Below, piece by piece: positions 1 to 64,000 of a stretch of DNA of 64,000 nt. Position numbers and translations under genes: made by a program. This stretch comes from Sycon ciliatum (Eukaryota; Porifera; Calcarea; Leucosolenida; Sycettidae), in the NCBI RefSeq assembly GCF_964019385.1, contig NC_088645.1, positions 13,487,638 to 13,551,637 of the forward strand, written 5' to 3'. The notes beneath the pieces were generated by a model, which saw nothing but the letters and a program-made list of their open reading frames with translations, was not told the DNA's origin and searched no databases. Every line of letters starts with the position of its first letter. The first letter of the stretch is position 1.

Positions 1-1839
1 GCCTTCGATAGCCTTTCCCAAGAGTGGATCTGGGAAATTGCTACCATCTACAAGTTCGATCCTAGGATCATCCGCACACTCCAAACGCTGTCGGAGCAAT
101 GGAGCACACAGCTGTGCCTTAGCAGCGGTGTCAGCGAGCCAATATCCATCCGACGGGGTATCTTCCAGGGTGATTCTCTGTCTTCCCTGCTGTTCTGCAT
201 CGGTCTCAACCCAATCTCAAACGAATTAGGAAGAAGCGGCATAGGATATCGTTGTGGACCCACGCGTGATTCCCTGTTGTCGCATCTATGGTACATGGAT
301 GACGTTAAGCTATTTGCCGCTAGCAGTACTGGACTGGACTCCTTGATCAACATTGTGGAGTGCGTTGGTGGGGCGGTTGGCATGCAACTATCTCCAACTA
401 AGTGCTCGAAGATTGTCTGCCCGGCCGCTAAGCCAACCCAGGATGCAGAGCCTTCGTCAACCTTGCTAACAGAGTCGATCATTCATCCTCTGCAAGATGG
501 CGCGGCGTACCTCTACCTTGGCCTGCGGGAATTCCTGGGAATCGAGGCTGGTGAAGTTAAACAATCTGCCATCGCTGAGTTCCGTCGCCGTCTTCGCTTG
601 ATCACGGATGCTTCACTATGTGCACCAAACCTCATCAGAGCAATCAACACCTACGTTCTGCCAGTGGTGTCCTATGGCCTTGGCACAGTCGTTCCTTGGA
701 CCACGGATGAGCTCCGCTCGCTGGACAGGACAGTGAGGAAGGCTCTGACTGCTAGCAGGGCCCACCACCCACGTGCCTCAATCCGTCGCCTATATCTACC
801 ACGGAGTGAGGGAGGTCGTGGCCTAGTATGCATCGTAGATCTCCACGACCGTACTTGCATCCGGCTTGCTCAGTACCTGAAGGATCGGGAAGATGTCCCT
901 GCCCTGGCCGCTGTTCTCCAGCACCATGAATCACGTCCCTCTAGAAAATCAATACCAAAGCTGGCAAATACTGTCCTGCAGCGCCTTCGCCTGACGAGCC
1001 TGGACACCGCTAACAAAGAGACTGTTAAACAGGCCCTCAATGACAACCGCCGCCGTGAACTCCGAGCGATGCCTCTTCATGGTCGCTATTGGGCGCGTGT
1101 TGATGGCATCCTGGACATGCAGCTCTCGTTTTCCTGTTTCAGATCCCAGACAATGCGTCCTGAAACGGAAGGCTTTCTCATTGCTTGCCAGGATCAGGTG
1201 ATTGCCACGAGAAACAATATGCGCCATATCCACAAGAGGCATGATGTCGTGGACCTCTGTCGTGTATGTGGTGCACCCGGAGAAAATATGGACCACATCA
1301 TCGCCTGCTGTCCAGCCCTGGCACGGACTGCATACATTGCCCGGCATAACTTTGTGGTCCAGGCCCTGAATCGTGCGCTGTGTAAGCAGCATGGATTACC
1401 CCGCAGTAAGCAGCTGGTACAGGTCACAAGTTCTGCCAGTTGCAAGCTTATGTGGGAGATTTCCATTCCCACAGATCGAGTAATAAAAGCGAACAGATCA
1501 GACCTGGTGCTGGTTCTGGATGATCAGGCACTGCTCTTGGACGTCAGTGTCCCATTGGACCACAGGGTCAATGAGAAGGTGCAGGAGAAGATCAGCAAAT
1601 ACCTGCCCTTGGCAGCAGAGCTGAGGAGGATCTGGAACAAAAAGATAACTATTGTTCCAGTTATCATTGGTGCTCTGGGTGGTGTGTCAGGAACGAGCCG
1701 CAGCCACATCTTAAGCCTTGGGCTCTACGCGTCCGTGATCCAGCGGCTGCAGCAATGTGCTATTCTGGGCACCCTGAGAATTGTGCGGTCGGTGACTGGT
1801 CATGGATGGGAGAGTGGCATGGTCGGAACGGTCGGTTGA
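1..1839 (+). CDS. LINE reverse transcriptase with C-terminal restriction-like endonuclease, 5'-truncated by window edge
   Basis: Frame 1 is open from base 1 to the stop at 1837-1839, so the 5' part lies outside the window. Visible RT motifs are AFDS at the very start, RGIFQGDSLSSLLFC around 155-205, and the catalytic YMDD at about 292-303. A thumb region follows. Near 1255-1320 there is a zinc-knuckle-like motif (CRVCGAPGENMDHIIACC), then a conserved block near 1495-1680 (SDLVLVLDDQALLLDVSVP, later K and E residues) that fits the restriction-like endonuclease of R2/NeSL/CRE-group LINEs. Known for the family: target-primed reverse transcription, often site-specific. No frameshift or stop is visible, so the copy may be young. 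The exact clade is inferred; an early-branching LINE is near certain. Confidence 0.85.
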   Translation, partial: AFDSLSQEWIWEIATIYKFDPRIIRTLQTLSEQWSTQLCLSSGVSEPISIRRGIFQGDSLSSLLFCIGLNPISNELGRSGIGYRCGPTRDSLLSHLWYMDDVKLFAASSTGLDSLINIVECVGGAVGMQLSPTKCSKIVCPAAKPTQDAEPSSTLLTESIIHPLQDGAAYLYLGLREFLGIEAGEVKQSAIAEFRRRLRLITDASLCAPNLIRAINTYVLPVVSYGLGTVVPWTTDELRSLDRTVRKALTASRAHHPRASIRRLYLPRSEGGRGLVCIVDLHDRTCIRLAQYLKDREDVPALAAVLQHHESRPSRKSIPKLANTVLQRLRLTSLDTANKETVKQALNDNRRRELRAMPLHGRYWARVDGILDMQLSFSCFRSQTMRPETEGFLIACQDQVIATRNNMRHIHKRHDVVDLCRVCGAPGENMDHIIACCPALARTAYIARHNFVVQALNRALCKQHGLPRSKQLVQVTSSASCKLMWEISIPTDRVIKANRSDLVLVLDDQALLLDVSVPLDHRVNEKVQEKISKYLPLAAELRRIWNKKITIVPVIIGALGGVSGTSRSHILSLGLYASVIQRLQQCAILGTLRIVRSVTGHGWESGMVGTVG

Positions 1840-2301
1840 CATTATGTTAGCCTGCCCGTAATGTCTCGATGTGTCTCAGTCTGTGTGTTTTATGATTGTG
1901 GTGCATCATGTGCTGTGTGACGAGCCGAGAGGCGTGAATTTCTGCCATATGCCCCCAGTCATGTATTATCTTTCTCTGCATATGCCGTTTTATCTCGTCT
2001 GAGTTTGTCTTGCTTGGAGTGTCCCATGTGCAGCATGCTTGGTGTTTACTACTTGAGTAGTTCTGTTATACATGACTGTGATTTTATGTGAGTATCGAAG
2101 TTGGTATAGTTGAATTTTTCTCTCATGAAGTTTATCAAAATTTTGTTCAGGATTTTCTTTTATCTTCATTGATTGGTGCTTCACCCATGGGTCATATGGA
2201 TCCTGGTGCTGTGCTTCATGCCTCCTTTCAAGCTTTCTTTTTCTGCTTTGGGAGTGAATAAAGTCGTCATAATATGTAAATAGGCGTCGAGGCGACAATA
2301 G
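1840..2301 (+). other. 3' flank of the LINE; no gene seen
   Basis: This stretch follows the LINE stop codon and probably contains its 3' UTR. I see no poly(A) tail, no simple-repeat tail and no coding potential that can be supported. It ends where the first inverted-repeat module begins. Confidence 0.4.
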
Positions 2302-2453
2302 TTTTAGAATTGCGATCAACAGAACGAGCTGAACCGACATTTCACAAAGGCTTTTATTGTATTCAAAAAACGATATCCACTCGTTTTTTTGGATACAATA
2401 AAAGTCTTTGTGAAATGTCGGTTCAGCTCGTTCTGTTGATCGCAATTCTAAAA
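2302..2453. repeat. Inverted-repeat module 1 (foldback) followed by (AAT)n
   Basis: Left arm 2302-2370 and right arm 2386-2453 are near-perfect reverse complements (for example TTTTAGAATTGCGATCAACA against its complement at the right end) with a very short centre. An (AAT)n tract at 2451-2468 abuts the right arm. No coding capacity. Confidence 0.85.
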
Positions 2454-2510
2454 TAATAATAATAATAATTGCAATTTCAAATTTAGACTTCACGGAGAAT
2501 TTCAAAGTTT

Positions 2511-2657
2511 TAGGAAATTAGAGGCCACATGCCACGTACTGCTCTTTTCTCTCTTTTCTCTTTTCTGATGATTTTTTCTTTCTTTCATATCTGGCTTGCA
2601 AGTGTAGAGTTTCGGAGAGAAAAGAGCAGTACGTGGCATGTGGCCTCTAATTTCCTA
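2511..2657. repeat. Inverted-repeat module 2 followed by (TAA)n
   Basis: Arms 2511-2551 and 2616-2657 are reverse complements of about 41 bp around a 64-bp pyrimidine-rich centre. A (TAA)n tract at 2655-2671 follows directly. Same architecture as the neighbouring modules. Confidence 0.85.
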
Positions 2658-2670
2658 ATAATAATAATAA

Positions 2671-3165
2671 TGTAGAAGGGAAAGAGACATTATGGATACG
2701 AGTTAAGAGTAACTCTCCATCACTGTAACATGATACTTTATACAGTCAGAAAGTGCAATAACTAGGCACAAAACTGACAGAGTACTGAGACATTCGACGT
2801 CCTGACACCTAGCTTCAACACATCTCCGTAGCGCTAACCGACAGCCTTCCAACTTGGAGGGTCTCGTCATCCGGTCCAGTAACAATCGACATTCTTTGTT
2901 CCGTTGGGACTGTAGCTTTTGCTCGTTTTCGTTGCGCTTGCCTTCCCCTCTTTGGTCTTTTCGATAACCTTGAACCTTCCAAGTTGGAAGGCTGTCGGTT
3001 AGCGCTACGGAGATGTGTTGAGGCTAGGTGTCAGGACGTCGAATGGTTCAGTACTCTGTCAGTTTTGTGCCTAGTTATTGCACCTTCTGACTGTATAAAG
3101 TATCATGTTACAGTGATGGAGAGTTACTCTTAACTCGTATCCATAATGTCTCTTTCCTTTCTACA
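2671..3165. repeat. Inverted-repeat module 3, about 195-bp arms
   Basis: Left arm 2671-2864 and right arm 2972-3165 are reverse complements with only scattered mismatches (for example GAGACATTC against GAACCATTC), around a loop of about 107 bp. The mismatches show that the arms have diverged, which argues against a simple read artefact. An (AAT)n tract at 3197-3221 follows. Confidence 0.85.
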
Positions 3166-3221
3166 TTTATTTATGGCTCAACATCCGAGTTTTACAATAA
3201 TAATAATAATAATAATAATAA

Positions 3222-3548
3222 TGGCTCAAGCTGGAAAGACTAACACTTATATAGCGTAAAGATAATTAGATAACAACACTCGTGACAAGGTGGAAAATTA
3301 TCAAGTTTAGCACGACACAAAACTCGAAGGAAAATAATAATAGTGACAACAACATAGTGAGCAAATTAAGTTACATTGTTACCACCTCGACGAGGAGTTA
3401 CACCAAACAATTGTAGCGACAACACATTTTCTTTCTGTACGCAAAGTTCAGGATCTAACTTACGGATATACAAAGCTTCTAACACAGCCAAATGTAACGC
3501 ACATCTACCACGTGACAATATAAGTTTTAGTCTTTCCAGCTTGAGCCA
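3222..3548. repeat. Inverted-repeat module 4 with about 30-bp terminal repeats
   Basis: The left end (GGCTCAAGCTGGAAAGACTA at 3223) is matched by its reverse complement ending near 3547. The interior includes a minus-strand remnant of a Penelope-like endonuclease tail, annotated separately. Confidence 0.7.
3366..3547 (-). pseudogene. Penelope-like element C-terminal remnant
   Basis: The minus-strand translation contains VLEALYIRKLDPELCVQKEN followed by LSLQLFG. This matches the end of the GIY-YIG endonuclease of Penelope-like elements, and it closely resembles the tail of the second PLE at 17645-17764 (LEAVYIRIRDPNLCKKKEN). Only this tail is present. It sits inside inverted-repeat module 4, so it is a fossil rather than a gene. 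Confidence 0.6.
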
Positions 3549-3721
3549 TTCCCTGTATAATCCTTGATGAGAAGGGACCGAAAACGTTCGGATACTTATG
3601 ACAAGTGCCTTATTATGACTGGATGTGTGTTTGCGTGGATATTTGCGACCCATAACTTACCTTCGTTTTAAAGTATTATCCGCCTCCGACCTCTTTAAAA
3701 AAAAAAATAATAATAATAATA
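3549..3721. other. Spacer with (AAT)n tail
   Basis: Between modules 4 and 5. It contains the degenerate hammerhead-like motif and ends in an A-rich run plus (TAA)n at 3698-3721. No gene seen. Confidence 0.5.
3560..3593 (+). ncRNA. Degenerate hammerhead-like motif with palindromic helix III
   Basis: Helix I ATCC (3560-3563) pairs with GGAT (3590-3593). The core reads TTGATGA, so conserved C3 is replaced by T. GAA is followed by the self-complementary AACGTT and then C, giving a UUC cleavage triplet. Helix II is poor. Palindromic helix III is known from dimeric hammerheads. Because of the C3 change I expect this copy to be inactive. Confidence 0.35.
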
Positions 3722-4404
3722 AATGGTTTGCTCCCCACAACGGAGCTCGCGCTATTCCGCCGACTTTACTTGACACTTGACTGACTCACGACTGCCATCC
3801 AGAGCACACGAGAAGTCCATCGAACCTTCGACTCGGCAAACCTGCAAGAAAGCACCACTCCCTGCTCAATACACAGTGTTTCGGGGAATTCACCCCTCAT
3901 CAGTTGAGCTTGTGTAGGCTGAGGAAGATTGTGCCTGAAGAGCACCACTTATATAGTGCTCTCCAGGCACAAACATCACCAGGGATTCAAACTTACAGAG
4001 ACGCTCCGTTTCCAGCGCGACAAACACCTCGTGAACACCAGATAGCAGCGTGAGTCAGTGTCGCTCCTGGACGGTGAGACAGACGTCGAGGACCCTCCGT
4101 CATTCGCAACGCTGTCAGCTCCAAACCAACTAGTCGCAAGCCCGCGCTGGGCACAACAGTACGAAGTAGTGGTTGCAACTTCGGCGATGATTTGTAAGAA
4201 ATGGTTTGCTCCCCACACCGGAGCTCGCACTATTCCGCCGACTTTACTTGACACTTGACTGACTCACGACTGCCATCCAGAGCACACGAGAAGTCTATCG
4301 AACCTTCAGTCAAGTGTCAAGTAAAGTCGGCGGAATAGCGCGAGCTCCGGTGTGGGGAGCAAACCATTTCTTACAAATCATCGCCGAAGTCGCAACCACT
4401 ACTT
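3722..4404. repeat. Module 5: hammerhead-bearing repeat with a terminal direct and an inverted copy
   Basis: The start (ATGGTTTGCTCCCCACA at 3722) recurs directly at 4200-4305 and again inverted at 4307-4403. A related copy lies at 18585-18960. Read on the minus strand the unit carries a TATATAA stretch near 3951 and a hammerhead at 3864-3909, an organisation like the terminal repeat of Penelope-like elements or a non-autonomous derivative. No protein is encoded. An (AAT)n tract at 4405-4426 closes the module. Confidence 0.7.
3864..3909 (-). ncRNA. Type I hammerhead ribozyme (repeat family F)
   Basis: On the minus strand: helix I GCTCAA/TTGAGC is 6 perfect pairs; core CTGATGA; helix II GGGG/CCCC with a 6-nt loop, including the canonical G10.1-C11.1 pair; GAAA; helix III ACA/TGT with a 3-nt loop; and a GUA cleavage triplet, an allowed NUH. 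All conserved core bases are present. I predict a functional self-cleaving RNA. Confidence 0.85.
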
Positions 4405-4489
4405 AATAATAATAATAATAATAATGATGGCTGAACTCTTGTTGTTTCTGCATGAGGAAGAAGAAGCTGGAAGGAAGGAGAAAAAAGCT
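4405..4489. other. (AAT)n tract and short unique spacer
   Basis: A (TAA)n tract runs to about 4426, followed by about 60 bp of purine-rich sequence before the tandem array. No gene. Confidence 0.6.
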
Positions 4490-4675
4490 GGGTATCATGC
4501 TCCTCGGCTTTCGCCTTGTTGAGCACTCTCAGTAGGCTGCTCTAGTGCTGCTGCATCGCGCAATTCCCGCTACTTTTTGTACTTAGAGCACTCTGGCGCT
4601 AGAGCGACGAGCTACCTTAATGTCTGTGGTGCCTCCTTTGCACCATGGCTGGTAGCTCGGACTATTTAGCTTGTA

Positions 4676-4723
4676 GCTGTACTGATGAGGCCTTTATGGC
4701 CGAAACAGCTTGCTGTCTACAGC
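4676..4723 (+). ncRNA. Type I hammerhead ribozyme, array copy 1
   Basis: Helix I GCTGTA/TACAGC (6 perfect pairs); core CTGATGA at 4682-4688; helix II GGCC-TTTAT-GGCC; GAAA at 4702-4705; helix III ACAGC/GCTGT with a minimal loop; cleavage predicted after the GTC ending at 4717. All conserved core residues are intact. Confidence 0.92.
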
Positions 4724-4909
4724 ATTGGGTATCATGCTCCTCGGCTTTTGCCTTGTTGAGCACTCTCAGTAGGCTGCTCTAGTGCTGCTGCATCGCGCAA
4801 TGCCCGCTACTTTTTGTAGTTTTGAGCACTCTGGCGCTAGAGCGACGAGCTACCTGTCTGTGGTGCCTCCTTTGCACCACGGCTGGTAGCTCGGCCTATT
4901 TAGCTCGTA

Positions 4910-4957
4910 GCTGTACTGATGAGGCCTTTATGGCCGAAACAGCTTGCTGTCTACAGC
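4910..4957 (+). ncRNA. Type I hammerhead ribozyme, array copy 2
   Basis: Identical 48-nt ribozyme to copy 1, core CTGATGA at 4916-4922, predicted cleavage after 4951. The ribozyme is fully conserved between units, while the rest of the monomer carries substitutions and small indels. Confidence 0.92.
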
Positions 4958-5137
4958 ATTGGGTATCATGCTCCTCGGCTTTCGCCTTGTTGAGCACTCT
5001 CAGTAGGCTGCTCTAGTGCGCGCAATGCCCGCTACTTTGTGTAGTTTGAGCACTCTGGCGCTAGAGCGACGAGCTACCTTAATGTCTGTGGTGACTCCTT
5101 TGCACCATGGCTGGTAGCTCGGCCTATTTAGCTCGTA

Positions 5138-5185
5138 GCTGTACTGATGAGGCCTTTATGGCCGAAACAGCTTGCTGTCTACAGC
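5138..5185 (+). ncRNA. Type I hammerhead ribozyme, array copy 3
   Basis: Identical to copies 1 and 2, core CTGATGA at 5144-5150, predicted cleavage after 5179. It marks the right end of the tandem array. Confidence 0.92.
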
Positions 5186-5250
5186 ATTGGGTATATATAT
5201 ATACATACATACAAAAAAACACAAAAGGCACAATGGAGTTTTACAGATTT

Positions 5251-5293
5251 GTCGCAACTCGGAGTTTCTTGCTCAATGCAATCATCAGGCGAC
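5251..5293 (-). ncRNA. Type I hammerhead ribozyme, PLE-end copy E
   Basis: Minus strand: helix I GTCGC/GCGAC (5 perfect pairs); CTGATGA; helix II TTGC/GCAA; GAAA; helix III ACT/AGT with loop CCG; cleavage triplet GUU. Compared with copies C and D, helix I has changed on both strands (GTTGC/GCAGC there) and stays paired, which is covariation in favour of a real RNA structure. The closing pair of helix II is U-A rather than the usual G-C. Confidence 0.8.
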
Positions 5294-5452
5294 TATGACA
5301 TGCTCAGTGGGAATTAGCCAATATAAAGCATAGCCTAGCGATAGCTGGTTGGTGTTTGATTCAGCACATAAAATATTGCCATGATGGCCGTGTGGATGGT
5401 TGCTTAGGTGAGGGAGCTATTACAGTACCGCTGGTAGAAGAAGTTTTTCTCC

Positions 5453-5456
<4 letters not shown>

Positions 5457-5483
<27 letters not shown>

Positions 5484-5485
5484 CA
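5457..5485. repeat. (CATA)n microsatellite
   Basis: Seven or more CATA units directly next to a PLE-end fragment. Similar short CATA tracts occur at about 5204-5211, 5538-5545 and 5776-5796, suggesting that they mark insertion tails. Confidence 0.8.
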
Positions 5486-5510
5486 CAACAGAACAACAAG
5501 GACAATCAAG

Positions 5511-5538
5511 TTTCATGCTCTCGCAATCATCAGGTAAC
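5511..5538 (-). ncRNA. Broken hammerhead, PLE-end copy A
   Basis: The minus strand shows CTGATGA, helix II and GAAACTT as in copies B and C, but a deletion removes the second strand of helix III and the cleavage triplet. Expected to be inactive. Confidence 0.6.
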
Positions 5539-5588
5539 ATACATACACACATATAGAACAGAACAACAAGGACAATCAAGGCTTGTTT

Positions 5589-5630
5589 GCTGCGACTTGA
5601 AGTTTCATGCTCTCACAATCATCAGGCAAG
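5589..5630 (-). ncRNA. Hammerhead ribozyme, PLE-end copy B
   Basis: Minus strand: TTGC before CTGATGA pairs with GCAG after the GTC triplet (4 pairs including one wobble); helix II is short; GAAA; helix III ACT/AGT with loop TCA. It lies in inverted orientation next to copy C, giving a near-palindrome 5556-5715. Confidence 0.65.
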
Positions 5631-5634
5631 AGTT

Positions 5635-5676
5635 GTTGCCTGATGATTGCGAGAGCATGAAACTTCAAGTCGCAGC
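5635..5676 (+). ncRNA. Type I hammerhead ribozyme, PLE-end copy C
   Basis: Helix I GTTGC/GCAGC (5 pairs, one G-U); core CTGATGA 5640-5646; helix II TGC-GAGA-GCA; GAAA 5659-5662; helix III ACT/AGT with loop TCA; cleavage after the GTC at 5671. The first helix II position is a U-U mismatch, which may lower activity. Confidence 0.75.
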
Positions 5677-5715
5677 AAACAAGCCTTGATTGTACTAGTT
5701 GTTCTGTTCTGTATT

Positions 5716-6121
5716 ACGCTCTGCCTCCGCGATGTTGAGCACAGTCAGCACACTGGGTAGACTCTACATCCTCCGGTACATACATACATACATACAAGAA
5801 ACACAAACACACACACACATGCACACTCTAATGTTGCAACCCATCCACCCAGTGATACATATGCTGTTTTTGTCTTTGTTATTTCTTCTATTTCGTGTTT
5901 ATATGTCTGGTTCACACAGGATTCAGCGGAATATCCGATGTAATATTATTGAAGACGACCGATTTAGTCGCCCAGGAGCAGCCCTCAGGTCGTAAATCAA
6001 ATTCATTGGAGGACTTGATATTTCGTACAGCAGCAACGACAGCCAGACGTCCGTTGCTGCCCTATCAATATATCACTTTCGTACCATGCACCACATACAT
6101 ACAATTAATATTCCCGTTAAG
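5716..6121. other. No supported gene; possible intron sequence upstream of endonuclease V
   Basis: Contains a CATA tract and A/T-rich sequence. The first endonuclease V exon, with the N-terminal catalytic aspartate, is not recognisable here. A short open stretch near 5920-6000 does not convincingly match it. Confidence 0.4.
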
Positions 6122-6379
6122 ATAACCGTACCGTACAAATCCGGCTTTTTGGCGTATCGAGAAGTTCAGCATTATGTCACGTTGCTTGAGACGCTTAAGA
6201 AGGAACACCCTCAGTGGAAGCCACAGGTGCTTTTGGTGGATGGCAATGGAATTTTGCACCACAGAGGCTGTGGCTCAGCCAGCCATCTAGGAGTTGTGGC
6301 TGACGTGCCCACCATCGGTGTAGCCAAAACACTTCTTATTCCAGCGGTTCAAGCCCGAAGTGAGCGACAATTTCGTGAA
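6122..6379 (+). CDS. Endonuclease V, central exon
   Basis: The translation starts ITVPYKSGFLAYREV and continues to LLVDGNGILHHRG, SASHLGVVADVPTIGVAK and LL. These are hallmark blocks of endonuclease V, which cleaves inosine-containing nucleic acid and in animals mainly acts on RNA. The glutamate of YRE and the aspartate of VDGNG correspond to the metal-binding acidic residues. A splice acceptor (TTAAG at 6117-6121) and a consensus donor (GAA followed by GTAAGT at 6380) frame the exon, so both ends are phase 0. The upstream exon with the first catalytic aspartate and part of the middle are not visible, so the locus may be incomplete. Confidence 0.85.
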
Positions 6380-6661
6380 GTAAGTGAAGACTTCTTTTTT
6401 TTTCTTGCCCTGGAACATTCGTTAGGAATACTCGCCTCTACTTCCTTATCATTGCCCTGATGATGCACATTGGGCACCATATTGCGCTGTCATTCATTAT
6501 TATTCGTGTCGTGCAACTGAGAGAAATTTTAGGCGATGGAGGTGTTCGCAAGTGGAAAGTACCTAGCTTAGGGTGTGGTCCCGGTGAAGATCATCTGTCC
6601 GTGTTCAAAGTTTAACATTTGCGTCTTATACCATCCGCAGGACAATATCAAACACATTTGA

Positions 6662-6876
6662 CAAAACAGAGGCAGGGCTCCAGTGATTGGAAAGGGCAAG
6701 ACCGGCATCATTGGAGTAGCCAGCGTCAACAAAGGCGGATCAAAACCCGTCTATATTTCAGTGGGCCACAGAGTGTCTCTGAACACTGCAGTTAGAATAG
6801 TCCAGAAGTGCTATCTAGGTAATCGTAGCATCCCAGCTCCTATACACAGCGCTGATCAAGAATCCCGACACCAGCT
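6662..6876 (+). CDS. Endonuclease V, C-terminal exon
   Basis: Reads IIGVASVNKGGSKPVYISVGH then RVSLNTAVRIV and SIPAPIHSADQESR, matching the last conserved blocks of endonuclease V (the PLYISVGHR-like motif and the IPEPxRxAD-like tail). The frame is open upstream only to about 6662. Possible acceptors are AG at 6675 or 6683, but neither fits the phase-0 donor at 6379 without an intermediate exon, so some 30 residues are missing or unrecognised. The reading frame does not stop at the domain end but runs on into a LINE ORF1 tail. It may be a degraded copy or a gene with an altered 3' end. Confidence 0.75.
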
Positions 6877-6962
6877 TGGTACAAGAACAAGAGGCGCTTG
6901 TCGGCGTGTGATCGCCACGTGTACAGGTTATGAAGGTCGTAGTAGGTACGATAACGCCCAAA

Positions 6963-7192
6963 GGACGCCTGCTTTCCCTGCTCATCTACGTGGCACAGCA
7001 GCTAAAACCTCCCCAAACGAGGAGGTCTTCACCTTGGCGACTGGAAAACATACATTCAAGCCCAAGGTTGTGCCTCCCCGTCAGCGATACACTTCATCCC
7101 ATCCGCAGGTCACATTGGCTAAGGAAGCATCAGATCACGAGAGGGAGAGACCTTTCGAACGAGTTGCAGCTACCCACAGAGGAAGCCGCTAG
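6963..7192 (+). pseudogene. LINE ORF1 C-terminal fragment, in frame with endonuclease V exon
   Basis: The residues TPAFPAHLRGTAAKTSPNEE then LATGKHTFKPKV and a final HRGSR align with the end of ORF1 of the LINE at 13112-14197 (MPAFPKARGKAGHSSPDEAG, LATGKHTFTPKV, SRRSSR). The frame is the same as the endonuclease V exon upstream with no stop between them, and the stop is the LINE's own. Confidence 0.7.
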
Positions 7193-7822
7193 TGCAATCA
7201 AGGTAATTACTAATTACGGTCTTAAGATGTTCTTTTTGCTCTCTCATCGCTCACAATTTATGTATCATACAAGTTCACAAAGTGTCTGGGGTCTTTGCTG
7301 CAAATAGTGCTCAACACCTGAAAATGGGCAGAGCGTACTACACAAAGGCAGAACTACAGAGATCAAAAATCTTTCTCGTAACTCGGTGTATCACACAAGT
7401 TCCCAGCTATACCACACGGACACGCGACTAAACTCTAATGCAATCCCATTTCTTCCTAGACCATAGCCCTCTAATTACTACCGAACAGCAATATCAACCC
7501 TAGCTCCGCATCAGAGTCTGTCACACGACTAACTGCTGGAACTGTGAAGATAGGCTTCATACAGTCTTCGGCAGAAGATACACCACATCACTACCATTCT
7601 CCGGGAACGCAGCTTTCATATCCTGCGCAGATAATGTAGATACATTCCACGTAAATCGAAGTCAGAGCACGTCGAGAAACGCATCTTCTACATTCCATCT
7701 ACCGACCTCAAGACTCACCTGTGTCATACTGTCCCCTAGAGCGTCGCCGTAGACAGCAGCAGGCAATACTGGCGAGGACTGTGTTCGAGGATGTATTGCT
7801 TTTCAAAGAAAAATCAATCTAG
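7193..7822. other. No gene seen
   Basis: AT-rich sequence with no convincing coding segment on either strand. A short phrase around 7306-7350 (GTGCTCAACAC and a nearby AAAGGCAGA) recurs near 11434-11453 beside the PLE, so part may be repeat-derived. Confidence 0.4.
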
Positions 7823-8123
7823 ATGGAATGTGTGATTTGTATACTGCAGCGTCTGGCCCAACACAACATGTACATGTTTTTTAGAGCTTATTTGAATTCG
7901 GATAGCTCAACAGTACAGAAGTACAACTACAAAGAGTACCGAATAGAAGGCCCCGAGAACGGGAAAACCAAAAAAAATACATCGTTGTTGAAATATTTTA
8001 CAGCGTGTATAATAATCACCTGCGGTTCACATGGTGTATCCTCGTGCACTCGAGTGTCCCTGGGTGTCACTGACCATGCTGATAATTTTTTCCTTTGGTA
8101 CTTTATGTTCCTCTGCTTCAGCG

Positions 8124-8571
8124 AAACTGGCTGCAGACACCTGGGATTCGTCTTCGGACAGCGATTCTGATGAGGTTTCTGTTGCTGTGTGTAAGCGGAA
8201 GGCTATCCCTGGAACGCCAACGGGGGATGACGGTGATGCTTCCCCAGCCAAAAGGGCGAAAGTCACTCCTACTAGTCCTAGGAAGAAAACAGACAGAGCA
8301 TTACAAGCCAGGCCAGCGATTAATGCAGTGCCAGTACTAGGAACACTGGCTCCATGATCTTCAGGTTCCTGGCGACGTACAGTCCGGCCTGTACCCAGAG
8401 AGAGGATGGGGAAGATCGCCAGGCACAAGCTGACAGGGATCACGATGCAGCAGGAGCAGCACAGAACCATGCTGCAGTCTCAGCTACTGCAGACAACTGC
8501 TAGGATTAGTAGTACATGTAGTAGCAACATTCAACCGCACAGCCCAAGTCCCAGTCAAGATGATTTATAAT
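8124..8571 (+). CDS. Unrecognised low-complexity coding segments
   Basis: After a plausible acceptor (CTGCTTCAG near 8120), a frame to 8357 encodes an acidic then basic segment (DSSSDSDSDEVSV, then KRKAIPGTPTG and SPAKRAKVTPTSPRKK), like a disordered nuclear protein. A second frame from about 8364 to TAA at 8571 encodes a glutamine-rich tail (MGKIARHKLTGITMQQEQ). The two are out of frame with each other, so either splicing or decay separates them. They could be downstream exons of the endonuclease V locus or a LINE ORF1 relic. No homology is recognised. Confidence 0.25.
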
Positions 8572-8790
8572 TATTGGTTCAGCCACTGGACTAGTCCAGC
8601 AGCGTCAGTCAAGACAACACCCAACCTCACAGTCAGCACCGCCGTCTGCATCTGCTGATTCCATCCCTAGGGAGCAACATCCTACCCTGAGTAATGCAGT
8701 GGAGAGTCTCTGGACAGGTGACATTGATAATCTGAAGAACACACTGGGCATTGTGTATTACATTATATTATTATTATTTATTCTTCTTTT
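8572..8790. other. Spacer with possible exon fragment and ATT tract
   Basis: After a TTCAG at 8579 a short open stretch (SADSIPREQHPTLSNAVESL) is visible on the plus strand, but it cannot be placed. A TTA-rich tract at 8761-8781 borders the 3' end of the PLE. Confidence 0.3.
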
Positions 8791-8826
8791 ACACAACAGA
8801 ACAACAAGGACAATCAAGGCTTGTTT

Positions 8827-8868
8827 GCTGCTACTTTAAGTTTCATGCTTACGCAATCATCAGGCAAC
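8827..8868 (-). ncRNA. Hammerhead ribozyme at the 3' end of PLE-A (copy D)
   Basis: Minus strand: helix I GTTGC/GCAGC; CTGATGA; helix II TGC-GTAA-GCA; GAAA; helix III ACT/AGT with loop TAA; cleavage triplet GUA. It is in the sense strand of PLE-A, about 350 bases after its stop codon. It ties copies A, B, C and E at 5.2-5.7 kb to this element family. The first pair of helix II is U-U. Confidence 0.75.
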
Positions 8869-9218
8869 ATGAAGATCGGGTGCCGACCATGCCGGTATAT
8901 ATGCCAGGAGAGGGTGGTATAAAAAGCTGTGTGAGACTGTGGGGGCTAGCGCAGTAGCGGTGATGTTTTAGGCAGAGGGCTGTGTGCAGAGTGTGTGGTT
9001 GTTGAAGGCAGGGGCTAGCAGTGCAGTGTGAGCGCGAAGTGTGTGGCTGGTGTGGGCAGGAGGTGGTGAACAATGCGTGTGGATGTTGTAGGCAGGAGGC
9101 TGTAGAGCTAGCAGTGTGATAATAGCGCAATGTAAATGGATATGTCTGGTGTGGGCAGGGTGTTATGAGCAAGGTGTGTGAACGTGAATGGTGTGGGCAG
9201 GAGGCTGTGGAGACATGT

Positions 9219-11377
9219 TTAGGTGACACCGTGGTTTTTTAGGAGATACTTGTTCTCGTGTCGGCACTTGGACACCATTTCGGAGCGCTTGTTGAGGCTG
9301 GACGGTGACCCTAGCGTGTTCAGGATGTGATTCTTTTCTCTGGTACAGAGGGAACACCGCTTCGTGATGTTGGAGTATGCCCGGGCGCGATCTTTTATCC
9401 TCCATTCGACTTCGTATTGGGCGTTGGATTTCTTCAGCTTCCAGATGTAGTTGGAGAACTCAGTGCAGCTGGAGTACTTCTCGTATCTTGTTGTAGTCAT
9501 GTGGTTGGCATGGCGTGACTTGAATGGTGGCGCCGACATACCGGTGTATTCCTTTTTGGTGGGGCCTGACGTTATGGATGCCACATATATCATCTCCGTC
9601 GTTTGGCATTCCCCGTTGAGTGGACAAGATGGCTTGTCTCGGCAGTTGCAGGGCTTTTCCGGTTTTTTCGTTTGCGGGCAGAGGACCGCTTTGTTATGGC
9701 TTTTGATGCGTGCAGCCATATTTGGCATGCAACTGTAGCTTATCTTGATGGTGTTTTTTGTGAATATTTTTCCGAGCTTCGACTGCGGGGGAAAGTGCTT
9801 CTTAATGAGCGCGAGGAATCTTCCACCGATGTTTGTTTTCACATTACGGCTGTAGGGCGGGTTGTACCAAATCACCTTCCTCTTCCTTTTCTTCTTTTTG
9901 CTTGTTTCTGTTTGAACTCTAGCGTGCTAGGGTGGCCGCTGGCGTTGAGGGCCTCCGCGTAGATGGGGATAGCATCACGGAACACCGCCTCTGAGCAGGA
10001 GATGCTTGCCAGTCGGTTGTTAATTCCAGCTGGGATGTTCTTAAGGACTTGCGGTGGGTGATTGGAGTTGACGTTGACATACAGTGGGGTGTCGTTGGGT
10101 TTTCGGTACGGTTGGTAGGTTCCTGTGGAGAGGCTCATTGTGATGTCTAGGTAGTTAACAGCGTTCAGGTTGACGTCTATCGTGATTTTTAGCCCCAGCG
10201 TCTTGAAGGTGTCGATGACAGCTTTCCTTACTTTGTCCGCACTGTGGCCAGTGGCGTTACGGAGGACGGCAAGCCCGTCGTCTCTGTAGAGGCCTACCGA
10301 GCCGCTACTGAAGTGCTGTTCGAGTTTACCCAGGAGGAAGGCGCCGACCAGCTCACATGCTTCAGCGCCATCGAAGGATCCCATGGTAACATCGAACAGC
10401 CCGTCTCTGTTTTTCTTTGCCCATGTTCGGTTAGCTCCGAATAGCAGTGACTGCCTCGCGTGTAGTATTATGTCGGCGTCACAGTCAGGAATTGCCACGA
10501 ACTGCTTAGCGTAGGCGAGGGCTAGGCTCAGCAAGTTTTCGGAAATAGATGGATAGGAATCCACTATATCGAACATCACGAACGTGTGGCTAGCCTTCTC
10601 CTCGATTGCCTTGAACCAGTTTATGACGGAGGATGTGTTTTTCCATAGGTTGATGTTGGGTTTGTCCCGCAGCGCTTCCACTATGCCGCTCAGTATCTTT
10701 CTGCTGATAACGCCTATCTCCGGCTTCGCAGGGTTAATTAGGCGGCATGGTATGTTCCGGGGGAAGTTTTCTTTGTGGTCCTTGATGGTGACGAAAGCTT
10801 CTGCCTTTGCCATGGTGTCGATGCGGTCCTCCAGGCCCTTATCAGCAGCGATTTTCTTGGCCTCGTCGTTGATGGTGTCGTAGGAGCCTTCTGGTGCCGC
10901 TTAGTAGTTTCTTGTGATGTTGTCGTGGGGTAGCTTCCTGTATTCTTCTGGCGGCATCTTGTACAGGTTTCGTGTTTTGTCTGCGGGTACGATTATGTCG
11001 TTGGAGCTGCTGATCGTTTGTATGTCTTCCTTCATCTTGTCCTGTAGTTCGTTATGCACGCTTCGGTAAGTCACGCTGCCAATCATCTCATACATATCGT
11101 CTTCGAATTTCTTCATCTCGTCCACTTGCGGTGGGCATTTTCTTGTTTTGAATCCGAAGTTTTCTCCTTCCTGGTCGTCTTCTTTTCTGTCACCACGTAG
11201 GTAGAATATTGCTCTCCAGCGCATCCTCTTTATGAGTTGTTCCGTCCTTTCAATGAGACGTAGTGTGTACTCCTTGTGGCTGGGCAAGGGGATATTCTTC
11301 AGAGAGTATCCGAGGTTGACGCGCCTTGGGGTGTCCATTGTTGGGGTAGCACAGCTAAGGTAAGAGTGCTCTACCAC
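9219..11377 (-). pseudogene. PLE-A polyprotein: RT plus GIY-YIG endonuclease, one stop and one frameshift
   Basis: Read from 11377: an N-terminal region (LGYSLKNIPLPS, IIVPADKTRNLYKMPPEEY) runs to an in-frame TAA at 10901-10903, then continues in the same frame to 9872 with RT blocks AFVTIKDHKENFP, PCRLINPAKPEIG, FVMFDIVDSYPSIS and the catalytic YRDDGLA. A shift in a purine-rich KR-coding run near 9875 moves to the next frame, which encodes YNPPYSRNVKTNIG, KISYSCMPN, a Cys cluster (CNCRDKPSCPLNGEC) and the GIY-YIG-like domain IYVASITSG then EYTGMSAPPFKSRHANH, ending with CSLCTREKNHIL. YTG stands in place of YIG. The Cys cluster before GIY-YIG suggests the Neptune-like PLE group; that subgroup is inference. 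Confidence 0.8.
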
Positions 11378-11503
11378 GGGAAGTGGGAGCTAATTCACCG
11401 AAGGATGTACCCAGAGTGCTTGACAGTGCTCAACACCACAAAGGCAGAGCGTAATACACAATCTTCTTTTAAAAAGACGACGTGGAGACAATAATCTTAA
11501 TAA
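11378..11503. other. Spacer between the two PLEs
   Basis: Divergent junction of PLE-A (minus) and PLE-B (plus). It may include the 5' leader of PLE-A. No gene or full ribozyme is recognised. Confidence 0.4.
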
Positions 11504-11647
11504 TGCAATGAATATAACTAAATGCGCACTCATATCACAACCATGGGGACGAATCACGTATTCCAGAACGTTTTCTTGTCACCATTATCAATGGAATTCT
11601 TGACTAAAGAGAATTATGAAACTACAATAGGATTTATACACTTGGAT
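11504..11647 (-). repeat. Inverted copy of PLE-B 3' UTR
   Basis: Reverse complement of 17921-18067, for example AATGCAATGAATATAACTAA at 11503-11522 against 18067 downward. It fuses directly to PLE-B coding sequence, so the apparent reading frame starting at 11522 is chimeric. Confidence 0.85.
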
Positions 11648-11930
11648 TTATACTACTTTGAATGCCGACAATGTGGTAGTCGGTATGTTGGTAGGACCCT
11701 TCAACATCTGTCCGAACGTATCAAACAACACGTGCCACTCTCAATATTGTCACAGGCAGCTAGGTCCTCCCGACCAAAGCGTGGCCGACCACGTAAGCAT
11801 CCGACTCCACTGTCCGTTCCGGCAGAGGCTTCTGCTCCACAAACGGTGTCTCGGAAAAACCAACACAGCACGCAGAAATCGGGAACAAACATTAATGTAA
11901 ACAAAGACGAACACTGTGTCTTATCTTCAT
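11648..11930 (+). pseudogene. PLE-B GIY-YIG endonuclease, N-terminal half
   Basis: The translation YFECRQCGSRYVGRTLQHLS then ERIKQHVP contains the CxxC and GxxYVGRT core typical of the PLE GIY-YIG nuclease, with catalytic Y and R visible. A basic insert follows with an AT-hook-like KRGRPRKHP. The frame ends in the transposon inserted at TA 11931. No reverse transcriptase is present upstream, so the copy is 5'-truncated. Confidence 0.75.
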
Positions 11931-11932
11931 TA

Positions 11933-12954
11933 GACACCCTTAGGGCGCGTTCAGACTGGCGTGAATAGCCGCCGGAAAGCTGCAGCGTAATCCCGGGAAT
12001 CTCAATCACACTGCACGTGTATCCCGCTGGAATGGCCAGTACATGTGAAGCTTCGACATTTGAAAAATTTGAGTTGACTAAGTTTGAGTTGGATATCAAA
12101 ATAAACTAATTCAGTCTGTTGAGATGCTGGATCATTGTGCATTTGCTTGTGCTTGTCGACGGAAAGAATACTATGTCCGGAGTGTTTGGTGCTTGGGTGG
12201 CATTCATCCGCTCCGCGATCAGAGTATGCTTCTCGTTCGCAGTAACGTTTTGCCTGCAGAGCGGCCCGCAAAAATCACCACGTACAGCTCCATGAACTCC
12301 CTCTCCATTGCTGAGTCGAACAAAGATTTCGGCATGATGGGAGAAGTAATTCGTTGGCAGTCTAGAAGTCAAAACTCAAAACTCAAAAGCATGCAGTCAG
12401 ACTGCAAGAGTAGAGGCTGAAATAAAACGAAAAGACGGAACATGTGCTGCAAGGATATCAAAAGCGCTCCGCGTGCCGCCGGAATCTGCATTCCACTGGC
12501 CTGCAGAGTGGTGGGAAACCTTTTCCGTGTTTACGCTGGCGGGAACGTCACGTGGGCGATTCACCTTGACAACTTTCACATTCCGCTTGTTTTTTACGCC
12601 AGTCTGAACGCGCCCTTAGCAAAAAACGTTATGTTGTAAGTTGTAACAGTATTATCGTAAGAAGGAAAATACCGTGATTTGGGTTCGACCTTTAGCAAGA
12701 TGCACGCTATTTTTAGTACGCTGTTGCCACGAGAGTAGCTTTGATTTCGCGCGGTACAACCATTTTTGTCACCATATACGCGATACAAGGTGAAATGAGT
12801 ACGGACTATGCAATATTTGGCTAAAACACGTACCGTTGGTCACAACGATAAATCAGCCCCCATAACGTTTATACGCTGCAGCTTCAACGCTATTTGGGTG
12901 ATCAAGGTACGAGTACCGTAAAAAATAGCGTTACCGTTGTTTGCTAAGGGTGTC
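11933..12954. mobile_element. Outer MITE with TA target duplication (Tc1/mariner-like)
   Basis: The left end GACACCCTTAGCAAA (reconstructed across the inner insertion) matches the reverse complement of the right end TTTGCTAAGGGTGTC, and TA flanks both (11931-11932, 12955-12956). About 350 bp without the inner element. Non-coding. The TA duplication suggests mobilisation by a Tc1/mariner-type transposase. Confidence 0.75.
11943..12615. mobile_element. Inner MITE with TTA target duplication, inserted in the outer MITE
   Basis: Perfect terminal repeat GGGCGCGTTCAGACTGGCGT at 11943 with its complement ending at 12615, flanked by TTA at 11940-11942 and 12616-12618. Removing it and one TTA restores the outer MITE end (CACCC-TTA-GCAAA). 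The 3-bp TTA duplication fits PIF/Harbinger-type transposition. 673 bp, non-coding. Confidence 0.85.
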
Positions 12955-13111
12955 TAATATCAGCGAGTACTGGTACGCCGGACGCAGACAACCGCAACTC
13001 ACCAAAGCTGAGAAGGAGCAAACGGCTGGCGGCAGCTCGGTTTGCAGAGGTGACTGGAAAGATGCATCGAAACTCTCCGGATATGGATGATGCCAGCGGA
13101 AGAAAAAAAAA

Positions 13112-14197
13112 TTGAGCTTGAGAGCAGTTGAGTATTTCGGAGCTCCTGTGATGGAGACTGTAAACTGCCACTTTCCTTGTCGACGGAGCATCGAACACTT
13201 GGACATTGCCAAGGCCATAGCTTCCTCCGGATACGAGCTAACTCTGGTCTTCCAGATCGATCTCCAGAGCCGGCCGGGGGTGTGTGTTCTCACCCTGTCC
13301 AATTTCGACATTAGAAATCGTCTCGTGGAGAGTGGACTGGAACTAAAAGGAGAGCGGGTGAGTGTCCTGCCGGGTGATGGCTCACTGTCTTCGTGTCATG
13401 TCCTTGTGTATGGCTGTGCACCCAATCTGCATGACGGTCACATTGCCTCAGCATTGGCTGAGTTTGGGCAACTTGTCGGGATAATTGAGAGAGAAAGCCT
13501 CACCCATGAGGGCGTAAAAATCCTCACGGGGACTCGACGTGCACTTGTGGTGCTCCAGAAACCCGTACCGTGCAAACTACGCATATCCCGTACATTGCAC
13601 CGCACGTACCACCGCGGGCAACAGCAGACCTGCTTTCGCTGTCATGCTTCTGATCACATGGCCAGAGACTGCCCGAAAAAGGCGACTGCAGCCAGCAGCA
13701 CTGGGGCCCGATCGTACGCACATGCAGTTCACTCTGTCAGTATGAGCCAACAGCAACAGCAACACGATGCAGAATGCGTACAAGTAGACGCCTAGCAGGA
13801 CCAGGAGCGCCAGCAGCAGCCTTCGCCGCCTCCACAGCAGGAGCTGCAGCGTCAGCAGTCGCCTCCACAGGAGAGCGGTGTCTCATCCCAGCAACCCCGT
13901 CCTGTAGGCACAACATTGCCGTCCAAAATACCTGTGCCCCATCCAGCGCGCCTGCAGGCCCCGGTCACGACACCCGTCATGCCTGCATTTCCCAAAGCAC
14001 GTGGCAAAGCTGGCCACTCGTCTCCAGATGAGGCTGGTTTTGTCCTGGCAACAGGAAAACATACGTTCACTCCCAAAGTTCTGACCGGCACGCGTCCCCC
14101 ATCCCCGGACCCTCAAGTCGCCTGGGCACACCAAGCCTCAGCGCGTGAGATGCAGCAAGTGGCTGATCGAGTGAACAGCCGCAGAAGCAGCCGCTAA
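13112..14197 (+). pseudogene. LINE ORF1 (RNA-binding, CCHC zinc knuckle), interrupted by one stop
   Basis: An N-terminal domain (residues about 1-150) is followed by a zinc knuckle, CFRCHASDHMARDC (CX2CX4HX4C), at about 13631-13672. An in-frame TAG at 13793-13795 interrupts; the same frame then continues through a Gln/Pro-rich linker to a conserved tail (LATGKHTFTPKV) and a stop after SRRSSR. The first ATG in this frame is at 13151; an upstream GTG/TTG-type position at 13112 is unlikely. Known role: nucleic-acid chaperone of the LINE particle. A second copy of the tail lies at 6963-7192. Confidence 0.75.
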
Positions 14198-14221
14198 GAA
14201 GATAAGTAAACTTTCTGTTTT

Positions 14222-17098
14222 GTGTTTGGTGCAGTCTTATGTCAGGATGCCCCCTTTCCTTCTCTAATATTACCACATTTACTCTTAATCCCAATGCCAA
14301 TTCATTTTTCCCTCGCGCTATTGTGCAACCCCCCCGCACCACAGCTGCGTCTACAGGGTGAGATTCGGGTCGGTTTCTTAAACATCTGCAGTCTTCGACA
14401 CAAGGTTGCAGAGCTAGAAGACCTTATTAACCTGCATATGTGGGATGTAATTGCCCTTTGCGAGACGTGGTTGAACAGCACCATATCTGATAATGAGATC
14501 CACATTCCTGGTTACTGTGTTGTCCGCTGCGACCGCTATGGCCGCCAGGGAGGAGGAGTATGCATTTTCTACAAATCAACGCTCCCTGTGTCTCACCGTC
14601 CTGATCTCCACGTAGACGGCCTTGAAGGCACCTGGATTTTGGGAAACAGACGTGGTCGCCAGCATCTCATAGGCTGCATGTACCGCCCGCCCGACTCAAC
14701 AGTCACCTATTGGGAAAGACTTGATGGAGCGCTTCATAAAGCAGCATTGTTGACACCATCTATGACTGTGCTTGGAGACTTCAATGTCGATGTCGGAGCC
14801 GGCACAACATCCCCGCACTATCAGCGCTTCTCAGATTTGGTAGCATCTTATGGCCTCAGAAACCTGGTCACAACTGCCACTAGGACCACACCCCAGTGCC
14901 CCAATGGCAAGATCATCGATTTGATCCTCACAAGTTGCGATGATGCCCGGAGTTGCGCCGTAGTGCCGTCTACCCTCAGCGACCATGATGCCGTTCAGGT
15001 CCTCTTGGGACTGCACGTTCAAGTGCCCAGACAAGCATGTAACTCGAGGAAGCCATTCCGCAACGTACGTAGAATCCACATACCTGATTTCCGAGACGAC
15101 CTTGATGCAGCACACCTTGATACCTGGCCTCCGAACACTACAGTTGATGACATGTGGTCAATTTGGCACTACAAACTCTTGGCGATCCTCGACAAGCATG
15201 CTCCTCTCCAGTGTTCTTCTGCCAAGCGGAAGCAGCTACCACCCTGGTACGATCGGCACCTCTTCCAGCTCACCCAGCGCAAGAATCGGCTGCATAGGCG
15301 GTGGCGGGGAGACAAAGCAAACGCTGCGCTCCACACTGCATTCAAGCGCGCCCGTGCGGAAGCTAGAAATGCATACCGACAGAAGCGAAACACTTACTTC
15401 CAGGGACAATGTACAGCAAACGCAGGAAACACCAAGAAGCTTTGGCGTACCATTAACAAAGTCACCTGTACTGCTGTAGAGACCGTCCCCATGTTGAACC
15501 CTCTTGTACGATCGAAGATGTCGCCTCAGCCTTCCACAAGGTGGTTACTGATGACTGTCGACCGCAAACGTTGTCTGCTCCCCTCGGGCCTCCACCCCGC
15601 ACTTCCCTCCCCAAGCTCTCACACGTCAGTATCGGTGCTGTTGAACGGCTACTCCAGCAAGTTAATCCCGCGAAGGCAACAGGCAGCGATGGCGTACCAG
15701 GGGCAGTCCTCAAACTCTGCTCTGACGTCTTGGCGCCGTCTGTCACTAGCCTGTTCAATGCCTCGCTGTCGTGCGGACATGTGCCCTCGGCGTTCAAGCT
15801 AGCTAATGTCATCCCACTGCATAAATCTGGTGATCCATCGCTGCCAACTAACTTCCGCCCTGTATCCCTTCTACCCATACTCTCCAAGCTGCTAGAGAAG
15901 TTGGTTCAGAAGGAGCTCATCACCTTCCAGTTTGCGTTCAGGCGTGGCCACTCTACTGAAGACGCATTAGTCCTTATGTCAAACCGCATCCTAACAGCCA
16001 AGGACCAGGGCCTATTCACAGGTGTATGCCTGTTAGACATGTCCAAAGCCTTCGATAAAGTCCAACATGACAAGCTATTGCAGGATCTCCACAGTGTTGG
16101 GGTGTCCGGTACTGCCTTGGACTGGTTCGCCAGCTACCTATCCGGTCGCACTCAACGTGTCTGTCTGGGGTCGCGGACTAGCTCTATATCAGCTTGCACG
16201 AGTGGTGTCCCCCAAGGTTCGGTGCTGGGCCCCATTCTGTTCAGCCTTTACACCCGCGAGGTCCCCGCTGTAGTTGGCCAGTCCGAGTCAGTTCAATTCG
16301 CGGACGACATTGCGCTCGCGTGCAGCCGGCGAACAGCACAGGAGGTATCCGATGTCTTATCTGCTTCTGTTTCAATCCTTGCAGACTGGCTGAAGGATCG
16401 AGGCCTAATCCTCAATGCTGGCAAGAGCCAAGTCGTGCCAATTCCTGCCGGCCGTCAGCACACAGCGGATCTACAGGTCGTCTGCCATGACACTTCACTG
16501 CCTAGTGTGCCAAGTGCTCGTTATCTTGGCGCCACAATCGATTCCGGCATGTCCTGGCACGCCCACATTGCCAAATGTTCTGCACGCGTGTCGCAGAAGA
16601 TCGGAGCACTCTGGCGAACTGGTGATTCAGGCAGCGGCGAACTTTAGATCGCTGATCATGTCTGACCTGCTGTATGCCTCAAACGCGTACTCTAGCTCAC
16701 TGCAAAGAAGGTACCTCGACCGTCTACAGGTCCTGCAGAACAGCGGGGCTCGTGCTGTCTTTGGCCGCCCTCCGTGGTCGTCTGCCCGCGACCTGCTGGA
16801 GCGCATTGCAGTGTTCCGTGTGGCAGAAGTCTTTAATCAGAAGCTAGCATACCTAGTGTGGCGCTGTCGTTATGCACTGGCAAGTCCAGAGTTTTAAGCC
16901 CTGCTAACCCCCGCTGCACCCGGCCCTACTCGGCTCCAATCTGCCATGGGCCTGTGCGTGCCAGTTTCCCGTTCGGTCGCGGGGCGGGGGCGCTTTGCTT
17001 GCAAGGGTGCTGTATTATGGAATGCCCTCCCCAGCGACATCCGTGACATCCATCACGCTCGGCAGTTTCGCACGCAGGTAATCCCCTATACCAAGTAG
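14222..17098 (+). pseudogene. LINE ORF2: APE endonuclease and reverse transcriptase, with frameshifts and a stop
   Basis: AP-endonuclease domain at about 14360-15020 with VGFLNICSLRHK, ALCETWLN, GGGVCIFYK, VLGDFNVDV and the catalytic SDHDAV. Near 15500-15545 the frame shifts. The RT at about 15600-16610 shows NFRPVSLLPILSKLLEKLV, LLDMSKAFDKV, SGVPQGSVLGPILFSLY and the catalytic FADDIAL. A second shift near 16610 returns to the first frame, an in-frame TAA lies at 16895-16897, and the tail (VLWNALPSDIRDI) ends with TAG at 17096-17098. The APE-RT order and WNALP tail are typical of CR1/L2/Jockey-group LINEs. Inactive as it stands. Confidence 0.85.
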
Positions 17099-17299
17099 AT
17101 GTCGACAAGCGAAATCTGATTTTTTCTGTTCTCTTTCTGTTGTACCCGATCTCCCTCTGATGTACCGCTGACTCTACGTTGAAGATCAAAGTATTTGAAT
17201 TCTCATTCTCATTATGATTTTCATATTCCCTTTCATGTTATTGGGTCTATGCCCGTTTGAACTTGCGAATCAAAATAAATACAAACAAACAAACAAACA

Positions 17300-17764
17300 A
17301 GAGTTGACGACTGTCAGGTGTTTGGCAATGGCAAGGGAAGACCGGTCAGGAAGAGAACGCGACGGCAGCTGGAGGAGGAGTGTGGAAGCGACGTGTGCAA
17401 TGACGATGATGAACCCGGTGGTCAGTTGCTGGGAGAGCCGACGTCAGGTGAAGGTGGCAGCGATGATGAAGAGGACGATGACGATGATGACGATGATGGT
17501 GCAGATGGTTTGGAGGACGGTGGCGGTCAGAAACCAAGTGAAGGCGGAGGCGGTGAGAAGAAGAAGAATACATCGGCAATTAAATTGCATTTGTTGTCTA
17601 ACCCCGTGTGTCGTGAAAGTTATGATGATTCTTGGTTCAGTGCTGTTCGTTCTGCAAGTAGTTTCAAGCAGTTGAAAGTTCTAGAAGCAGTCTACATTCG
17701 CATTCGTGATCCAAATCTTTGTAAAAAAAAAGAAAATGGCACCGCACTTACGCTATTCCAGTAA
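17300..17764 (+). pseudogene. PLE-B GIY-YIG endonuclease, C-terminal half
   Basis: A basic segment and an Asp/Glu-rich stretch (DDEEDDDDDDDDGADG, in an insert unusual for the domain) are followed by TSAIKLHLLSNPVCRESYDD and LEAVYIRIRDPNLCKKKEN, then ALTLFQ and stop. This is the end of the same nuclease domain begun at 11648. The E and N of the helix (LEAVYI, KKEN) match the conserved PLE tail. Confidence 0.75.
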
Positions 17765-17920
17765 ATTCGCACTCACACACACTTGCACATGCATGTCCAT
17801 TGTCACACTGCACTTGCTGAATTTCCTATCAGTTCTCACCTCACCTATAGTTTATTACCTGTGCAAATTGTTCCTAGGTTTGTGCTATTTTTCTTACTAT
17901 GCTTGTATCCTCGCTGTTCC

Positions 17921-18067
17921 ACTCCAAGTGTATAAATCCTATTGTAGTTTCATCACTCTCTTTAGTCACGAATCCCATTGATAATTGTGACACGAAAACG
18001 TTCTGGAATACATGATTCGTCCCCATGGTTTTGATATGAGTGCGCATTTAGTTATATTCATTGCATT
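17921..18067 (+). repeat. PLE-B 3' UTR end (partner of inverted copy at 11504)
   Basis: The terminal 147 bp of PLE-B, present in inverted form at 11504-11647. It includes the degenerate hammerhead-like motif at 17974-18007. Confidence 0.85.
17974..18007 (+). ncRNA. Degenerate hammerhead-like motif of PLE-B
   Basis: TTGATAA replaces CTGATGA; then a GTG/CAC hairpin, GAA and the palindromic AACGTT followed by C. Helix I is reduced to about 3 pairs. The same layout occurs at 3560-3593, suggesting a shared ribozyme ancestor. Not expected to cleave. Confidence 0.3.
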
Positions 18068-18075
18068 CTTCTTCT

Positions 18076-18477
18076 TTTACTTGGGAATTCCCAACAGGCG
18101 TCAGCGCCTTTTTACAGGGAACCCTAGGTATTTTTTGATGGCTGAGCGAGATTAAGCTGGTGAACTAGACATGCGGCAAGCCGGTGGAAATTTATTCCAC
18201 CCTGTAGCGCCCACATAAGAAATTGCACTGAAGCCATATCGGGTGCTAGCGGGGGGGGGGGGGGGAGAACAAGAGCAGCAGAGACTTGGCCACGGGTGGT
18301 GGCTGCAGTGTGAGCACCATGGGCGCGCAAGGCAAAGCGGTCTCGCAGAAGAGGACTAGTAAGTCTATTCAGGCAGCGGTAAACAAATACATAGGTTTTT
18401 AAGTTGAGGCGTTTCTCAAGGGCGTAGAACTTAGTATGACTGCATAGAAGAGTGGTGGTGGTGGTTATACTATCCAA
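18076..18477 (-). pseudogene. 3' fragment of a LINE (C-terminal RT tail and hairpin 3' end)
   Basis: Minus-strand translation KRLNLKTYVFVYRCLNRLTS, SPLLRDRF, then SVQFLMWALQGGINFHRL has the spacing of the C-terminal region of CR1/Jockey-type LINE proteins. A short inverted repeat (TTGGGAATTCCCAA at 18079) marks the 3' end. A poly(G) run at 18251-18266 interrupts it. Relic only. Confidence 0.5.
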
Positions 18478-18584
18478 CGAAAATATTCTCTTTAACGCTA
18501 CATCGCTGGCAATAACAAGCTTGTCATTATAGGCATTAAGTTAATTGTTCCAACCAGGAACACACGCCTCTTGCCGAACTTGAC

Positions 18585-18960
18585 ACTTGACTGACTCACG
18601 ACTGCCATCCGGAGCGCACGAGGAGCACGTCGCATCTTCCTCTCGGCAAACCCGCAAGAAAGCACCACTCCCTGCTCAATTCACAATGTTGCGGGGAATT
18701 CACCCCTCATCAGTTGAGCTTGACTAGGCTGAGGAAGATTGTGCCTGAAAAGCACTACTTATATACTGCTCTCCTGGCCAAACCATCACCAGGGATACAA
18801 ACTATCAGAGACGCTTTGTTTCCAGTGCGACAAACACCTCGTGAAGCCCCAGGTGAGTCAGTCAAGTGTCAAGTTCGACAAGAAGCGTGTGTTCATAGTT
18901 GGAACAATTAACTTAATGACTATTACCGCCGAAGTCGCAACTTCTAAGTTCGTATTGTCA
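18585..18960. repeat. Second copy of the hammerhead-bearing repeat family F
   Basis: Closely similar to 3770-4180 in the same orientation, including AAGAAAGCACCACTCCCTGC and the CCAGGGAT region. Ends share TTGACACTTGACTGACTCAC at the left and its complement GTCAAGTGTCAA near 18861, so this copy is bounded by a short inverted repeat. Confidence 0.75.
18674..18719 (-). ncRNA. Mutated hammerhead (family F, second copy)
   Basis: Equivalent to 3864-3909 but GAAA has become GCAA (the essential A13) and helix III has lost pairing. Helices I and II and CTGATGA are intact. Predicted inactive. Confidence 0.65.
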
Positions 18961-19470
18961 TGTAGGGTTTGTGATAAGCAATGAATATAATTGTGCAGTG
19001 CTGCCAAACTCAAACTTAATGTGGACTGAATGATCGATAATTAGAAAAGTCGTTTGCCAAAAATGCTGATCTTTTGCTTTGCACGGACAAATGCTCCGAC
19101 CTTCCTATTGACATTTGAACATACTGCATCCACTTGGGTTGAGAAAGACAGATGTTCGTGTACGATGAATGCGTCCACTGGAAAGCGAATGTTTTTATGG
19201 TACCGTTTGGATCGCCCGGAGCAGCATTCGTTGGTCAGCTAGCAAGGCTCGAAGCTGGCTTTGCCACTGGTTCCTCACTATGAAGGTAAATGCATCCAGG
19301 CATATCTCAGACCGCAAAGCACTAAAGAACGCAACGCTACAGGCTTGGATAACACCATGGTCAGCCGACTGGTTTTCTCCAGGCTCATTCAAGCGGCCTC
19401 CCGTATGGTGTAGTCACGCGGAGTGGGTCGGGTCCTGAGGATGGAGGACTGCGTGTCGGAGGACAAGACT

Positions 19471-19512
19471 CTCTCTCTCTCTCTCTATCTATCTCTCTCT
19501 CTCTTTCTTTCT

Positions 19513-19606
<94 letters not shown>

Positions 19607-19635
19607 ATATATCTATCTCTCTCTCTATCTCTCTT

Positions 19636-19694
<59 letters not shown>

Positions 19695-19752
19695 CTCTCT
19701 CTCTCTGTCTATGTCTATGTCTCTCTCTCTCCCTCTCTTTCTCTCTCTGCTA
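19471..19752. repeat. (TC)n microsatellite, about 280 bp
   Basis: Nearly uninterrupted CT/TC dinucleotides with a (TA)n interruption near 19591-19607. Open frames here are dinucleotide artefacts (Ser-Leu or Arg-Glu repeats). Confidence 0.95.
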
Positions 19753-20314
19753 TTGGCGCGCCTGGTTGTGATGAAGCCGAGACCCCAGGTCGGCAGAGCA
19801 TCCCAGACCACGCCACCACTCCCCTTATTCATGGCTCACACATGACGGGTTTACGTGGCTCTAGTAAAAAAAAAGAAAAAAAGACAGTCCTAGACGTAAT
19901 TCTAGAGAAGCACCCTGTTCCCCAATAGACCAATCCCGAAAAGATTGTCTGGGTTCGTGCAAGCCAGCAAGTGTGAACTGCATCGTTTTGTATTCAGTTT
20001 GTGTGCGTCAGCTCATGGCGGAGGAGAGAGAGACTTTTGCTCGCCGAGCTGAAGCTAGAGGATTTGATGGAGTCCTGCCAGCAGCTAGTCAAAGGACCTT
20101 CGGTACCTTAGGCAGACCCTGACGGAGTTTGGAGGCTAGATAGCTCTCGGTGAGGAGAGAAACATTCGCTTGGCGATCGACTCTCCGTAAAAAATGCAAG
20201 CTACATAGCGCCGACATACTGCAACAGCTACGATTTCAGCTGACTTCTCGATCTGCTGCTTCACAAAGTTCAACTATTTACAAGTCCTGACTGTTGTAGT
20301 CTGAAGCTAGAGTC
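19753..20314. other. No gene seen
   Basis: No coding, tRNA or terminal-repeat signal recognised. Confidence 0.4.
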
Positions 20315-20767
20315 TCATCGCCCACCTACAGGTAGCTTTTGGAGCTGATGGATTTCCCGACTTGGACTCCTTCCGCAAACTCTCGCAACATTACTACAGT
20401 GTACTGTGTATGCTGTGTTTCCGCACGCTCGTTTCGACATGTCACCTATACTGTACATGTACCGGGTCGCGGAGGAGCTTGACGACCTCCGCTGACTCCA
20501 GGTTTCCGAAATACTGCCGTCGTCTTCGGTGATGTCGCTGGTGACATTCTCCCCTTGCAGGACGTGCACATAGTTGTCGTCCCAGGGGTAAAGACTATGT
20601 TGTCTTTCGAAATAGTTCTTCATCACGCTCGCGCGAATGATGTTTCTCATCATGAACTCGTTCCGACGGTGTGACACGGCGATGGTCTTTGGCGGGACAC
20701 TGGCTTGGCGAAAACGATATCTTCTTGTGCAATATAACATTGATCGGCTGCAGATAAGTACAGTCAC
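20315..20767 (-). CDS. Hypothetical open frame
   Basis: A 150-codon minus-strand frame with non-repetitive composition (for example PKTIAVSHRRNEFMMRNIIR and ITEDDGSISETWSQRRSSS). No family recognised. It could be a host exon, a transposase fragment, or chance. No splice pattern decides between these. Confidence 0.2.
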   Translation of the reverse strand: MTVLICSRSMLYCTRRYRFRQASVPPKTIAVSHRRNEFMMRNIIRASVMKNYFERQHSLYPWDDNYVHVLQGENVTSDITEDDGSISETWSQRRSSSSSATRYMYSIGDMSKRACGNTAYTVHCSNVARVCGRSPSREIHQLQKLPVGGR

Positions 20768-21141
20768 TTCGTCGTTGATCCTATAGGAGGGCAGCTGCCA
20801 GGAAAGAGGCAGGACTCATCGAAGACGAAGCGCTCGCAACAAACAATAGCACTCGAAATATCTCGTAAGATTTAGGGCCTATCGCTTTGAGCCACAGCGC
20901 TCACAGCCTTGCCTACTTCATCAAAGTGAGCTCTACATGTTCGTTGACCTCTTCACACTACACAGAAGAGCGAAACAAGGATTATGTCTTAGCATTTCCA
21001 CTCCAACAGCAGACCATTACCAGTGCGAGAGAGAAAACTACAAAGGGCTTGCTTTCTGTCGCATCGTCTCTCTTGCATGCAACTAACGAGAAAACCGTGT
21101 ACTTACCCTCGCAGTCACACGCGAACTAGCAAACACGTCCT

Positions 21142-21663
21142 GTGCCGCATGCTGATCAGGTAGTGCCATGTATGTGTTGTACAGTGTACTCTCACTTGAC
21201 ATGCCCCCTTTCGAACCCAGACAATCTTTTCGGGATTGGTCTATTGGCTGCGACAGAAATTCTGCTGCCCGACGAGGCAGTTCCAGCGAATCCCATTTTA
21301 TTCGATCGAATAACGTCACAACTCATAAAAACCACCAGCAGGGCAATCGAAGCCAGGTTGGACATCTGTGCAAGAGGTTACTGGTCTCGACAGCAGGATG
21401 CATTTTTTGATGTTAGGGTGATTCACCCATCAACATCCGTGTTATCGAGGGGGCAATGTCTTGCACAAATGTCTAGGAATGAAAGCCAGAAGATGAGAGC
21501 ATATCTGCAGCGTGTAGTGAATGTTGAGAGAGTTGCATTCACACCTTTGGTCTTCAGTACCAATGGCCTGTGTGGACGCGAATGTCTGCGGGCTAAGAAT
21601 TTGGTCGGCTCGATTGTTATGCATCATTCTGGCTTGCAGTATACATTGGTCATGAATCATTAA
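21142..21663 (+). pseudogene. LINE C-terminal restriction-like endonuclease fragment
   Basis: EARLDICARGYWSRQQDAFF, DVRVIHPSTSV, RVVNVERVAFTPLVFSTNG and a C-terminal hydrophobic stretch fit the end of a LINE family whose RT begins RPIxxGEV (seen at 25315-25969). The spaced D residues (LD and FFDVRV) look like a PD-(D/E)xK endonuclease. No RT lies upstream, so this is a 5'-truncated copy. Its 3' UTR probably ends at the AATAAA near 21985. Confidence 0.55.
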
Positions 21664-22155
21664 TTTTAAGATGCAAGATCTCTTTCATTTTGGTCAGGTG
21701 GTTCGTCACCTGTTTCCGCGGTTTCCGAGCCTCATATTTGCGTAGGCGATCCGAAGTTTTGTCACTTCTGGATGAGTGCCGTCTACGGTCTTTGTAGACG
21801 CACCTTCCGGTTAATATCGACCTACTTTACAAGTAGGGATGGTCTGGAAATTTAGGCGGCTTTCCAAGTTGCGCTATTGCAAATAATGATCTGCTTTGAT
21901 AGTAGTGACTGCTAATAATTGCCTGGGTTTGACTTTGGATTTTTCTTCAATCATCTTTCCGATCACATTATCATGGATTTTCAATAAAGTAACAATTACT
22001 TCTTTGAGTACACCGGCAGATCAATGGGTGGCTCTGCTGGTCCCTCCGGTGTAGACGCTGAGGGGTGGACCCGCATGCTGGCAGGTTATGGGTCGGCGTC
22101 TTACAATTTGTCCTCCGCGCTTGCTGCCTCAGCGCGCGTCCTTCCCACTACTGAT
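21664..22155. other. LINE 3' UTR and spacer
   Basis: Follows the LINE tail. A polyadenylation-like AATAAAG occurs at 21984. A GC-rich stretch at 22000-22140 carries no recognised gene. Confidence 0.4.
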
Positions 22156-22548
22156 TATAGCAATAAAAACTGCTTTATGGCAGTTTTCTAAAAAAAGTTA
22201 TTGTGTTCTAGTCCATGGACCCCGTCTAAAAAGTAAGAAATTAACGAAATGTGATAGCCGAAAATTAAAATTTCACACAAAACCTCACAATAATCACGAC
22301 ACTTGTTTATTCCGACACTTGTACTTGTACAAGTACATGTACTGCGCCAACATGCTTGCATGTGAAAGAGCACCACGAGGGGAAAAGGTCGTCTCGCATC
22401 CTGTGTGTGATTATTGTGAGGTTTTGTGTGAAATTTTAATTTTCGGCTATCACATTTCGTTAATTTCTTACTTTTTAGACGGGGTCCATGGACTAGAACA
22501 CAATAACTTTTTTTAGAAAACTGCCATAAAGCAGTTTTTATTGCTATA
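22156..22548. mobile_element. Long-TIR MITE (foldback), copy 1
   Basis: Arms 22156-22302 and 22403-22548 are reverse complements over about 145 bp (ends TATAGCAATAAAAACTGC). The second copy is at 55588-55993. Non-coding. Confidence 0.85.
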
Positions 22549-22604
22549 ATTTCTTTTGTTTTTTAGGCTAAAGGATATTACCGGTATTATTATTATTTTA
22601 TTTA

Positions 22605-22870
22605 TTTTACTAGGGTGTTTCCCACAGACCTATGGTCTTCTTACGGGAGCCCCTAGAATATAAGCATGAACGAACAAATGGGCGATAATCTGTACAAGAG
22701 CGAACAGTGGAAGGCAGAATATTCCACAGATCAGAACCTATAATTGTGTCACCAAAGGAATGCCCTAAATGATGGCCTACATGTAGCGCCTCTAAATGTT
22801 ATTATTATTATTTTATTTTACTAGGGTGTTTCCCACAGACCTATGGTCTTCTTACGGGAGCCCCTATGTA
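22605..22870. repeat. Two direct copies of a retroposon tail motif
   Basis: ACTAGGGTGTTTCCCACAGA followed by CCTATGGTCTTCTTACGG and AGCCCC occurs at 22610-22653 and again at 22820-22865, each preceded by an ATT-rich run. Probably the hairpin 3' ends of LINE or SINE insertions. Confidence 0.55.
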
Positions 22871-24988
22871 CATGTACGTGCATCATATCAATTTCAATAC
22901 CGTATTATACGCATTGATGTGCAAGCCTTTTCTTGCAGAAAATGGAACTAGTCTTGTATACATGTATTCATGTTCTTCTGCAGGGGAATCATATGAGTAG
23001 TGGCGGTGATACTTTTTTTTATACGCAGGTCATTCTGTGGATGTTGTAGAATTTCATGACTCTGTCATAAAATTGTCTTGTCTTTCAGAAAATTCAGATG
23101 TCCACACCCTAAATCACATTTACATAAGAATTGTAACCAGGTGCGTGCCGCAGATGTTTTTGTTGATTCTGTGTTTATAATTGTAGTCATGGGTTGTCGT
23201 GATAAGGTCATCCGGCATCATATTGTAGTGAAATCGTCATCCTGTTGATGTCGATAATAATTTTGGAAGCAGTTCAATGACTTCAAAGTGTTACAAGTCC
23301 ACGATTGTCTAAAACAACACAGCAAAGTAGGAACAATAAACATGTATTAAAATGTAAACAAAATACATTGCTGAGTGCGACACCTCGTTCCAACAACTAC
23401 ACTGATCCTGAGGATACAAGGGGCAAGGATATAACGGTTGGAGGTACTGAGAGATAATCAAGGCACTCCATAATAATAACATGTTACACGTCTTTGGGGG
23501 AGTATGAATGATATCCAGTCAAACCTCTTTAGGACGAACATCAAGGGACCGATGGCATTTGCTCTGTGAGTTTGTCTTAACCCTATTTTATAACGAGTGA
23601 ATACAATTATTTCTCCAATACTGCAATAGAGACACGAATAGATTTCTTCTACAGCGAAAGATTCTAAGCCAGACCAAACCATTGACTCGTCTTTTATGAA
23701 ACAAATGAGTTACTGAACCTTTCTTTAGCAACATGACGGCAACTGAAACAACAACAGAGAAAATACGATACATGTACAGCACATTCTTGCAGGTACAACA
23801 AACAGGTTGCAGATCGTAATTCTTGCTCTACCGGCACGCAACTTTATTTGGGGCAGTGAAATCTCGGCGCTACTCACAAATCAAACAGCCCAGACTCGAG
23901 TAAACAAATCCAATCGTACGAGATTTTCACGAGACTGCACCCATTGGCTTGTTTCGTATGAAGCAAACAAGTCACTGAATGCATGAACCTCTCCATAATC
24001 GAGATTTTCCCTGATATGCGAATTTATTTTGCATACTAGTACTCGGCCAATGCGTCCTTGAACCTTCCCCTCCAGATTGGGAACTGCTAACGATGCTATG
24101 CCACTGCAAAATTCAGATTCTACCCCATGATCGGAGCACGGAATGCCGGAAGCAATCATGACCAGTGCCTTACTTGTAACGTACCAATGTACAATGAACA
24201 TGAGTATTTCGACAACACATCGAAGCCTTACCGTCAAGAAGGTGAACTCGCGTTCTTCGCACACTGTAGACAAGGGCAACGAGATACGAATGGATCTGTT
24301 AAATCCGAATAAAATCAGCACACGTTTCCGTAAATGAAAGGGTGAGCATCAGCAAATGAATCGAAGGAAACTGGCCAACTCAGAGATCACCTGTCATTGG
24401 GTATTCCGTAAAAGGAGGCCTCGACAGCAGAAAAGCTAAATTTAGAAAAGAGATCCTGTCAGCTTTTCCATATTTATTGTATTCCACCTAAAATCAGCAC
24501 ACTTTTCGTAAATGAAAGAGTCAACACAAGCAAATGAATCAAAGGGAACTGGTCAACTCACCTGTCATTGAGTAATATTCCGTGAAAAGAGGTCTCAGCA
24601 GAGCTGAAGCGAAATAAGCCAGGACACGAAATATCCGAAACAGCTCATGCAAGAAGCAGTTCCAAAGAAGGAAGTTCCTCGCGCATGCACATCCGAAAAC
24701 GGACTGCACTGCATGCAACACAATGTCTGCCGTGCACGTGCACAGCACGCGGCTACCACCCGTTGGTAGATCTAATACCCAGCACCTTACGTAGAAACTT
24801 ACGTAGCCTAAGTGAAGTACCGAGCACCTTACGTAGAAACTTACGTAGCATAGCGGTGTCGTTTTTTCTGCCATGTGAACACAATAATAGAAAAGCTGAC
24901 AGGATCGCTTTTATAAATATAGACCCATCGTGCACCAAGGCTCTGACAGCTGCTCGCCTAGTCCCTTTTGACAAACCCCCGGAGTGAG

Positions 24989-25314
24989 ACCAAGAGTACA
25001 TAACCCCCCAGAGTGTGCAACTCCCACATACCCTGTTGTCCCGACAGAATTTCAAGTTGACGTCATTATTTATGACGCAATGCTCCTTGCAGCAGTGATT
25101 TACAACAATGTGTACGGGTGTCAACGCATCACACGTTTTTCTTTGCAATAATTTGTACAGGATCGATCGGCTTCGGTCCACCACAGGTTCCGGATTCGTC
25201 TGATAATCCGTGTACAGTGCGCATTGCATCATCAAAATGACGTCAACTTGAAATTCTGTCGGGACAGCACCCATAGTGGAGTTGCACACTCTGGGGGGTT
25301 ATGTACTCTTGGTG
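24989..25314. mobile_element. MITE with about 95-bp terminal inverted repeats
   Basis: The left arm from ACCAAGAGTACATAACCCCC and the right arm ending in GGGGGGTTATGTACTCTTGGT are reverse complements, extending inward past TTTCAAGTTGACGTCA. The terminal motif CAAGAGTACATAA recurs in several other palindromes of this window. Confidence 0.8.
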
Positions 25315-25969
25315 AGACCTATAGCTGCTGGGGAGGTTTCCAGGCGCATTATGTGTCGGGCGGTCATGAAAATTATCAAGAGCGACGTTAGGGACACCAC
25401 TGAACCACGACAACTTTGCGTTGGCGTGCCCTCTGCTTGCGAGGCCTCAGTGCATGCCATGGATAGTCTGTTCAATCTTGACAGCACGGACGGCATATTA
25501 TTACTCGTTGATGCATCCAATGCATTTAACCCATTAAAAACAGAGAAGCAGCACTGCATAACGTCCCCATTTTTTGCCCTGCTCTAGGCCAAGTCTTTAA
25601 AAACACGTAAAAAGTCCATCCCGCCTGTTTGTCACAGGTGGCGGCGAGATTCTTTCACGCGAGGGAACATTCCATGGGAACCTTTTAGCAGAGGCAATCT
25701 ATGCGATAGCGATAATGCCTCACATTAATTATGTATCCACCCAATGTCGAAACACAACACAGATCTGGTATTCGGACGATGATTCGGGTGCTGATACTGT
25801 TAGAAATGTATTCGTTTATTGGTCCACACTTAGTGAAATCGGCCCAGAATATGGATGCTACCCCAATGCGTCAAAGACCGTCCTTCTTGTGAAGGAGGCA
25901 CGTGCGGATGAGGCCCGTTTTTGCTTACACTATGCGCGACAGGGTTGTCTGGCGCGCCAAGGCGCTTGA
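25315..25969 (+). pseudogene. LINE reverse transcriptase fragment
   Basis: Frame 1 (25315-25587): RPIAAGEVSRRIMCRAVMK, LCVGVPSACEASVHAM and ILLLVDASNAFNPL correspond to the first RT blocks of the same LINE family as 21142-21663. After a gap and frame change, 25715-25969 shows QIWYSDDDSGADTV (YSDD for the usual YADD), EIGPEYGCYPNASKTVLLVK. Broken and partial. It abuts the MITE at 24989-25314. Confidence 0.65.
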
Positions 25970-26541
25970 CTCTGGAATGCGTTGGCGAGCGAGGTGCAGT
26001 CTAGTTGCCCTTATGTAATACACCTCAAACAGCCTCATCTCCGCGGAAACACCCCCCTGATTTTTTTGTGGAGTAACATGGGATGATACAGAGCACACTC
26101 ATCCACAAAAAGGAGGCGGTTTATGAAGAAACAAACCACCCCCAAAGGGTTGGAGCCTCCTTAAATACGAGCCCAAAGCACTGGATTAAAAGTCCTTGAG
26201 GACACTTTTATACATATTGCGGATATTCATCGCGCGTAGTGTAAACAAAAAAAAACAACAGAAACAGAATAAAAAATATTGGTGGGTGGAAATGCCAACA
26301 AATGGACGATGTGATGGCACGGGTTGCTTGTGATTACGTCGAAGTATGAAATTTAGCCCTTGAAAACTGCTGCACATTTGAAACAGGGACAAACAACACT
26401 GTCGACTGGCGTGCTTGAGAATTACAGGAAGAATTGATACCCTAGCTCACACGGCTACAAACGGTGCATAGCAATACGGGGGAAGAGAAAGCACAGGAAA
26501 GGTTATAATTATGTCCATGTGCGTTTAATCAAAGCGGTGGC
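25970..26541. other. Downstream region of the CCP gene; no gene seen
   Basis: Lies 3' of the stop codon of the minus-strand CCP gene, so part is likely its 3' UTR. No minus-strand AATAAA is obvious near the stop. Confidence 0.35.
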
Positions 26542-26828
26542 TCAGCGAACGCAAACGACAACCTTGACAACGTGATCACCGGCTGGCACCCAATCCTGTT
26601 TATTAGGGCTAAAATTACCACCGCTGTATATATAACCTTGGTTTTCAAAAGTGAAAAAAGCGGTGCCAGTGGGGATGTGTTCCATTACTTCACCTAGACA
26701 TGTTACTTGTGCGGTCGCAAGCCTATCAGGCAACCGCATGCCGCGTTCCAAGCAGGTTTCATTGGCAACCTTGAAGGTGACACTTATGGGCATGACGGCC
26801 ACGCCGTTCAAAATGGCGCAAGTGGTAT
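26542..26828 (-). CDS. CCP gene terminal exon (CCP-like module and stop)
   Basis: After the acceptor GTTTGCTTAG the phase-1 frame encodes TTCAILNGVAVMPISVT, NETCLERGMRL, AQVTCLGEVM and ends VVKVVVCVR with a stop at 26542-26544. Four cysteines are spaced as in a CCP module, but the segment before the last one is longer and lacks the GW motif. Its phase and stop make it the likely last exon. Confidence 0.65.
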
Positions 26829-27111
26829 CTAAGCAAACATAAACATACACAAATACCCAATTACATGCATTCAGATACGCACATACGCACATACACACAT
26901 ACACACATACACACACACACGTAGAAACGCAAAGACACAAACAGACGCTGAAACGGACAAAGTGAACCAGAGAACAGTGGCTAATGTGCTGATGTGCTAC
27001 GCAAGATCGTGGCAGGACGTACGGCGATTGTGTGTTTCGTTTGTTTTGTACATGGACGTACATACGCTCTCGCTTTCTTTCTATATTAGGCAAGGTTCGC
27101 CCCTTGTAAAC

Positions 27112-27148
27112 TGTTCTGACGATGGGTGACTGGCCCGAAACGTCAATA
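27112..27148 (+). ncRNA. Minimal hammerhead-like motif at a PLE-type 3' end
   Basis: Core CTGACGA (27116-27122, position 7 is free), helix II GGG/CCC, GAAA (27137-27140), then CGTC, so helix III is the self-complementary ACGT and the triplet is GUC. Helix I TGTT/AATA is 4 weak pairs. Minimal palindromic helix III ribozymes are known to work as dimers. It may be a relic PLE terminus. Confidence 0.45.
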
Positions 27149-27534
27149 ATATTTCGACATCATTAATAAAAGAATTGAGCGGTTGTCAGTTGACAAACCC
27201 CCTTTTATTTAAAATAGTAAATGTAGAGCCGACGGATTTACGTACTATTATAAAAACCGAGGCGAAACAGACGATAATATTTATTGAAGTAAAATAGTCT
27301 GATGATCAGCAAGCAACAGGTTCCACAAAATCTTAAGAAGCACTTCCATAGACAAGACAGGACACTAACTTACAAGAAATCGCTGAGTCGCAGATCGCAT
27401 TCCACGCACAAACACAAGAACACACAGAACATGTTAGTTGCAGTTGTGAGTAATAAAAAACAGACCTAAATGCGTTCCAGTATGTATTGCATAATTTGTT
27501 TATTAAATGGACCAGTCGGGGAAGTGAACTGGCC

Positions 27535-27632
27535 GAAAATTTGAAACAAATTCCAGACCCACTAGGACACGAACCCGGGACATTGCTTGTCCTGAGCAAT
27601 GCTCTACAATCCGATCTATGGGGACATGCTGA
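27535..27632 (-). repeat. tRNA-like SINE remnant
   Basis: The minus strand shows a B-box-like GGGTTCGTGTCC preceded by a D-arm-like GTAGAGCATTGCTC and an anticodon-arm-like hairpin (AGGACAAGC). It lacks a regular acceptor stem, so a tRNA-derived SINE head or tRNA pseudogene is likelier than a working tRNA. Confidence 0.4.
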
Positions 27633-27887
27633 CTGAAGCCTGGACCTGACCGAACCTTGTTTATGAAACTGGAAGCCTGCCCACTTTTACATAAATCTGA
27701 ATTTATGCATGATCAATTTTGTGACGAGAGAGCTTGGAAGCTCAGGGCCCTGCGCTATGCTTTGTTGCCTAGCACATCGTGCATGTTGTTAGAACTGATG
27801 AAAATGCTTTTTCCTTTGATTAGCTACATCATTGTATTGCAAAAACGTTTCAATGAGATACTGAAGTAACGTCTTCTGCATAGCTAT

Positions 27888-27992
27888 GGGACCGGCGCTG
27901 ACTCTGCCGATCAAGGGCGTTCTGGAGTCGACGGGATGTCTGTCCTGACGTTTCCTGGGACCGGCGCTGACTCTGCCGATCACGGGCGTTCT
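27888..27992 (+). repeat. Direct repeat, two 33-bp units
   Basis: GGGACCGGCGCTGACTCTGC followed by CGATCA and GGGCGTTCT occurs at 27889-27922 and 27957-27990 with one difference. Confidence 0.8.
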
Positions 27993-28002
27993 TCTTCTTC
28001 TA

Positions 28003-28356
28003 TTAGAGGTTAAGTTACACGTTGTTTGCCCTTTTTCAAAACGTGGTGCAAATCTCACGTTACGTGTAACTTTTAGAGGTTAAGTTACACGTGCGACGTG
28101 ACGTGAAATTTTGCCTGGCAGGATTCGGGTTTAGTTCGCACAAATATCAAATCTTCCAACAAACTCGATAAAATTCCGGAAACTCACACAAATTCGGTCG
28201 GAATAACCAAGCGAAACTTCCAAAAACTCACGTCATGAACTTACGTGCGGTACAGTCAACTCACGTAAAACACGTCAAATTTTACGTGAGTTTTTTCACT
28301 TTTGACGTAAAAGTTCACGGACGTAAGACTTTTACGTGAAACTTAAAATCTCTATT
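28003..28356. mobile_element. Putative MITE with GTAACTT/AAGTTAC-type ends
   Basis: Starts AGAGGTTAAGTTACACGT and ends with the imperfect complement ACGTGAAACTTAAAATCTCT near 28356; an internal copy of the end occurs at 28074-28091. The interior is dense in ACGT motifs. Confidence 0.55.
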
Positions 28357-28617
28357 ATTATTATACTGACGGAAACTAACATCTATTCTGATTGCATTAA
28401 TTTTACTCGTCTCCCTACTTCGTATTTCTTTCCAGAAAATCTCCGCATACAGCAGGGAGTCGTTTACATAATATGACTCCCTGCTATACATCTACATGAC
28501 TGTATATGTGTATGTACATGACTGTATATACGTTATACGTTATACGTTATAATTATTATGCTATCGGCCTACATGCGATTCCCGGGCTGGTCGACAAGTG
28601 GCCCAGCCAGCCTGCTA

Positions 28618-28990
28618 GTGGGATCTCGGCCTCGCACACAAATCCACACAAAATGTTACTGCACTGAATGCATTCCCCCGATACACTTCGCATATATACT
28701 CATTCTCTTGATGGTACCGTACTCTTGATGGTACGGGACAGGTACGGGATAACGCCAGGCATGCATATGCATGTCGATGGCACAAACAAACAAAAATATT
28801 GTGGCCAGCTGTCTTTGCTGGTACGGTACACTGGTACGGTACAGTACAGGATAGATACGGGATAGCGCCAGGCGTTACACAAACAAACAAACACACAAAC
28901 AAACAAACACCAAATTAAAGCTGTGTGGACCCTGGCTAGCGCCAGACGTTACTGAAGTAACGTCTTCTGCATAGCTACGGGAATAAATGT
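28618..28990. repeat. Dispersed repeat related to 39060-39690
   Basis: GATAGCGCCAGGCGTTACAC through GCTAGCGCCAGACGTTAC and CGTCTTCTGCATAGCTACGG is the inverted match of 39063-39180. ATACACTTCGCATA and TGGCCAGCTGT parts match 39290-39560. CGTCTTCTGCATAGCTA also occurs at 27869-27886. Non-coding, CAAA-rich in the centre. Confidence 0.65.
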
Positions 28991-29127
28991 CTCTGGAGAC
29001 TGGTCTTGGCGGAGAGTACGGGCATTTGTGACTGCAGGAATTTATGACATGGCCTGTGACTGGTAACAGCACGTCCAAGATATTTTCATCATAATCCTTT
29101 ATTCACCACAAGAGGTAGCGAACTTAC

Positions 29128-29292
29128 GGGTGCACATGGGCATTTCAGGCAATGTCCAGCCAGTTGTCGGATCACAGTAGGCCAGTTTGTTGGGAAGAGT
29201 TACCGTACCAGCGGTGCACACTGCTGTTGTGTAATGTCCACTGTATGCGGCTTGAAAATATGCACTCTCGAGTCTGATTTTCAGGCATTGAA
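29128..29292 (-). CDS. CCP module exon 3
   Basis: 165 bp, phase 1-1, acceptor CACCTCTGCAG, donor GTAAGTTC. Encodes QCLKIRLESAYFQAAYSGHY, VCTAGTVTLPNKLAYCDPTT and GWTLPEMPMCT: four cysteines and the conserved GW. More diverged than exons 1 and 2. Confidence 0.75.
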
Positions 29293-30790
29293 CTGCAGAG
29301 GTGAAGAAAAACAACAGCAGGTCTTGCCTAGGGCTCTCTAATGGCCACAGCTCATTCGATCATAGTTTGCAAACTAATCATCTCCTCCGATGCAAGCGTA
29401 CCTTTACTTTTACGCTACTGGCGTACACTGGTTAGAACGCTTCCCCAAATTTCCCACATCCAACAAAGCAGTGTAAAGTAAAAAGTCAGAATGACGCGTG
29501 ATGTTCATTTTTCAGTGAGAACCGGTGAAAAGGCAATCATGCCTGTGAAGTAAAATAGAAGTCAACAACAACATGGATCAAGAATTTTCTTTTTCCATTG
29601 TAACGTACAAACGAACTACCTTTTAACGTAGTTCGTTCGTACGTAAAAATCGTTTTGAGGGACATTGCCTTGGATGTACAGCGCTAAAATATCACCAACA
29701 GGTACCATTGACATATTCTTCATTCCTGTTTGCCTTAAACGAAGACTAGCCAAACTTGCTTGGTGTTGTCAACGGGGTCAAATTCCCCCGATATAATACG
29801 TTACGGCCATGTTTCTGTAGCTGTGCTGGAACTGCTCTATTTCGCAGCCACTATTTACCATTAGCCATGTCGCCCCCCCCCCTCCTCCACCCTACACAGT
29901 GGGTCCATTGTTATTAGGCATCTGCCTGTTTCTCCACTATAAAATTTATAAAATACTACTGCCATGGAGATAGAGGAACGTACATTACCGACATAATAGT
30001 GTAACAAGAAGGAGCCACTAGTGTGTGGAATCCGCGGTAGCAACATCGGCAGGGTACAGTATCGGAAAGACAGATGTTCTGGGATCGAATCCTGCTCGTG
30101 GAACAAGGGAACTAATAATTGCATGTGGTTAAGTGGAATCATGCGACACATGTGAAACCAATCTACACATACATGCATGGACATTGGTTAAATAAAAAAC
30201 CTTGGTAGGAGTGTACAGTATACTAATGTTACCCTGTACGATCAATAGGTGTGTAACAATCAATAAGGGGTATAACACCCGCCTACTTACACACTGTGCT
30301 GGTACCATCGGGACCTGGGAACAAAGGAAGGACAGAAGGACAGAGCAGAGTACCAGTTACGCAGTGGAGGTGGATACAAGATTTTCACTGAACAATTAAA
30401 ATTATATCAACACGGGATTATGCCACTAAGAGTCCGTAATGAATACGGGTACCGGTAGTATTGAACTGTTCCTTTGGTCCAATGCAGTACGCCCTGTAGT
30501 CTCGCGCCCAAACGGATAATTTCTACCACTGGTATATCCAATTTCTAATAGAAAACTGGGATTTCCGTTCAAGGTCGGAGTGCGTATTGTTAAGAAAAGA
30601 TAGCTTCATAACATCTAAGTCATTTAGAAACCAGCAATATTTGACCATATCATGTTAGGACAAGCAGTCCTCAGTTAAAGAAAGAGTATGATATAGCAAG
30701 AAAACGGACAGACGGAAAGAGAGACAGAGACGCAGAAAGGACCTCGAGGCACAGATAGAAGCAGATAGAGGAAATGAGACGAACGGAACA
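29293..30790. other. CCP intron, no gene seen
   Basis: AT-rich. Contains a poly(C) run at 29873-29882 and a T-arm-like GGGATCGAATCCTG at 30081 that may be a SINE relic. No exon recognised. Confidence 0.45.
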
Positions 30791-30812
30791 GAAAATAGAA
30801 GGAGGCGTTAAT

Positions 30813-30870
<58 letters not shown>

Positions 30871-30917
30871 GCGAGAGAGCGAGAGAGCGAGAGAGCGAGA
30901 GAGCGAGAGAGCGAGAG

Positions 30918-31001
<84 letters not shown>

Positions 31002-31085
31002 CGAGAGAGAGAGATAGAGAGAGAGAGATAAATAGAGAGATAGAGATAATTAGAGAGAGAGAGAGAGAGATGGAGAGGGAGAGAG
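30813..31085. repeat. (GA)n microsatellite, about 270 bp
   Basis: Long GA/AG tract with GC and TA interruptions, inside the CCP intron next to the microexon at 31190. Open frames here (Arg-Glu repeats) are artefacts. Confidence 0.95.
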
Positions 31086-31189
31086 AGACAGACAGAAAAA
31101 CAAACAGACAGACAGAGACAAAAAGAGACAGACAGACAGACAGGATGACGAGAAACAGAAGAAACCTATCTTGGTATTATTAAACTTAC

Positions 31190-31219
31190 CAACATGACGT
31201 GTCACTGCGCTGTTAATAC
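31190..31219 (-). CDS. CCP gene linker microexon (30 bp)
   Basis: Acceptor CATCTGCAG, donor GTAAGTTT; 30 bp encode INSAVTRHV in phase 1-1. Confidence 0.55.
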
Positions 31220-31495
31220 CTGCAGATGAAGAAAAATATCCAGGATCCATTAATAAACCCTCATTCCGCGGTCTGGGGTCCGTTTTCATTCCGCGGTCTG
31301 GGGTCCAAACGGACCCCAGGGGTATGATTTTTGAAATATTTTTACTTTGCTGCATCCAGAGAGTTCTTTATGATTCCTGCTCTATATTCCTGTTCTATAA
31401 TTTACTTTATGTTAAACGCCAAAAGTAACTGCATCTCTCCTACTTCGTTCATGTACATACCCATGACTGGTTAGTTGTTTTCTGTACCTGATCTT

Positions 31496-31615
31496 GTGCC
31501 AGTGGTTGTGAGGTTTATCCACTCACCCCCACCGTTAGGCGCTGCATCTGCCGCTAGGGTTTACCGGGTGTTAGCAGCCGTCGTGAGTTCCCTTTGGGAA
31601 CGGACACGATAAGCA
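31496..31615 (+). repeat. Dispersed repeat shared with 60743-60810 and 61445-61585
   Basis: GTTAGGCGCTGCATCTGCCG, then GGGTTTACCGGGTGTTAGC and GTCGTGAGTTCCC lead into a GGGAAC hairpin. Reverse-complement copies occur at 61445-61585 and, in part, at 60743-60810. Probably a retroposon 3' end. Confidence 0.7.
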
Positions 31616-31663
31616 GGGAGTGTTTTCCAGCGATCTGCACCTAAGAAGCGTAATGCGTATAAG

Positions 31664-31702
31664 CAAGAGTACATAAACCCTTTTTTGGTTTATGTACTCT
31701 TG
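31664..31702. repeat. Ultrashort palindrome (39 bp)
   Basis: CAAGAGTACATAAACC, a 7-bp CTTTTTT loop, then the exact complement GGTTTATGTACTCTTG. The same arm sequence builds other palindromes in the window. Confidence 0.85.
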
Positions 31703-31907
31703 GTACAGGCCATAGCCGAATTCAGAGAAGATAGAAGAACACTTCTCGAACTTTCCCGGGAGTCTTGATCTTTTCGGTGAGTATTTGAGAACGTACCCTA
31801 AATCCTAATGACAGCAGCAAAAGTTCGCAACAAACAAGTTCACAACAACAGAGAGAGGTAGTTTCTGGATGTCCTCATGCCAGTAGGCTAATGGTGAAAG
31901 TACTTAC

Positions 31908-32069
31908 TCTGGCACGCTTGTCCCTGTGGGATGGTCCAGCCATTATCGGTGCAAGTTGCCTTGTCGTACGTGACAATACTGTATCCACTATCACACATAA
32001 CCTCTGCAGACGATCCTGAGCGTGTAGCCGGAAAATGGCCATTCTGGACTTCGTACAAAGCGCACGTGG
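31908..32069 (-). CDS. CCP module exon 2
   Basis: 162 bp, phase 1-1, acceptor GCTTTTCTAG, donor GTAAGTAC. Encodes TCALYEVQNGHFPATRSGS, then VMCDSGYSIVTYDKATCTDN and GWTIPQGQACQ: complete CCP pattern C-NG-C-GY-C-W-C. It resembles CCP exon 1 (both have a GFFPAT/GHFPAT and IPQG motif), suggesting tandem exon duplication. Confidence 0.85.
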
Positions 32070-32530
32070 CTAGAAAAGCAAAAACAATGTATATAAACGT
32101 ACTTGGTCCCAAAAGAACAAGAAATGGATATGAAGACCTAATTCCTTTGTGTGCAAATTTGATTTCTTTCGCTAGCAGGATAACACCAACACCAATTATA
32201 GCAACACAGCTCAATTGCCCTTGGCACATACTAGGCATGGGCGGATAATGCTAGCATAGACAGGTTGCCAAAGTCGCCTCCGGAGATCCGTACCCGAGAT
32301 GGCCCTGGAGACCGCGGAGCTCGGAATCGATTTTTCGGGGCAAAGAGACACATGGATTGATGTGTTTGTGTGTTTTGTTTTGCTTGTGACATGACTTGCG
32401 TTTCCTTCCTTTTAGTGTATTGGTAGTTGTTTGTTGCTGCCGACTTCTAGTAGTAGTGTAGGAATAGAGTAGGACTTGTAGTAGTAGCAACGATAGTGTG
32501 GATAGTCGCATGGATCATGCTGTGACAATA

Positions 32531-32974
32531 TCATTGTCTGAAGCGGATGATGATGCTGTAGTCAGTGCATTTTGTTGGGCAAGCCAGACGAAGGATAAAA
32601 AAACACAAGGTGTTCCTGGCCATCAACTGCAATAACTTCGACCTGCTGCTTGGTTTCTTGGCATTGGCATTGGCTTTTTTGGGCTTAGACTTCGGACATT
32701 TTCTCAACGGTCTCTTTTCTGGAGCTTTCCTACACAAAGGATACGACTTGTGAGAGAAATATACCGAATATGGTTGGTCCTTGGATTTCTCCTCGTTGTG
32801 GAAATGCTTGTAGCACAAGCAAGTGTCCTTGGATGGCACCAGATCTTTTCTATTGATTCTTGTGAGCCAAATGGTTCGCACTGTCGGCTTACGAGGGATA
32901 AGAAATTTGATCTTCTTTCCTTTCACTCTCCTTGTCGAGCAACGCACGGCACAACAGTGATCATTCTGACCCAT
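32531..32974 (-). CDS. THAP-domain protein (transposon-encoded)
   Basis: 147 codons starting MGQNDHCCAVRCSTR. The N-terminal 90 residues follow the C2CH THAP pattern: C-x4-C near residues 8-12, F..P (FLIPRKP), W (TIWLTR), then C-x-C-x-x-HF (TCLCYKHF). A Lys-rich linker (KPKKANANAKKPSSRSK) follows. THAP domains are sequence-specific DNA-binding zinc fingers used by P-element transposases and host regulators. No catalytic transposase domain is present. The AVPTY-like end is replaced by SVYFSHKSY. The frame is intact. Confidence 0.7.
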   Translation of the reverse strand: MGQNDHCCAVRCSTRRVKGKKIKFLIPRKPTVRTIWLTRINRKDLVPSKDTCLCYKHFHNEEKSKDQPYSVYFSHKSYPLCRKAPEKRPLRKCPKSKPKKANANAKKPSSRSKLLQLMARNTLCFFILRLACPTKCTDYSIIIRFRQ

Positions 32975-33040
32975 CCCCAGTTGCTACAAATAACTGTACC
33001 AAAGGGAATGAAACACACATCTAAAGGTAAAAAGGAAAAA

Positions 33041-33045
33041 CAACC
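33041..33045. repeat. Gypsy 1 target-site duplication, left
   Basis: CAACC, identical to 37950-37954 on the other side. Confidence 0.9.
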
Positions 33046-33195
33046 TGATGTGTATCTATATTCATTACGTCATAGTTGTACTGCATGCACGCACACACAC
33101 AGATTAGTTGAGTGTGCTTCTTTTTCCTGTTGTTCTTTCTCATGACATGTTTTGTTTCTGTTCCCAAGTCTTCACGAATAAATAGTAACGTATCA
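33046..33195 (+). repeat. Gypsy 1 5' LTR
   Basis: 150 bp, begins TGATGTGTATC and ends AACGTATCA. Includes a CACACACACA stretch and AATAAATAG near the end. No difference seen from the 3' LTR. Confidence 0.95.
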
Positions 33196-33374
33196 TGGCG
33201 CAGTGAACTTGTTCTTTCCTGTGTCCGTGCCTTGTGTCCGCACCTTGTAGTGTTTGCACGGGCCCAGTTGTTTTTTTCCGTATGAAGTAGTAGTTTCCGC
33301 GATCGAAACTCTGTCTCAGTTGAATTATTTTAGTAGTGTATTTGTTCGTACTCGTGGACGAGTGACTAATCGTA

Positions 33375-36300
33375 ATGGAACAATCACAGGACGATACCGG
33401 ATTTGACCTGTCCTCCGCGACCGAGCGACAGCAGGAATCTCAAATGGGTGTCCTGATGAAATTTATGGAGCAGCAGATGCGTGCAGCTGAGGCTCGTGAT
33501 AAGGCGATGCAAGATCTGTTCAAGAATGTTCAGAGCAGGTCGCTATCACCATCGCAGCCTCAGTTCACTCCGCAGCCCTCAGCACCAGCTCTGTCCACCT
33601 CGCAGACCTCAGCACCACGGCCAGTGAACAGTGTGTCCTGCCCACACTTATTGTCGTCTGCGACGCTGGCTGATTTTCACTCCTTCGTTGAAAGCTGGAG
33701 AGATTTTAGTGTTTGCCAGCATTTGGCCAGCCAGGCTCGTGAGGCCAGAGTGGCAACACTCCGTCAGTGTTTCGATGAGGAGCTGCGACGTTTTATCCGA
33801 GAGGATATTATTTGCATACCAGCTTCAGCTGACGTTGACCTGATGCTGGAGCGCATTCAGGTGTATATCAGACGGCAACGTAACCCACTGTTGGACCGCA
33901 TAGAGTTTTACCAGCGTGTCCAGCAAGCTGGAGAATCATTTGATGCGTTTTACACAGCCCTGTGTGAACTACAAAGTGCATGCGACTTCTTGTCACACAG
34001 CCTATGTGGAACGTGTGATGCTCGCTGCTGTGCGCAGTGCAAAGGCCTCGGCCGTACCCTCAAGGAGGAATCTCTGCGCGACCGCGTCGTCATTGGTGTG
34101 CGGAACGATGAGACGCGACACAAGTTGCTCGCAACTCATGGTCTCACGCTTGACCAGGCTGTCACCCTCTGTCGGACGGAGGAAGCAGCATACCACACCA
34201 AGGCACACATGCCCAGTCCTGGCCTCCAGGCAAGTGCTGCCAAGCAGTCGGCGTACAAGCAGCAGAAACGTCACAAGCCAGCTGACTCTAAGTCAAGTGC
34301 GACCAAGTCCACTTGTCCAAATTGTGGTCGTTCTGACCACACGAAATCTGTATGTCCTGCCAAGGGCAAGAAGTGCAACTCCTGTCATGGCATTGGGCAT
34401 TTTCAGCGAATGTGCAAGAGCCAGAAACAGCCGAAGACTAGCTCTGCTGCCAAGCTTGGACAGCTGAAGCTACAGCGTGCGTCTCGCGTGGACCGTCGCA
34501 CAGTACCTGTTTCGACCATGCTGCAAACAGAGGATCAGCCATCCCAACTGTCCTGGACACCAGACACAGGCAGCGACGTTGATGCCATTGGTGAGGAGCA
34601 CCTCACGCAGATCGGTGGGTTCGTCGAGAACTTAGATGACGACCACGACTGTGTGCAGGCTGTGACCGGTGAGCCGCTACGCAACCTGGGCAAGATACGT
34701 GCGACTCTACGAGTCGGTGAGACGCAGCATGAAACCGTCATCCATGTGTACAAGGGTCTACACGATGCCCTGCTCTCTCATACCTCATTGCGTGCGCTGA
34801 AGTTTCTCCCACCTGATTGGCCAGTCCAATTCACCGCTGAACACGAGGGTGCATCTTCACCCAAGATCTGTGCAGCTGTTTCGTCATGCGCTCATCCTAG
34901 TGATGCTGAGTTAGCGCGAACACGTGAGCAGCTCCTGCAAGAGTTCGCTGACGTTTTCTCGGATTCCGGTCTGAAGCCAATGGAAGGTCCGCCAATGGAA
35001 ATTGAGCTACAGCATGATTCTAAGCCTTCCTGTGTGCACACTGCTCGACCAATACCGTATGCATTCCGTGACCAGATCAAGACTCAGCTCGACGGCATGG
35101 TCAGCGACGGGATTATTGAACCAGTGACGGAGCCCAGTGAATGGTGCCATCCGATTGTCATAGTAGACAAGAAGGGCAGCACTGAGAAGCGCCTCACAGT
35201 TGACTTCAAGCGGCTGAACGACCAAGTCCGTCGTCCCGCGCATCCCGTACATACGGCACGTGACGTTGTCTCTGGAGTTGGCTCTGCTAAGTTCTTTACG
35301 AAGCTCGATGCAAGGCACGGCTACTGGCAGATTCCTCTCAGTGACACTGCTCAGGAATTCACCACGTTTATCACCCCGTACGGCAGATATCGTTATCTAC
35401 GGAACCCGCAGGGTCTAATATCTGCTGGGGATGAGTTCAACCGGCGCACTGATGCTGCGTTCTCTGCCATCCCGCGTCTCGGCAAGGTAGTCGATGATTG
35501 CCTAGCGTACGACGACGACTTTCTGTCGCATGTCAGCCACGTGCGCGAGATTCTGCTCTGCGCCAGGGAGCATGGTATCACGTTCAGCCCCGCCAAGTTT
35601 GTGTTCGGTACGCAACGTATCCATTTCTGCGGCTACAACGTCACGCCTGATGGCTGGGTCGTCGACGATGATAAGACGTCCGGTATTCGCCAGTTTCCAG
35701 TACCCGCCAACAGAACCGATCTCCGTTCGTTCCTCGGTCTAGTGAACCAATGTGGCGAGTTCACTCCACATCTAGCCGAGTTGACCAATCCTCTGCGTGG
35801 CCTGCTCAAGACCTCCCGTGAGTTCATGTGGGACGCTAGCCACACTGCAGCGTTTGAACGGACGCAGGAAGCTCTCTTGTCTCCTCCGGTTCTCGCTTTC
35901 TATCAAGTTGGTCAAGACCTCCGGCTTGAAACCGATGCATCCGCTCTAAGAGGTCTCGGATTCGTGCTTTGGCAAAAGCAGAATGATCAGTGGCGTATTA
36001 TTCAGTGTGGATCCCGCTACCTGTCTGATGCTGAAACACGTTATGCTGTCATCGAGTTGGAAATGCTCGCTGTAGTATGGGCCGTGCGCAAATGCCGCAT
36101 CTACCTGTCTGGTGCGCCATTTGAAGTCGTCACCGACCACAAGCCCCTGATTCCGATCATCAACTCATATTCGTTGGATCAGATCGAGAACCCGCGTCTT
36201 CTACGATTACGCCTCAAGCTCCAAGCCTATCAGCTGCAGGCATCTTGGCGAAAAGGTTCTGAAAATGCCTTCGCCGATGCGCTGTCCCGGAATCCTGTTG

Positions 36301-37682
36301 GCATTCCTTCCACCACTGATGAGCTTGGTGAAGCCCCGTCGCTTCATTGCCGCAGCATTCAGATCTGCATGGTGCACTCGGACACTGAGCCGAATGCGAA
36401 TCTCAAGGTTGCAGAGCTGCGGGAAGCTGCAGCTGCAGATGCCACGTACCAGTCATTGATTGAGTGTATCTTGACTGGATTCCCTGATCGCCAGCAGAAG
36501 TTGCCTGCTCCGTTACGTGCGTACTGGAATGGACGTGAGCATCTCTCCGTCGACCATGGCATTGTGTTGAAGGGCAACCGCATTGTTGTTCCTGAATCAT
36601 TGCGTGCTCAGGTATTGCACAACCTCCACGCTTCACACCAAGGCCTAGTGCGTACTAAGTCTCGTGCGCGTCAGCTTGTATACTGGTCCGGTATCACCAA
36701 GGACATTGATACACTCGTTCGTTCTTGTCCTGCTTGCCGCGAACACCAGTCGTCCCAGCCAGCTGAGCCCCTGCTGAACGACCGAACCCCAACACTCCCG
36801 TTTGAATGTGCATCTGCCGATTTGTTCACTTGTCAAGGTCACGACTTTCTTGTGTATGCAGATCGTTTGACCGGTTGGCCCTGTGTCGCGCGTACTGGCC
36901 GCACCACCTCATCGCATGACGTGATACTCGCATTCCGTCGCTGGTTCTCTGATGTTGGTGTTCCTGCTGTGCTGTGTACAGATGGTGGTCCCCAGTTCTC
37001 CTCGCATAAGTTTGCTGAGTTTTGTAAGCGCTGGCAGGTAAACCATGTCATGTCCTCTCCCCACTACCCGCAGAGTAATGGGCACGCCGAAGCTGCTGTC
37101 AAAGCCATGAAGCGTCTTATCACCAAGACAACCGTGAATGGCAATCTTGACACAGATGACTTCCGCCGAGGGCTACTGGAATGGCGAAACACACCTGGCT
37201 CCTCTGGTCAGAGCCCCGCTGAGCTCCTATATGGCCGCTCTCTCCAGTCATTCGTCATTGCACATTGGAAGGAGTTTGATTCATCCTGGCTCTCCAAAGC
37301 GACGACACGTGATGAGACTGCCATGCCATCCGACGATGCCGTCACAGACAAGTCGTCAACTCGTCGCTCGTTGCCGCAGCTCCGCCTCGGCACCCACGTG
37401 GATGTTCAGCATCCGCGCACCAAGCAGTGGTCTATTCGTGGGATCATTGTTGCTGTCGGTAATCATCGGGACTACCTAGTGAAGTTGCCGAGTGGTCGCA
37501 TTTATTGGCGGAACCGCAGATTCCTGCGTCCGTATCGCCCACTTGTGCCTGCACCGCTTGTTGTCCAACCGGCTGCTGCTGACGCCTCTTCCCCGCCGCC
37601 GCCGTCCCGCCGCAGCGCACGTCAGCGCAAGCCACCCCAGCGTTTAAACATTGGTTCGCATCATGGACAGTCCTATGATTGA
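33375..37682 (+). CDS. Gypsy 1 Gag-Pol polyprotein
   Basis: 1435 codons from ATG 33375. Gag region to about residue 300, then two zinc knuckles CPNCGRSDHTKSVC and CNSCHGIGHFQRMC; aspartic protease DTGSD; RT with FFTKLDARHGYWQIPL, NPQGLISAGDEFN and VVDD where most relatives have Y-x-DD; RNase H with LETDAS, ELEMLAVVWA and TDHKPL; integrase zinc finger (H, H in HASHQGLVRTKS and C, C in CPAC) and DDE core with ADLFTC, CTDGGPQF and HYPQSNGHAEAAVKAMK. No chromodomain. Gag and Pol share one frame with no shift, as in several metazoan Gypsy clades. It looks coding-competent apart from the question of the VVDD site. Confidence 0.95.
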   Translation: MEQSQDDTGFDLSSATERQQESQMGVLMKFMEQQMRAAEARDKAMQDLFKNVQSRSLSPSQPQFTPQPSAPALSTSQTSAPRPVNSVSCPHLLSSATLADFHSFVESWRDFSVCQHLASQAREARVATLRQCFDEELRRFIREDIICIPASADVDLMLERIQVYIRRQRNPLLDRIEFYQRVQQAGESFDAFYTALCELQSACDFLSHSLCGTCDARCCAQCKGLGRTLKEESLRDRVVIGVRNDETRHKLLATHGLTLDQAVTLCRTEEAAYHTKAHMPSPGLQASAAKQSAYKQQKRHKPADSKSSATKSTCPNCGRSDHTKSVCPAKGKKCNSCHGIGHFQRMCKSQKQPKTSSAAKLGQLKLQRASRVDRRTVPVSTMLQTEDQPSQLSWTPDTGSDVDAIGEEHLTQIGGFVENLDDDHDCVQAVTGEPLRNLGKIRATLRVGETQHETVIHVYKGLHDALLSHTSLRALKFLPPDWPVQFTAEHEGASSPKICAAVSSCAHPSDAELARTREQLLQEFADVFSDSGLKPMEGPPMEIELQHDSKPSCVHTARPIPYAFRDQIKTQLDGMVSDGIIEPVTEPSEWCHPIVIVDKKGSTEKRLTVDFKRLNDQVRRPAHPVHTARDVVSGVGSAKFFTKLDARHGYWQIPLSDTAQEFTTFITPYGRYRYLRNPQGLISAGDEFNRRTDAAFSAIPRLGKVVDDCLAYDDDFLSHVSHVREILLCAREHGITFSPAKFVFGTQRIHFCGYNVTPDGWVVDDDKTSGIRQFPVPANRTDLRSFLGLVNQCGEFTPHLAELTNPLRGLLKTSREFMWDASHTAAFERTQEALLSPPVLAFYQVGQDLRLETDASALRGLGFVLWQKQNDQWRIIQCGSRYLSDAETRYAVIELEMLAVVWAVRKCRIYLSGAPFEVVTDHKPLIPIINSYSLDQIENPRLLRLRLKLQAYQLQASWRKGSENAFADALSRNPVGIPSTTDELGEAPSLHCRSIQICMVHSDTEPNANLKVAELREAAAADATYQSLIECILTGFPDRQQKLPAPLRAYWNGREHLSVDHGIVLKGNRIVVPESLRAQVLHNLHASHQGLVRTKSRARQLVYWSGITKDIDTLVRSCPACREHQSSQPAEPLLNDRTPTLPFECASADLFTCQGHDFLVYADRLTGWPCVARTGRTTSSHDVILAFRRWFSDVGVPAVLCTDGGPQFSSHKFAEFCKRWQVNHVMSSPHYPQSNGHAEAAVKAMKRLITKTTVNGNLDTDDFRRGLLEWRNTPGSSGQSPAELLYGRSLQSFVIAHWKEFDSSWLSKATTRDETAMPSDDAVTDKSSTRRSLPQLRLGTHVDVQHPRTKQWSIRGIIVAVGNHRDYLVKLPSGRIYWRNRRFLRPYRPLVPAPLVVQPAAADASSPPPPSRRSARQRKPPQRLNIGSHHGQSYD

Positions 37683-37799
37683 CACTCTTGATCACTAATG
37701 TCAATTTCTGCTGTCTCTGCTTTGTTGTTTTCATTCTTCATTTTGTTTTATTTATGATAGATGTTGCTGTCACAGGTTTCGCAACATCTCGAAGGGGCG

Positions 37800-37949
37800 T
37801 GATGTGTATCTATATTCATTACGTCATAGTTGTACTGCATGCACGCACACACACAGATTAGTTGAGTGTGCTTCTTTTTCCTGTTGTTCTTTCTCATGAC
37901 ATGTTTTGTTTCTGTTCCCAAGTCTTCACGAATAAATAGTAACGTATCA
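37800..37949 (+). repeat. Gypsy 1 3' LTR
   Basis: 150 bp, read as identical to the 5' LTR; followed by the duplicated CAACC at 37950-37954. Confidence 0.95.
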
Positions 37950-38054
37950 CAACCTGTCGCTCTGCCCCGAAATATCGATTCAAACATCCGTGTTCTCCAG
38001 AGCCACCTCCGGAACTGATCCCCGGAGGCGATTTTGGTAACCCTTAGCATTATA

Positions 38055-38590
38055 GTGCGCGACTTGCAACGAGCATTATGCTAGCAGTATAACACTACAT
38101 TTCCACAAAAGTTGCATTATACTCAAATATGGAAGTTTTGGCCATTACAAAAAAATGGACTGTAACATGCCTTGTACATAGAACTGCACAACCTGCATAG
38201 GATTGTCCAAACTAAGCCATTTTCCATGCATACTATATCAGTTTTTGCTGGCATTATGGAGCAATAGCAGCATAAAATTAGCATTATGATTATGATTTTC
38301 TAGCATTTTCCATGCCGTCTACGTAGAACTACGAAACGTGCCCCATGCTGCCCAAACTAAGCCATTTTTCCATACTTACTAGCCATTGGCGGACTATGCT
38401 CGGCCAATCGTTAAATTATGCTTTTGATTATGCCACAATTATGACAACAAATATGCTGAATTATGCTGAATTATGCTCGGTTCCACTATGTGCACGCTGT
38501 ACATAGAGGATTGAGAAGCCACGCATACACACACGGCCATGCCCTAAGCATAATTTTTGTCTAAACCGAAAGATTATGCCGACCGTACAC
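38055..38590. other. CCP intron with decayed hAT-like MITE pieces
   Basis: Several fragments with AGCATTATG and GGCGGACTATGCTCGG motifs related to the MITEs further right. No gene. Confidence 0.5.
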
Positions 38591-38893
38591 TAGGCCTTGG
38601 CGGATAATGCTCGAAAAGGTGGCAGATTCTGCTTTTTTTGCACCGAAATTGGCAGAACCATACAAACCTTATGGCGGGCAATTCCTCGAATTCTGCTCCA
38701 TTTCTTTATCCACATACCAAACATGCATGAAACGTACCAGAAAAAGTACCGAATTCTGCCAATTTTTCTGCCGGCATTATCCGCCAAGGCCTACCGTACA
38801 CGTTGGAATCCGTATATTATGCCGGAGCATAATGTTTTGACGAAATCCCAAGATTATGCCAAATATTATGCCGGCATAATCCTCCAAGGGCTT
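38543..38893. mobile_element. hAT-like MITE (AGCATAAT family) interrupted by a second MITE
   Basis: TAAGCATAATTTTTGTCTAA, then GAAAGATTATGCCGACC, an insertion at 38591-38793, then CCGTACACGTTGGAATCCG through GGCATAATCCTCCAAGGGC. An uninterrupted relative lies at 39951-40087. Confidence 0.65.
38591..38793. mobile_element. 203-bp hAT-like MITE with 8-bp target duplication
   Basis: Ends TAGGCCTTGGCGGATAATGC (20-bp terminal inverted repeat). The target duplication CCGTACAC is at 38583-38590 and 38794-38801. The copy at 39951-40087 shows the empty site (GACCTTACACGTTG). 8-bp duplications and a TAGG start fit the hAT superfamily. Confidence 0.9.
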
Positions 38894-39192
38894 ACGATAG
38901 CGAGTCGTAACTGGGGTTACAGGGCTGGGGGCCTGGGGCGGTACAACATTTTGGGGAAATTTTTGACTGCATTTTTGAGTTTATCGGCAAGGCAGAGATG
39001 AAATTTGAAAATGTTTTCTGGTGAATCTCTGGAGAATAGCCTTCTCTAGCTTCCTATAGTTTTATTCCCGTAGCTATGCAGAAGACGTTACTTCAGTAAC
39101 GTCTGGCGCTAGCCAGGGTCCACACAGCTTTAATTTAGTGTTTGTGTGTTTGTGTGTTTGTGTCACGCCTGGCGCTATCCGTATCTGACGGC

Positions 39193-39687
39193 AAAAAAGC
39201 ATAGGATGTTATAAATTTTTCAATTCTCCTTTTTTTCAGGCATGTCCTGGGATTCGAACCCGCACTATCACCCTACATGCATTCTCCCATACACTTCGCA
39301 TTCATACTCATTCTTCCAAGTAGCTTCACGTTATTATCTTGCGTTTGAAAGCCCTATTTGAATATTGCGGGCAGCTTTATGTGGCCAGCTGTGTTTGATG
39401 GTACGGTGCGGTACGGGAGACGGTGTCGTATTACCCTCGATCGTACCTGTCCCGTACCTATCCCCTACCGTACCATCAAAGACGGCTGGCCACAATGCAT
39501 ACTGTATTCAAATAGGGCTTTCAAATACAAGATCACAATGTGAAACAAGTTGGAAGAATTAGTATGTATGCGAAGTGTATCGGGGGATGCATGCAGGGCG
39601 CGCGATAGTGCGGGTTCGAATCCCAGGTTATGTCTTAAAAAAAGGATTTTTTTAAAGAATTTATAACAGCCCTATGCTTTTTTTTTT
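39193..39687. mobile_element. Large foldback element
   Basis: Outer arms (AAAAAAGCATAGGATGTTAT at left against AACAGCCCTATGCTTTTTT at right) extend inward over the ATACACTTCGCATTCATACT segment, the AAAGCCCTATTTGAATA segment and TTGATGGTACGGT, so almost the whole 495 bp folds on itself with a short AT/CG-rich centre near 39430. A B-box-like GGTTCGAATCCC occurs in both arms. Confidence 0.75.
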
Positions 39688-39950
39688 GTCTAGGTCATCA
39701 AGGCAAAAAAGCATAGCGTAGGGCCCTGAGCTTTCAAGCTCTCTCGTTTTTACTTTTGTCAAAATTTAAAAAGGTTTTATGAAAGGTAATTTTTTCACGG
39801 ACCTTTAATAAAAAAATTCATCTCCACCTTGCCGATAATCTCAAAAATGCAGTCAAAATGTGATCAGAATGACCCCGAAAAAGTTGTACCGCCCCAGCCA
39901 CCTTAAAAAAACATCTTCAGGCTTTCTGACAAAGCTGTATTATGCCCCTA

Positions 39951-40087
39951 AGCATAATTATTGTCTAAACCGAAAGACTATGCCGACCTTACACGTTGTA
40001 ATCCGTATATTATGCAGGAGCATAATTTTTGGACGAAATCCCAAGATTATGCCAAATATTATGCCGACATAATCCGCCAAGGGCTAA
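39951..40087. repeat. Empty-site copy of the interrupted MITE
   Basis: Direct match to 38543-38582 plus 38802-38890 without the 203-bp insertion. Confidence 0.8.
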
Positions 40088-40483
40088 TACTTACTACTGG
40101 TGAATTGCTGGCGTTACAGAGGAACAGCAGCATTATGACAGTTTTTCTGGCATTCCCATTAGCATTATCCCGCAAAATAACTAGCATTATCCGCCCAGGC
40201 CTAGCACATACTGCCCATCAAAGATAAGCAGAATTTAGTACGTTATTTTTTACTACCTTTGATGATACAACAAAACTCTACTCCTCCGTGTAGTACTCAC
40301 ACCAATAATGCTAAACAACGACGGCGTACTGGGTGAATTTTACTTCTAACGGCTGTCTCGCTGTCAAAAGCTTGTCAGAGATTGTGATAGTAGTGCGTGA
40401 TACTGGATATTGTAACTGACATTTCAAAAACTCTAGAATGTTAAATTTTATATACTCAGATGGTTAGCCAAGGAACAATAATT

Positions 40484-40674
40484 ATTGTAACATGGAAATT
40501 GTGGGCAGAAGTTCTGCGATCGAGTCCACCAACTAAACCATATTTTGAACAGTCAGACGTGCACAATCTAGCAGAAAACTGAGAAGGAGTACTGAGATAT
40601 TCCACGGCATGAAAGTCAGTTTAGTTGGTGGATTCGATCGCATAACTTGTGCCCACAATTTTAATGTTTCAAAC
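40484..40674. mobile_element. MITE with about 50-bp inverted ends
   Basis: ATTGTGGGCAGAAGTTCTGC..GTCCACCAACTAAAC at 40498-40540 is mirrored by GTTTAGTTGGTGGATTCGAT..GCCCACAAT at 40617-40661. Non-coding, in the CCP intron. Confidence 0.7.
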
Positions 40675-40679
40675 ATTTT

Positions 40680-40830
40680 ATACAATTTTAGTTTGGTATG
40701 TGGATTAAGCAATTGAGCAGACTTCAAAAAAAGTGTCTGCCATAAGTGGTGTACGGTTCTGCCAATTTCATTCCTCTTCGAGCAGAATCTGAAAATATTT
40801 CGAGCATTATCCGCCAAAGGCCGCAGCACA
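40680..40830. repeat. Truncated hAT-like MITE
   Basis: GGTATGTGGATTAAGCAATT through GGTTCTGCCAATTTCATTCC to AGCATTATCCGCCAAAGGCC matches the elements at 38591-38793 and 56501-56681 but lacks one end. Confidence 0.6.
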
Positions 40831-40899
40831 ACCCACCACCGAAGTCGCCACCCCGCAAAAACAGAATCATACACAGTATAATTATGCTGGTTTACTCAC

Positions 40900-40923
40900 C
40901 GGTGTCTTCTGTTCCAGGACCAA
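40900..40923 (-). CDS. CCP gene linker microexon (24 bp)
   Basis: Acceptor TTTTCTCGCAG, donor GTGAGT; 24 bp encode GPGTEDT in phase 1-1. Confidence 0.6.
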
Positions 40924-41437
40924 CTGCGAGAAAAGAGAAAGAAAAACCGGAAGAATTGTCCTATTACAAGCCATATCCTCGTCTGCTGCTGCAAATAACT
41001 ATGTCAATCACTAATCGGTCATCACTTTGCTTGGAAGCGTTATCTCCGCGAATCTTTTGGAGTAATATGGAGTAATATGGAGTAACATTAAGTAGGTAAC
41101 GCTCACTTTGGTCATGGATAACAATCCATCCATCTTTTAGCTTGTTGCTATGTCACACATTTAAAAACTGCCATGGTGAGGCTAGAACATCAGTACAGCT
41201 AGATAAACGTTTGATACTCATGCGTAGAATACAGACTGATGTCAAACATTCCATGGATCTGCCAGAACCAGACAAACACAGGTGCAACGTCTTCTTCGAT
41301 TTCAGAAAAGGCTTGGTAGGCTAAGAACTAGCAGGACACAATGAAGACCACGGACTGTGGGTTTGGAATTTTCAAAGTGGAGAACTAGGCAAGCTAACAG
41401 CGCTACATGTCCGCTGAGAATTAAGGCTACTTCTTAC

Positions 41438-41605
41438 GTTGGCAAATTAGTCCCTGTGGGATGTTCCAGCCATTGAATTCATTGGCACATTGTGCTTCCT
41501 TGTTCGGAACAGCACTGTATCCGAGGCTACACACTGGTTGTGCAGATAACTCTGCGTGTGTTGCTGGGAAAAATCCATGATCAAACTGATACACTGGGCA
41601 CGAGA
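41438..41605 (-). CDS. CCP module exon 1
   Basis: 168 bp, phase 1-1, acceptor TTTCTAG, donor GTAAGA. Encodes SCPVYQFDHGFFPATHAEL, then VCSLGYSAV, AQCANEFNGWNIPQGLICQ: four cysteines, the GY after the second cysteine, and the W between the third and fourth, as in a CCP domain. Confidence 0.8.
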
Positions 41606-41783
41606 CTAGAAATCCAAGAAAGCAATCCAAAGTTACACATGACACATGTAAATATCTAGTCGACATAAAAGCGCAAGAAGAGTAATGTCACGGTCGAAAG
41701 GGCTGCGGAAGTGTAATGTTTTCATATAAAGCAATAATAACAACATAGCCATCAAACAACAAAAGAATTCCGATTCAACTTAC

Positions 41784-41807
41784 CCACGTACTCTCCGCCA
41801 CCCGGTA
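41784..41807 (-). CDS. CCP gene linker microexon (24 bp)
   Basis: Acceptor TTTTCACACAG, donor GTAAGTTG; 24 bp encode PGGGEYV in phase 1-1. Very similar in size and style to the exon at 40900-40923. Confidence 0.6.
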
Positions 41808-42251
41808 CTGTGTGAAAATAAGAAAGAAAGAATAATTGTATGCAAGGACATCAATTTCAATGCTTGAAGCAGTTGAAGGTCAACGCCATGGCAACCATAT
41901 ACAGTTTACATCCGATTCTAGTCTGAATCCTCATAACATGATAATATCTTCAGATGTCTAAAATTGACCAGTGAGTGGAAGTCCAGTAAGTCCATTTTTG
42001 TTTGTTTTGGCATCATTATGCACAAAGAACTCGCTCATTTTGAGTTGCGATATTGGCAACTTCTGAGCTTTTTCTGAAAATAAGGATGCGATTTCAGCAA
42101 CTTTCACTGGTTTTGGCACGGTTGCGAAAAACAGAAGTTGCGAATTTGTTGGCATCTTTGGGAAAGGGCTAATGATAGCGGGTAGTGAACTAAAGCGGTT
42201 AGCACCAAGAAATGAGAGACTGTAGAGCTAGGGAGATGTTAACCCTACAAT

Positions 42252-42607
42252 CAAGAGTCCATAACCCAAGAGTATGCAATTGTGATTATGGGTGCATGTG
42301 TGGGGCGCTACCTTCATTACGTAACTTGCCTTCATCACGCTCTGAAAGCATGCATTCAAACTCTCAATTTCTCGCACGAGCCCATCCGTTTTTGCTCGAT
42401 TCGTTCCAGTACCTACACAATCTCTGAATTCTGGCGCGTGAACTCCAGTTCCGTACGAAAGTTCATTTCAAACTAGAGGGAAAGTGCGGTGTTTGATTTT
42501 CCGCAGTGCGCGGACTGCAGCTGAATGATGTAATGAAGGCAGCGCGCCGCGCGGTTGGCCCATAGAAAAGAGATCACAGTTGCATACTCTTGGGTTATGG
42601 ACTCTTG
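42252..42607. mobile_element. MITE with CAAGAGTCCATAACCC ends
   Basis: The left end CAAGAGTCCATAACCCAAGA continues through GTATGCAATTGTGA and is matched by the reverse complement ending at 42607. The interior also pairs (GGCGCTACCTTCATTACGTA against TGTAATGAAGGCAGCGC). The terminal motif is related to CAAGAGTACATAAACC palindromes. Confidence 0.8.
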
Positions 42608-42670
42608 CTACAATAGATACTGGTAGTTCTACTTGTCACACTATTTTGGCAGTACGTGCATTGAACTTAC

Positions 42671-42706
42671 GGGCACCATATTTCACCGAGCCGACATTGG
42701 CAGCGT
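42671..42706 (-). CDS. CCP gene linker microexon (36 bp)
   Basis: Acceptor TTGTGCAG and donor GTAAGTTC flank 36 bp encoding AANVGSVKYGA in phase 1-1. It joins exon 1 to give a D codon at the junction. Confidence 0.55.
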
Positions 42707-42984
42707 CTGCACAACAACAAAAAAACAAAGAAGTAAATCTCCATGATACGTTCATTAAAGATCGTATTGGGTGTTCTGTTACTATATGTTCCTAGTGTCA
42801 TCTCTCGTGTCACGTTACAAGAAGAAAGTGTTGCCAATGTTGGTCAACTGGCAGATAATTGTCATTTTTAGGGTAGTTTGGAGGCGATCAAAAGAGTTCC
42901 GCGATCTACAACTTCGCTTGTGACGCCTCAATTCCACACAATCAAGTTGACAGTTAAAAGTTCGGCGTGGAGACAAGAAACCTA

Positions 42985-43132
42985 TTATCGATGAAAGTAA
43001 ACTGAGCGCACTCATACCACGAGAACAATGTAAACGATATTTCTGAGGATAATCACATGAACACGACATTCAAATCCTTAAAATATTGTCCCATTGTTCT
43101 CGTGGTGAGTGTGCTCACTTTACTTTCATCGA
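42985..43132. repeat. Inverted repeat with 43-bp arms
   Basis: TCGATGAAAGTAAACTGAGC..CCACGAGAACAAT at 42988-43028 and its complement at 43093-43131. Non-coding, in the first CCP intron. Confidence 0.7.
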
Positions 43133-43199
43133 AATCAAGTAGACACGTCTTTTTATCGATGACACGTTTTCTTTTCCTTCACTCCAGGAAAGAACAGAG

Positions 43200-43524
43200 A
43201 ATGTTGTAAATTTGGAAAGGCATTTAACTATGTCCAATTACTTGAAGTAGAAAAGAAAAGGAAGCGCTTCATTGATAATAGGAAGTGTCGACTTGATTCT
43301 GTGGATTTGCGTCTTTGCATTCTTTTTTTTACAACAAAGTAAGCAGCAGCACTCGGCCATTGGAAATGCTGCGTTACCTTCCATTGCGCTCTGATGGCGC
43401 TCGACCGCAGAGCGGCAGAGGGCGAAGGTGGTGATGATGAAGTGAACGGAGAATGTTCTTTTTTGGCCGAAATAATTGCACCTGTCAGCGACACAGGGCG
43501 AAGCTCACCTGATACTCTTTCTCT

Positions 43525-43562
<38 letters not shown>

Positions 43563-44546
43563 TCTCTCTCTCTGTTTTTAGTGGATAAAAACATCTCTGG
43601 CGTTGATTGCTTTCTTACTTCGACTTCTGCCGCGCCTTTGTTCTCGTACTCCCCTTTATGTACAATTGTTGTGCAAACCCTCCTTTAATATTGTCTGTCT
43701 CATTTTGCCCTGAGATGTTTTGATGACTGAGTGATTATGACGCTCATCATTCGCTCCCTTGTCACTGGACAGTTCTCTCCGTTTGGTTTTAGCGAATTCA
43801 AATAAAGAAAACAACAACAAACATACTGTACATGTACATGTAGGTCATGATATTCGAAACGTTGATGTTGAATTGTTCATAATTTCCTTTTTCCAAATCG
43901 GCCGGCCGAAAAATTCGCCGAAAACAAAGTTTTTAAGAACCCATCGACCTTTTCGCCAAATATGCGATTTTCGCAATGAATTCGCACTGAATTCGCCGAA
44001 ATTCGATGTGTTTCGTGTCTCTACAGCATGGAAACATAATTTCTGCGACCAATTTACTGCGAAAGGTGACTGCGACTTTAACCTAGTTTAGACATTTTGG
44101 AAATCGGTGTTCAGGAAAAGACGCCTAAATCAATGGCGGTTAAGAACTCGCCGAAATTTACCAATTTCGGACCGAATACGCAGAAAATTGGTCAATAGCG
44201 TACATGTACAAAGTAAATGTAAGTGTACAATGTACATGTACGTGTGTAAATTGTATCCTGCAAGCAAGTGGTGACCTCAAGTACACCTTTGAGCCGAATT
44301 CGGTCTTTCGGACTTATAATATGGCCGAAATTGGACAATATTATTCTTTTATTCCACGATGGCGTGACGTCAATAAGGATTATTGATAAGTGTGATAAAA
44401 CTGATACTAGCCAGAAACAGCTAGATGGAAATTACCCGGGGAGGCAAGAAGCAATGAATCATGGAAAACAAGTGGGGGCAATAGCAGGGGTGATCGAGAT
44501 AGTTTATTACACGTTTGAGGTATCAGAAACTAGGGGGAAGCGTGGA
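43200..44546. other. CCP intron; (CT)n tract, otherwise no gene seen
   Basis: A (CT)n tract lies at 43505-43575. 43880-44170 is rich in TTCGCCGAAA-like motifs that look like decayed MITEs. No exon found. Confidence 0.45.
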
Positions 44547-44830
44547 TCAGGAACTCAAAAGAAGACTGGATGCCTTGTTTCGAAAAGAATTTCTACGAGG
44601 TTGGGTTGTGATGTCGATAGGCAGTGAATTGTAGAGGGTGAGGGCACTGTTGATAGAGAAATCTCGGTGCATGTTTGTGTGTGCGTATCTGATGGAGTAC
44701 CGGGTAGGTTCTGGTCTGTCGAAGTGTGCATGGTTGGTGTTGACGTTGTGTTGCAAGATGAGGTTGTTGCAGGTGTGGTGGGCAGGTTTGGTGGTGGATG
44801 TCCCATGCTAGCAGGGCTTGTTAACATTGT
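44547..44830 (-). pseudogene. 3' fragment of a LINE
   Basis: Minus-strand MHRDFSINSALTLYNSLPID followed by ITTQPRRNSFRNK has the (L)YNSLP motif seen at the end of many LINE ORF2 proteins. Only about 90 codons remain. Confidence 0.5.
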
Positions 44831-45008
44831 CTAAGCCGATCGAAAAGCCAATTTGGCGAAAAATATCGGGTCGATTTGGGAAATTCTTTTTCATAACAGT
44901 TTGCGTTAATCATAGCTATGAAGTGTACCAACTACCTTCAAGTGAGAGAAAACACTTCATGAAGATCAACCAGTACAAAGCAGCACCTGGCATCACAACG
45001 GAACGTAC

Positions 45009-45066
45009 CTCCGGATAAGGCGCAGATGAACAACGCTAGAAGAAATCGTAGGTGCTCAGCAGCCAT
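45009..45066 (-). CDS. CCP gene exon 1: start codon and signal peptide
   Basis: ATG at 45066-45064 begins MAAEHLRFLLALFICALSG, a typical signal peptide with a hydrophobic core and small residues at its end. The donor is GGAG/GTACGT. The 58 coding bases leave phase 1, matching every downstream exon. Confidence 0.7.
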
Positions 45067-45443
45067 ACTTTGTTCTGAAAGTTTAAAGAACACACAAAAT
45101 ACAGGTCCTCCTTCGATAGTGCATGGAGATAATTTTCAGGCAATCAAAAGAAAGCATCTTCAACATTTAGCTACAGGACTTTTTAATGATACAAGAAGCA
45201 TGGATTCATACCTTAATGACGTACCCTCAATACAGCTTAAATTATCCGCACTTTCCAATTAGAATGGACTCGGATAGAGAGCCAAAGACACATTTGTAGC
45301 AAAGAAAAGGGCCAATGAAGTAAGAGTTACGCTAACTACTGCTCTTTAAAAAGTGCGGTGTCACCGGTGATCTGCATGGACAATACTATCTTGTACTGAG
45401 AGTATGGCACTCCAGGAACATAAACAAAAGGACGCTAGCACGA

Positions 45444-46046
45444 ATGCCATGTACAGTACTAACGAATCATGAAAATAAGAATTGTTTACTGATCAGACTG
45501 GTGATAAAGAGGAGGACAGATATATGGCAAAGCGACGCCTTTGTCTGGTCATGTGCGCGCGAAGTTCATGCCATGCGTCTTGCGTGGCGGTGGCACATAC
45601 ATTGCCTCAAACTGTTCAACATTTCACCCGCCAATACCCGGAAAGTGGAAAGGCGGAAAACCCTCAATAATTTCAACATTCTATCCAAGAGTGCACGACG
45701 TCCTCACCTTGACCTCCTGCCCACTCACACTGGTCCTTGTTTCCGCTCTACTCTACTACATTCCATCATCACCACGTGGAACTCCCTGCCTACCGAGGTT
45801 AGGATATCTAAAACCCGTGGTGTATTTAGCCGGCACATTAAGTCCCATTTCCACAGGTATAGATTCCATCCTCGAGGTTTTCCCATTAATCTTTTTATCT
45901 TAATATTTTCTTCCTTTAAAAATTGCACCATATTGTACACGTATTGTACACGTATATTTCTTTTCGGAGACCCCCTTGATTTAGGCTTCGGCCTTTGGGG
46001 AATCTCTCAAAAAAATTATAATAATAAAACACATCTAGCTGACTAA
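45444..46046 (+). pseudogene. 3' fragment of a LINE
   Basis: RRKTLNNFNILSKSARRPHL, STLLHSIITTWNSLPTEVRI and SKTRGVFSRHIKSHF resemble the RT tail of CR1/Jockey-like LINEs, followed by a hairpin (CCCCCTTGATTTAGGCTTCG..CCTTTGGGG) and an AATAATAAAA tail near 46019-46030. 5'-truncated. Confidence 0.55.
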
Positions 46047-47552
46047 AAGCAGATCTTTTTATATTTTTTACCGGTATTATACGATATATTTTTCCCAGAA
46101 CTAAGATACTTTCTAATGCGTTACTGTGGTCAAGATATTTAGTTCTGTCAATGAAAACACTTCATAACTAATAGAGCGTATATACATTTACGTCGTTGAA
46201 GCGTAAACACACAGAACAAATTAGAACCGCTTGATCTGACTGCTGATCGCCATCACTCTCGTCGCTCACTTTACAGCAACTAGTATTTCAATCAGAGTTA
46301 CAAAGTGCCAAAGTCAATGGCGGTCGTACATGTATGAATCCCATATTTTTGGATATGGAGATATCTCTCTCCACATACGTTACGTTTGGACAAACTACAC
46401 GTGTAGTTATATTATTTAAAGGATTTCCCAAAGGCATAGCTTATCGGGGGGATCTCCTAACAGTGAAAATGATCATTGATTTATATACTAATGAAGCGAC
46501 TTGTCCACACAAATATAAGGTGAGATATCTAAGCATGTTTGAATCGACCTACACCTTTCAAGTATGTGGCTACATACAAATTCTACTTCACTCCTCTCCA
46601 CATTCATGATCACTATACATGCTCACAACATACATACTGGTAATCGTTCTAATAGAAGATAGTCCGTACGTAATAGCCTCAGATCCGCGAGGAAACAACA
46701 ACAACTACATTATAATATCGAGAAAAATAGAAAAATTAGAACTTGCCTTGTTCCAAGCGCTTTCCTTGCAAAGACGTGTGGACAACGAGGGAAGAAAGCA
46801 GCTGTGTCTTCGAGTCACTCTTTCTCCAGACTACTTGTTGATCATTCCTGCAATGTTGACTAGATAAGCGTGTCCAAACCGAAAGTTGTACGCCCGTCGA
46901 ACCTGTTGTTTTTGGCACAATTTGTATACCACAATACAGTACTGCCCATCTCGCGCGCGTAATTTCGAAAAGCATTTCACCCCCCCCCCCCCCGCACACA
47001 CACACCAACACCACCTTCGATACCCCAGATACGGTGAAGTACTCTATTTTTTTGTCTTTTTAGTAGTAAAAGCCTCTTTTACGGGCGAAGTACTCTATTA
47101 CTCTATCAGTATACGATAATAGTACCAGGCGCATTCTACAGGTTATAACCTTTCATATTTCACACATAACCATGACATTTCCCGGAGCGTACCATTGTCG
47201 CACCCCCCCCCCCCCCCCCCCCCATTCCCAACCCCAATCCATGACATGATGCGTCGGTTCCCAAGTGGTTTTTCGATATGGTCATATAGAGGCGGGAATT
47301 CAAACCAGTCAACTTCGCTGTTACGGCATGTACAATAGGTAAAAGCTGAATTTTAATTTGTATTTGAAGTTTATTTATTTCCAGATTCCCTTGAGGTTGG
47401 TGGGCCTTTCGAGTTGTACGAGTTGTACTTAAGTACTTGTGCACCGTTCCACGCAACATGAATACAAGGTGAACTGTAATTTTTTTGAAGTACAATTTTT
47501 TTATTCGCACAGCAGAAAAGCAACCAATAGAAAATCACGTGAACTGGAATGC
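46047..47552. other. No gene seen; poly(C) runs
   Basis: Homopolymer C runs at about 46979-46993 and 47203-47222. No domain recognised in the short open frames. Confidence 0.45.
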
Positions 47553-48356
47553 ATCGAGTACGAAGTGATTTGGCTTTTTTAACATTTGGCATTTTTTAAC
47601 AAATGTGTAAAATTTGCTTTTCTTCTGGCTGTTTCTCTGCTCCGGATGGCTGTTTCGAAACATGGGTGGTGGCAAATGAGAGCCAGTTTATCGTAGATCA
47701 ACATTGACCAGAACATTTGGTGCATACAATTTAATTCCCCCTGCCACGTCGGTATAACTAGTGGTGGGTGCTTTGCCATTTGGTGTAAAATGTGTAAAAT
47801 AAGCCACTGAATGGACGAGGAGGGCAGTGAATTGCTTCCGCAGGGCCTTTGGACGACGTCAGGCCGTCTTGCCATCACTAAAGACAATAATGAAGAACAG
47901 TAGGTAAAGGAATATACTCTGAGAGAACAAAAACATGGCTGCAATGCGATGCTAACTATCCAATTCTACCGTATGACACAGCCACTAATTACAAATACAA
48001 AAACACGGCTTTCGCCGCATACAATGCAGTTGACAGATTAATTTTTCATCCACTAGCAATCCTTGAAGTGATATCTATAAACTTCAGAACATTGATGACC
48101 GAATATCCTAGTTTGTGATGCCATTTTACAAATTTGTTAAAAAATGACATACCAATTATTTGAATCTTGAGAATACTATGAAAGTAGGACATGATTCAAG
48201 ATACTTTCCAAAGTGGGATCATTCCCATTTTTTGAGACAATGGGCATGAAGGATAGCACTTCCACTTGCAACAGTTCATTTGGTCGTAGCTTGCCTAGAA
48301 GTGGCTGAAAAACGTCATTTTACAACCATGTTAAAAAAAGCCAAATCACCTCGTAT
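47553..48356. mobile_element. Possible TIR element of about 800 bp
   Basis: TACGAAGTGATTTGGCTTTT followed by TTTAACAT at the left is matched by ATGTTAAAAAAAGCCAAATC followed by ACCTCGTA at the right. The 121-codon minus-strand frame inside (47579-47944) has no recognised domain. Confidence 0.5.
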
Positions 48357-48511
48357 TGCAAACAATTGTACAAAAAGATTAGCAATCCTAGATCCTGGCG
48401 ATCGCCCGGGGAGTTTGCCGTCTTACCGTATGAGCACTCGAGCGCTGCCTGGAAAAACTCACTGTGAACTCGAAGAAATATTCCGCGCGAAAGCATGAAA
48501 AAATTGACAAC

Positions 48512-48790
48512 TCACTGACGTCGGTCCTCGTACAGGACTTTGTCTTCGTCGGGTTTACAACAAACGAGTTCTTCCTCGTATCGATATGGAGTCAGAGAGG
48601 ACATGTCGAAAGTCTGGTAAATTTTGACGAGCGGGATGCGTCCCAATTCGTTTTGTGACCAAATAGATTCATTCTTTGAGCTGCCGCGGATGCAATTTAC
48701 TCTCACGATGTGACGAAAACGGCATCGACACAGACTCATTCCCAAGGCCTTGATGTGGCAAAGCTGTCCGTGTGACTTCGACGACATTTT
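48512..48790 (-). CDS. Hypothetical open frame
   Basis: An in-frame ATG near 48788 starts MSSKSHGQLCHIKALGMSLC and the frame continues about 90 codons to 48512. No family recognised. It may be chance or part of a decayed DNA transposon. Confidence 0.15.
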   Translation of the reverse strand, partial: KMSSKSHGQLCHIKALGMSLCRCRFRHIVRVNCIRGSSKNESIWSQNELGRIPLVKIYQTFDMSSLTPYRYEEELVCCKPDEDKVLYEDRRQ

Positions 48791-49139
48791 GAGAAAAGCA
48801 GACGCCTGTGAAAGCTGATAGAAGACGGCGTTGACTCCTAAATTCAAATAAATTGGCGATCTTGAAATACGAAAATAATTCTCAAACAGAAATTGATCGA
48901 TCGATGTGCCAGTGTATTCAACAACACGTAGCTACAGCGCAATGACTTCCGTGTTCACTCACACGGTTTCAGTGTTGTGTGTATTCACAACTTCACATGG
49001 CATGAGCCAGTCAATTGTCAGTCAGTTCGGCAGGAAACGCGAGCTCCCACAACAAGTCGTTTGGCGCAGACACCTTCTTTGTCGTCTTGTAATTGTACCA
49101 GCGTGATCACCAAAACAATGAAAAAATGAAGAACAAAAT

Positions 49140-49216
49140 GTTTGACTTGAAGATTTGTTGGGATTTGAACTAACAACTACTTCATGGTCAGCAGACAGCA
49201 TTCGTAACCACAAAGC
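49140..49216 (-). repeat. tRNA-derived SINE head (putative)
   Basis: Minus strand: GGCTTTGTGGTTACGAATGC, then an anticodon-arm-like region, then GTTGTTAGTTCAAATCCC with a B-box-like GTTCAAATCC. The spacing is tRNA-like but the acceptor stem is not convincing. Confidence 0.4.
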
Positions 49217-49534
49217 CAAAAAGGAAGGGATAAATCCTGGGTTTTGATAACAAATCGATACTGGCTTCCAGGGTAAATTATAAACCATGGGAAAAGGCAA
49301 GAAACCTGGCCGAAATTCTAACTCCTTAACGGTTGATCCAATTGTTCTGAAACCTTCACAGAACAATTTGCCGTGCCCTAACAAGCCATTTTATGTACTT
49401 TGTTGTCCAAATTTCCCTTATCTTCATACTTATTAAGACCCAAACTTGATTGCTAATCTTTTTGAAATAGACTGTAGTTGGTCTACTCTGTCAACTATCA
49501 CCAGTAGCCAGAGTTCATAAGCCGAAACATACAT

Positions 49535-49632
49535 TATACCAAGAGTCCATAAGCCCGTAGTTATGAACTCTTGGTATTTTTTATATATACCAAGAGTGCA
49601 TAAACCGGTTTATGTACTCTTGATTTACCGAT
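49535..49632. repeat. Cluster of ultrashort CAAGAGT palindromes
   Basis: A 32-bp palindrome at 49589-49620 (arms CAAGAGTGCATAAACC and GGTTTATGTACTCTTG, one mismatch, no loop) follows a 38-bp imperfect one (ACCAAGAGTCCATAAGCC..TTATGAACTCTTGGT) at about 49538-49575. Confidence 0.75.
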
Positions 49633-50011
49633 AGTACTCTTGATTATCCATATATGGGGCCCTTGACAATACAATGATTCTCCTACTCTTGCTGCAATGC
49701 ATGCGTCAGTGCATTCGGATCTGTACTCTGAGGCCACTTCATCGAAGCAGCGGAGGGTGGTGTTTTGGGTGGGAAGGGAGGGGGGGGGGGGGATAAGGAG
49801 AGGCCCCAGTTATCAATTGTATTCTATGCACCAAGCACTGCTGAACCTTACACTATGCGTACAGTATACAGCGGTACTCGTTTGCGCACCAATCTGAACT
49901 GAACTCGACCCGGGTTGAAATTTCTCATGTAAACACAGCCTATCTGGCCAGCTGGGCTAGATACAATCAGGGAGTAGTACAATACAGTATTGTCAAGAGT
50001 ACATAAGGCCG

Positions 50012-50363
50012 TCATCACACCACGTTCTCCGACTCCCGTTTACGTCTACGTCTATGGTGAAAAAACCAAAACGGGTGGTCGTGTCAGCAGACAGGCACAG
50101 TTCTTGACGCGTACACGCAGTCAGGTTTTTGGAGAAATTTGAACCCACGTACATCGAAGTACAGGGTCGCTCGGAAAAAGGCTGGGGGAGATACGCACGT
50201 TCATACAAAAAGTCGTATACCCCCCTCTCCATACCACGTCCACGTCTCCCGTTTCCTCTGCTCCCGTTTTCACCCCATATACGGATCATCATGACAACCG
50301 ACCAAAAACTCCTTACGTGGACGTAGACGCAGCGCTTTGTACCATGGTGTGATGACAGCCTAG
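50012..50363. mobile_element. MITE, AGGCNGTCATCACACCA ends, copy 1
   Basis: GGCCGTCATCACACCACGTT at the start and ATGGTGTGATGACAGCC at the end are inverted repeats. The interior is non-coding and CGT-rich. It is directly followed by a second copy in the same orientation. Confidence 0.8.
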
Positions 50364-50780
50364 GCCGTCATCACACCACGTTCTCCGACCCCCGTTTACG
50401 TCTACGTCTATGGTGAAAAAAACCAAAACGGGTGGTCGTGTCATCAGACAGGCACAGATCTTGACGCGTACACGCAGTCAGGTTATTGGAGAAATTTGAA
50501 CCCACGTACTAGTACATCGAAGTACAGGGTCGCTCGGAAAAAGGCTGGGGGAGATACGCACGTTCATACAAAAAGTCGTATACCCCCCCCCCCCCCCCCT
50601 CTCCATACCACGTCTACGTCTCCCGTTTCCTCTGCTCCCGTTTTCACCCCGTATACGGATCATCATGACAACCGACCAAAAACTCCTAACGTGGACGTAG
50701 ACGCAGCGCTTTGTACCAGGGAGTAGTACAATACCGGTATTGTACTACTCCCTGCTTTGTACCATGGTGTGATGACAGCC
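50364..50780. mobile_element. Same MITE, copy 2, carrying a palindromic insertion
   Basis: Direct repeat of the preceding unit with few differences, plus a longer poly(C) run at 50585-50600 and the 35-bp insertion at 50719-50753. Confidence 0.8.
50719..50753. repeat. Perfect 34-bp palindrome inserted with 11-bp duplication
   Basis: GGGAGTAGTACAATACC and its exact complement GGTATTGTACTACTCCC, plus one T. GCTTTGTACCA flanks both sides (50708-50718 and 50754-50764). Copy 1 of the host MITE has a single GCTTTGTACCA at 50335-50345, that is, the empty site. Confidence 0.85.
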
Positions 50781-50785
50781 TAGCA

Positions 50786-51752
50786 GGGCGCGCTCACACT
50801 GCTGTACTGCGACCATGAGCACGCGTCCATGCGTCAGCAAAACGCAGAAACGTGGCAGTCGTGCTCACACTAGGCCTCGTACACGCGTAGACGTGAAGTT
50901 GTCACACAAACTTTACGAATAGCAGTTCGTATCCAAAAGAGTTCGTGCGTTTCCTAATAAAGTTGTGGCCCGTTTTGGATGTAATTTTTCGCACGTTGCA
51001 TGTTGGAGGAAGTGCCTCGTGGCTCGTATTCTTGAAGTCGACGAAAATAAATCATACAATCAGGAAGGTTTGGACTCTTGAGGGACTGCCGCTGACAGCC
51101 AAGCGCTTTCACTTTCCTGACCTCGTGGTCAGAGCAAGTGCCAGTGCAGTGGAAATTCCGGTAGTGGTTTCTTTCGTCTTTTGCCGAGATGAGAACTGTA
51201 TTTTCCGATGATATGTAACTGAAATGTCTTGAGGTATGGCATTCCATCATCGCAGAAAAGTAGAGAAAGATGATTTCCCAACCCGAAAAGCCAGACCAAG
51301 CTGCCATCGTATTGAACGAGTACACTGTAGAAATTGGTCACCAGTACTGGTCACTGACCTGATCACAAGGAAGCAACTACAAAAACAAAAACAAAATGAC
51401 ATCGTCCAAAAAGGGCAAAGAATGCATATATTATGGCGGTGCGTGCGTGCAGGACCATAACTACAAAATTTTAAAAATGTACAAATGTCGAGGATGACAT
51501 CGACAACCGCCGAGTTTCATGAATCAACACACCGGAATTTGAGAAATTGAGCATACTTCGAAGTACTTCAGGCCAGGTTGTACACAAATACGCTTCACGT
51601 CTACGATCATGTTGCCGCCAAGTCGTGGCACCCCCCTCCGAAGGTCGCGGTCACGATTTGAAACGTGGCCGCGACGTTTTGGTCAAGTTCATGCCGTTGC
51701 CATGCAACTTGGCCGCATGGACGCTGGTTTTGGTCGCAGTGTGAGCGCGCCC
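50786..51752. mobile_element. MITE with GGGCGCGCTCACACTG ends
   Basis: Perfect 16-bp terminal inverted repeats. The ends resemble those of the TTA-duplicating MITE at 11943-12615 (GGGCGCGTTCAGACTG), so probably the same superfamily. No target duplication survives. Confidence 0.75.
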
Positions 51753-52009
51753 TTAGCGGGGGTTATGTACTCTTGGTATTGTACTACATGTACTCCCTGG
51801 ATACAATCTACTATTGTAGGCTGTGTTTACATGAGGCGTTTCAACCCGGGTTGAGTTCGATCCGGGTCAGATTTCAACCCGCCATGTACACGAAATGCAG
51901 AATGGCGCGTTTACATGACGCATTGCGCTTGACCAGGGTTGAAATTTTGCCCCGGGTTGATTACAACCCTCCCCTTGTAGGTAGCCCTTTCCCAAAGGTG
52001 CTCTTTTAA

Positions 52010-53231
52010 GGGTTGGTTCACATATCGCCGGTACGCGCCGGGAGTCACCGGCGGTGGGCTTCTTGCAACCTCTCCCGGCGCATTGCGATTGTGTGAACCA
52101 GTGCAGTCGTAACAAAATCATACGGTAAAATATCGCAAGGGACCGCTGGCAAAGGCGGTGTTTACATGAAGCGTTTCAACCCGGGTCGAGTTCGACCCGG
52201 GTCAGATTTCAACCCGCCATGTGCACAAAGTGAATGGCGCGTTTACATGACGCATTGCGCTTGACCCGGGTTGAAATTTCGCCCCGGGTTGATTTCAACC
52301 CTCCCCCCAAGGGGAGGGTTGAAATCAACCCGGGTCAAGAAAATCGTACAAACGTACTTCTGTGCGTATCTCGCGCCAGGTTTGAACAGCACTGCAGAAG
52401 AAGTGCAGATGCAAATTTCGCGCGAACGGATTCACGTGACCATACCGGACTGTAGAAGTGGACTTTTGGCGGCATATCAGTATTTGACCCGGGTCAACTG
52501 TCTTCATGTAAACGCTCACCTCTTTTGTCTATCGTACAGACTTTCAACCCGGGCTGAACTCGACCCGGGTTGAAATTTCTCATGTAAACACAGCCAAAGT
52601 TGGACAGTGCCCAACTCTTGCGATCTGCCCCGGCGCCGATCCCGTACGATTTTGACCAAAAGTGGTTTGTGAACCGTTCGCGCCGGTGATCGCCGGCTGC
52701 CGGGAGCCAGACTTTGTCAAAATATCAAACCAATACTTGTCCTAAATTTTCCTGAATTGAAGCTAGAGAGGAGGTCCGTTCGCCATTCTTGTAGTCGCTT
52801 CAAGGCGGCAAATAAGTCAGGATACCAGCCCGTCCTTCTCGGATGATCTGCTAGACCATTGTGCAACTTATGAGACAAATACAATTGAAACAAATATAAA
52901 ATTATAATGGATACATTGGCAAGTTCTTGTGACTTCATCACCGTTTGCAAGCATAATTTCGACACAATCGCTTACTAGACTGCATTAAAATGTGTAGAAG
53001 TAGTTTCATGATCTGCAGTAAAAGGTAGCACCGAGTGGCCATCACCGAAAGACCTTGAACTACTGAAGAAACAAAGAATTCAAGCTTCAATTGGCAAACC
53101 TGTCGTAGCATTTTGGCACATTCTGTACTACTTTGCAGTAGATTTGGTACTCGAACCGTAGGCGCAACGGATCGGGAGCTGGCTCACCGCCGATGTCTTG
53201 CGGCGCCGATTTTGCTTATGTGAACCAACCC
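52010..53231. mobile_element. TTAA-duplicating MITE inserted in the outer copy
   Basis: Ends GGGTTGGTTCACATA and its complement TATGTGAACCAACCC, with TTAA at 52006-52009 and 53232-53235. TTAA targeting is typical of piggyBac or Kolobok. GC-rich CGCCGG motifs lie inside both ends. Confidence 0.85.
52154..52595. mobile_element. CCCGGGT-rich MITE, inner copy, nested in the TTAA MITE
   Basis: GGCGGTGTTTACATGAAGCG..TCATGTAAACACAGCC ends. Same family as the outer copy at 51819-53456. AAA flanks both sides and could be a 3-bp target duplication. Confidence 0.75.
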
Positions 53232-53587
53232 TTAATTCGAAACAAATGCGTGTCTGGCGCCAGGTTTCAATAGCAGCGCACACGCAATTTTCGCGCGAAA
53301 TGATTCACGTGATCATACAGGACTCTACTATAGAAGTGGACTTTTGGCGGCAGATCAGTATTTGACCCGGGTCAACTGCCTTCATGTAAACGCTTACCTA
53401 TTTTGTCTATCGTACACACTTTCAACCCGGGCTGAACTCGACCCGGGTTGAAATTTCGCCCCTGGTTGATTTCAACCCTCCCCTTTGGGGGGGGGGCACA
53501 GAACCGGTTCGCACTGTTCTTTGAGACTGTGCATGATTGTGCAGTTTGTCTGCAGGGCAGTGTACGCATACCCCTGCGCTGCAATCA

Positions 53588-55995
53588 TTTAGAAAAGCGA
53601 TCCTGTCAGCTTTTCTATTATTGTGTTCACATGGCAGAAAAAAACGACATCGCTATGCTACGTAAGTTTCTACGTAAGGTGCTCGGTATTTCACTTAGGC
53701 TACGTAAGTCTCTACGTAACGTGCTCGGTATTAGATCTACCAACGCGTAGGCATACATTGTGTTCAGTGCACATGCATGCAGTCCGCGGATCCGTGTTGG
53801 GACGTGCATGCGCGAGGAACTTCCTTCTTTGGAACTGCTTCTTGCATGAGCTGTTTCGGATATTTCGTCTCATGGCCTGGCTTATTTCGTTTCGACGCTG
53901 CTGAGACCTCCTTTCGCGGAATATTACTCAATGACAGGTGAGTTGACCAGTTGCCTTTGATTCATTTGCTGGTGTTGACTCTTTCATTCAGGAAAAGTGT
54001 GCTGATTTTGGGGCGGAATGCAATAAATAATGGAAAAGTTGACAGGATCTCTTTTCTAAATTTTGCTTTTCTGCTGCCGAGCTGCGAGGCCTCCTTTTAC
54101 GGAATACTCAATGACAGGTGATCTCTAAGTTTACCGGTTTCCTTCGATTCATTTGCTTATGTTCACCTTTCATTTACGGAAACGTGTGCTGATTTTATTC
54201 GGATTTAGATCCATTTTTATCTCTTTGGGAGTCTTTGCCCTTGTCTACAGTGTGCGAAGAACGCGAGTTCAACTTCTTGACGGTAAGGCTTATGTTAGAT
54301 GTGTTGTCGAAATACTCATATTCATTGTACATTGGTACGTTACAAGTAAGGCACTGGTCAGTGGCATACTATCGTTGGCAGTTCCCAATCTGGAGGGAAA
54401 GGTTCAAGTACCAATTGACCGAGTTTGAAAAATAAGTTCGCATATCAGGGGAAATCTCTATTGTGGAGAGGTTCAGTAACTTGTTTGTTTCATACGAAAC
54501 AAGCCAATGGGTGCAGTCCCGTCTCGTGAAAATCTCGTTTGCGCGGGCCAAGTGCACATACGCCATGACCCGATCTCACGAAATTTCCTACGACAGTTCA
54601 TTTCGCGTTCCCTGCAAGTTTCGCGTCCAAAGGTGCGAAGTTTTGCACTTCATGATGTAGAGCGAAAGTTTGTACGCATTTTCGTTTTGCAGAATCTCTC
54701 TAGTGACTCAATTGTTTCATACGAGACGAGTCAATGAGTCGGTGTGGCTTAGAATCTTTCGCTGTAGAAGAAATCTATTCGTATGTCTATTGGAGAAATA
54801 ATTGTATTCACTGGTTATAAAATAGGTTAAGACAAACTCACAGAATAAATACCATCGGTCCCTTGGTGTTCGTCCTAAAGAGGTTCGACTGGATATCATT
54901 CATACTCACCAAAAGATATGTAAGATTTTATCATTGTGGAGTGCCTTGTTTATCTCTCAGTACCTCCAACCATAGCCTTGCCCCTTTTCTCCTCAGGATC
55001 AGTGTAGTTGTTGGAACGAGGTTTTGGACTCAGCAATGTATTCGTTTACATTTTAATACATGTTTATTGTTCCTCCTTTGCTGTGTTGTTTTAGACAATC
55101 GTGGACTAACAGTTTGAAGTCATTGAACTACTTCCAAAAGTTGTATCGACATCAACAGGATTACGATTTCAGTTTCAATATGATGCTGGATGACCTTATC
55201 ACGATAACCCATGACTATAAACCATTATAAACACAGAATCACCAAAAACATCTGCGACACGCACCTGGCGCATGGCTACATTTCTCAAATAAATCTGATT
55301 GAGGGTGGAGAAATCTGAAATATCTGAAAGGCAAGACAATTTTATGACAGAGTCATGAAATTCTGCAACAGCAACATGCACAGAATGACCTCCGTATAAA
55401 AAAAGTATCACCACCACTGCTCACATGTTTCCCCGCAGAAGAACATGCATTATGCTAGTGCCATTTTCTGCAAGAAAAGGCTTGCACATCAATGCGTATA
55501 ATATGGTATTGATATGATGTGAAGGCCATCATTTACATATTGATATAGGGAATTCCATTGATTGGTGACAGAAAAAACAAAAGAAATTATAGCAATATAA
55601 ACTGCTTTATGGCAGTTTTCTAAAAAAGGTTATTGTGTTCTAGTCCATGGACCCCGTCTAAAAAGTAAGAAATTAACGAAATGTGATAGCTGAAAATTAA
55701 AATTTCACACAAAACCTCACAATAATCACAACACTTGAAATGCTGCTTTCAACACTAAACTTGTACTGCACCAACAATTGGCAACATGCATGCATAGGAA
55801 AGAGGATCACGAGGGGAAAAGGTCTTCTGCATGTAGCTTTTCATTCTGTGTGTGATTATTGTGAGGTTTTGTGGGAAATTTTAATTTTCAGCTATCACAT
55901 TTCGTTAATTTCTTACTTTTTAGTAGGGGTACATGGACTAGAACACAATAACCTTTTTTAGAAAACTGCCATAAAGCAGTTTTTATTGCTATAAT
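53588..55995 (-). repeat. Arm 2 of the inverted duplication
   Basis: Reverse-orientation counterpart of 22156-24912. The terminal AGAAAAGCGATCCTGTCAGC hairpin also occurs alone at 61708-61735 and, as a variant, near 24432 and 54030. Confidence 0.75.
55588..55993. mobile_element. Long-TIR MITE (foldback), copy 2
   Basis: Same element as 22156-22548, with arms of about 150 bp. Confidence 0.85.
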
Positions 55996-56500
55996 GTACA
56001 CTGCATGTACTTTGGCAGACTGGTGGCTTATTTTCTTTCGCTGGGTGAATACTTGGCGTTGTAGTGTTTTGAGGCACTTTGAACAAAATGAATGCATTGG
56101 CCTGACGAGATTGATGTGCATGTGTGTAGCTTTTGCCAATCTGACAGCATTGAGCCATGTGTGAATCACTTGTCAGATGGCACTTTGGAGCAAATGCTGC
56201 ATTCTAGGCCACATGGCCGTCAAGTATGTATGCTTGAGGGTCTTCCTGCCTCTGACATCTGTGCACACATATAATTATACATGCATGGAAAATATACGTA
56301 AAAACACTAGTTAGAAATCACATCACCAGACGCAAGCCCTTTTTCGGCCAGAACATAACTTCCACTCCAATGTCACAAGCTATACAAATTATCTACGTGG
56401 AGATAAAAGTTTAATAATAACGATGAAAATTATGAATGCCGCAGACATCACCACCCAACATGACAATTTGTTCAAGCTTTGAGATTGTGTGTTTCCAGAA

Positions 56501-56681
56501 TCGGGTCCGGCGGATTCTGTCGGCAGAAAAATTGGCAGAATTCGGTACTTTTTCTGGCAAGTTTCATGCATGTTTGGTATGTGGATAAATAAATGGAGCA
56601 GAATTCAAGGAATTGCCCACCATAAGGTTTGTATGGTTCTGCCAATTTCACTGCTTTTCGAGCAGAATCCGCCGGTCCCTA
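56501..56681. mobile_element. 181-bp hAT-like MITE with 8-bp target duplication
   Basis: TTCCAGAA at 56493-56500 and 56682-56689. Ends GGGTCCGGCGGATTCTG and CAGAATCCGCCGGTCCC. Interior matches the MITE at 38591-38793 (GGTATGTGGATAAA, GGTTCTGCCAATTTC). Confidence 0.85.
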
Positions 56682-56957
56682 TTCCAGAATCGATGTTGTA
56701 GCACTTGGGTTATTTTGGTGAGTTTGCACCCCGTGTTCATGAGTTGTTTCTGCACTGTTCATGCCCATTTGTCACACAGACTCTTTATCTTAGCCCTCAC
56801 TTTTTGTAATATTACGCGTCATGTGTCACACTTCTTTGGATTTTTAACCTTTGTTTTTCCCTTGATCACTTTAGTTCCGTATTTCCACTGATGATCGGAG
56901 CTTGAAAATCGATTCTTTTGATATGTCTAGCATAGAAGCGGCGAAATGCCTGGTTAA

Positions 56958-57423
56958 GGGGGCAGCCTACCCATAAATTTCATATGGCATTCAATTGACC
57001 GTAACTTTGGTGTTTCTCAATGGATTTGAGTGAAAATTTGACCACACACTCCTGCCACTATGCTGGCCCTCAGGACATGATTTACAAGTTCTTGCGCCTC
57101 ACTGACAGGCTTTCCAGGCCGGAAAAACTCAAATTTCCGGCATAGTGCCACGGTGTGCGAGCCACCCAGGAGCCAAACAAATGCATTTACAATTTTTTCA
57201 CATTTTCGTGCTCATTCTGTTCGTGCGTGGGACTCAAACCTAGAACAAGTCCAGAAGCAGCCATGGGTGATGGGGTAGGGCCCCTCAACGAGGCCCTGGA
57301 ATCTGTCACAACGGAACGAGTGGGCGTTCTCTCACACACTCCCACAGACCCAAGTCAATTTTTGAATTTTTTTAGGTTTAGGGTGTGGTAGTCTGCCACC
57401 TTATTTTTGGGTAGTCTGCCACC
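56958..57423. mobile_element. TTAA MITE unit 1 (truncated)
   Basis: Begins GGGGGCAGCCTACCCATAAA after TTAA 56954-56957. Matches unit 4 up to about 57387, then jumps to two copies of the end motif GTAGTCTGCCACC. The central hairpin is missing. Confidence 0.8.
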
Positions 57424-57427
57424 TTAA

Positions 57428-58463
57428 GGTGGCAGACTACCCAAAAATTCGCTGAAAAATCGAATTTGTAAATTCATATTGAGTGCTACGTCAGTTGAAA
57501 GAGCATGAATAGCTGCAAATTCTCTGAAAATTGTGTCCCGATCTGACCGGCCGTTCAAGAGTTATGGCCGAAAATGTGCCCTTCCAAGGAAAGATTTTTT
57601 TGTTGCACGCTGTCATTTGTTGGCAGCACTGTATTTGAATGTGAGCAGACCGTGCGCAACTTGTCGTATCATGGAAACACGTGAAAGTGTGCAGAATTTT
57701 GCTCCAAGTCCAAAAAATCAGGTTTTTGAGCCACGTATTGGGCTGCACGGCGGCGGGCGAAGCCCGCCGCCGTGCAGCAGGACTTTTGCCAGCACCCTCG
57801 TGACGTTGCAGATATGTGGCTTGATTATTTGTAGTTGACATTGATTTAGTGACTTTGGCAAGTTTGAGTCGTGTCAAGAAGTCAGGTAGGATTCAGTACT
57901 AGGCAGTAGTGAAACGTGAGTGGTAGTCTTTGCCGGTTTCTGAGGGTATCCTGGATTTGGTGTGCAGCGCTGTGGAAATGGCTTGCTGTGGAGGTCCCAG
58001 CACTGGATGTTGTATCAAAGGTACGACCTCGTAGCACACCCTAAACCTAAAAAAATTCAAAAATTGACTTGGGTCTGTGGGAGTGTGTGAGAGAACGCCC
58101 ACTCGTTCCGTTGTGACAGATTCCAGGGCCTCGTTGAGGGGCCCTACCCCATCACCCATGGCTGCTTCTGGACTTGTTCTAGGTTTGAGTCCCGCGCACG
58201 AACAGAATGAGCACGAAAATGTGAAAAAATTGTAAATGCATTTGTTTGGCTCCTGGGTGGCTCGCACACCGTGGCACTATGCCGGAAATTTGAGTTTTTC
58301 CGGTCTGGAAAGCCTGTCAGTGAGGCGCAAGAACTTGTAAATCATGTCCTGAGGGCCAGCATAGTGGCAGGAGTGTGTGGTCAAAATTTCACTCAAATCC
58401 ATTGAGAAACACCAAAGTTACGGTCAATTGAATGCCATATGAAATTTATGGGTAGGCTGCCGC
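57428..58463. mobile_element. TTAA MITE unit 2 (opposite orientation to unit 1)
   Basis: GGTGGCAGACTACCCAAAAA..GGGTAGGCTGCCGCC, about 1.04 kb. Shares TTAA 57424-57427 with unit 1; the right target reads CTAA (58464-58467). Contains the perfect hairpin 57742-57778. Confidence 0.85.
57742..57778. repeat. Perfect 17-bp GC hairpin with GAA loop
   Basis: GCTGCACGGCGGCGGGC, loop GAA, then its exact complement. Identical at 58792-58828 and 60208-60244, while surrounding sequence has substitutions. Confidence 0.95.
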
Positions 58464-58467
58464 CTAA

Positions 58468-59513
58468 GGGGGCACATCACCCAAAAATTCGCTGAAAAAT
58501 CGAATTTGTAAATTCATATTGAGTGCTACGTCAGTTGAAAGAGCATGAATAGCTGCAAATTCTCTGAAAACTGTGTCCCTATCTGACCAGCCGTTCAAGA
58601 GTTATGGCCGAAAATGTGCCCTTGCAAGGAAAGATTTTTTTGTTGCATGCTGTCATTTGTTGGCAGCACTGTATTTGAATGTGAGCAGACCGTGCGCAAC
58701 TTGTCGTATTATGGAAACACGCGAAAGTGTGCAGAATTTTGCCCCAAGTTCAAAAAAGTCCAAAAAATCACGTTAAAAAACCACGTATTGGGCTGCACGG
58801 CGGCGGGCGAAGCCCGCCGCCGTGCAGCAGGACTTTTGCCAGCACCCTCGTGACGTTGCAGATATGTGGCTTGATTATTGTAGTTGACGTTGATTTAGTG
58901 ACTTTGGCAAGTTTGAGTCGTGTCAAGAAGTCAGGTAGGATTCAGTACTAGGCAGTAGTGAAACGTGAGTGGCAGTCTTTGCCGGTTTCTGAGGGCATCC
59001 TGGATTTGGTGTGCAGCGCTGTGGAAATGGCTTGCTGTGGAGGTCCCAGCACTGGATGTTGTATCAAAGGTACGACCTCGTAGCACGTGATAAACGTAAA
59101 AAAATTCAAAAATTGACTTGGGTCTGTGGGAGTCCGTGAAAGAACGCCCACTCGTTCCGTTGTGACAGATTCCAGGGCCACGTTGAGGGGCCCTACCCCA
59201 CCACCAATGGCTGCTTCTGGACTTGTTTTAGGTTTGGGTCCCGCGCACGGACAGAATGGGCACGAAAATGTGAAAAAAATGTAAATGCATTTGTTTGGCT
59301 CCTGGGTGGCTCGCACACCGTAGCACTATGCCGGAAATTTGAGTTTTTCCGGCCTGGAAAGCCTGTCAGTGAGGCGCAAGAACTTGTAAATCATGTCCTG
59401 AGGGCCAGCATAGTGGCAGGAGTTTGTGGTCAAAATTTCACTCAAATCCACTGAGAAACACCAAAGTTACGGTCAATTGAATGCCATATGAAATTTTTGG
59501 GTGATGTGCCCCC
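58468..59513. mobile_element. TTAA MITE unit 3
   Basis: Perfect inverted ends GGGGGCACATCACCCAAAAA; right TTAA at 59514-59517. Same orientation as unit 2, hairpin at 58792-58828. End sequence differs from the other units, so it is a distinct subfamily. Confidence 0.85.
58792..58828. repeat. Perfect 17-bp GC hairpin (unit 3)
   Basis: Identical to 57742-57778. Confidence 0.95.
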
Positions 59514-59521
59514 TTAATAAA

Positions 59522-60558
59522 GGGGGCAGCCTACCCATAAATTTCATATGGCATTCAATTGACCGTAACTTTGGTGTTTCTCAATGGATTTGAATGAAAA
59601 TTTGACCACACACTCCTGCCACTATGCTGGCCCTCAGGACATGATTTACAAGTTCTTGCGCCTCACTGACAGGCTTTCCAGGCCGGAAAAACTCAAATTT
59701 CCGGCATAGTGCCACGGTGTGCGAGCCACCCAGGAGCCAAACAAATGCATTTACAATTTTTTCACATTTTCGTGCTCATTCTGTTCGTGCGCGGGACTCA
59801 AACCTAGAACAAGTCCAGAAGCAGCCATGGGTAATGGGGTAGGGCCCCTCAACGAGGCCCTGGAATCTGTAACAAAAGGAAAGAGTGGGCGTTCTCCCAC
59901 ACACTCCCACAGACCCAAGTCAATTTTTAAATTTTTTTAGGTTTAGGGTGCGCTACGAGGTCGTACCTTTGATACAACATCCAGTGCTGGGACCTCCACA
60001 GCAAGCCATTTCCACAGCGCTGCACACCAAATCCAGGATACCCTCAGAAACCGGCAAAGACTACCACTCACGTTTCACTACTGCCTAGTACTGAATCCTA
60101 CCTGACTTCTTGACACGACTCAAACTTGCCAAAGTCACAAAATCAATGTCAACTACAATAATCAAGCCACATATCTGCAACGTCACGAGGGTGCTGGCAA
60201 AAGTCCTGCTGCACGGCGGCGGGCGAAGCCCGCCGCCGTGCAGCCCAATACGTGGCTCAAAAACCTGATTTTTTGGACTTGGAGCAAAATTCTGCACACT
60301 TTCACGTGTTTCCATGATACGACAAGTTGCGCACGGTCTGCTCACATTCAAATACAGTGCTGCCAACAAATGACAGCGTGCAACAAAAAAATCTTTCCTT
60401 GCAAGGGCACATTTTCGGCCATAACTCTTGAACGGCCGGTCAGATCGGGACACAATTTTCAGAGAATTTGCAGCTATTCATGCTCTTTCAACTGACGTAG
60501 CACTCAATATGAATTTACAAATTCGATTTTTCAGCGAATTTTTGGGTAGTCTGCCACC
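59522..60558. mobile_element. TTAA MITE unit 4
   Basis: GGGGGCAGCCTACCC..GGGTAGTCTGCCACC with TTAA 60559-60562. Orientation opposite to units 2 and 3. Hairpin at 60208-60244. Confidence 0.85.
60208..60244. repeat. Perfect 17-bp GC hairpin (unit 4)
   Basis: Identical to the copies in units 2 and 3. Confidence 0.95.
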
Positions 60559-60562
60559 TTAA

Positions 60563-61749
60563 TTCGGTGGCACGAAATTATAGGTCGGGCGAGGAAATTT
60601 CGACGAAAAATGGAAAAGAGACAAACCCTTAGCCGACGTATAGCGACACCAAATTGCAGAATTTCGTCGCTCTTGAAGAACTCATAACAGAAATAAGGTG
60701 AAAGGTGACTACTGAATCCTCGAGTAAAAAATAAAATAAAAAAGTAAATTATCGTGTCCGTTCCCGAAGGTAACTCACGACGGCCGCTAACACCCGATAA
60801 ACCCTATAAACCCGAATCCTCGAGTGCGACGACTAATTCCTTACTCAGAGAATGCGTGAGACTGGCAAGCAGTGTATACACATATATTTACATGCAAACG
60901 ATCATAATGTTGAGAATTCCATGAGAAAAGTGCACAAATTTAAAGGGTGCATCTGAAAAATAGAATTTGTGTTTCATTTATTTATTTATTTCACTCAACT
61001 CCTGGTTCATGACCAATTGGCACGCAAAGTGCGAGAGAGGGGTGATAGCCAACCACGGCAAGAAAATAAAGGAAAGGAATAAAGAAAAAGAGAAGAAAGA
61101 AGGATAGACAAGAATCCAGCAAGGATATCCTATTGCACAATCGTACTAAATTATGCGATCAGTGTTCCGAAGTGATTTTTCAAATCTGGCGGCTCGACTG
61201 AATGGAGAGTCTTGGAGTCTGTCTGAAAATGCAGGCTGTGATGCACTCGTACAACTAGGGTTCAGAGTTCTCGCCAAGGAGAAGGTCTTATAGCCATGGG
61301 ATTTTTCTCTTGACAAACGCCCTGAGGCCCACAGCCACGGCTTTGCCAATTGTTCGCCGAGAGGTTCTTCCTTTCGCCACGTTCCATGGTTTCCAAAACA
61401 ACTTTCCCACAACCATGGTTTTACCCGTGTGTGTGTGTGTGTAAAAGTAAAAGTAAATTATCGTATCCGTTCCCGAAGGGAACTCACGACGGCCGCTAAC
61501 ACCCGATAAACCCTAGCGGCAGATGCAGCGCCTAACGGTGGGGGTGAGTGGGTAGGTCTCACAACCACTAGCACTAGTGCCGAAAGCGACCCCATTAGCT
61601 GCATCCATGCACCCCTTGTGCCTGGCCACAAGTTCCCAGTTGACTGTGGGTAGCAGCACGGCTGGAAAAACCGCTCCTGTGTGTGTGTGTGAATCCCCTG
61701 TATTTAGAAAAGCGATCCTGTCAGCTTTTCTATTATTGACAATATTGTG
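60563..61749. other. Intergenic with dispersed repeats; no gene seen
   Basis: Two pieces of the repeat seen at 31496-31615 (60743-60810 and 61445-61585), short GT tracts (61427-61442, 61679-61690) and the GATCCTGTCAG hairpin at 61708-61735. No gene supported. Confidence 0.5.
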
Positions 61750-61930
61750 TGTAACAGTCCAACTACCTTCAGTAGTCATTCTTGGAATAAGCAATGATCC
61801 TTGCCATAATGCATTCTTATATACATGAACAAGCAATGATGGACATAACACCTAACAGCAGCAGCGTGATAATAGCAGGTGATAAGTGCATCCTATTCCT
61901 AGTGTTAGTAGTAACAGTGAATCTGTTACA
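61750..61930 (-). repeat. Gypsy 2 3' LTR
   Basis: Begins TGTAACAG and ends CTGTTACA, so the tips form an 8-bp inverted repeat. Directly preceded by the polypurine tract. Length inferred from the TG/CA tips only; the partner LTR is outside the window. Confidence 0.7.
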
Positions 61931-62183
61931 CCATTCCCCCCTCTCAACTGTCAGAACAGTACCAATTCGAAGGAACAGTTATGGTAACTAATGATCGTGC
62001 ATGGATATGTGGAATGCATGGTAGCCGAAAACAACACTGATGAACTCAATATCCAGTGCATGTCCTCTGCAAATAACGCCTGGCTGGCAGGGAAGCACTA
62101 TCCTAATCATGCAGAATGCTACATTTCTATTGCAACACGTAGAAACTAGCAATACAACTGTGGCTGCCAATTAAATAGCAATT

Positions 62184-63998
62184 TTATGAAAAACGGTCCA
62201 GGTAGGTTTTCAGCGGAATAATAGCGTTTCCTGCTTCATCCATCAAGTATTCCTCCGGCTCCCAGGTGGCATCTCGGTAGCCCTTCCATTTCACTAGGTA
62301 CTGCGTGCGCCGTCCTCTCTTCTTGTGCGACAACACCTTTTCGACAATGTACTGCGTATGACCATCCGCATCGGTTAGGGGTGGAGGTGCCGGCTGAGTA
62401 CGACCCGGTATCTCATTGCCATGGTACAGCTTGAGGGCAGCAATATTGAACACTGGATGGGCCCGAATGATTCTTGGAAGAGCTAATCTGTACGCATTCG
62501 GGGCCACTTTCTTCTGCACCTTGAACGGCCCATACCACTTGAGCCTTAATTTGTGTGAAGGCCTGTCTCGTTCCTCGGGCGTCAGCAGGAAGTCCCTGAA
62601 GACCAACACCTCATCCCCCTCCTTCAGGGCGTCCTCCACCCGTCCTCGATCCGCATACAATGATTGCCGGGCCTGCGCCGCCACGATGGCATCCTGTGTC
62701 TCACGTAGTGCCTCTACCCGGCCATCCAGCCATGACAGCGGGCCATTCGTGTCCATGACAGCTCCAGCTTTCTGCTTCGTCAATAAGCTCGAGGGAGTAA
62801 CTGGATGGCATCCATGGTTGAGGAAAAATGGCGTGTTACCTGTTGACGCTTGATTGGCATTGTTGATCGCAAACTCACATAGCGATAGGAGTTCATCCCA
62901 ATTGTTTTGCCTATGGTTGACGAAAGCTCTTAGCGTATCCTCAATGACACGGTTCACACGCTCAGTCATGCCATCGGTCTGCGGGTGGTTGGCCGTGCTC
63001 ATTTTTAGCTCCACGCCAAGAATACTGAAAACCTCCTTGAAGAACGCCGACGTGAATCGCGGATCTCGATCACAAACTATCGTTTTGCTCAAGCCATGGG
63101 CAGCAAACACATGATCCACGTACGATCGGGCTGCCTCCTTAGAGTCAACATGAACAGTCGTCGGGATCAGGTGCACATACTTCGTCAGACGGTCCACAAA
63201 GGTTAGAATGGCGCTATGTCCTCGGCAGGTCAGCGGCAGTGCCATGATGAAATCCATGCTGATGTCTGTCCAGGGCTGTTCGGGGACTGGAAGGGACTGC
63301 AACAGTCCTGCCTTGGTCTGGCTACCCTTTATGCCTTGGCACCGGTCGCAAGATTTAATGAAGTCCTTCACAGTACTTCTCATGCCTGGCCAATAGAAGT
63401 ATCTGCTCAGCTTCAGGTAGGTCCTGTCTCTCCCCGGATGGCCGGCCGTCAGGCAATCATGATTCTGTTTGAGCAGTTGCAGCCGTACCGGACCGCGAGG
63501 AATGCAGAGGCGAGCATCGCCCGATGTTACTAGGTACAGCCGCCGGTCCACACTGTTCCAGACGTATCGCTCATGCATGGCGTCTTCGCTGCAAGCCATA
63601 AAGCGCTTGATTACTGGCGAAAGCTCTGGGTCACTATCATACCCTGCTGAGATCTGATTCGCAATTCCTTGATTCACATCCAGAGAGAACTCGATTCCAT
63701 TCAGTTCCAAGTCTGGTCGACGTGACAACGGGTCTGCTATGTTACACTTCCCTGGCTTGTGATGTACCGTGTAGTCATAGTCGGCCAGGAATTCAATCCA
63801 TCGAGCTTCTCTCTTGGTTAAGTTTGGTTTGGTCCTGAGGTAGACAACTCCCATGTTGTCGGTGTAGAGTTGAAAGTGGCGAAATAGGTAGACTCGCCAG
63901 CACTGCAGGGCGTACACTACAGCCAAAGTTTCTCGCTCGGCGGCCGTGTAATTCCGTTCGGCAGAAGACAGCTTTCGGCTCACGTAAGCCACAGGATG
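62184..63998 (-). CDS. Gypsy 2 Pol C-terminal part: RNase H, integrase, chromodomain
   Basis: Open from the window edge to the stop at 62184-62186. RNase H/connection end: YVSRKLSSAERNYTAAERE and YTDNMGVVYLRT. Integrase zinc finger: HDCLTAGHPGRDRTYLKL with CDRC. DDE core: DISMDFIMALP, VCDRDPRFTSAFF, HPQTDGMTERVNR. A GPY/F-like KWYGPFKVQKK follows, then a C-terminal chromodomain: YIVEKVLSHKKRGRRTQYLV, KWKGYRDATWEPEEYL. This combination defines chromoviruses, whose chromodomain guides insertion to marked chromatin. No stop or shift within the window. Confidence 0.95.
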   Translation of the reverse strand, partial: HPVAYVSRKLSSAERNYTAAERETLAVVYALQCWRVYLFRHFQLYTDNMGVVYLRTKPNLTKREARWIEFLADYDYTVHHKPGKCNIADPLSRRPDLELNGIEFSLDVNQGIANQISAGYDSDPELSPVIKRFMACSEDAMHERYVWNSVDRRLYLVTSGDARLCIPRGPVRLQLLKQNHDCLTAGHPGRDRTYLKLSRYFYWPGMRSTVKDFIKSCDRCQGIKGSQTKAGLLQSLPVPEQPWTDISMDFIMALPLTCRGHSAILTFVDRLTKYVHLIPTTVHVDSKEAARSYVDHVFAAHGLSKTIVCDRDPRFTSAFFKEVFSILGVELKMSTANHPQTDGMTERVNRVIEDTLRAFVNHRQNNWDELLSLCEFAINNANQASTGNTPFFLNHGCHPVTPSSLLTKQKAGAVMDTNGPLSWLDGRVEALRETQDAIVAAQARQSLYADRGRVEDALKEGDEVLVFRDFLLTPEERDRPSHKLRLKWYGPFKVQKKVAPNAYRLALPRIIRAHPVFNIAALKLYHGNEIPGRTQPAPPPLTDADGHTQYIVEKVLSHKKRGRRTQYLVKWKGYRDATWEPEEYLMDEAGNAIIPLKTYLDRFS

Positions 63999-64000
63999 CC

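Follow-up and report, generated by a model that had tools for sequence, protein, structure and literature searches.

How animal retrozymes move is the question raised by a tandem array in a 64,000-nt stretch of the Sycon ciliatum genome (hereafter the window, which means the whole stretch analyzed). According to a 2020 review, no conserved motif is known that reveals the partner of these elements (PMC7761336). The explanation that we consider probable, taken as a whole, has the array arise as one insertion of a non-coding retrozyme of S. ciliatum. The following features of this retrozyme (family A) were placed in the window:

4489..5191, + strand: retrozyme array of family A, made up of three units plus 4 nt from the beginning of a fourth
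4489..4725, + strand: unit 1, 237 bp
4726..4959, + strand: unit 2, 234 bp
4960..5187, + strand: unit 3, 228 bp
4676..4723, + strand: type I hammerhead 1, cleavage predicted after 4717
4910..4957, + strand: type I hammerhead 2, cleavage predicted after 4951
5138..5185, + strand: type I hammerhead 3, cleavage predicted after 5179
5180..5191, + strand: 12 nt beyond the cleavage site (TACAGCATTGGG), the last base being the usual family 3' end, ATTGGG

The three head-to-tail units of 237, 234 and 228 bp described in a first-pass annotation were recovered at 4489-4725, 4726-4959 and 4960-5187, and they are 97-98% identical to each other outside gaps. No stop-to-stop frame of at least 120 aa overlaps 4489-5191, so the array is non-coding. 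The annotation had also given each unit an identical, complete 48-nt type I hammerhead. The paired-helix scan agrees at three positions, with all three 48-nt sequences identical and a GUC site in each, and it returned 0 matches in 100 first-order Markov simulations of the window. Helices I, II and III have 6, 4 and 5 possible pairs, and the loop of helix II reads UUUAU. Rfam RF00008 matches the array three times at 25.9 bits, below the gathering score of 48.5. Cleavage is predicted to release monomers of 234 nt (4718-4951) and 228 nt (4952-5179). When the consensus was folded as a circle, forcing the ribozyme fold cost 1.9 kcal/mol; the constrained fold, viewed for the loop 1-loop 2 tertiary contact of canonical type I hammerheads, shows an internal loop and an outer helix I.

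That the three ribozymes are identical says little on its own, because the 9 substitutions and 3 indels of the window array would all fall outside 48 of about 236 nt with a chance of about 0.07. We set it aside as proof of selection, being too weak alone, and used a family-wide test instead. Across 69 units of 37 arrays, substitution events number 11 over the 48 nt of the family A ribozyme and 107 over the other 189 nt (p = 0.0019). The ribozyme is conserved relative to the rest of the unit.

By structural tests on the sequence, the array is a metazoan non-LTR retrozyme in all but the descriptive trait of low G+C. As in the elements of Acropora millepora, Mytilus and axolotl, there is one type I hammerhead per unit, and the units are non-coding, head to tail and a few hundred bp long (PMC7229834). 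The tandem units of 150-450 bp and the many copies of metazoan retrozymes were both found here, and the known size and design claimed at first reading hold, coral retrozymes measuring 220-240 bp (PMC7229834). Unlike the retrozymes of that paper, with G+C under 50%, the Sycon array has 53%; we treated low G+C (<50%), a trait of metazoan non-LTR retrozymes, as descriptive and not as defining. The host differs too. Hosts named in the parts cited are cnidarians, mussels, rotifers, flatworms, annelids, crustaceans, insects and amphibians, and a word search of the main text found no mention of a sponge (PMC7229834). Plant LTR retrozymes are likewise ribozyme-bearing, non-autonomous elements, and their circular RNA would be a further likeness if circles form in Sycon; they differ in their type III hammerheads set in LTRs, 4-bp duplications and Gypsy-type partner (PMC4918200, PMC7229834). 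Around the window array, no LTR-like repeats other than the units were reported.

Copies elsewhere in the genome, which the first-pass annotation had proposed to look for, are many and dispersed. The exact 26-nt ribozyme core occurs 393 times in the 538-Mb assembly and its reversed control 0 times. The first 100 listed cores form 75 clusters (59 single, 10 double, 4 triple, one of four and one of five). A unit search, in which the best 40 of 1245 candidate regions were scored, gave 109 matches, and the 40 best-scoring arrays, a set biased to long and well-kept copies, were examined with their flanks. They make up 42 segments, from which 41 rows were parsed (L074 was excluded, the exact motif being absent); two of the 41 are artefacts, L075 running into N and L087 ending one base early.

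The 3' ends of family A agree: GCTGTC is followed by TACAGCATTGGG and then by target DNA, mostly TA. TA directly follows the end point in 37 of 39 rows, or in 33 of 35 without the duplicated loci L059, L076, L095 and L096. The 5' ends vary. Target duplications of at least 8 bp were seen in 24 of 41 rows, against 5.5% when flanks of different loci were paired; they often measure 9-17 bp, and several sit in TA or TATC repeats and are hence ambiguous. In other metazoan non-LTR retrozymes, too, duplications exceed 4 bp when present (PMC7229834). A second, less biased sample consisted of the first 20 single-core places in listing order, 18 of which were judged (L124 and L134 run past the fetched stretch). 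Twelve of the 18 end exactly at ATTGGG, followed by TA in 8, TG in 2, AA in 1 and TC in 1. Three end nearly there (one base changed, one base short and four bases short) and three otherwise (L120, L121 and L126); L122 and L123 have flanks in common. Under the same strict rule, a duplication of at least 8 bp appears in only 4 of the 15 parsed rows of this sample.

The same pattern was observed in a sister family, family C, found at locus L015 with a 228-bp unit, a ribozyme helix II of GTTC...GAAC and a TA repeat as its setting. Scoring of the best 40 of 474 candidates gave 130 matches, 35 of which (query included) are top-scoring over all 228 bases and lie on nine contigs. One array has nine units identical to the query and another about 15 units. 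Judged from these sequences, family C looks young, or recently active. Ten loci were fetched and nine judged, the tenth running into N. All nine end at ATTGAG, with TA next in 7, TG in 1 and GA in 1; this usual 3' end lies 11 nt beyond the cleavage site. At three targets outside repeats there are duplications of 13-15 bp, in one case with filler between duplication and unit. Twelve family C rows on five contigs share a 5' end (query position 179), either a preferred stop or duplicated loci.

At the window array, the 5' end falls at unit phase 9, that is, 8 nt past the cleavage position, and the 3' end at 5191, 12 nt past the last cleavage position and directly before TATATA. These positions contradict the statement of the first-pass annotation that the array is bounded exactly by the ribozyme boundary. 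The family 3' ends, which lie beyond the cleavage site, led us to reject that boundary as the insertion boundary. We infer that 5191 was the start point of reverse transcription.

A second locus, L059, 179 kb from the window array, shares its left flank and resembles it closely in the right flank. It holds two units, which shared variants match to window units 1 and 3. The window insertion is thus one that was duplicated along with its surroundings, with one unit gained or lost, and we read the window locus as an old copy. The unit differences in the window array are not evidence of separate source RNAs. No recognizable target duplication was found at either the window array or its duplicate.

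What RNA was copied? The expectation that inserted units are cleavage products ending at the cleavage site fails, since the usual 3' end lies 12 nt (A) or 11 nt (C) beyond it with the junction intact; a linear cleaved monomer was therefore not the template of those copies. An insert that runs 12 nt past an intact junction implies that the RNA was a circle or an uncleaved multimer, copied from one internal point. The template that we prefer is an RNA whose ribozyme junction is sealed, which most likely means a circle. Differences at informative columns average 0.84 within arrays and 2.16 between them (0 of 1000 label permutations as low), and this sharing of variants within arrays favors one circle copied repeatedly, although it is also compatible with a multimer.

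That a PLE (Penelope-like element) enzyme instead copies the linear, uncleaved multimer transcript of an older array, with the ribozyme as a processing device or relic, strikes us as rather unlikely, though it is the strongest competitor. The fixed 3' end alone would arise from such a transcript as well, for it requires just an intact cleavage junction, and in vitro the PLE of Anolis uses unprocessed RNA and inserts without ribozyme cleavage, ribozyme mutants leaving insertion unchanged (PMC11167929). Some arrays also mix variants internally: 10 of 17 arrays with at least two full units, the window array included, differ at one or more informative columns. What argues against the multimer is that the ribozyme is more conserved than the rest of the unit (p = 0.0019), that arrays are more homogeneous inside than between, one having nine identical units, and that the 5' ends are unevenly spread. 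Among 52 insertions, phased without duplicates, artefacts and deviant loci, these ends are scattered over the unit but 12 fall in phase 1-17 (3.7 expected, p = 0.00025, for an interval picked after seeing the data), as if copying stops near its start after whole turns. It is very improbable that the array is ordinary satellite DNA that owes its spread to unequal crossing-over or to circular DNA. Array size does change at the DNA level, as the two units of L059 against three in the window demonstrate, and the family C array of about 15 units would suit a satellite; yet the copies are dispersed, with one end fixed, one variable and target duplications at many sites, and 59 of the 75 clusters among the first 100 cores consist of a single core.

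The circle that we favor would need a partner enzyme, and PLEs occur in the Sycon genome as they do in the genomes of other metazoan non-LTR retrozymes (PMC7229834). We scored the best 92 of 1533 candidate PLE matches: six are 98% identical and keep an unbroken frame of 723 aa, and of the many at 50-61% identity a large proportion has open frames of at least 700 aa. The window itself contains a disrupted PLE and a solo terminal piece:

8792..11461, - strand: PLE, disrupted copy, between copies of TAAAAGAAGA at 8782-8791 and 11462-11471
9219..11338, - strand: PLE coding region, reverse transcriptase, with a GIY-YIG-like C-terminus by eye
11425..11450, - strand: PLE leader hairpin 1
11365..11390, - strand: PLE leader hairpin 2
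8827..8868, - strand: PLE hammerhead (by eye), upstream of the short 3' end ...GTTGTG, then TA
5635..5776, + strand: solo PLE terminal piece with a hammerhead by eye (5635-5676), the short-end position and a tail (5705-5776) to ...CTCCGG

The part of the coding region matched by protein P0001 has one stop. The structure model of P0002, a 97%-identical relative (mean pLDDT 74.6, pTM 0.52), matches reverse transcriptases with E from 1.8e-6 and low TM-scores, bacterial enzymes coming first and telomerases from rank 11. The motifs YRDD and FDIVxFYPS are conserved in the PLE frames. At their C-terminus, a Y-G-T-FK-R-H pattern was seen by eye, which may be a GIY-YIG endonuclease motif; Pfam scans gave no family, and the PDB sequence search with the PLE frame returned nothing useful either. 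A frame at 11522-11968 (+), adjoining the PLE on the opposite strand, has a weak GIY-YIG match that falls short of the Pfam cut-off (E 0.0029).

PLE terminal pieces were collected as family E, the best 40 of 1339 candidates being scored. They have two alternative 3' ends, a short one (...GTTCTG or ...GTTGTG, then TA) and one after a tail of about 60 nt (...CTCCGG). The tail start is present in 20 of 21 pieces (20 fetched and the one in the window) and absent from L116, and 16 of the 40 scored regions have an adjacent match on the opposite strand. The window PLE shows the traits of its type: a hammerhead (by eye) in the terminal repeat, an optional tail, and tandem or inverted terminal copies. 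In L100, L101 and L107, the PLE tails carry a GAGCACTGTCAGCACACTGG stretch about three times in tandem.

Family E resembles the Poseidon PLE of Anolis (PMC11167929), which has two possible 3' ends near the ribozyme with the tail between them, AT-rich targets and a start inside the RNA; in that system there are two sites at which copying begins, and cutting and extension affect both DNA strands. The Sycon retrozymes differ from Poseidon in having no ORF. In Anolis the start site is part of an AC-rich stem-loop within the ORF and has no homology to the target (PMC11167929), whereas the Sycon start is in the leader, with a TA mostly shared with the target.

What ties the retrozymes to the PLEs is a pair of hairpins. 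Families A and C both have twin hairpins of the form GCTC-stem-loop-stem-NN-GAGCACT, about 65 nt apart (box spacing 65 nt in A and 67 nt in C). In the window array they are placed as follows:

4499..4527, + strand: hairpin 1 of unit 1 (GCTC...GAGCACT)
4566..4592, + strand: hairpin 2 of unit 1, a variant whose outer 5' letters are not GCTC
4736..4764, + strand: hairpin 1 of unit 2
4802..4830, + strand: hairpin 2 of unit 2 (GCCC replaces GCTC)
4970..4998, + strand: hairpin 1 of unit 3
5027..5054, + strand: hairpin 2 of unit 3 (GCCC replaces GCTC)

We compared these with about 190 bases upstream of 20 PLE frames, hand-picked from the 92 matches and not independent (five are of one sub-family, and there are three look-alike pairs). 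In 15 of the 20 leaders, a short way ahead of the start codon, there are two GAGC(A/C)C boxes with a spacing of 57-65 nt; three leaders have one box (L167, L172 and L173) and two have none (L163 and L168). Both hairpins are complete (GCTC-stem-loop-stem-NN-GAGC) in 14 leaders, and in L165 the second only. The letters of the inner stem change between families while pairing stays. With inner letters shuffled as the control, the 27 distinct instances, three of which are overlapping second readings, average 3.48 Watson-Crick pairs in the inner stem against 1.30 (highest of 1000 shuffles, 1.81), and at least 4 pairs form in 15 of the 27 instances, compared with at most 3 in shuffles. Hairpin 1 of family A has just one strict Watson-Crick pair in this test, and single-sequence folding tests of the hairpin were not significant.

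The position of the hairpins is shared as well. Families A and C and PLE family E all have their first GCTC beginning 7 nt after the end point, and 0 of 6502 other TA-starting 50-mers of the window fit the joint motif. GCTC-N10-24-GAGCACT occurs six times in the 64-kb window: three times in the array, twice in the PLE leader and once in a short PLE-like stretch at 7334. A single shared stretch of about 40 nt had been considered as homology between A, C and family E. Its significance was mixed, the number of shuffles (of 500) scoring as well as the direct alignment being 0 for A-E1, 1 for A-E2, 0 for C-E2 and 117 for C-E1, and we replaced it by the twin hairpins. These suggest, on sequence grounds, PLE enzymes as the mobilizer, with a PLE protein as the putative binder. 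The partner retroelement raised in the first-pass annotation can thereby be proposed from hairpins common to retrozymes and PLE leaders.

Two other accounts of the partner were weighed. A LINE-type non-LTR retrotransposon, moving retrozymes by target-primed reverse transcription, would explain why 3' ends are fixed, 5' ends truncated and targets duplicated over 9-17 bp, all of them LINE-like features; 15-bp duplications around Nematostella repeats have been likened to LINEs (PMC4918200), and the window has endonuclease/reverse transcriptase frames of the non-LTR type. In a comparison made with PLE leaders, however, both the end point and the twin hairpins correspond to those of PLEs, and we judge a LINE quite improbable. 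Alternatively, the hairpins could be common by descent from PLE leaders, or through binding of a host factor, the PLE enzyme not moving retrozymes now. A shared motif indicates relation and not use, and a 2024 review proposes that retrozymes descend from PLEs (PMC11722881). This account nonetheless seems unlikely to us, less so than the LINE, because the distance from end point to hairpin 1 is that of the PLE short end, the target mostly starts with TA in both retrozymes and PLEs, and family C looks young.

The cycle that we propose has a PLE enzyme copying the retrozyme from a circle. Multimeric transcripts would cleave themselves at the hammerheads, whose structure and conservation were described above, and a monomer would be sealed into a circle, probably by a host ligase as reported in other animals (PMC7229834). 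The PLE reverse transcriptase/endonuclease would then bind the twin hairpins beside the ribozyme, open a TA-rich site and begin copying at a point 12 nt beyond the sealed junction and 6 nt short of hairpin 1; the end point and its position relative to hairpin 1 are seen in genomic copies. Copying would go round the circle, over distances that differ between insertions and at times amount to several turns, and would thus yield the pattern observed in the genome, a fixed 3' end and a variable 5' end, often with a duplication of about 9-17 bp. The window copy may represent about three turns, later changed by mutation and probably also by unit gain or loss. As a whole, this cycle is likely; cleavage, circularization, binding and current activity are its predicted parts.

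Other hammerheads lie near the array. The paired-hammerhead scan also found ribozymes at 3864-3909 (-) and 5251-5293 (-), and three more were recognized by eye at 5589-5629 (-), 5635-5676 (+) and 8827-8868 (-), which the scan passed over because their helix II starts with a U-U mismatch. The ribozyme at 3864-3909 belongs to an element at 3717-4404 that has a direct repeat at 478-bp spacing and an inverted arm, lies between AAT repeats and has a short and a long 3' end. The element has matches in 7 of 28 loci compared and a fragment at 18578-18845, and by its looks it is the terminal piece of another PLE family. The minimal hammerhead at 5251-5293 is just downstream of the array, and a similar one flanks the family C array in L015. 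Further along, 5996-6460 is an Endonuclease V-like coding exon (Pfam), perhaps of a host gene.

In the whole assembly, the loose pattern CTGATGA-N5-30-GAAA has 49,638 occurrences, whereas the pattern reversed has 5,296. Most of the 49,638 are candidates only; among the first 100, several distinct families of hammerheads can be made out. At L010, a head-to-head array of a 352-bp hammerhead family (2296-5409), with three ribozymes on the minus and six on the plus strand, is flanked on each side by a copy of AGTATGACATGC, an arrangement suggestive of priming from both target strands. Helix III of this family could have a palindromic tetraloop. Such twin priming is seen at one locus only and was not applied to family A. 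L016 and L017 hold a hammerhead family with helix II GCCGT...ACGGC and helix III ACGTACGT, with two copies at 591-bp spacing in L016.

The metazoan non-LTR retrozyme is itself a known kind of element; what is new here is that the internal end is fixed and that a twin hairpin is present and is shared with PLEs. Both the twin hairpins common to local PLEs and the fixed 3' end past the cleavage site are Sycon features absent from the parts of PMC7229834 cited here, and no retrozyme sequence linked to a PLE recognition element was found in the open-licence literature searched. Whether the model extends to such animal retrozymes generally is, in our estimate, evenly balanced: they may be minimal PLE replicons, made of a ribozyme, a start site and twin hairpins with no ORF, copied as circles until the enzyme stops, so that an array would record one rolling reverse transcription event and the twin hairpin would be the clue to the partner that has been lacking. 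The covariation of the twin hairpins, together with the end point and how far it lies from hairpin 1, defines a concrete, testable recognition signal, and does so in an animal of an early branch that has a retrozyme family of apparently young age. Such a signal would permit a biochemical test and could explain why hammerheads are kept in both PLEs and retrozymes.
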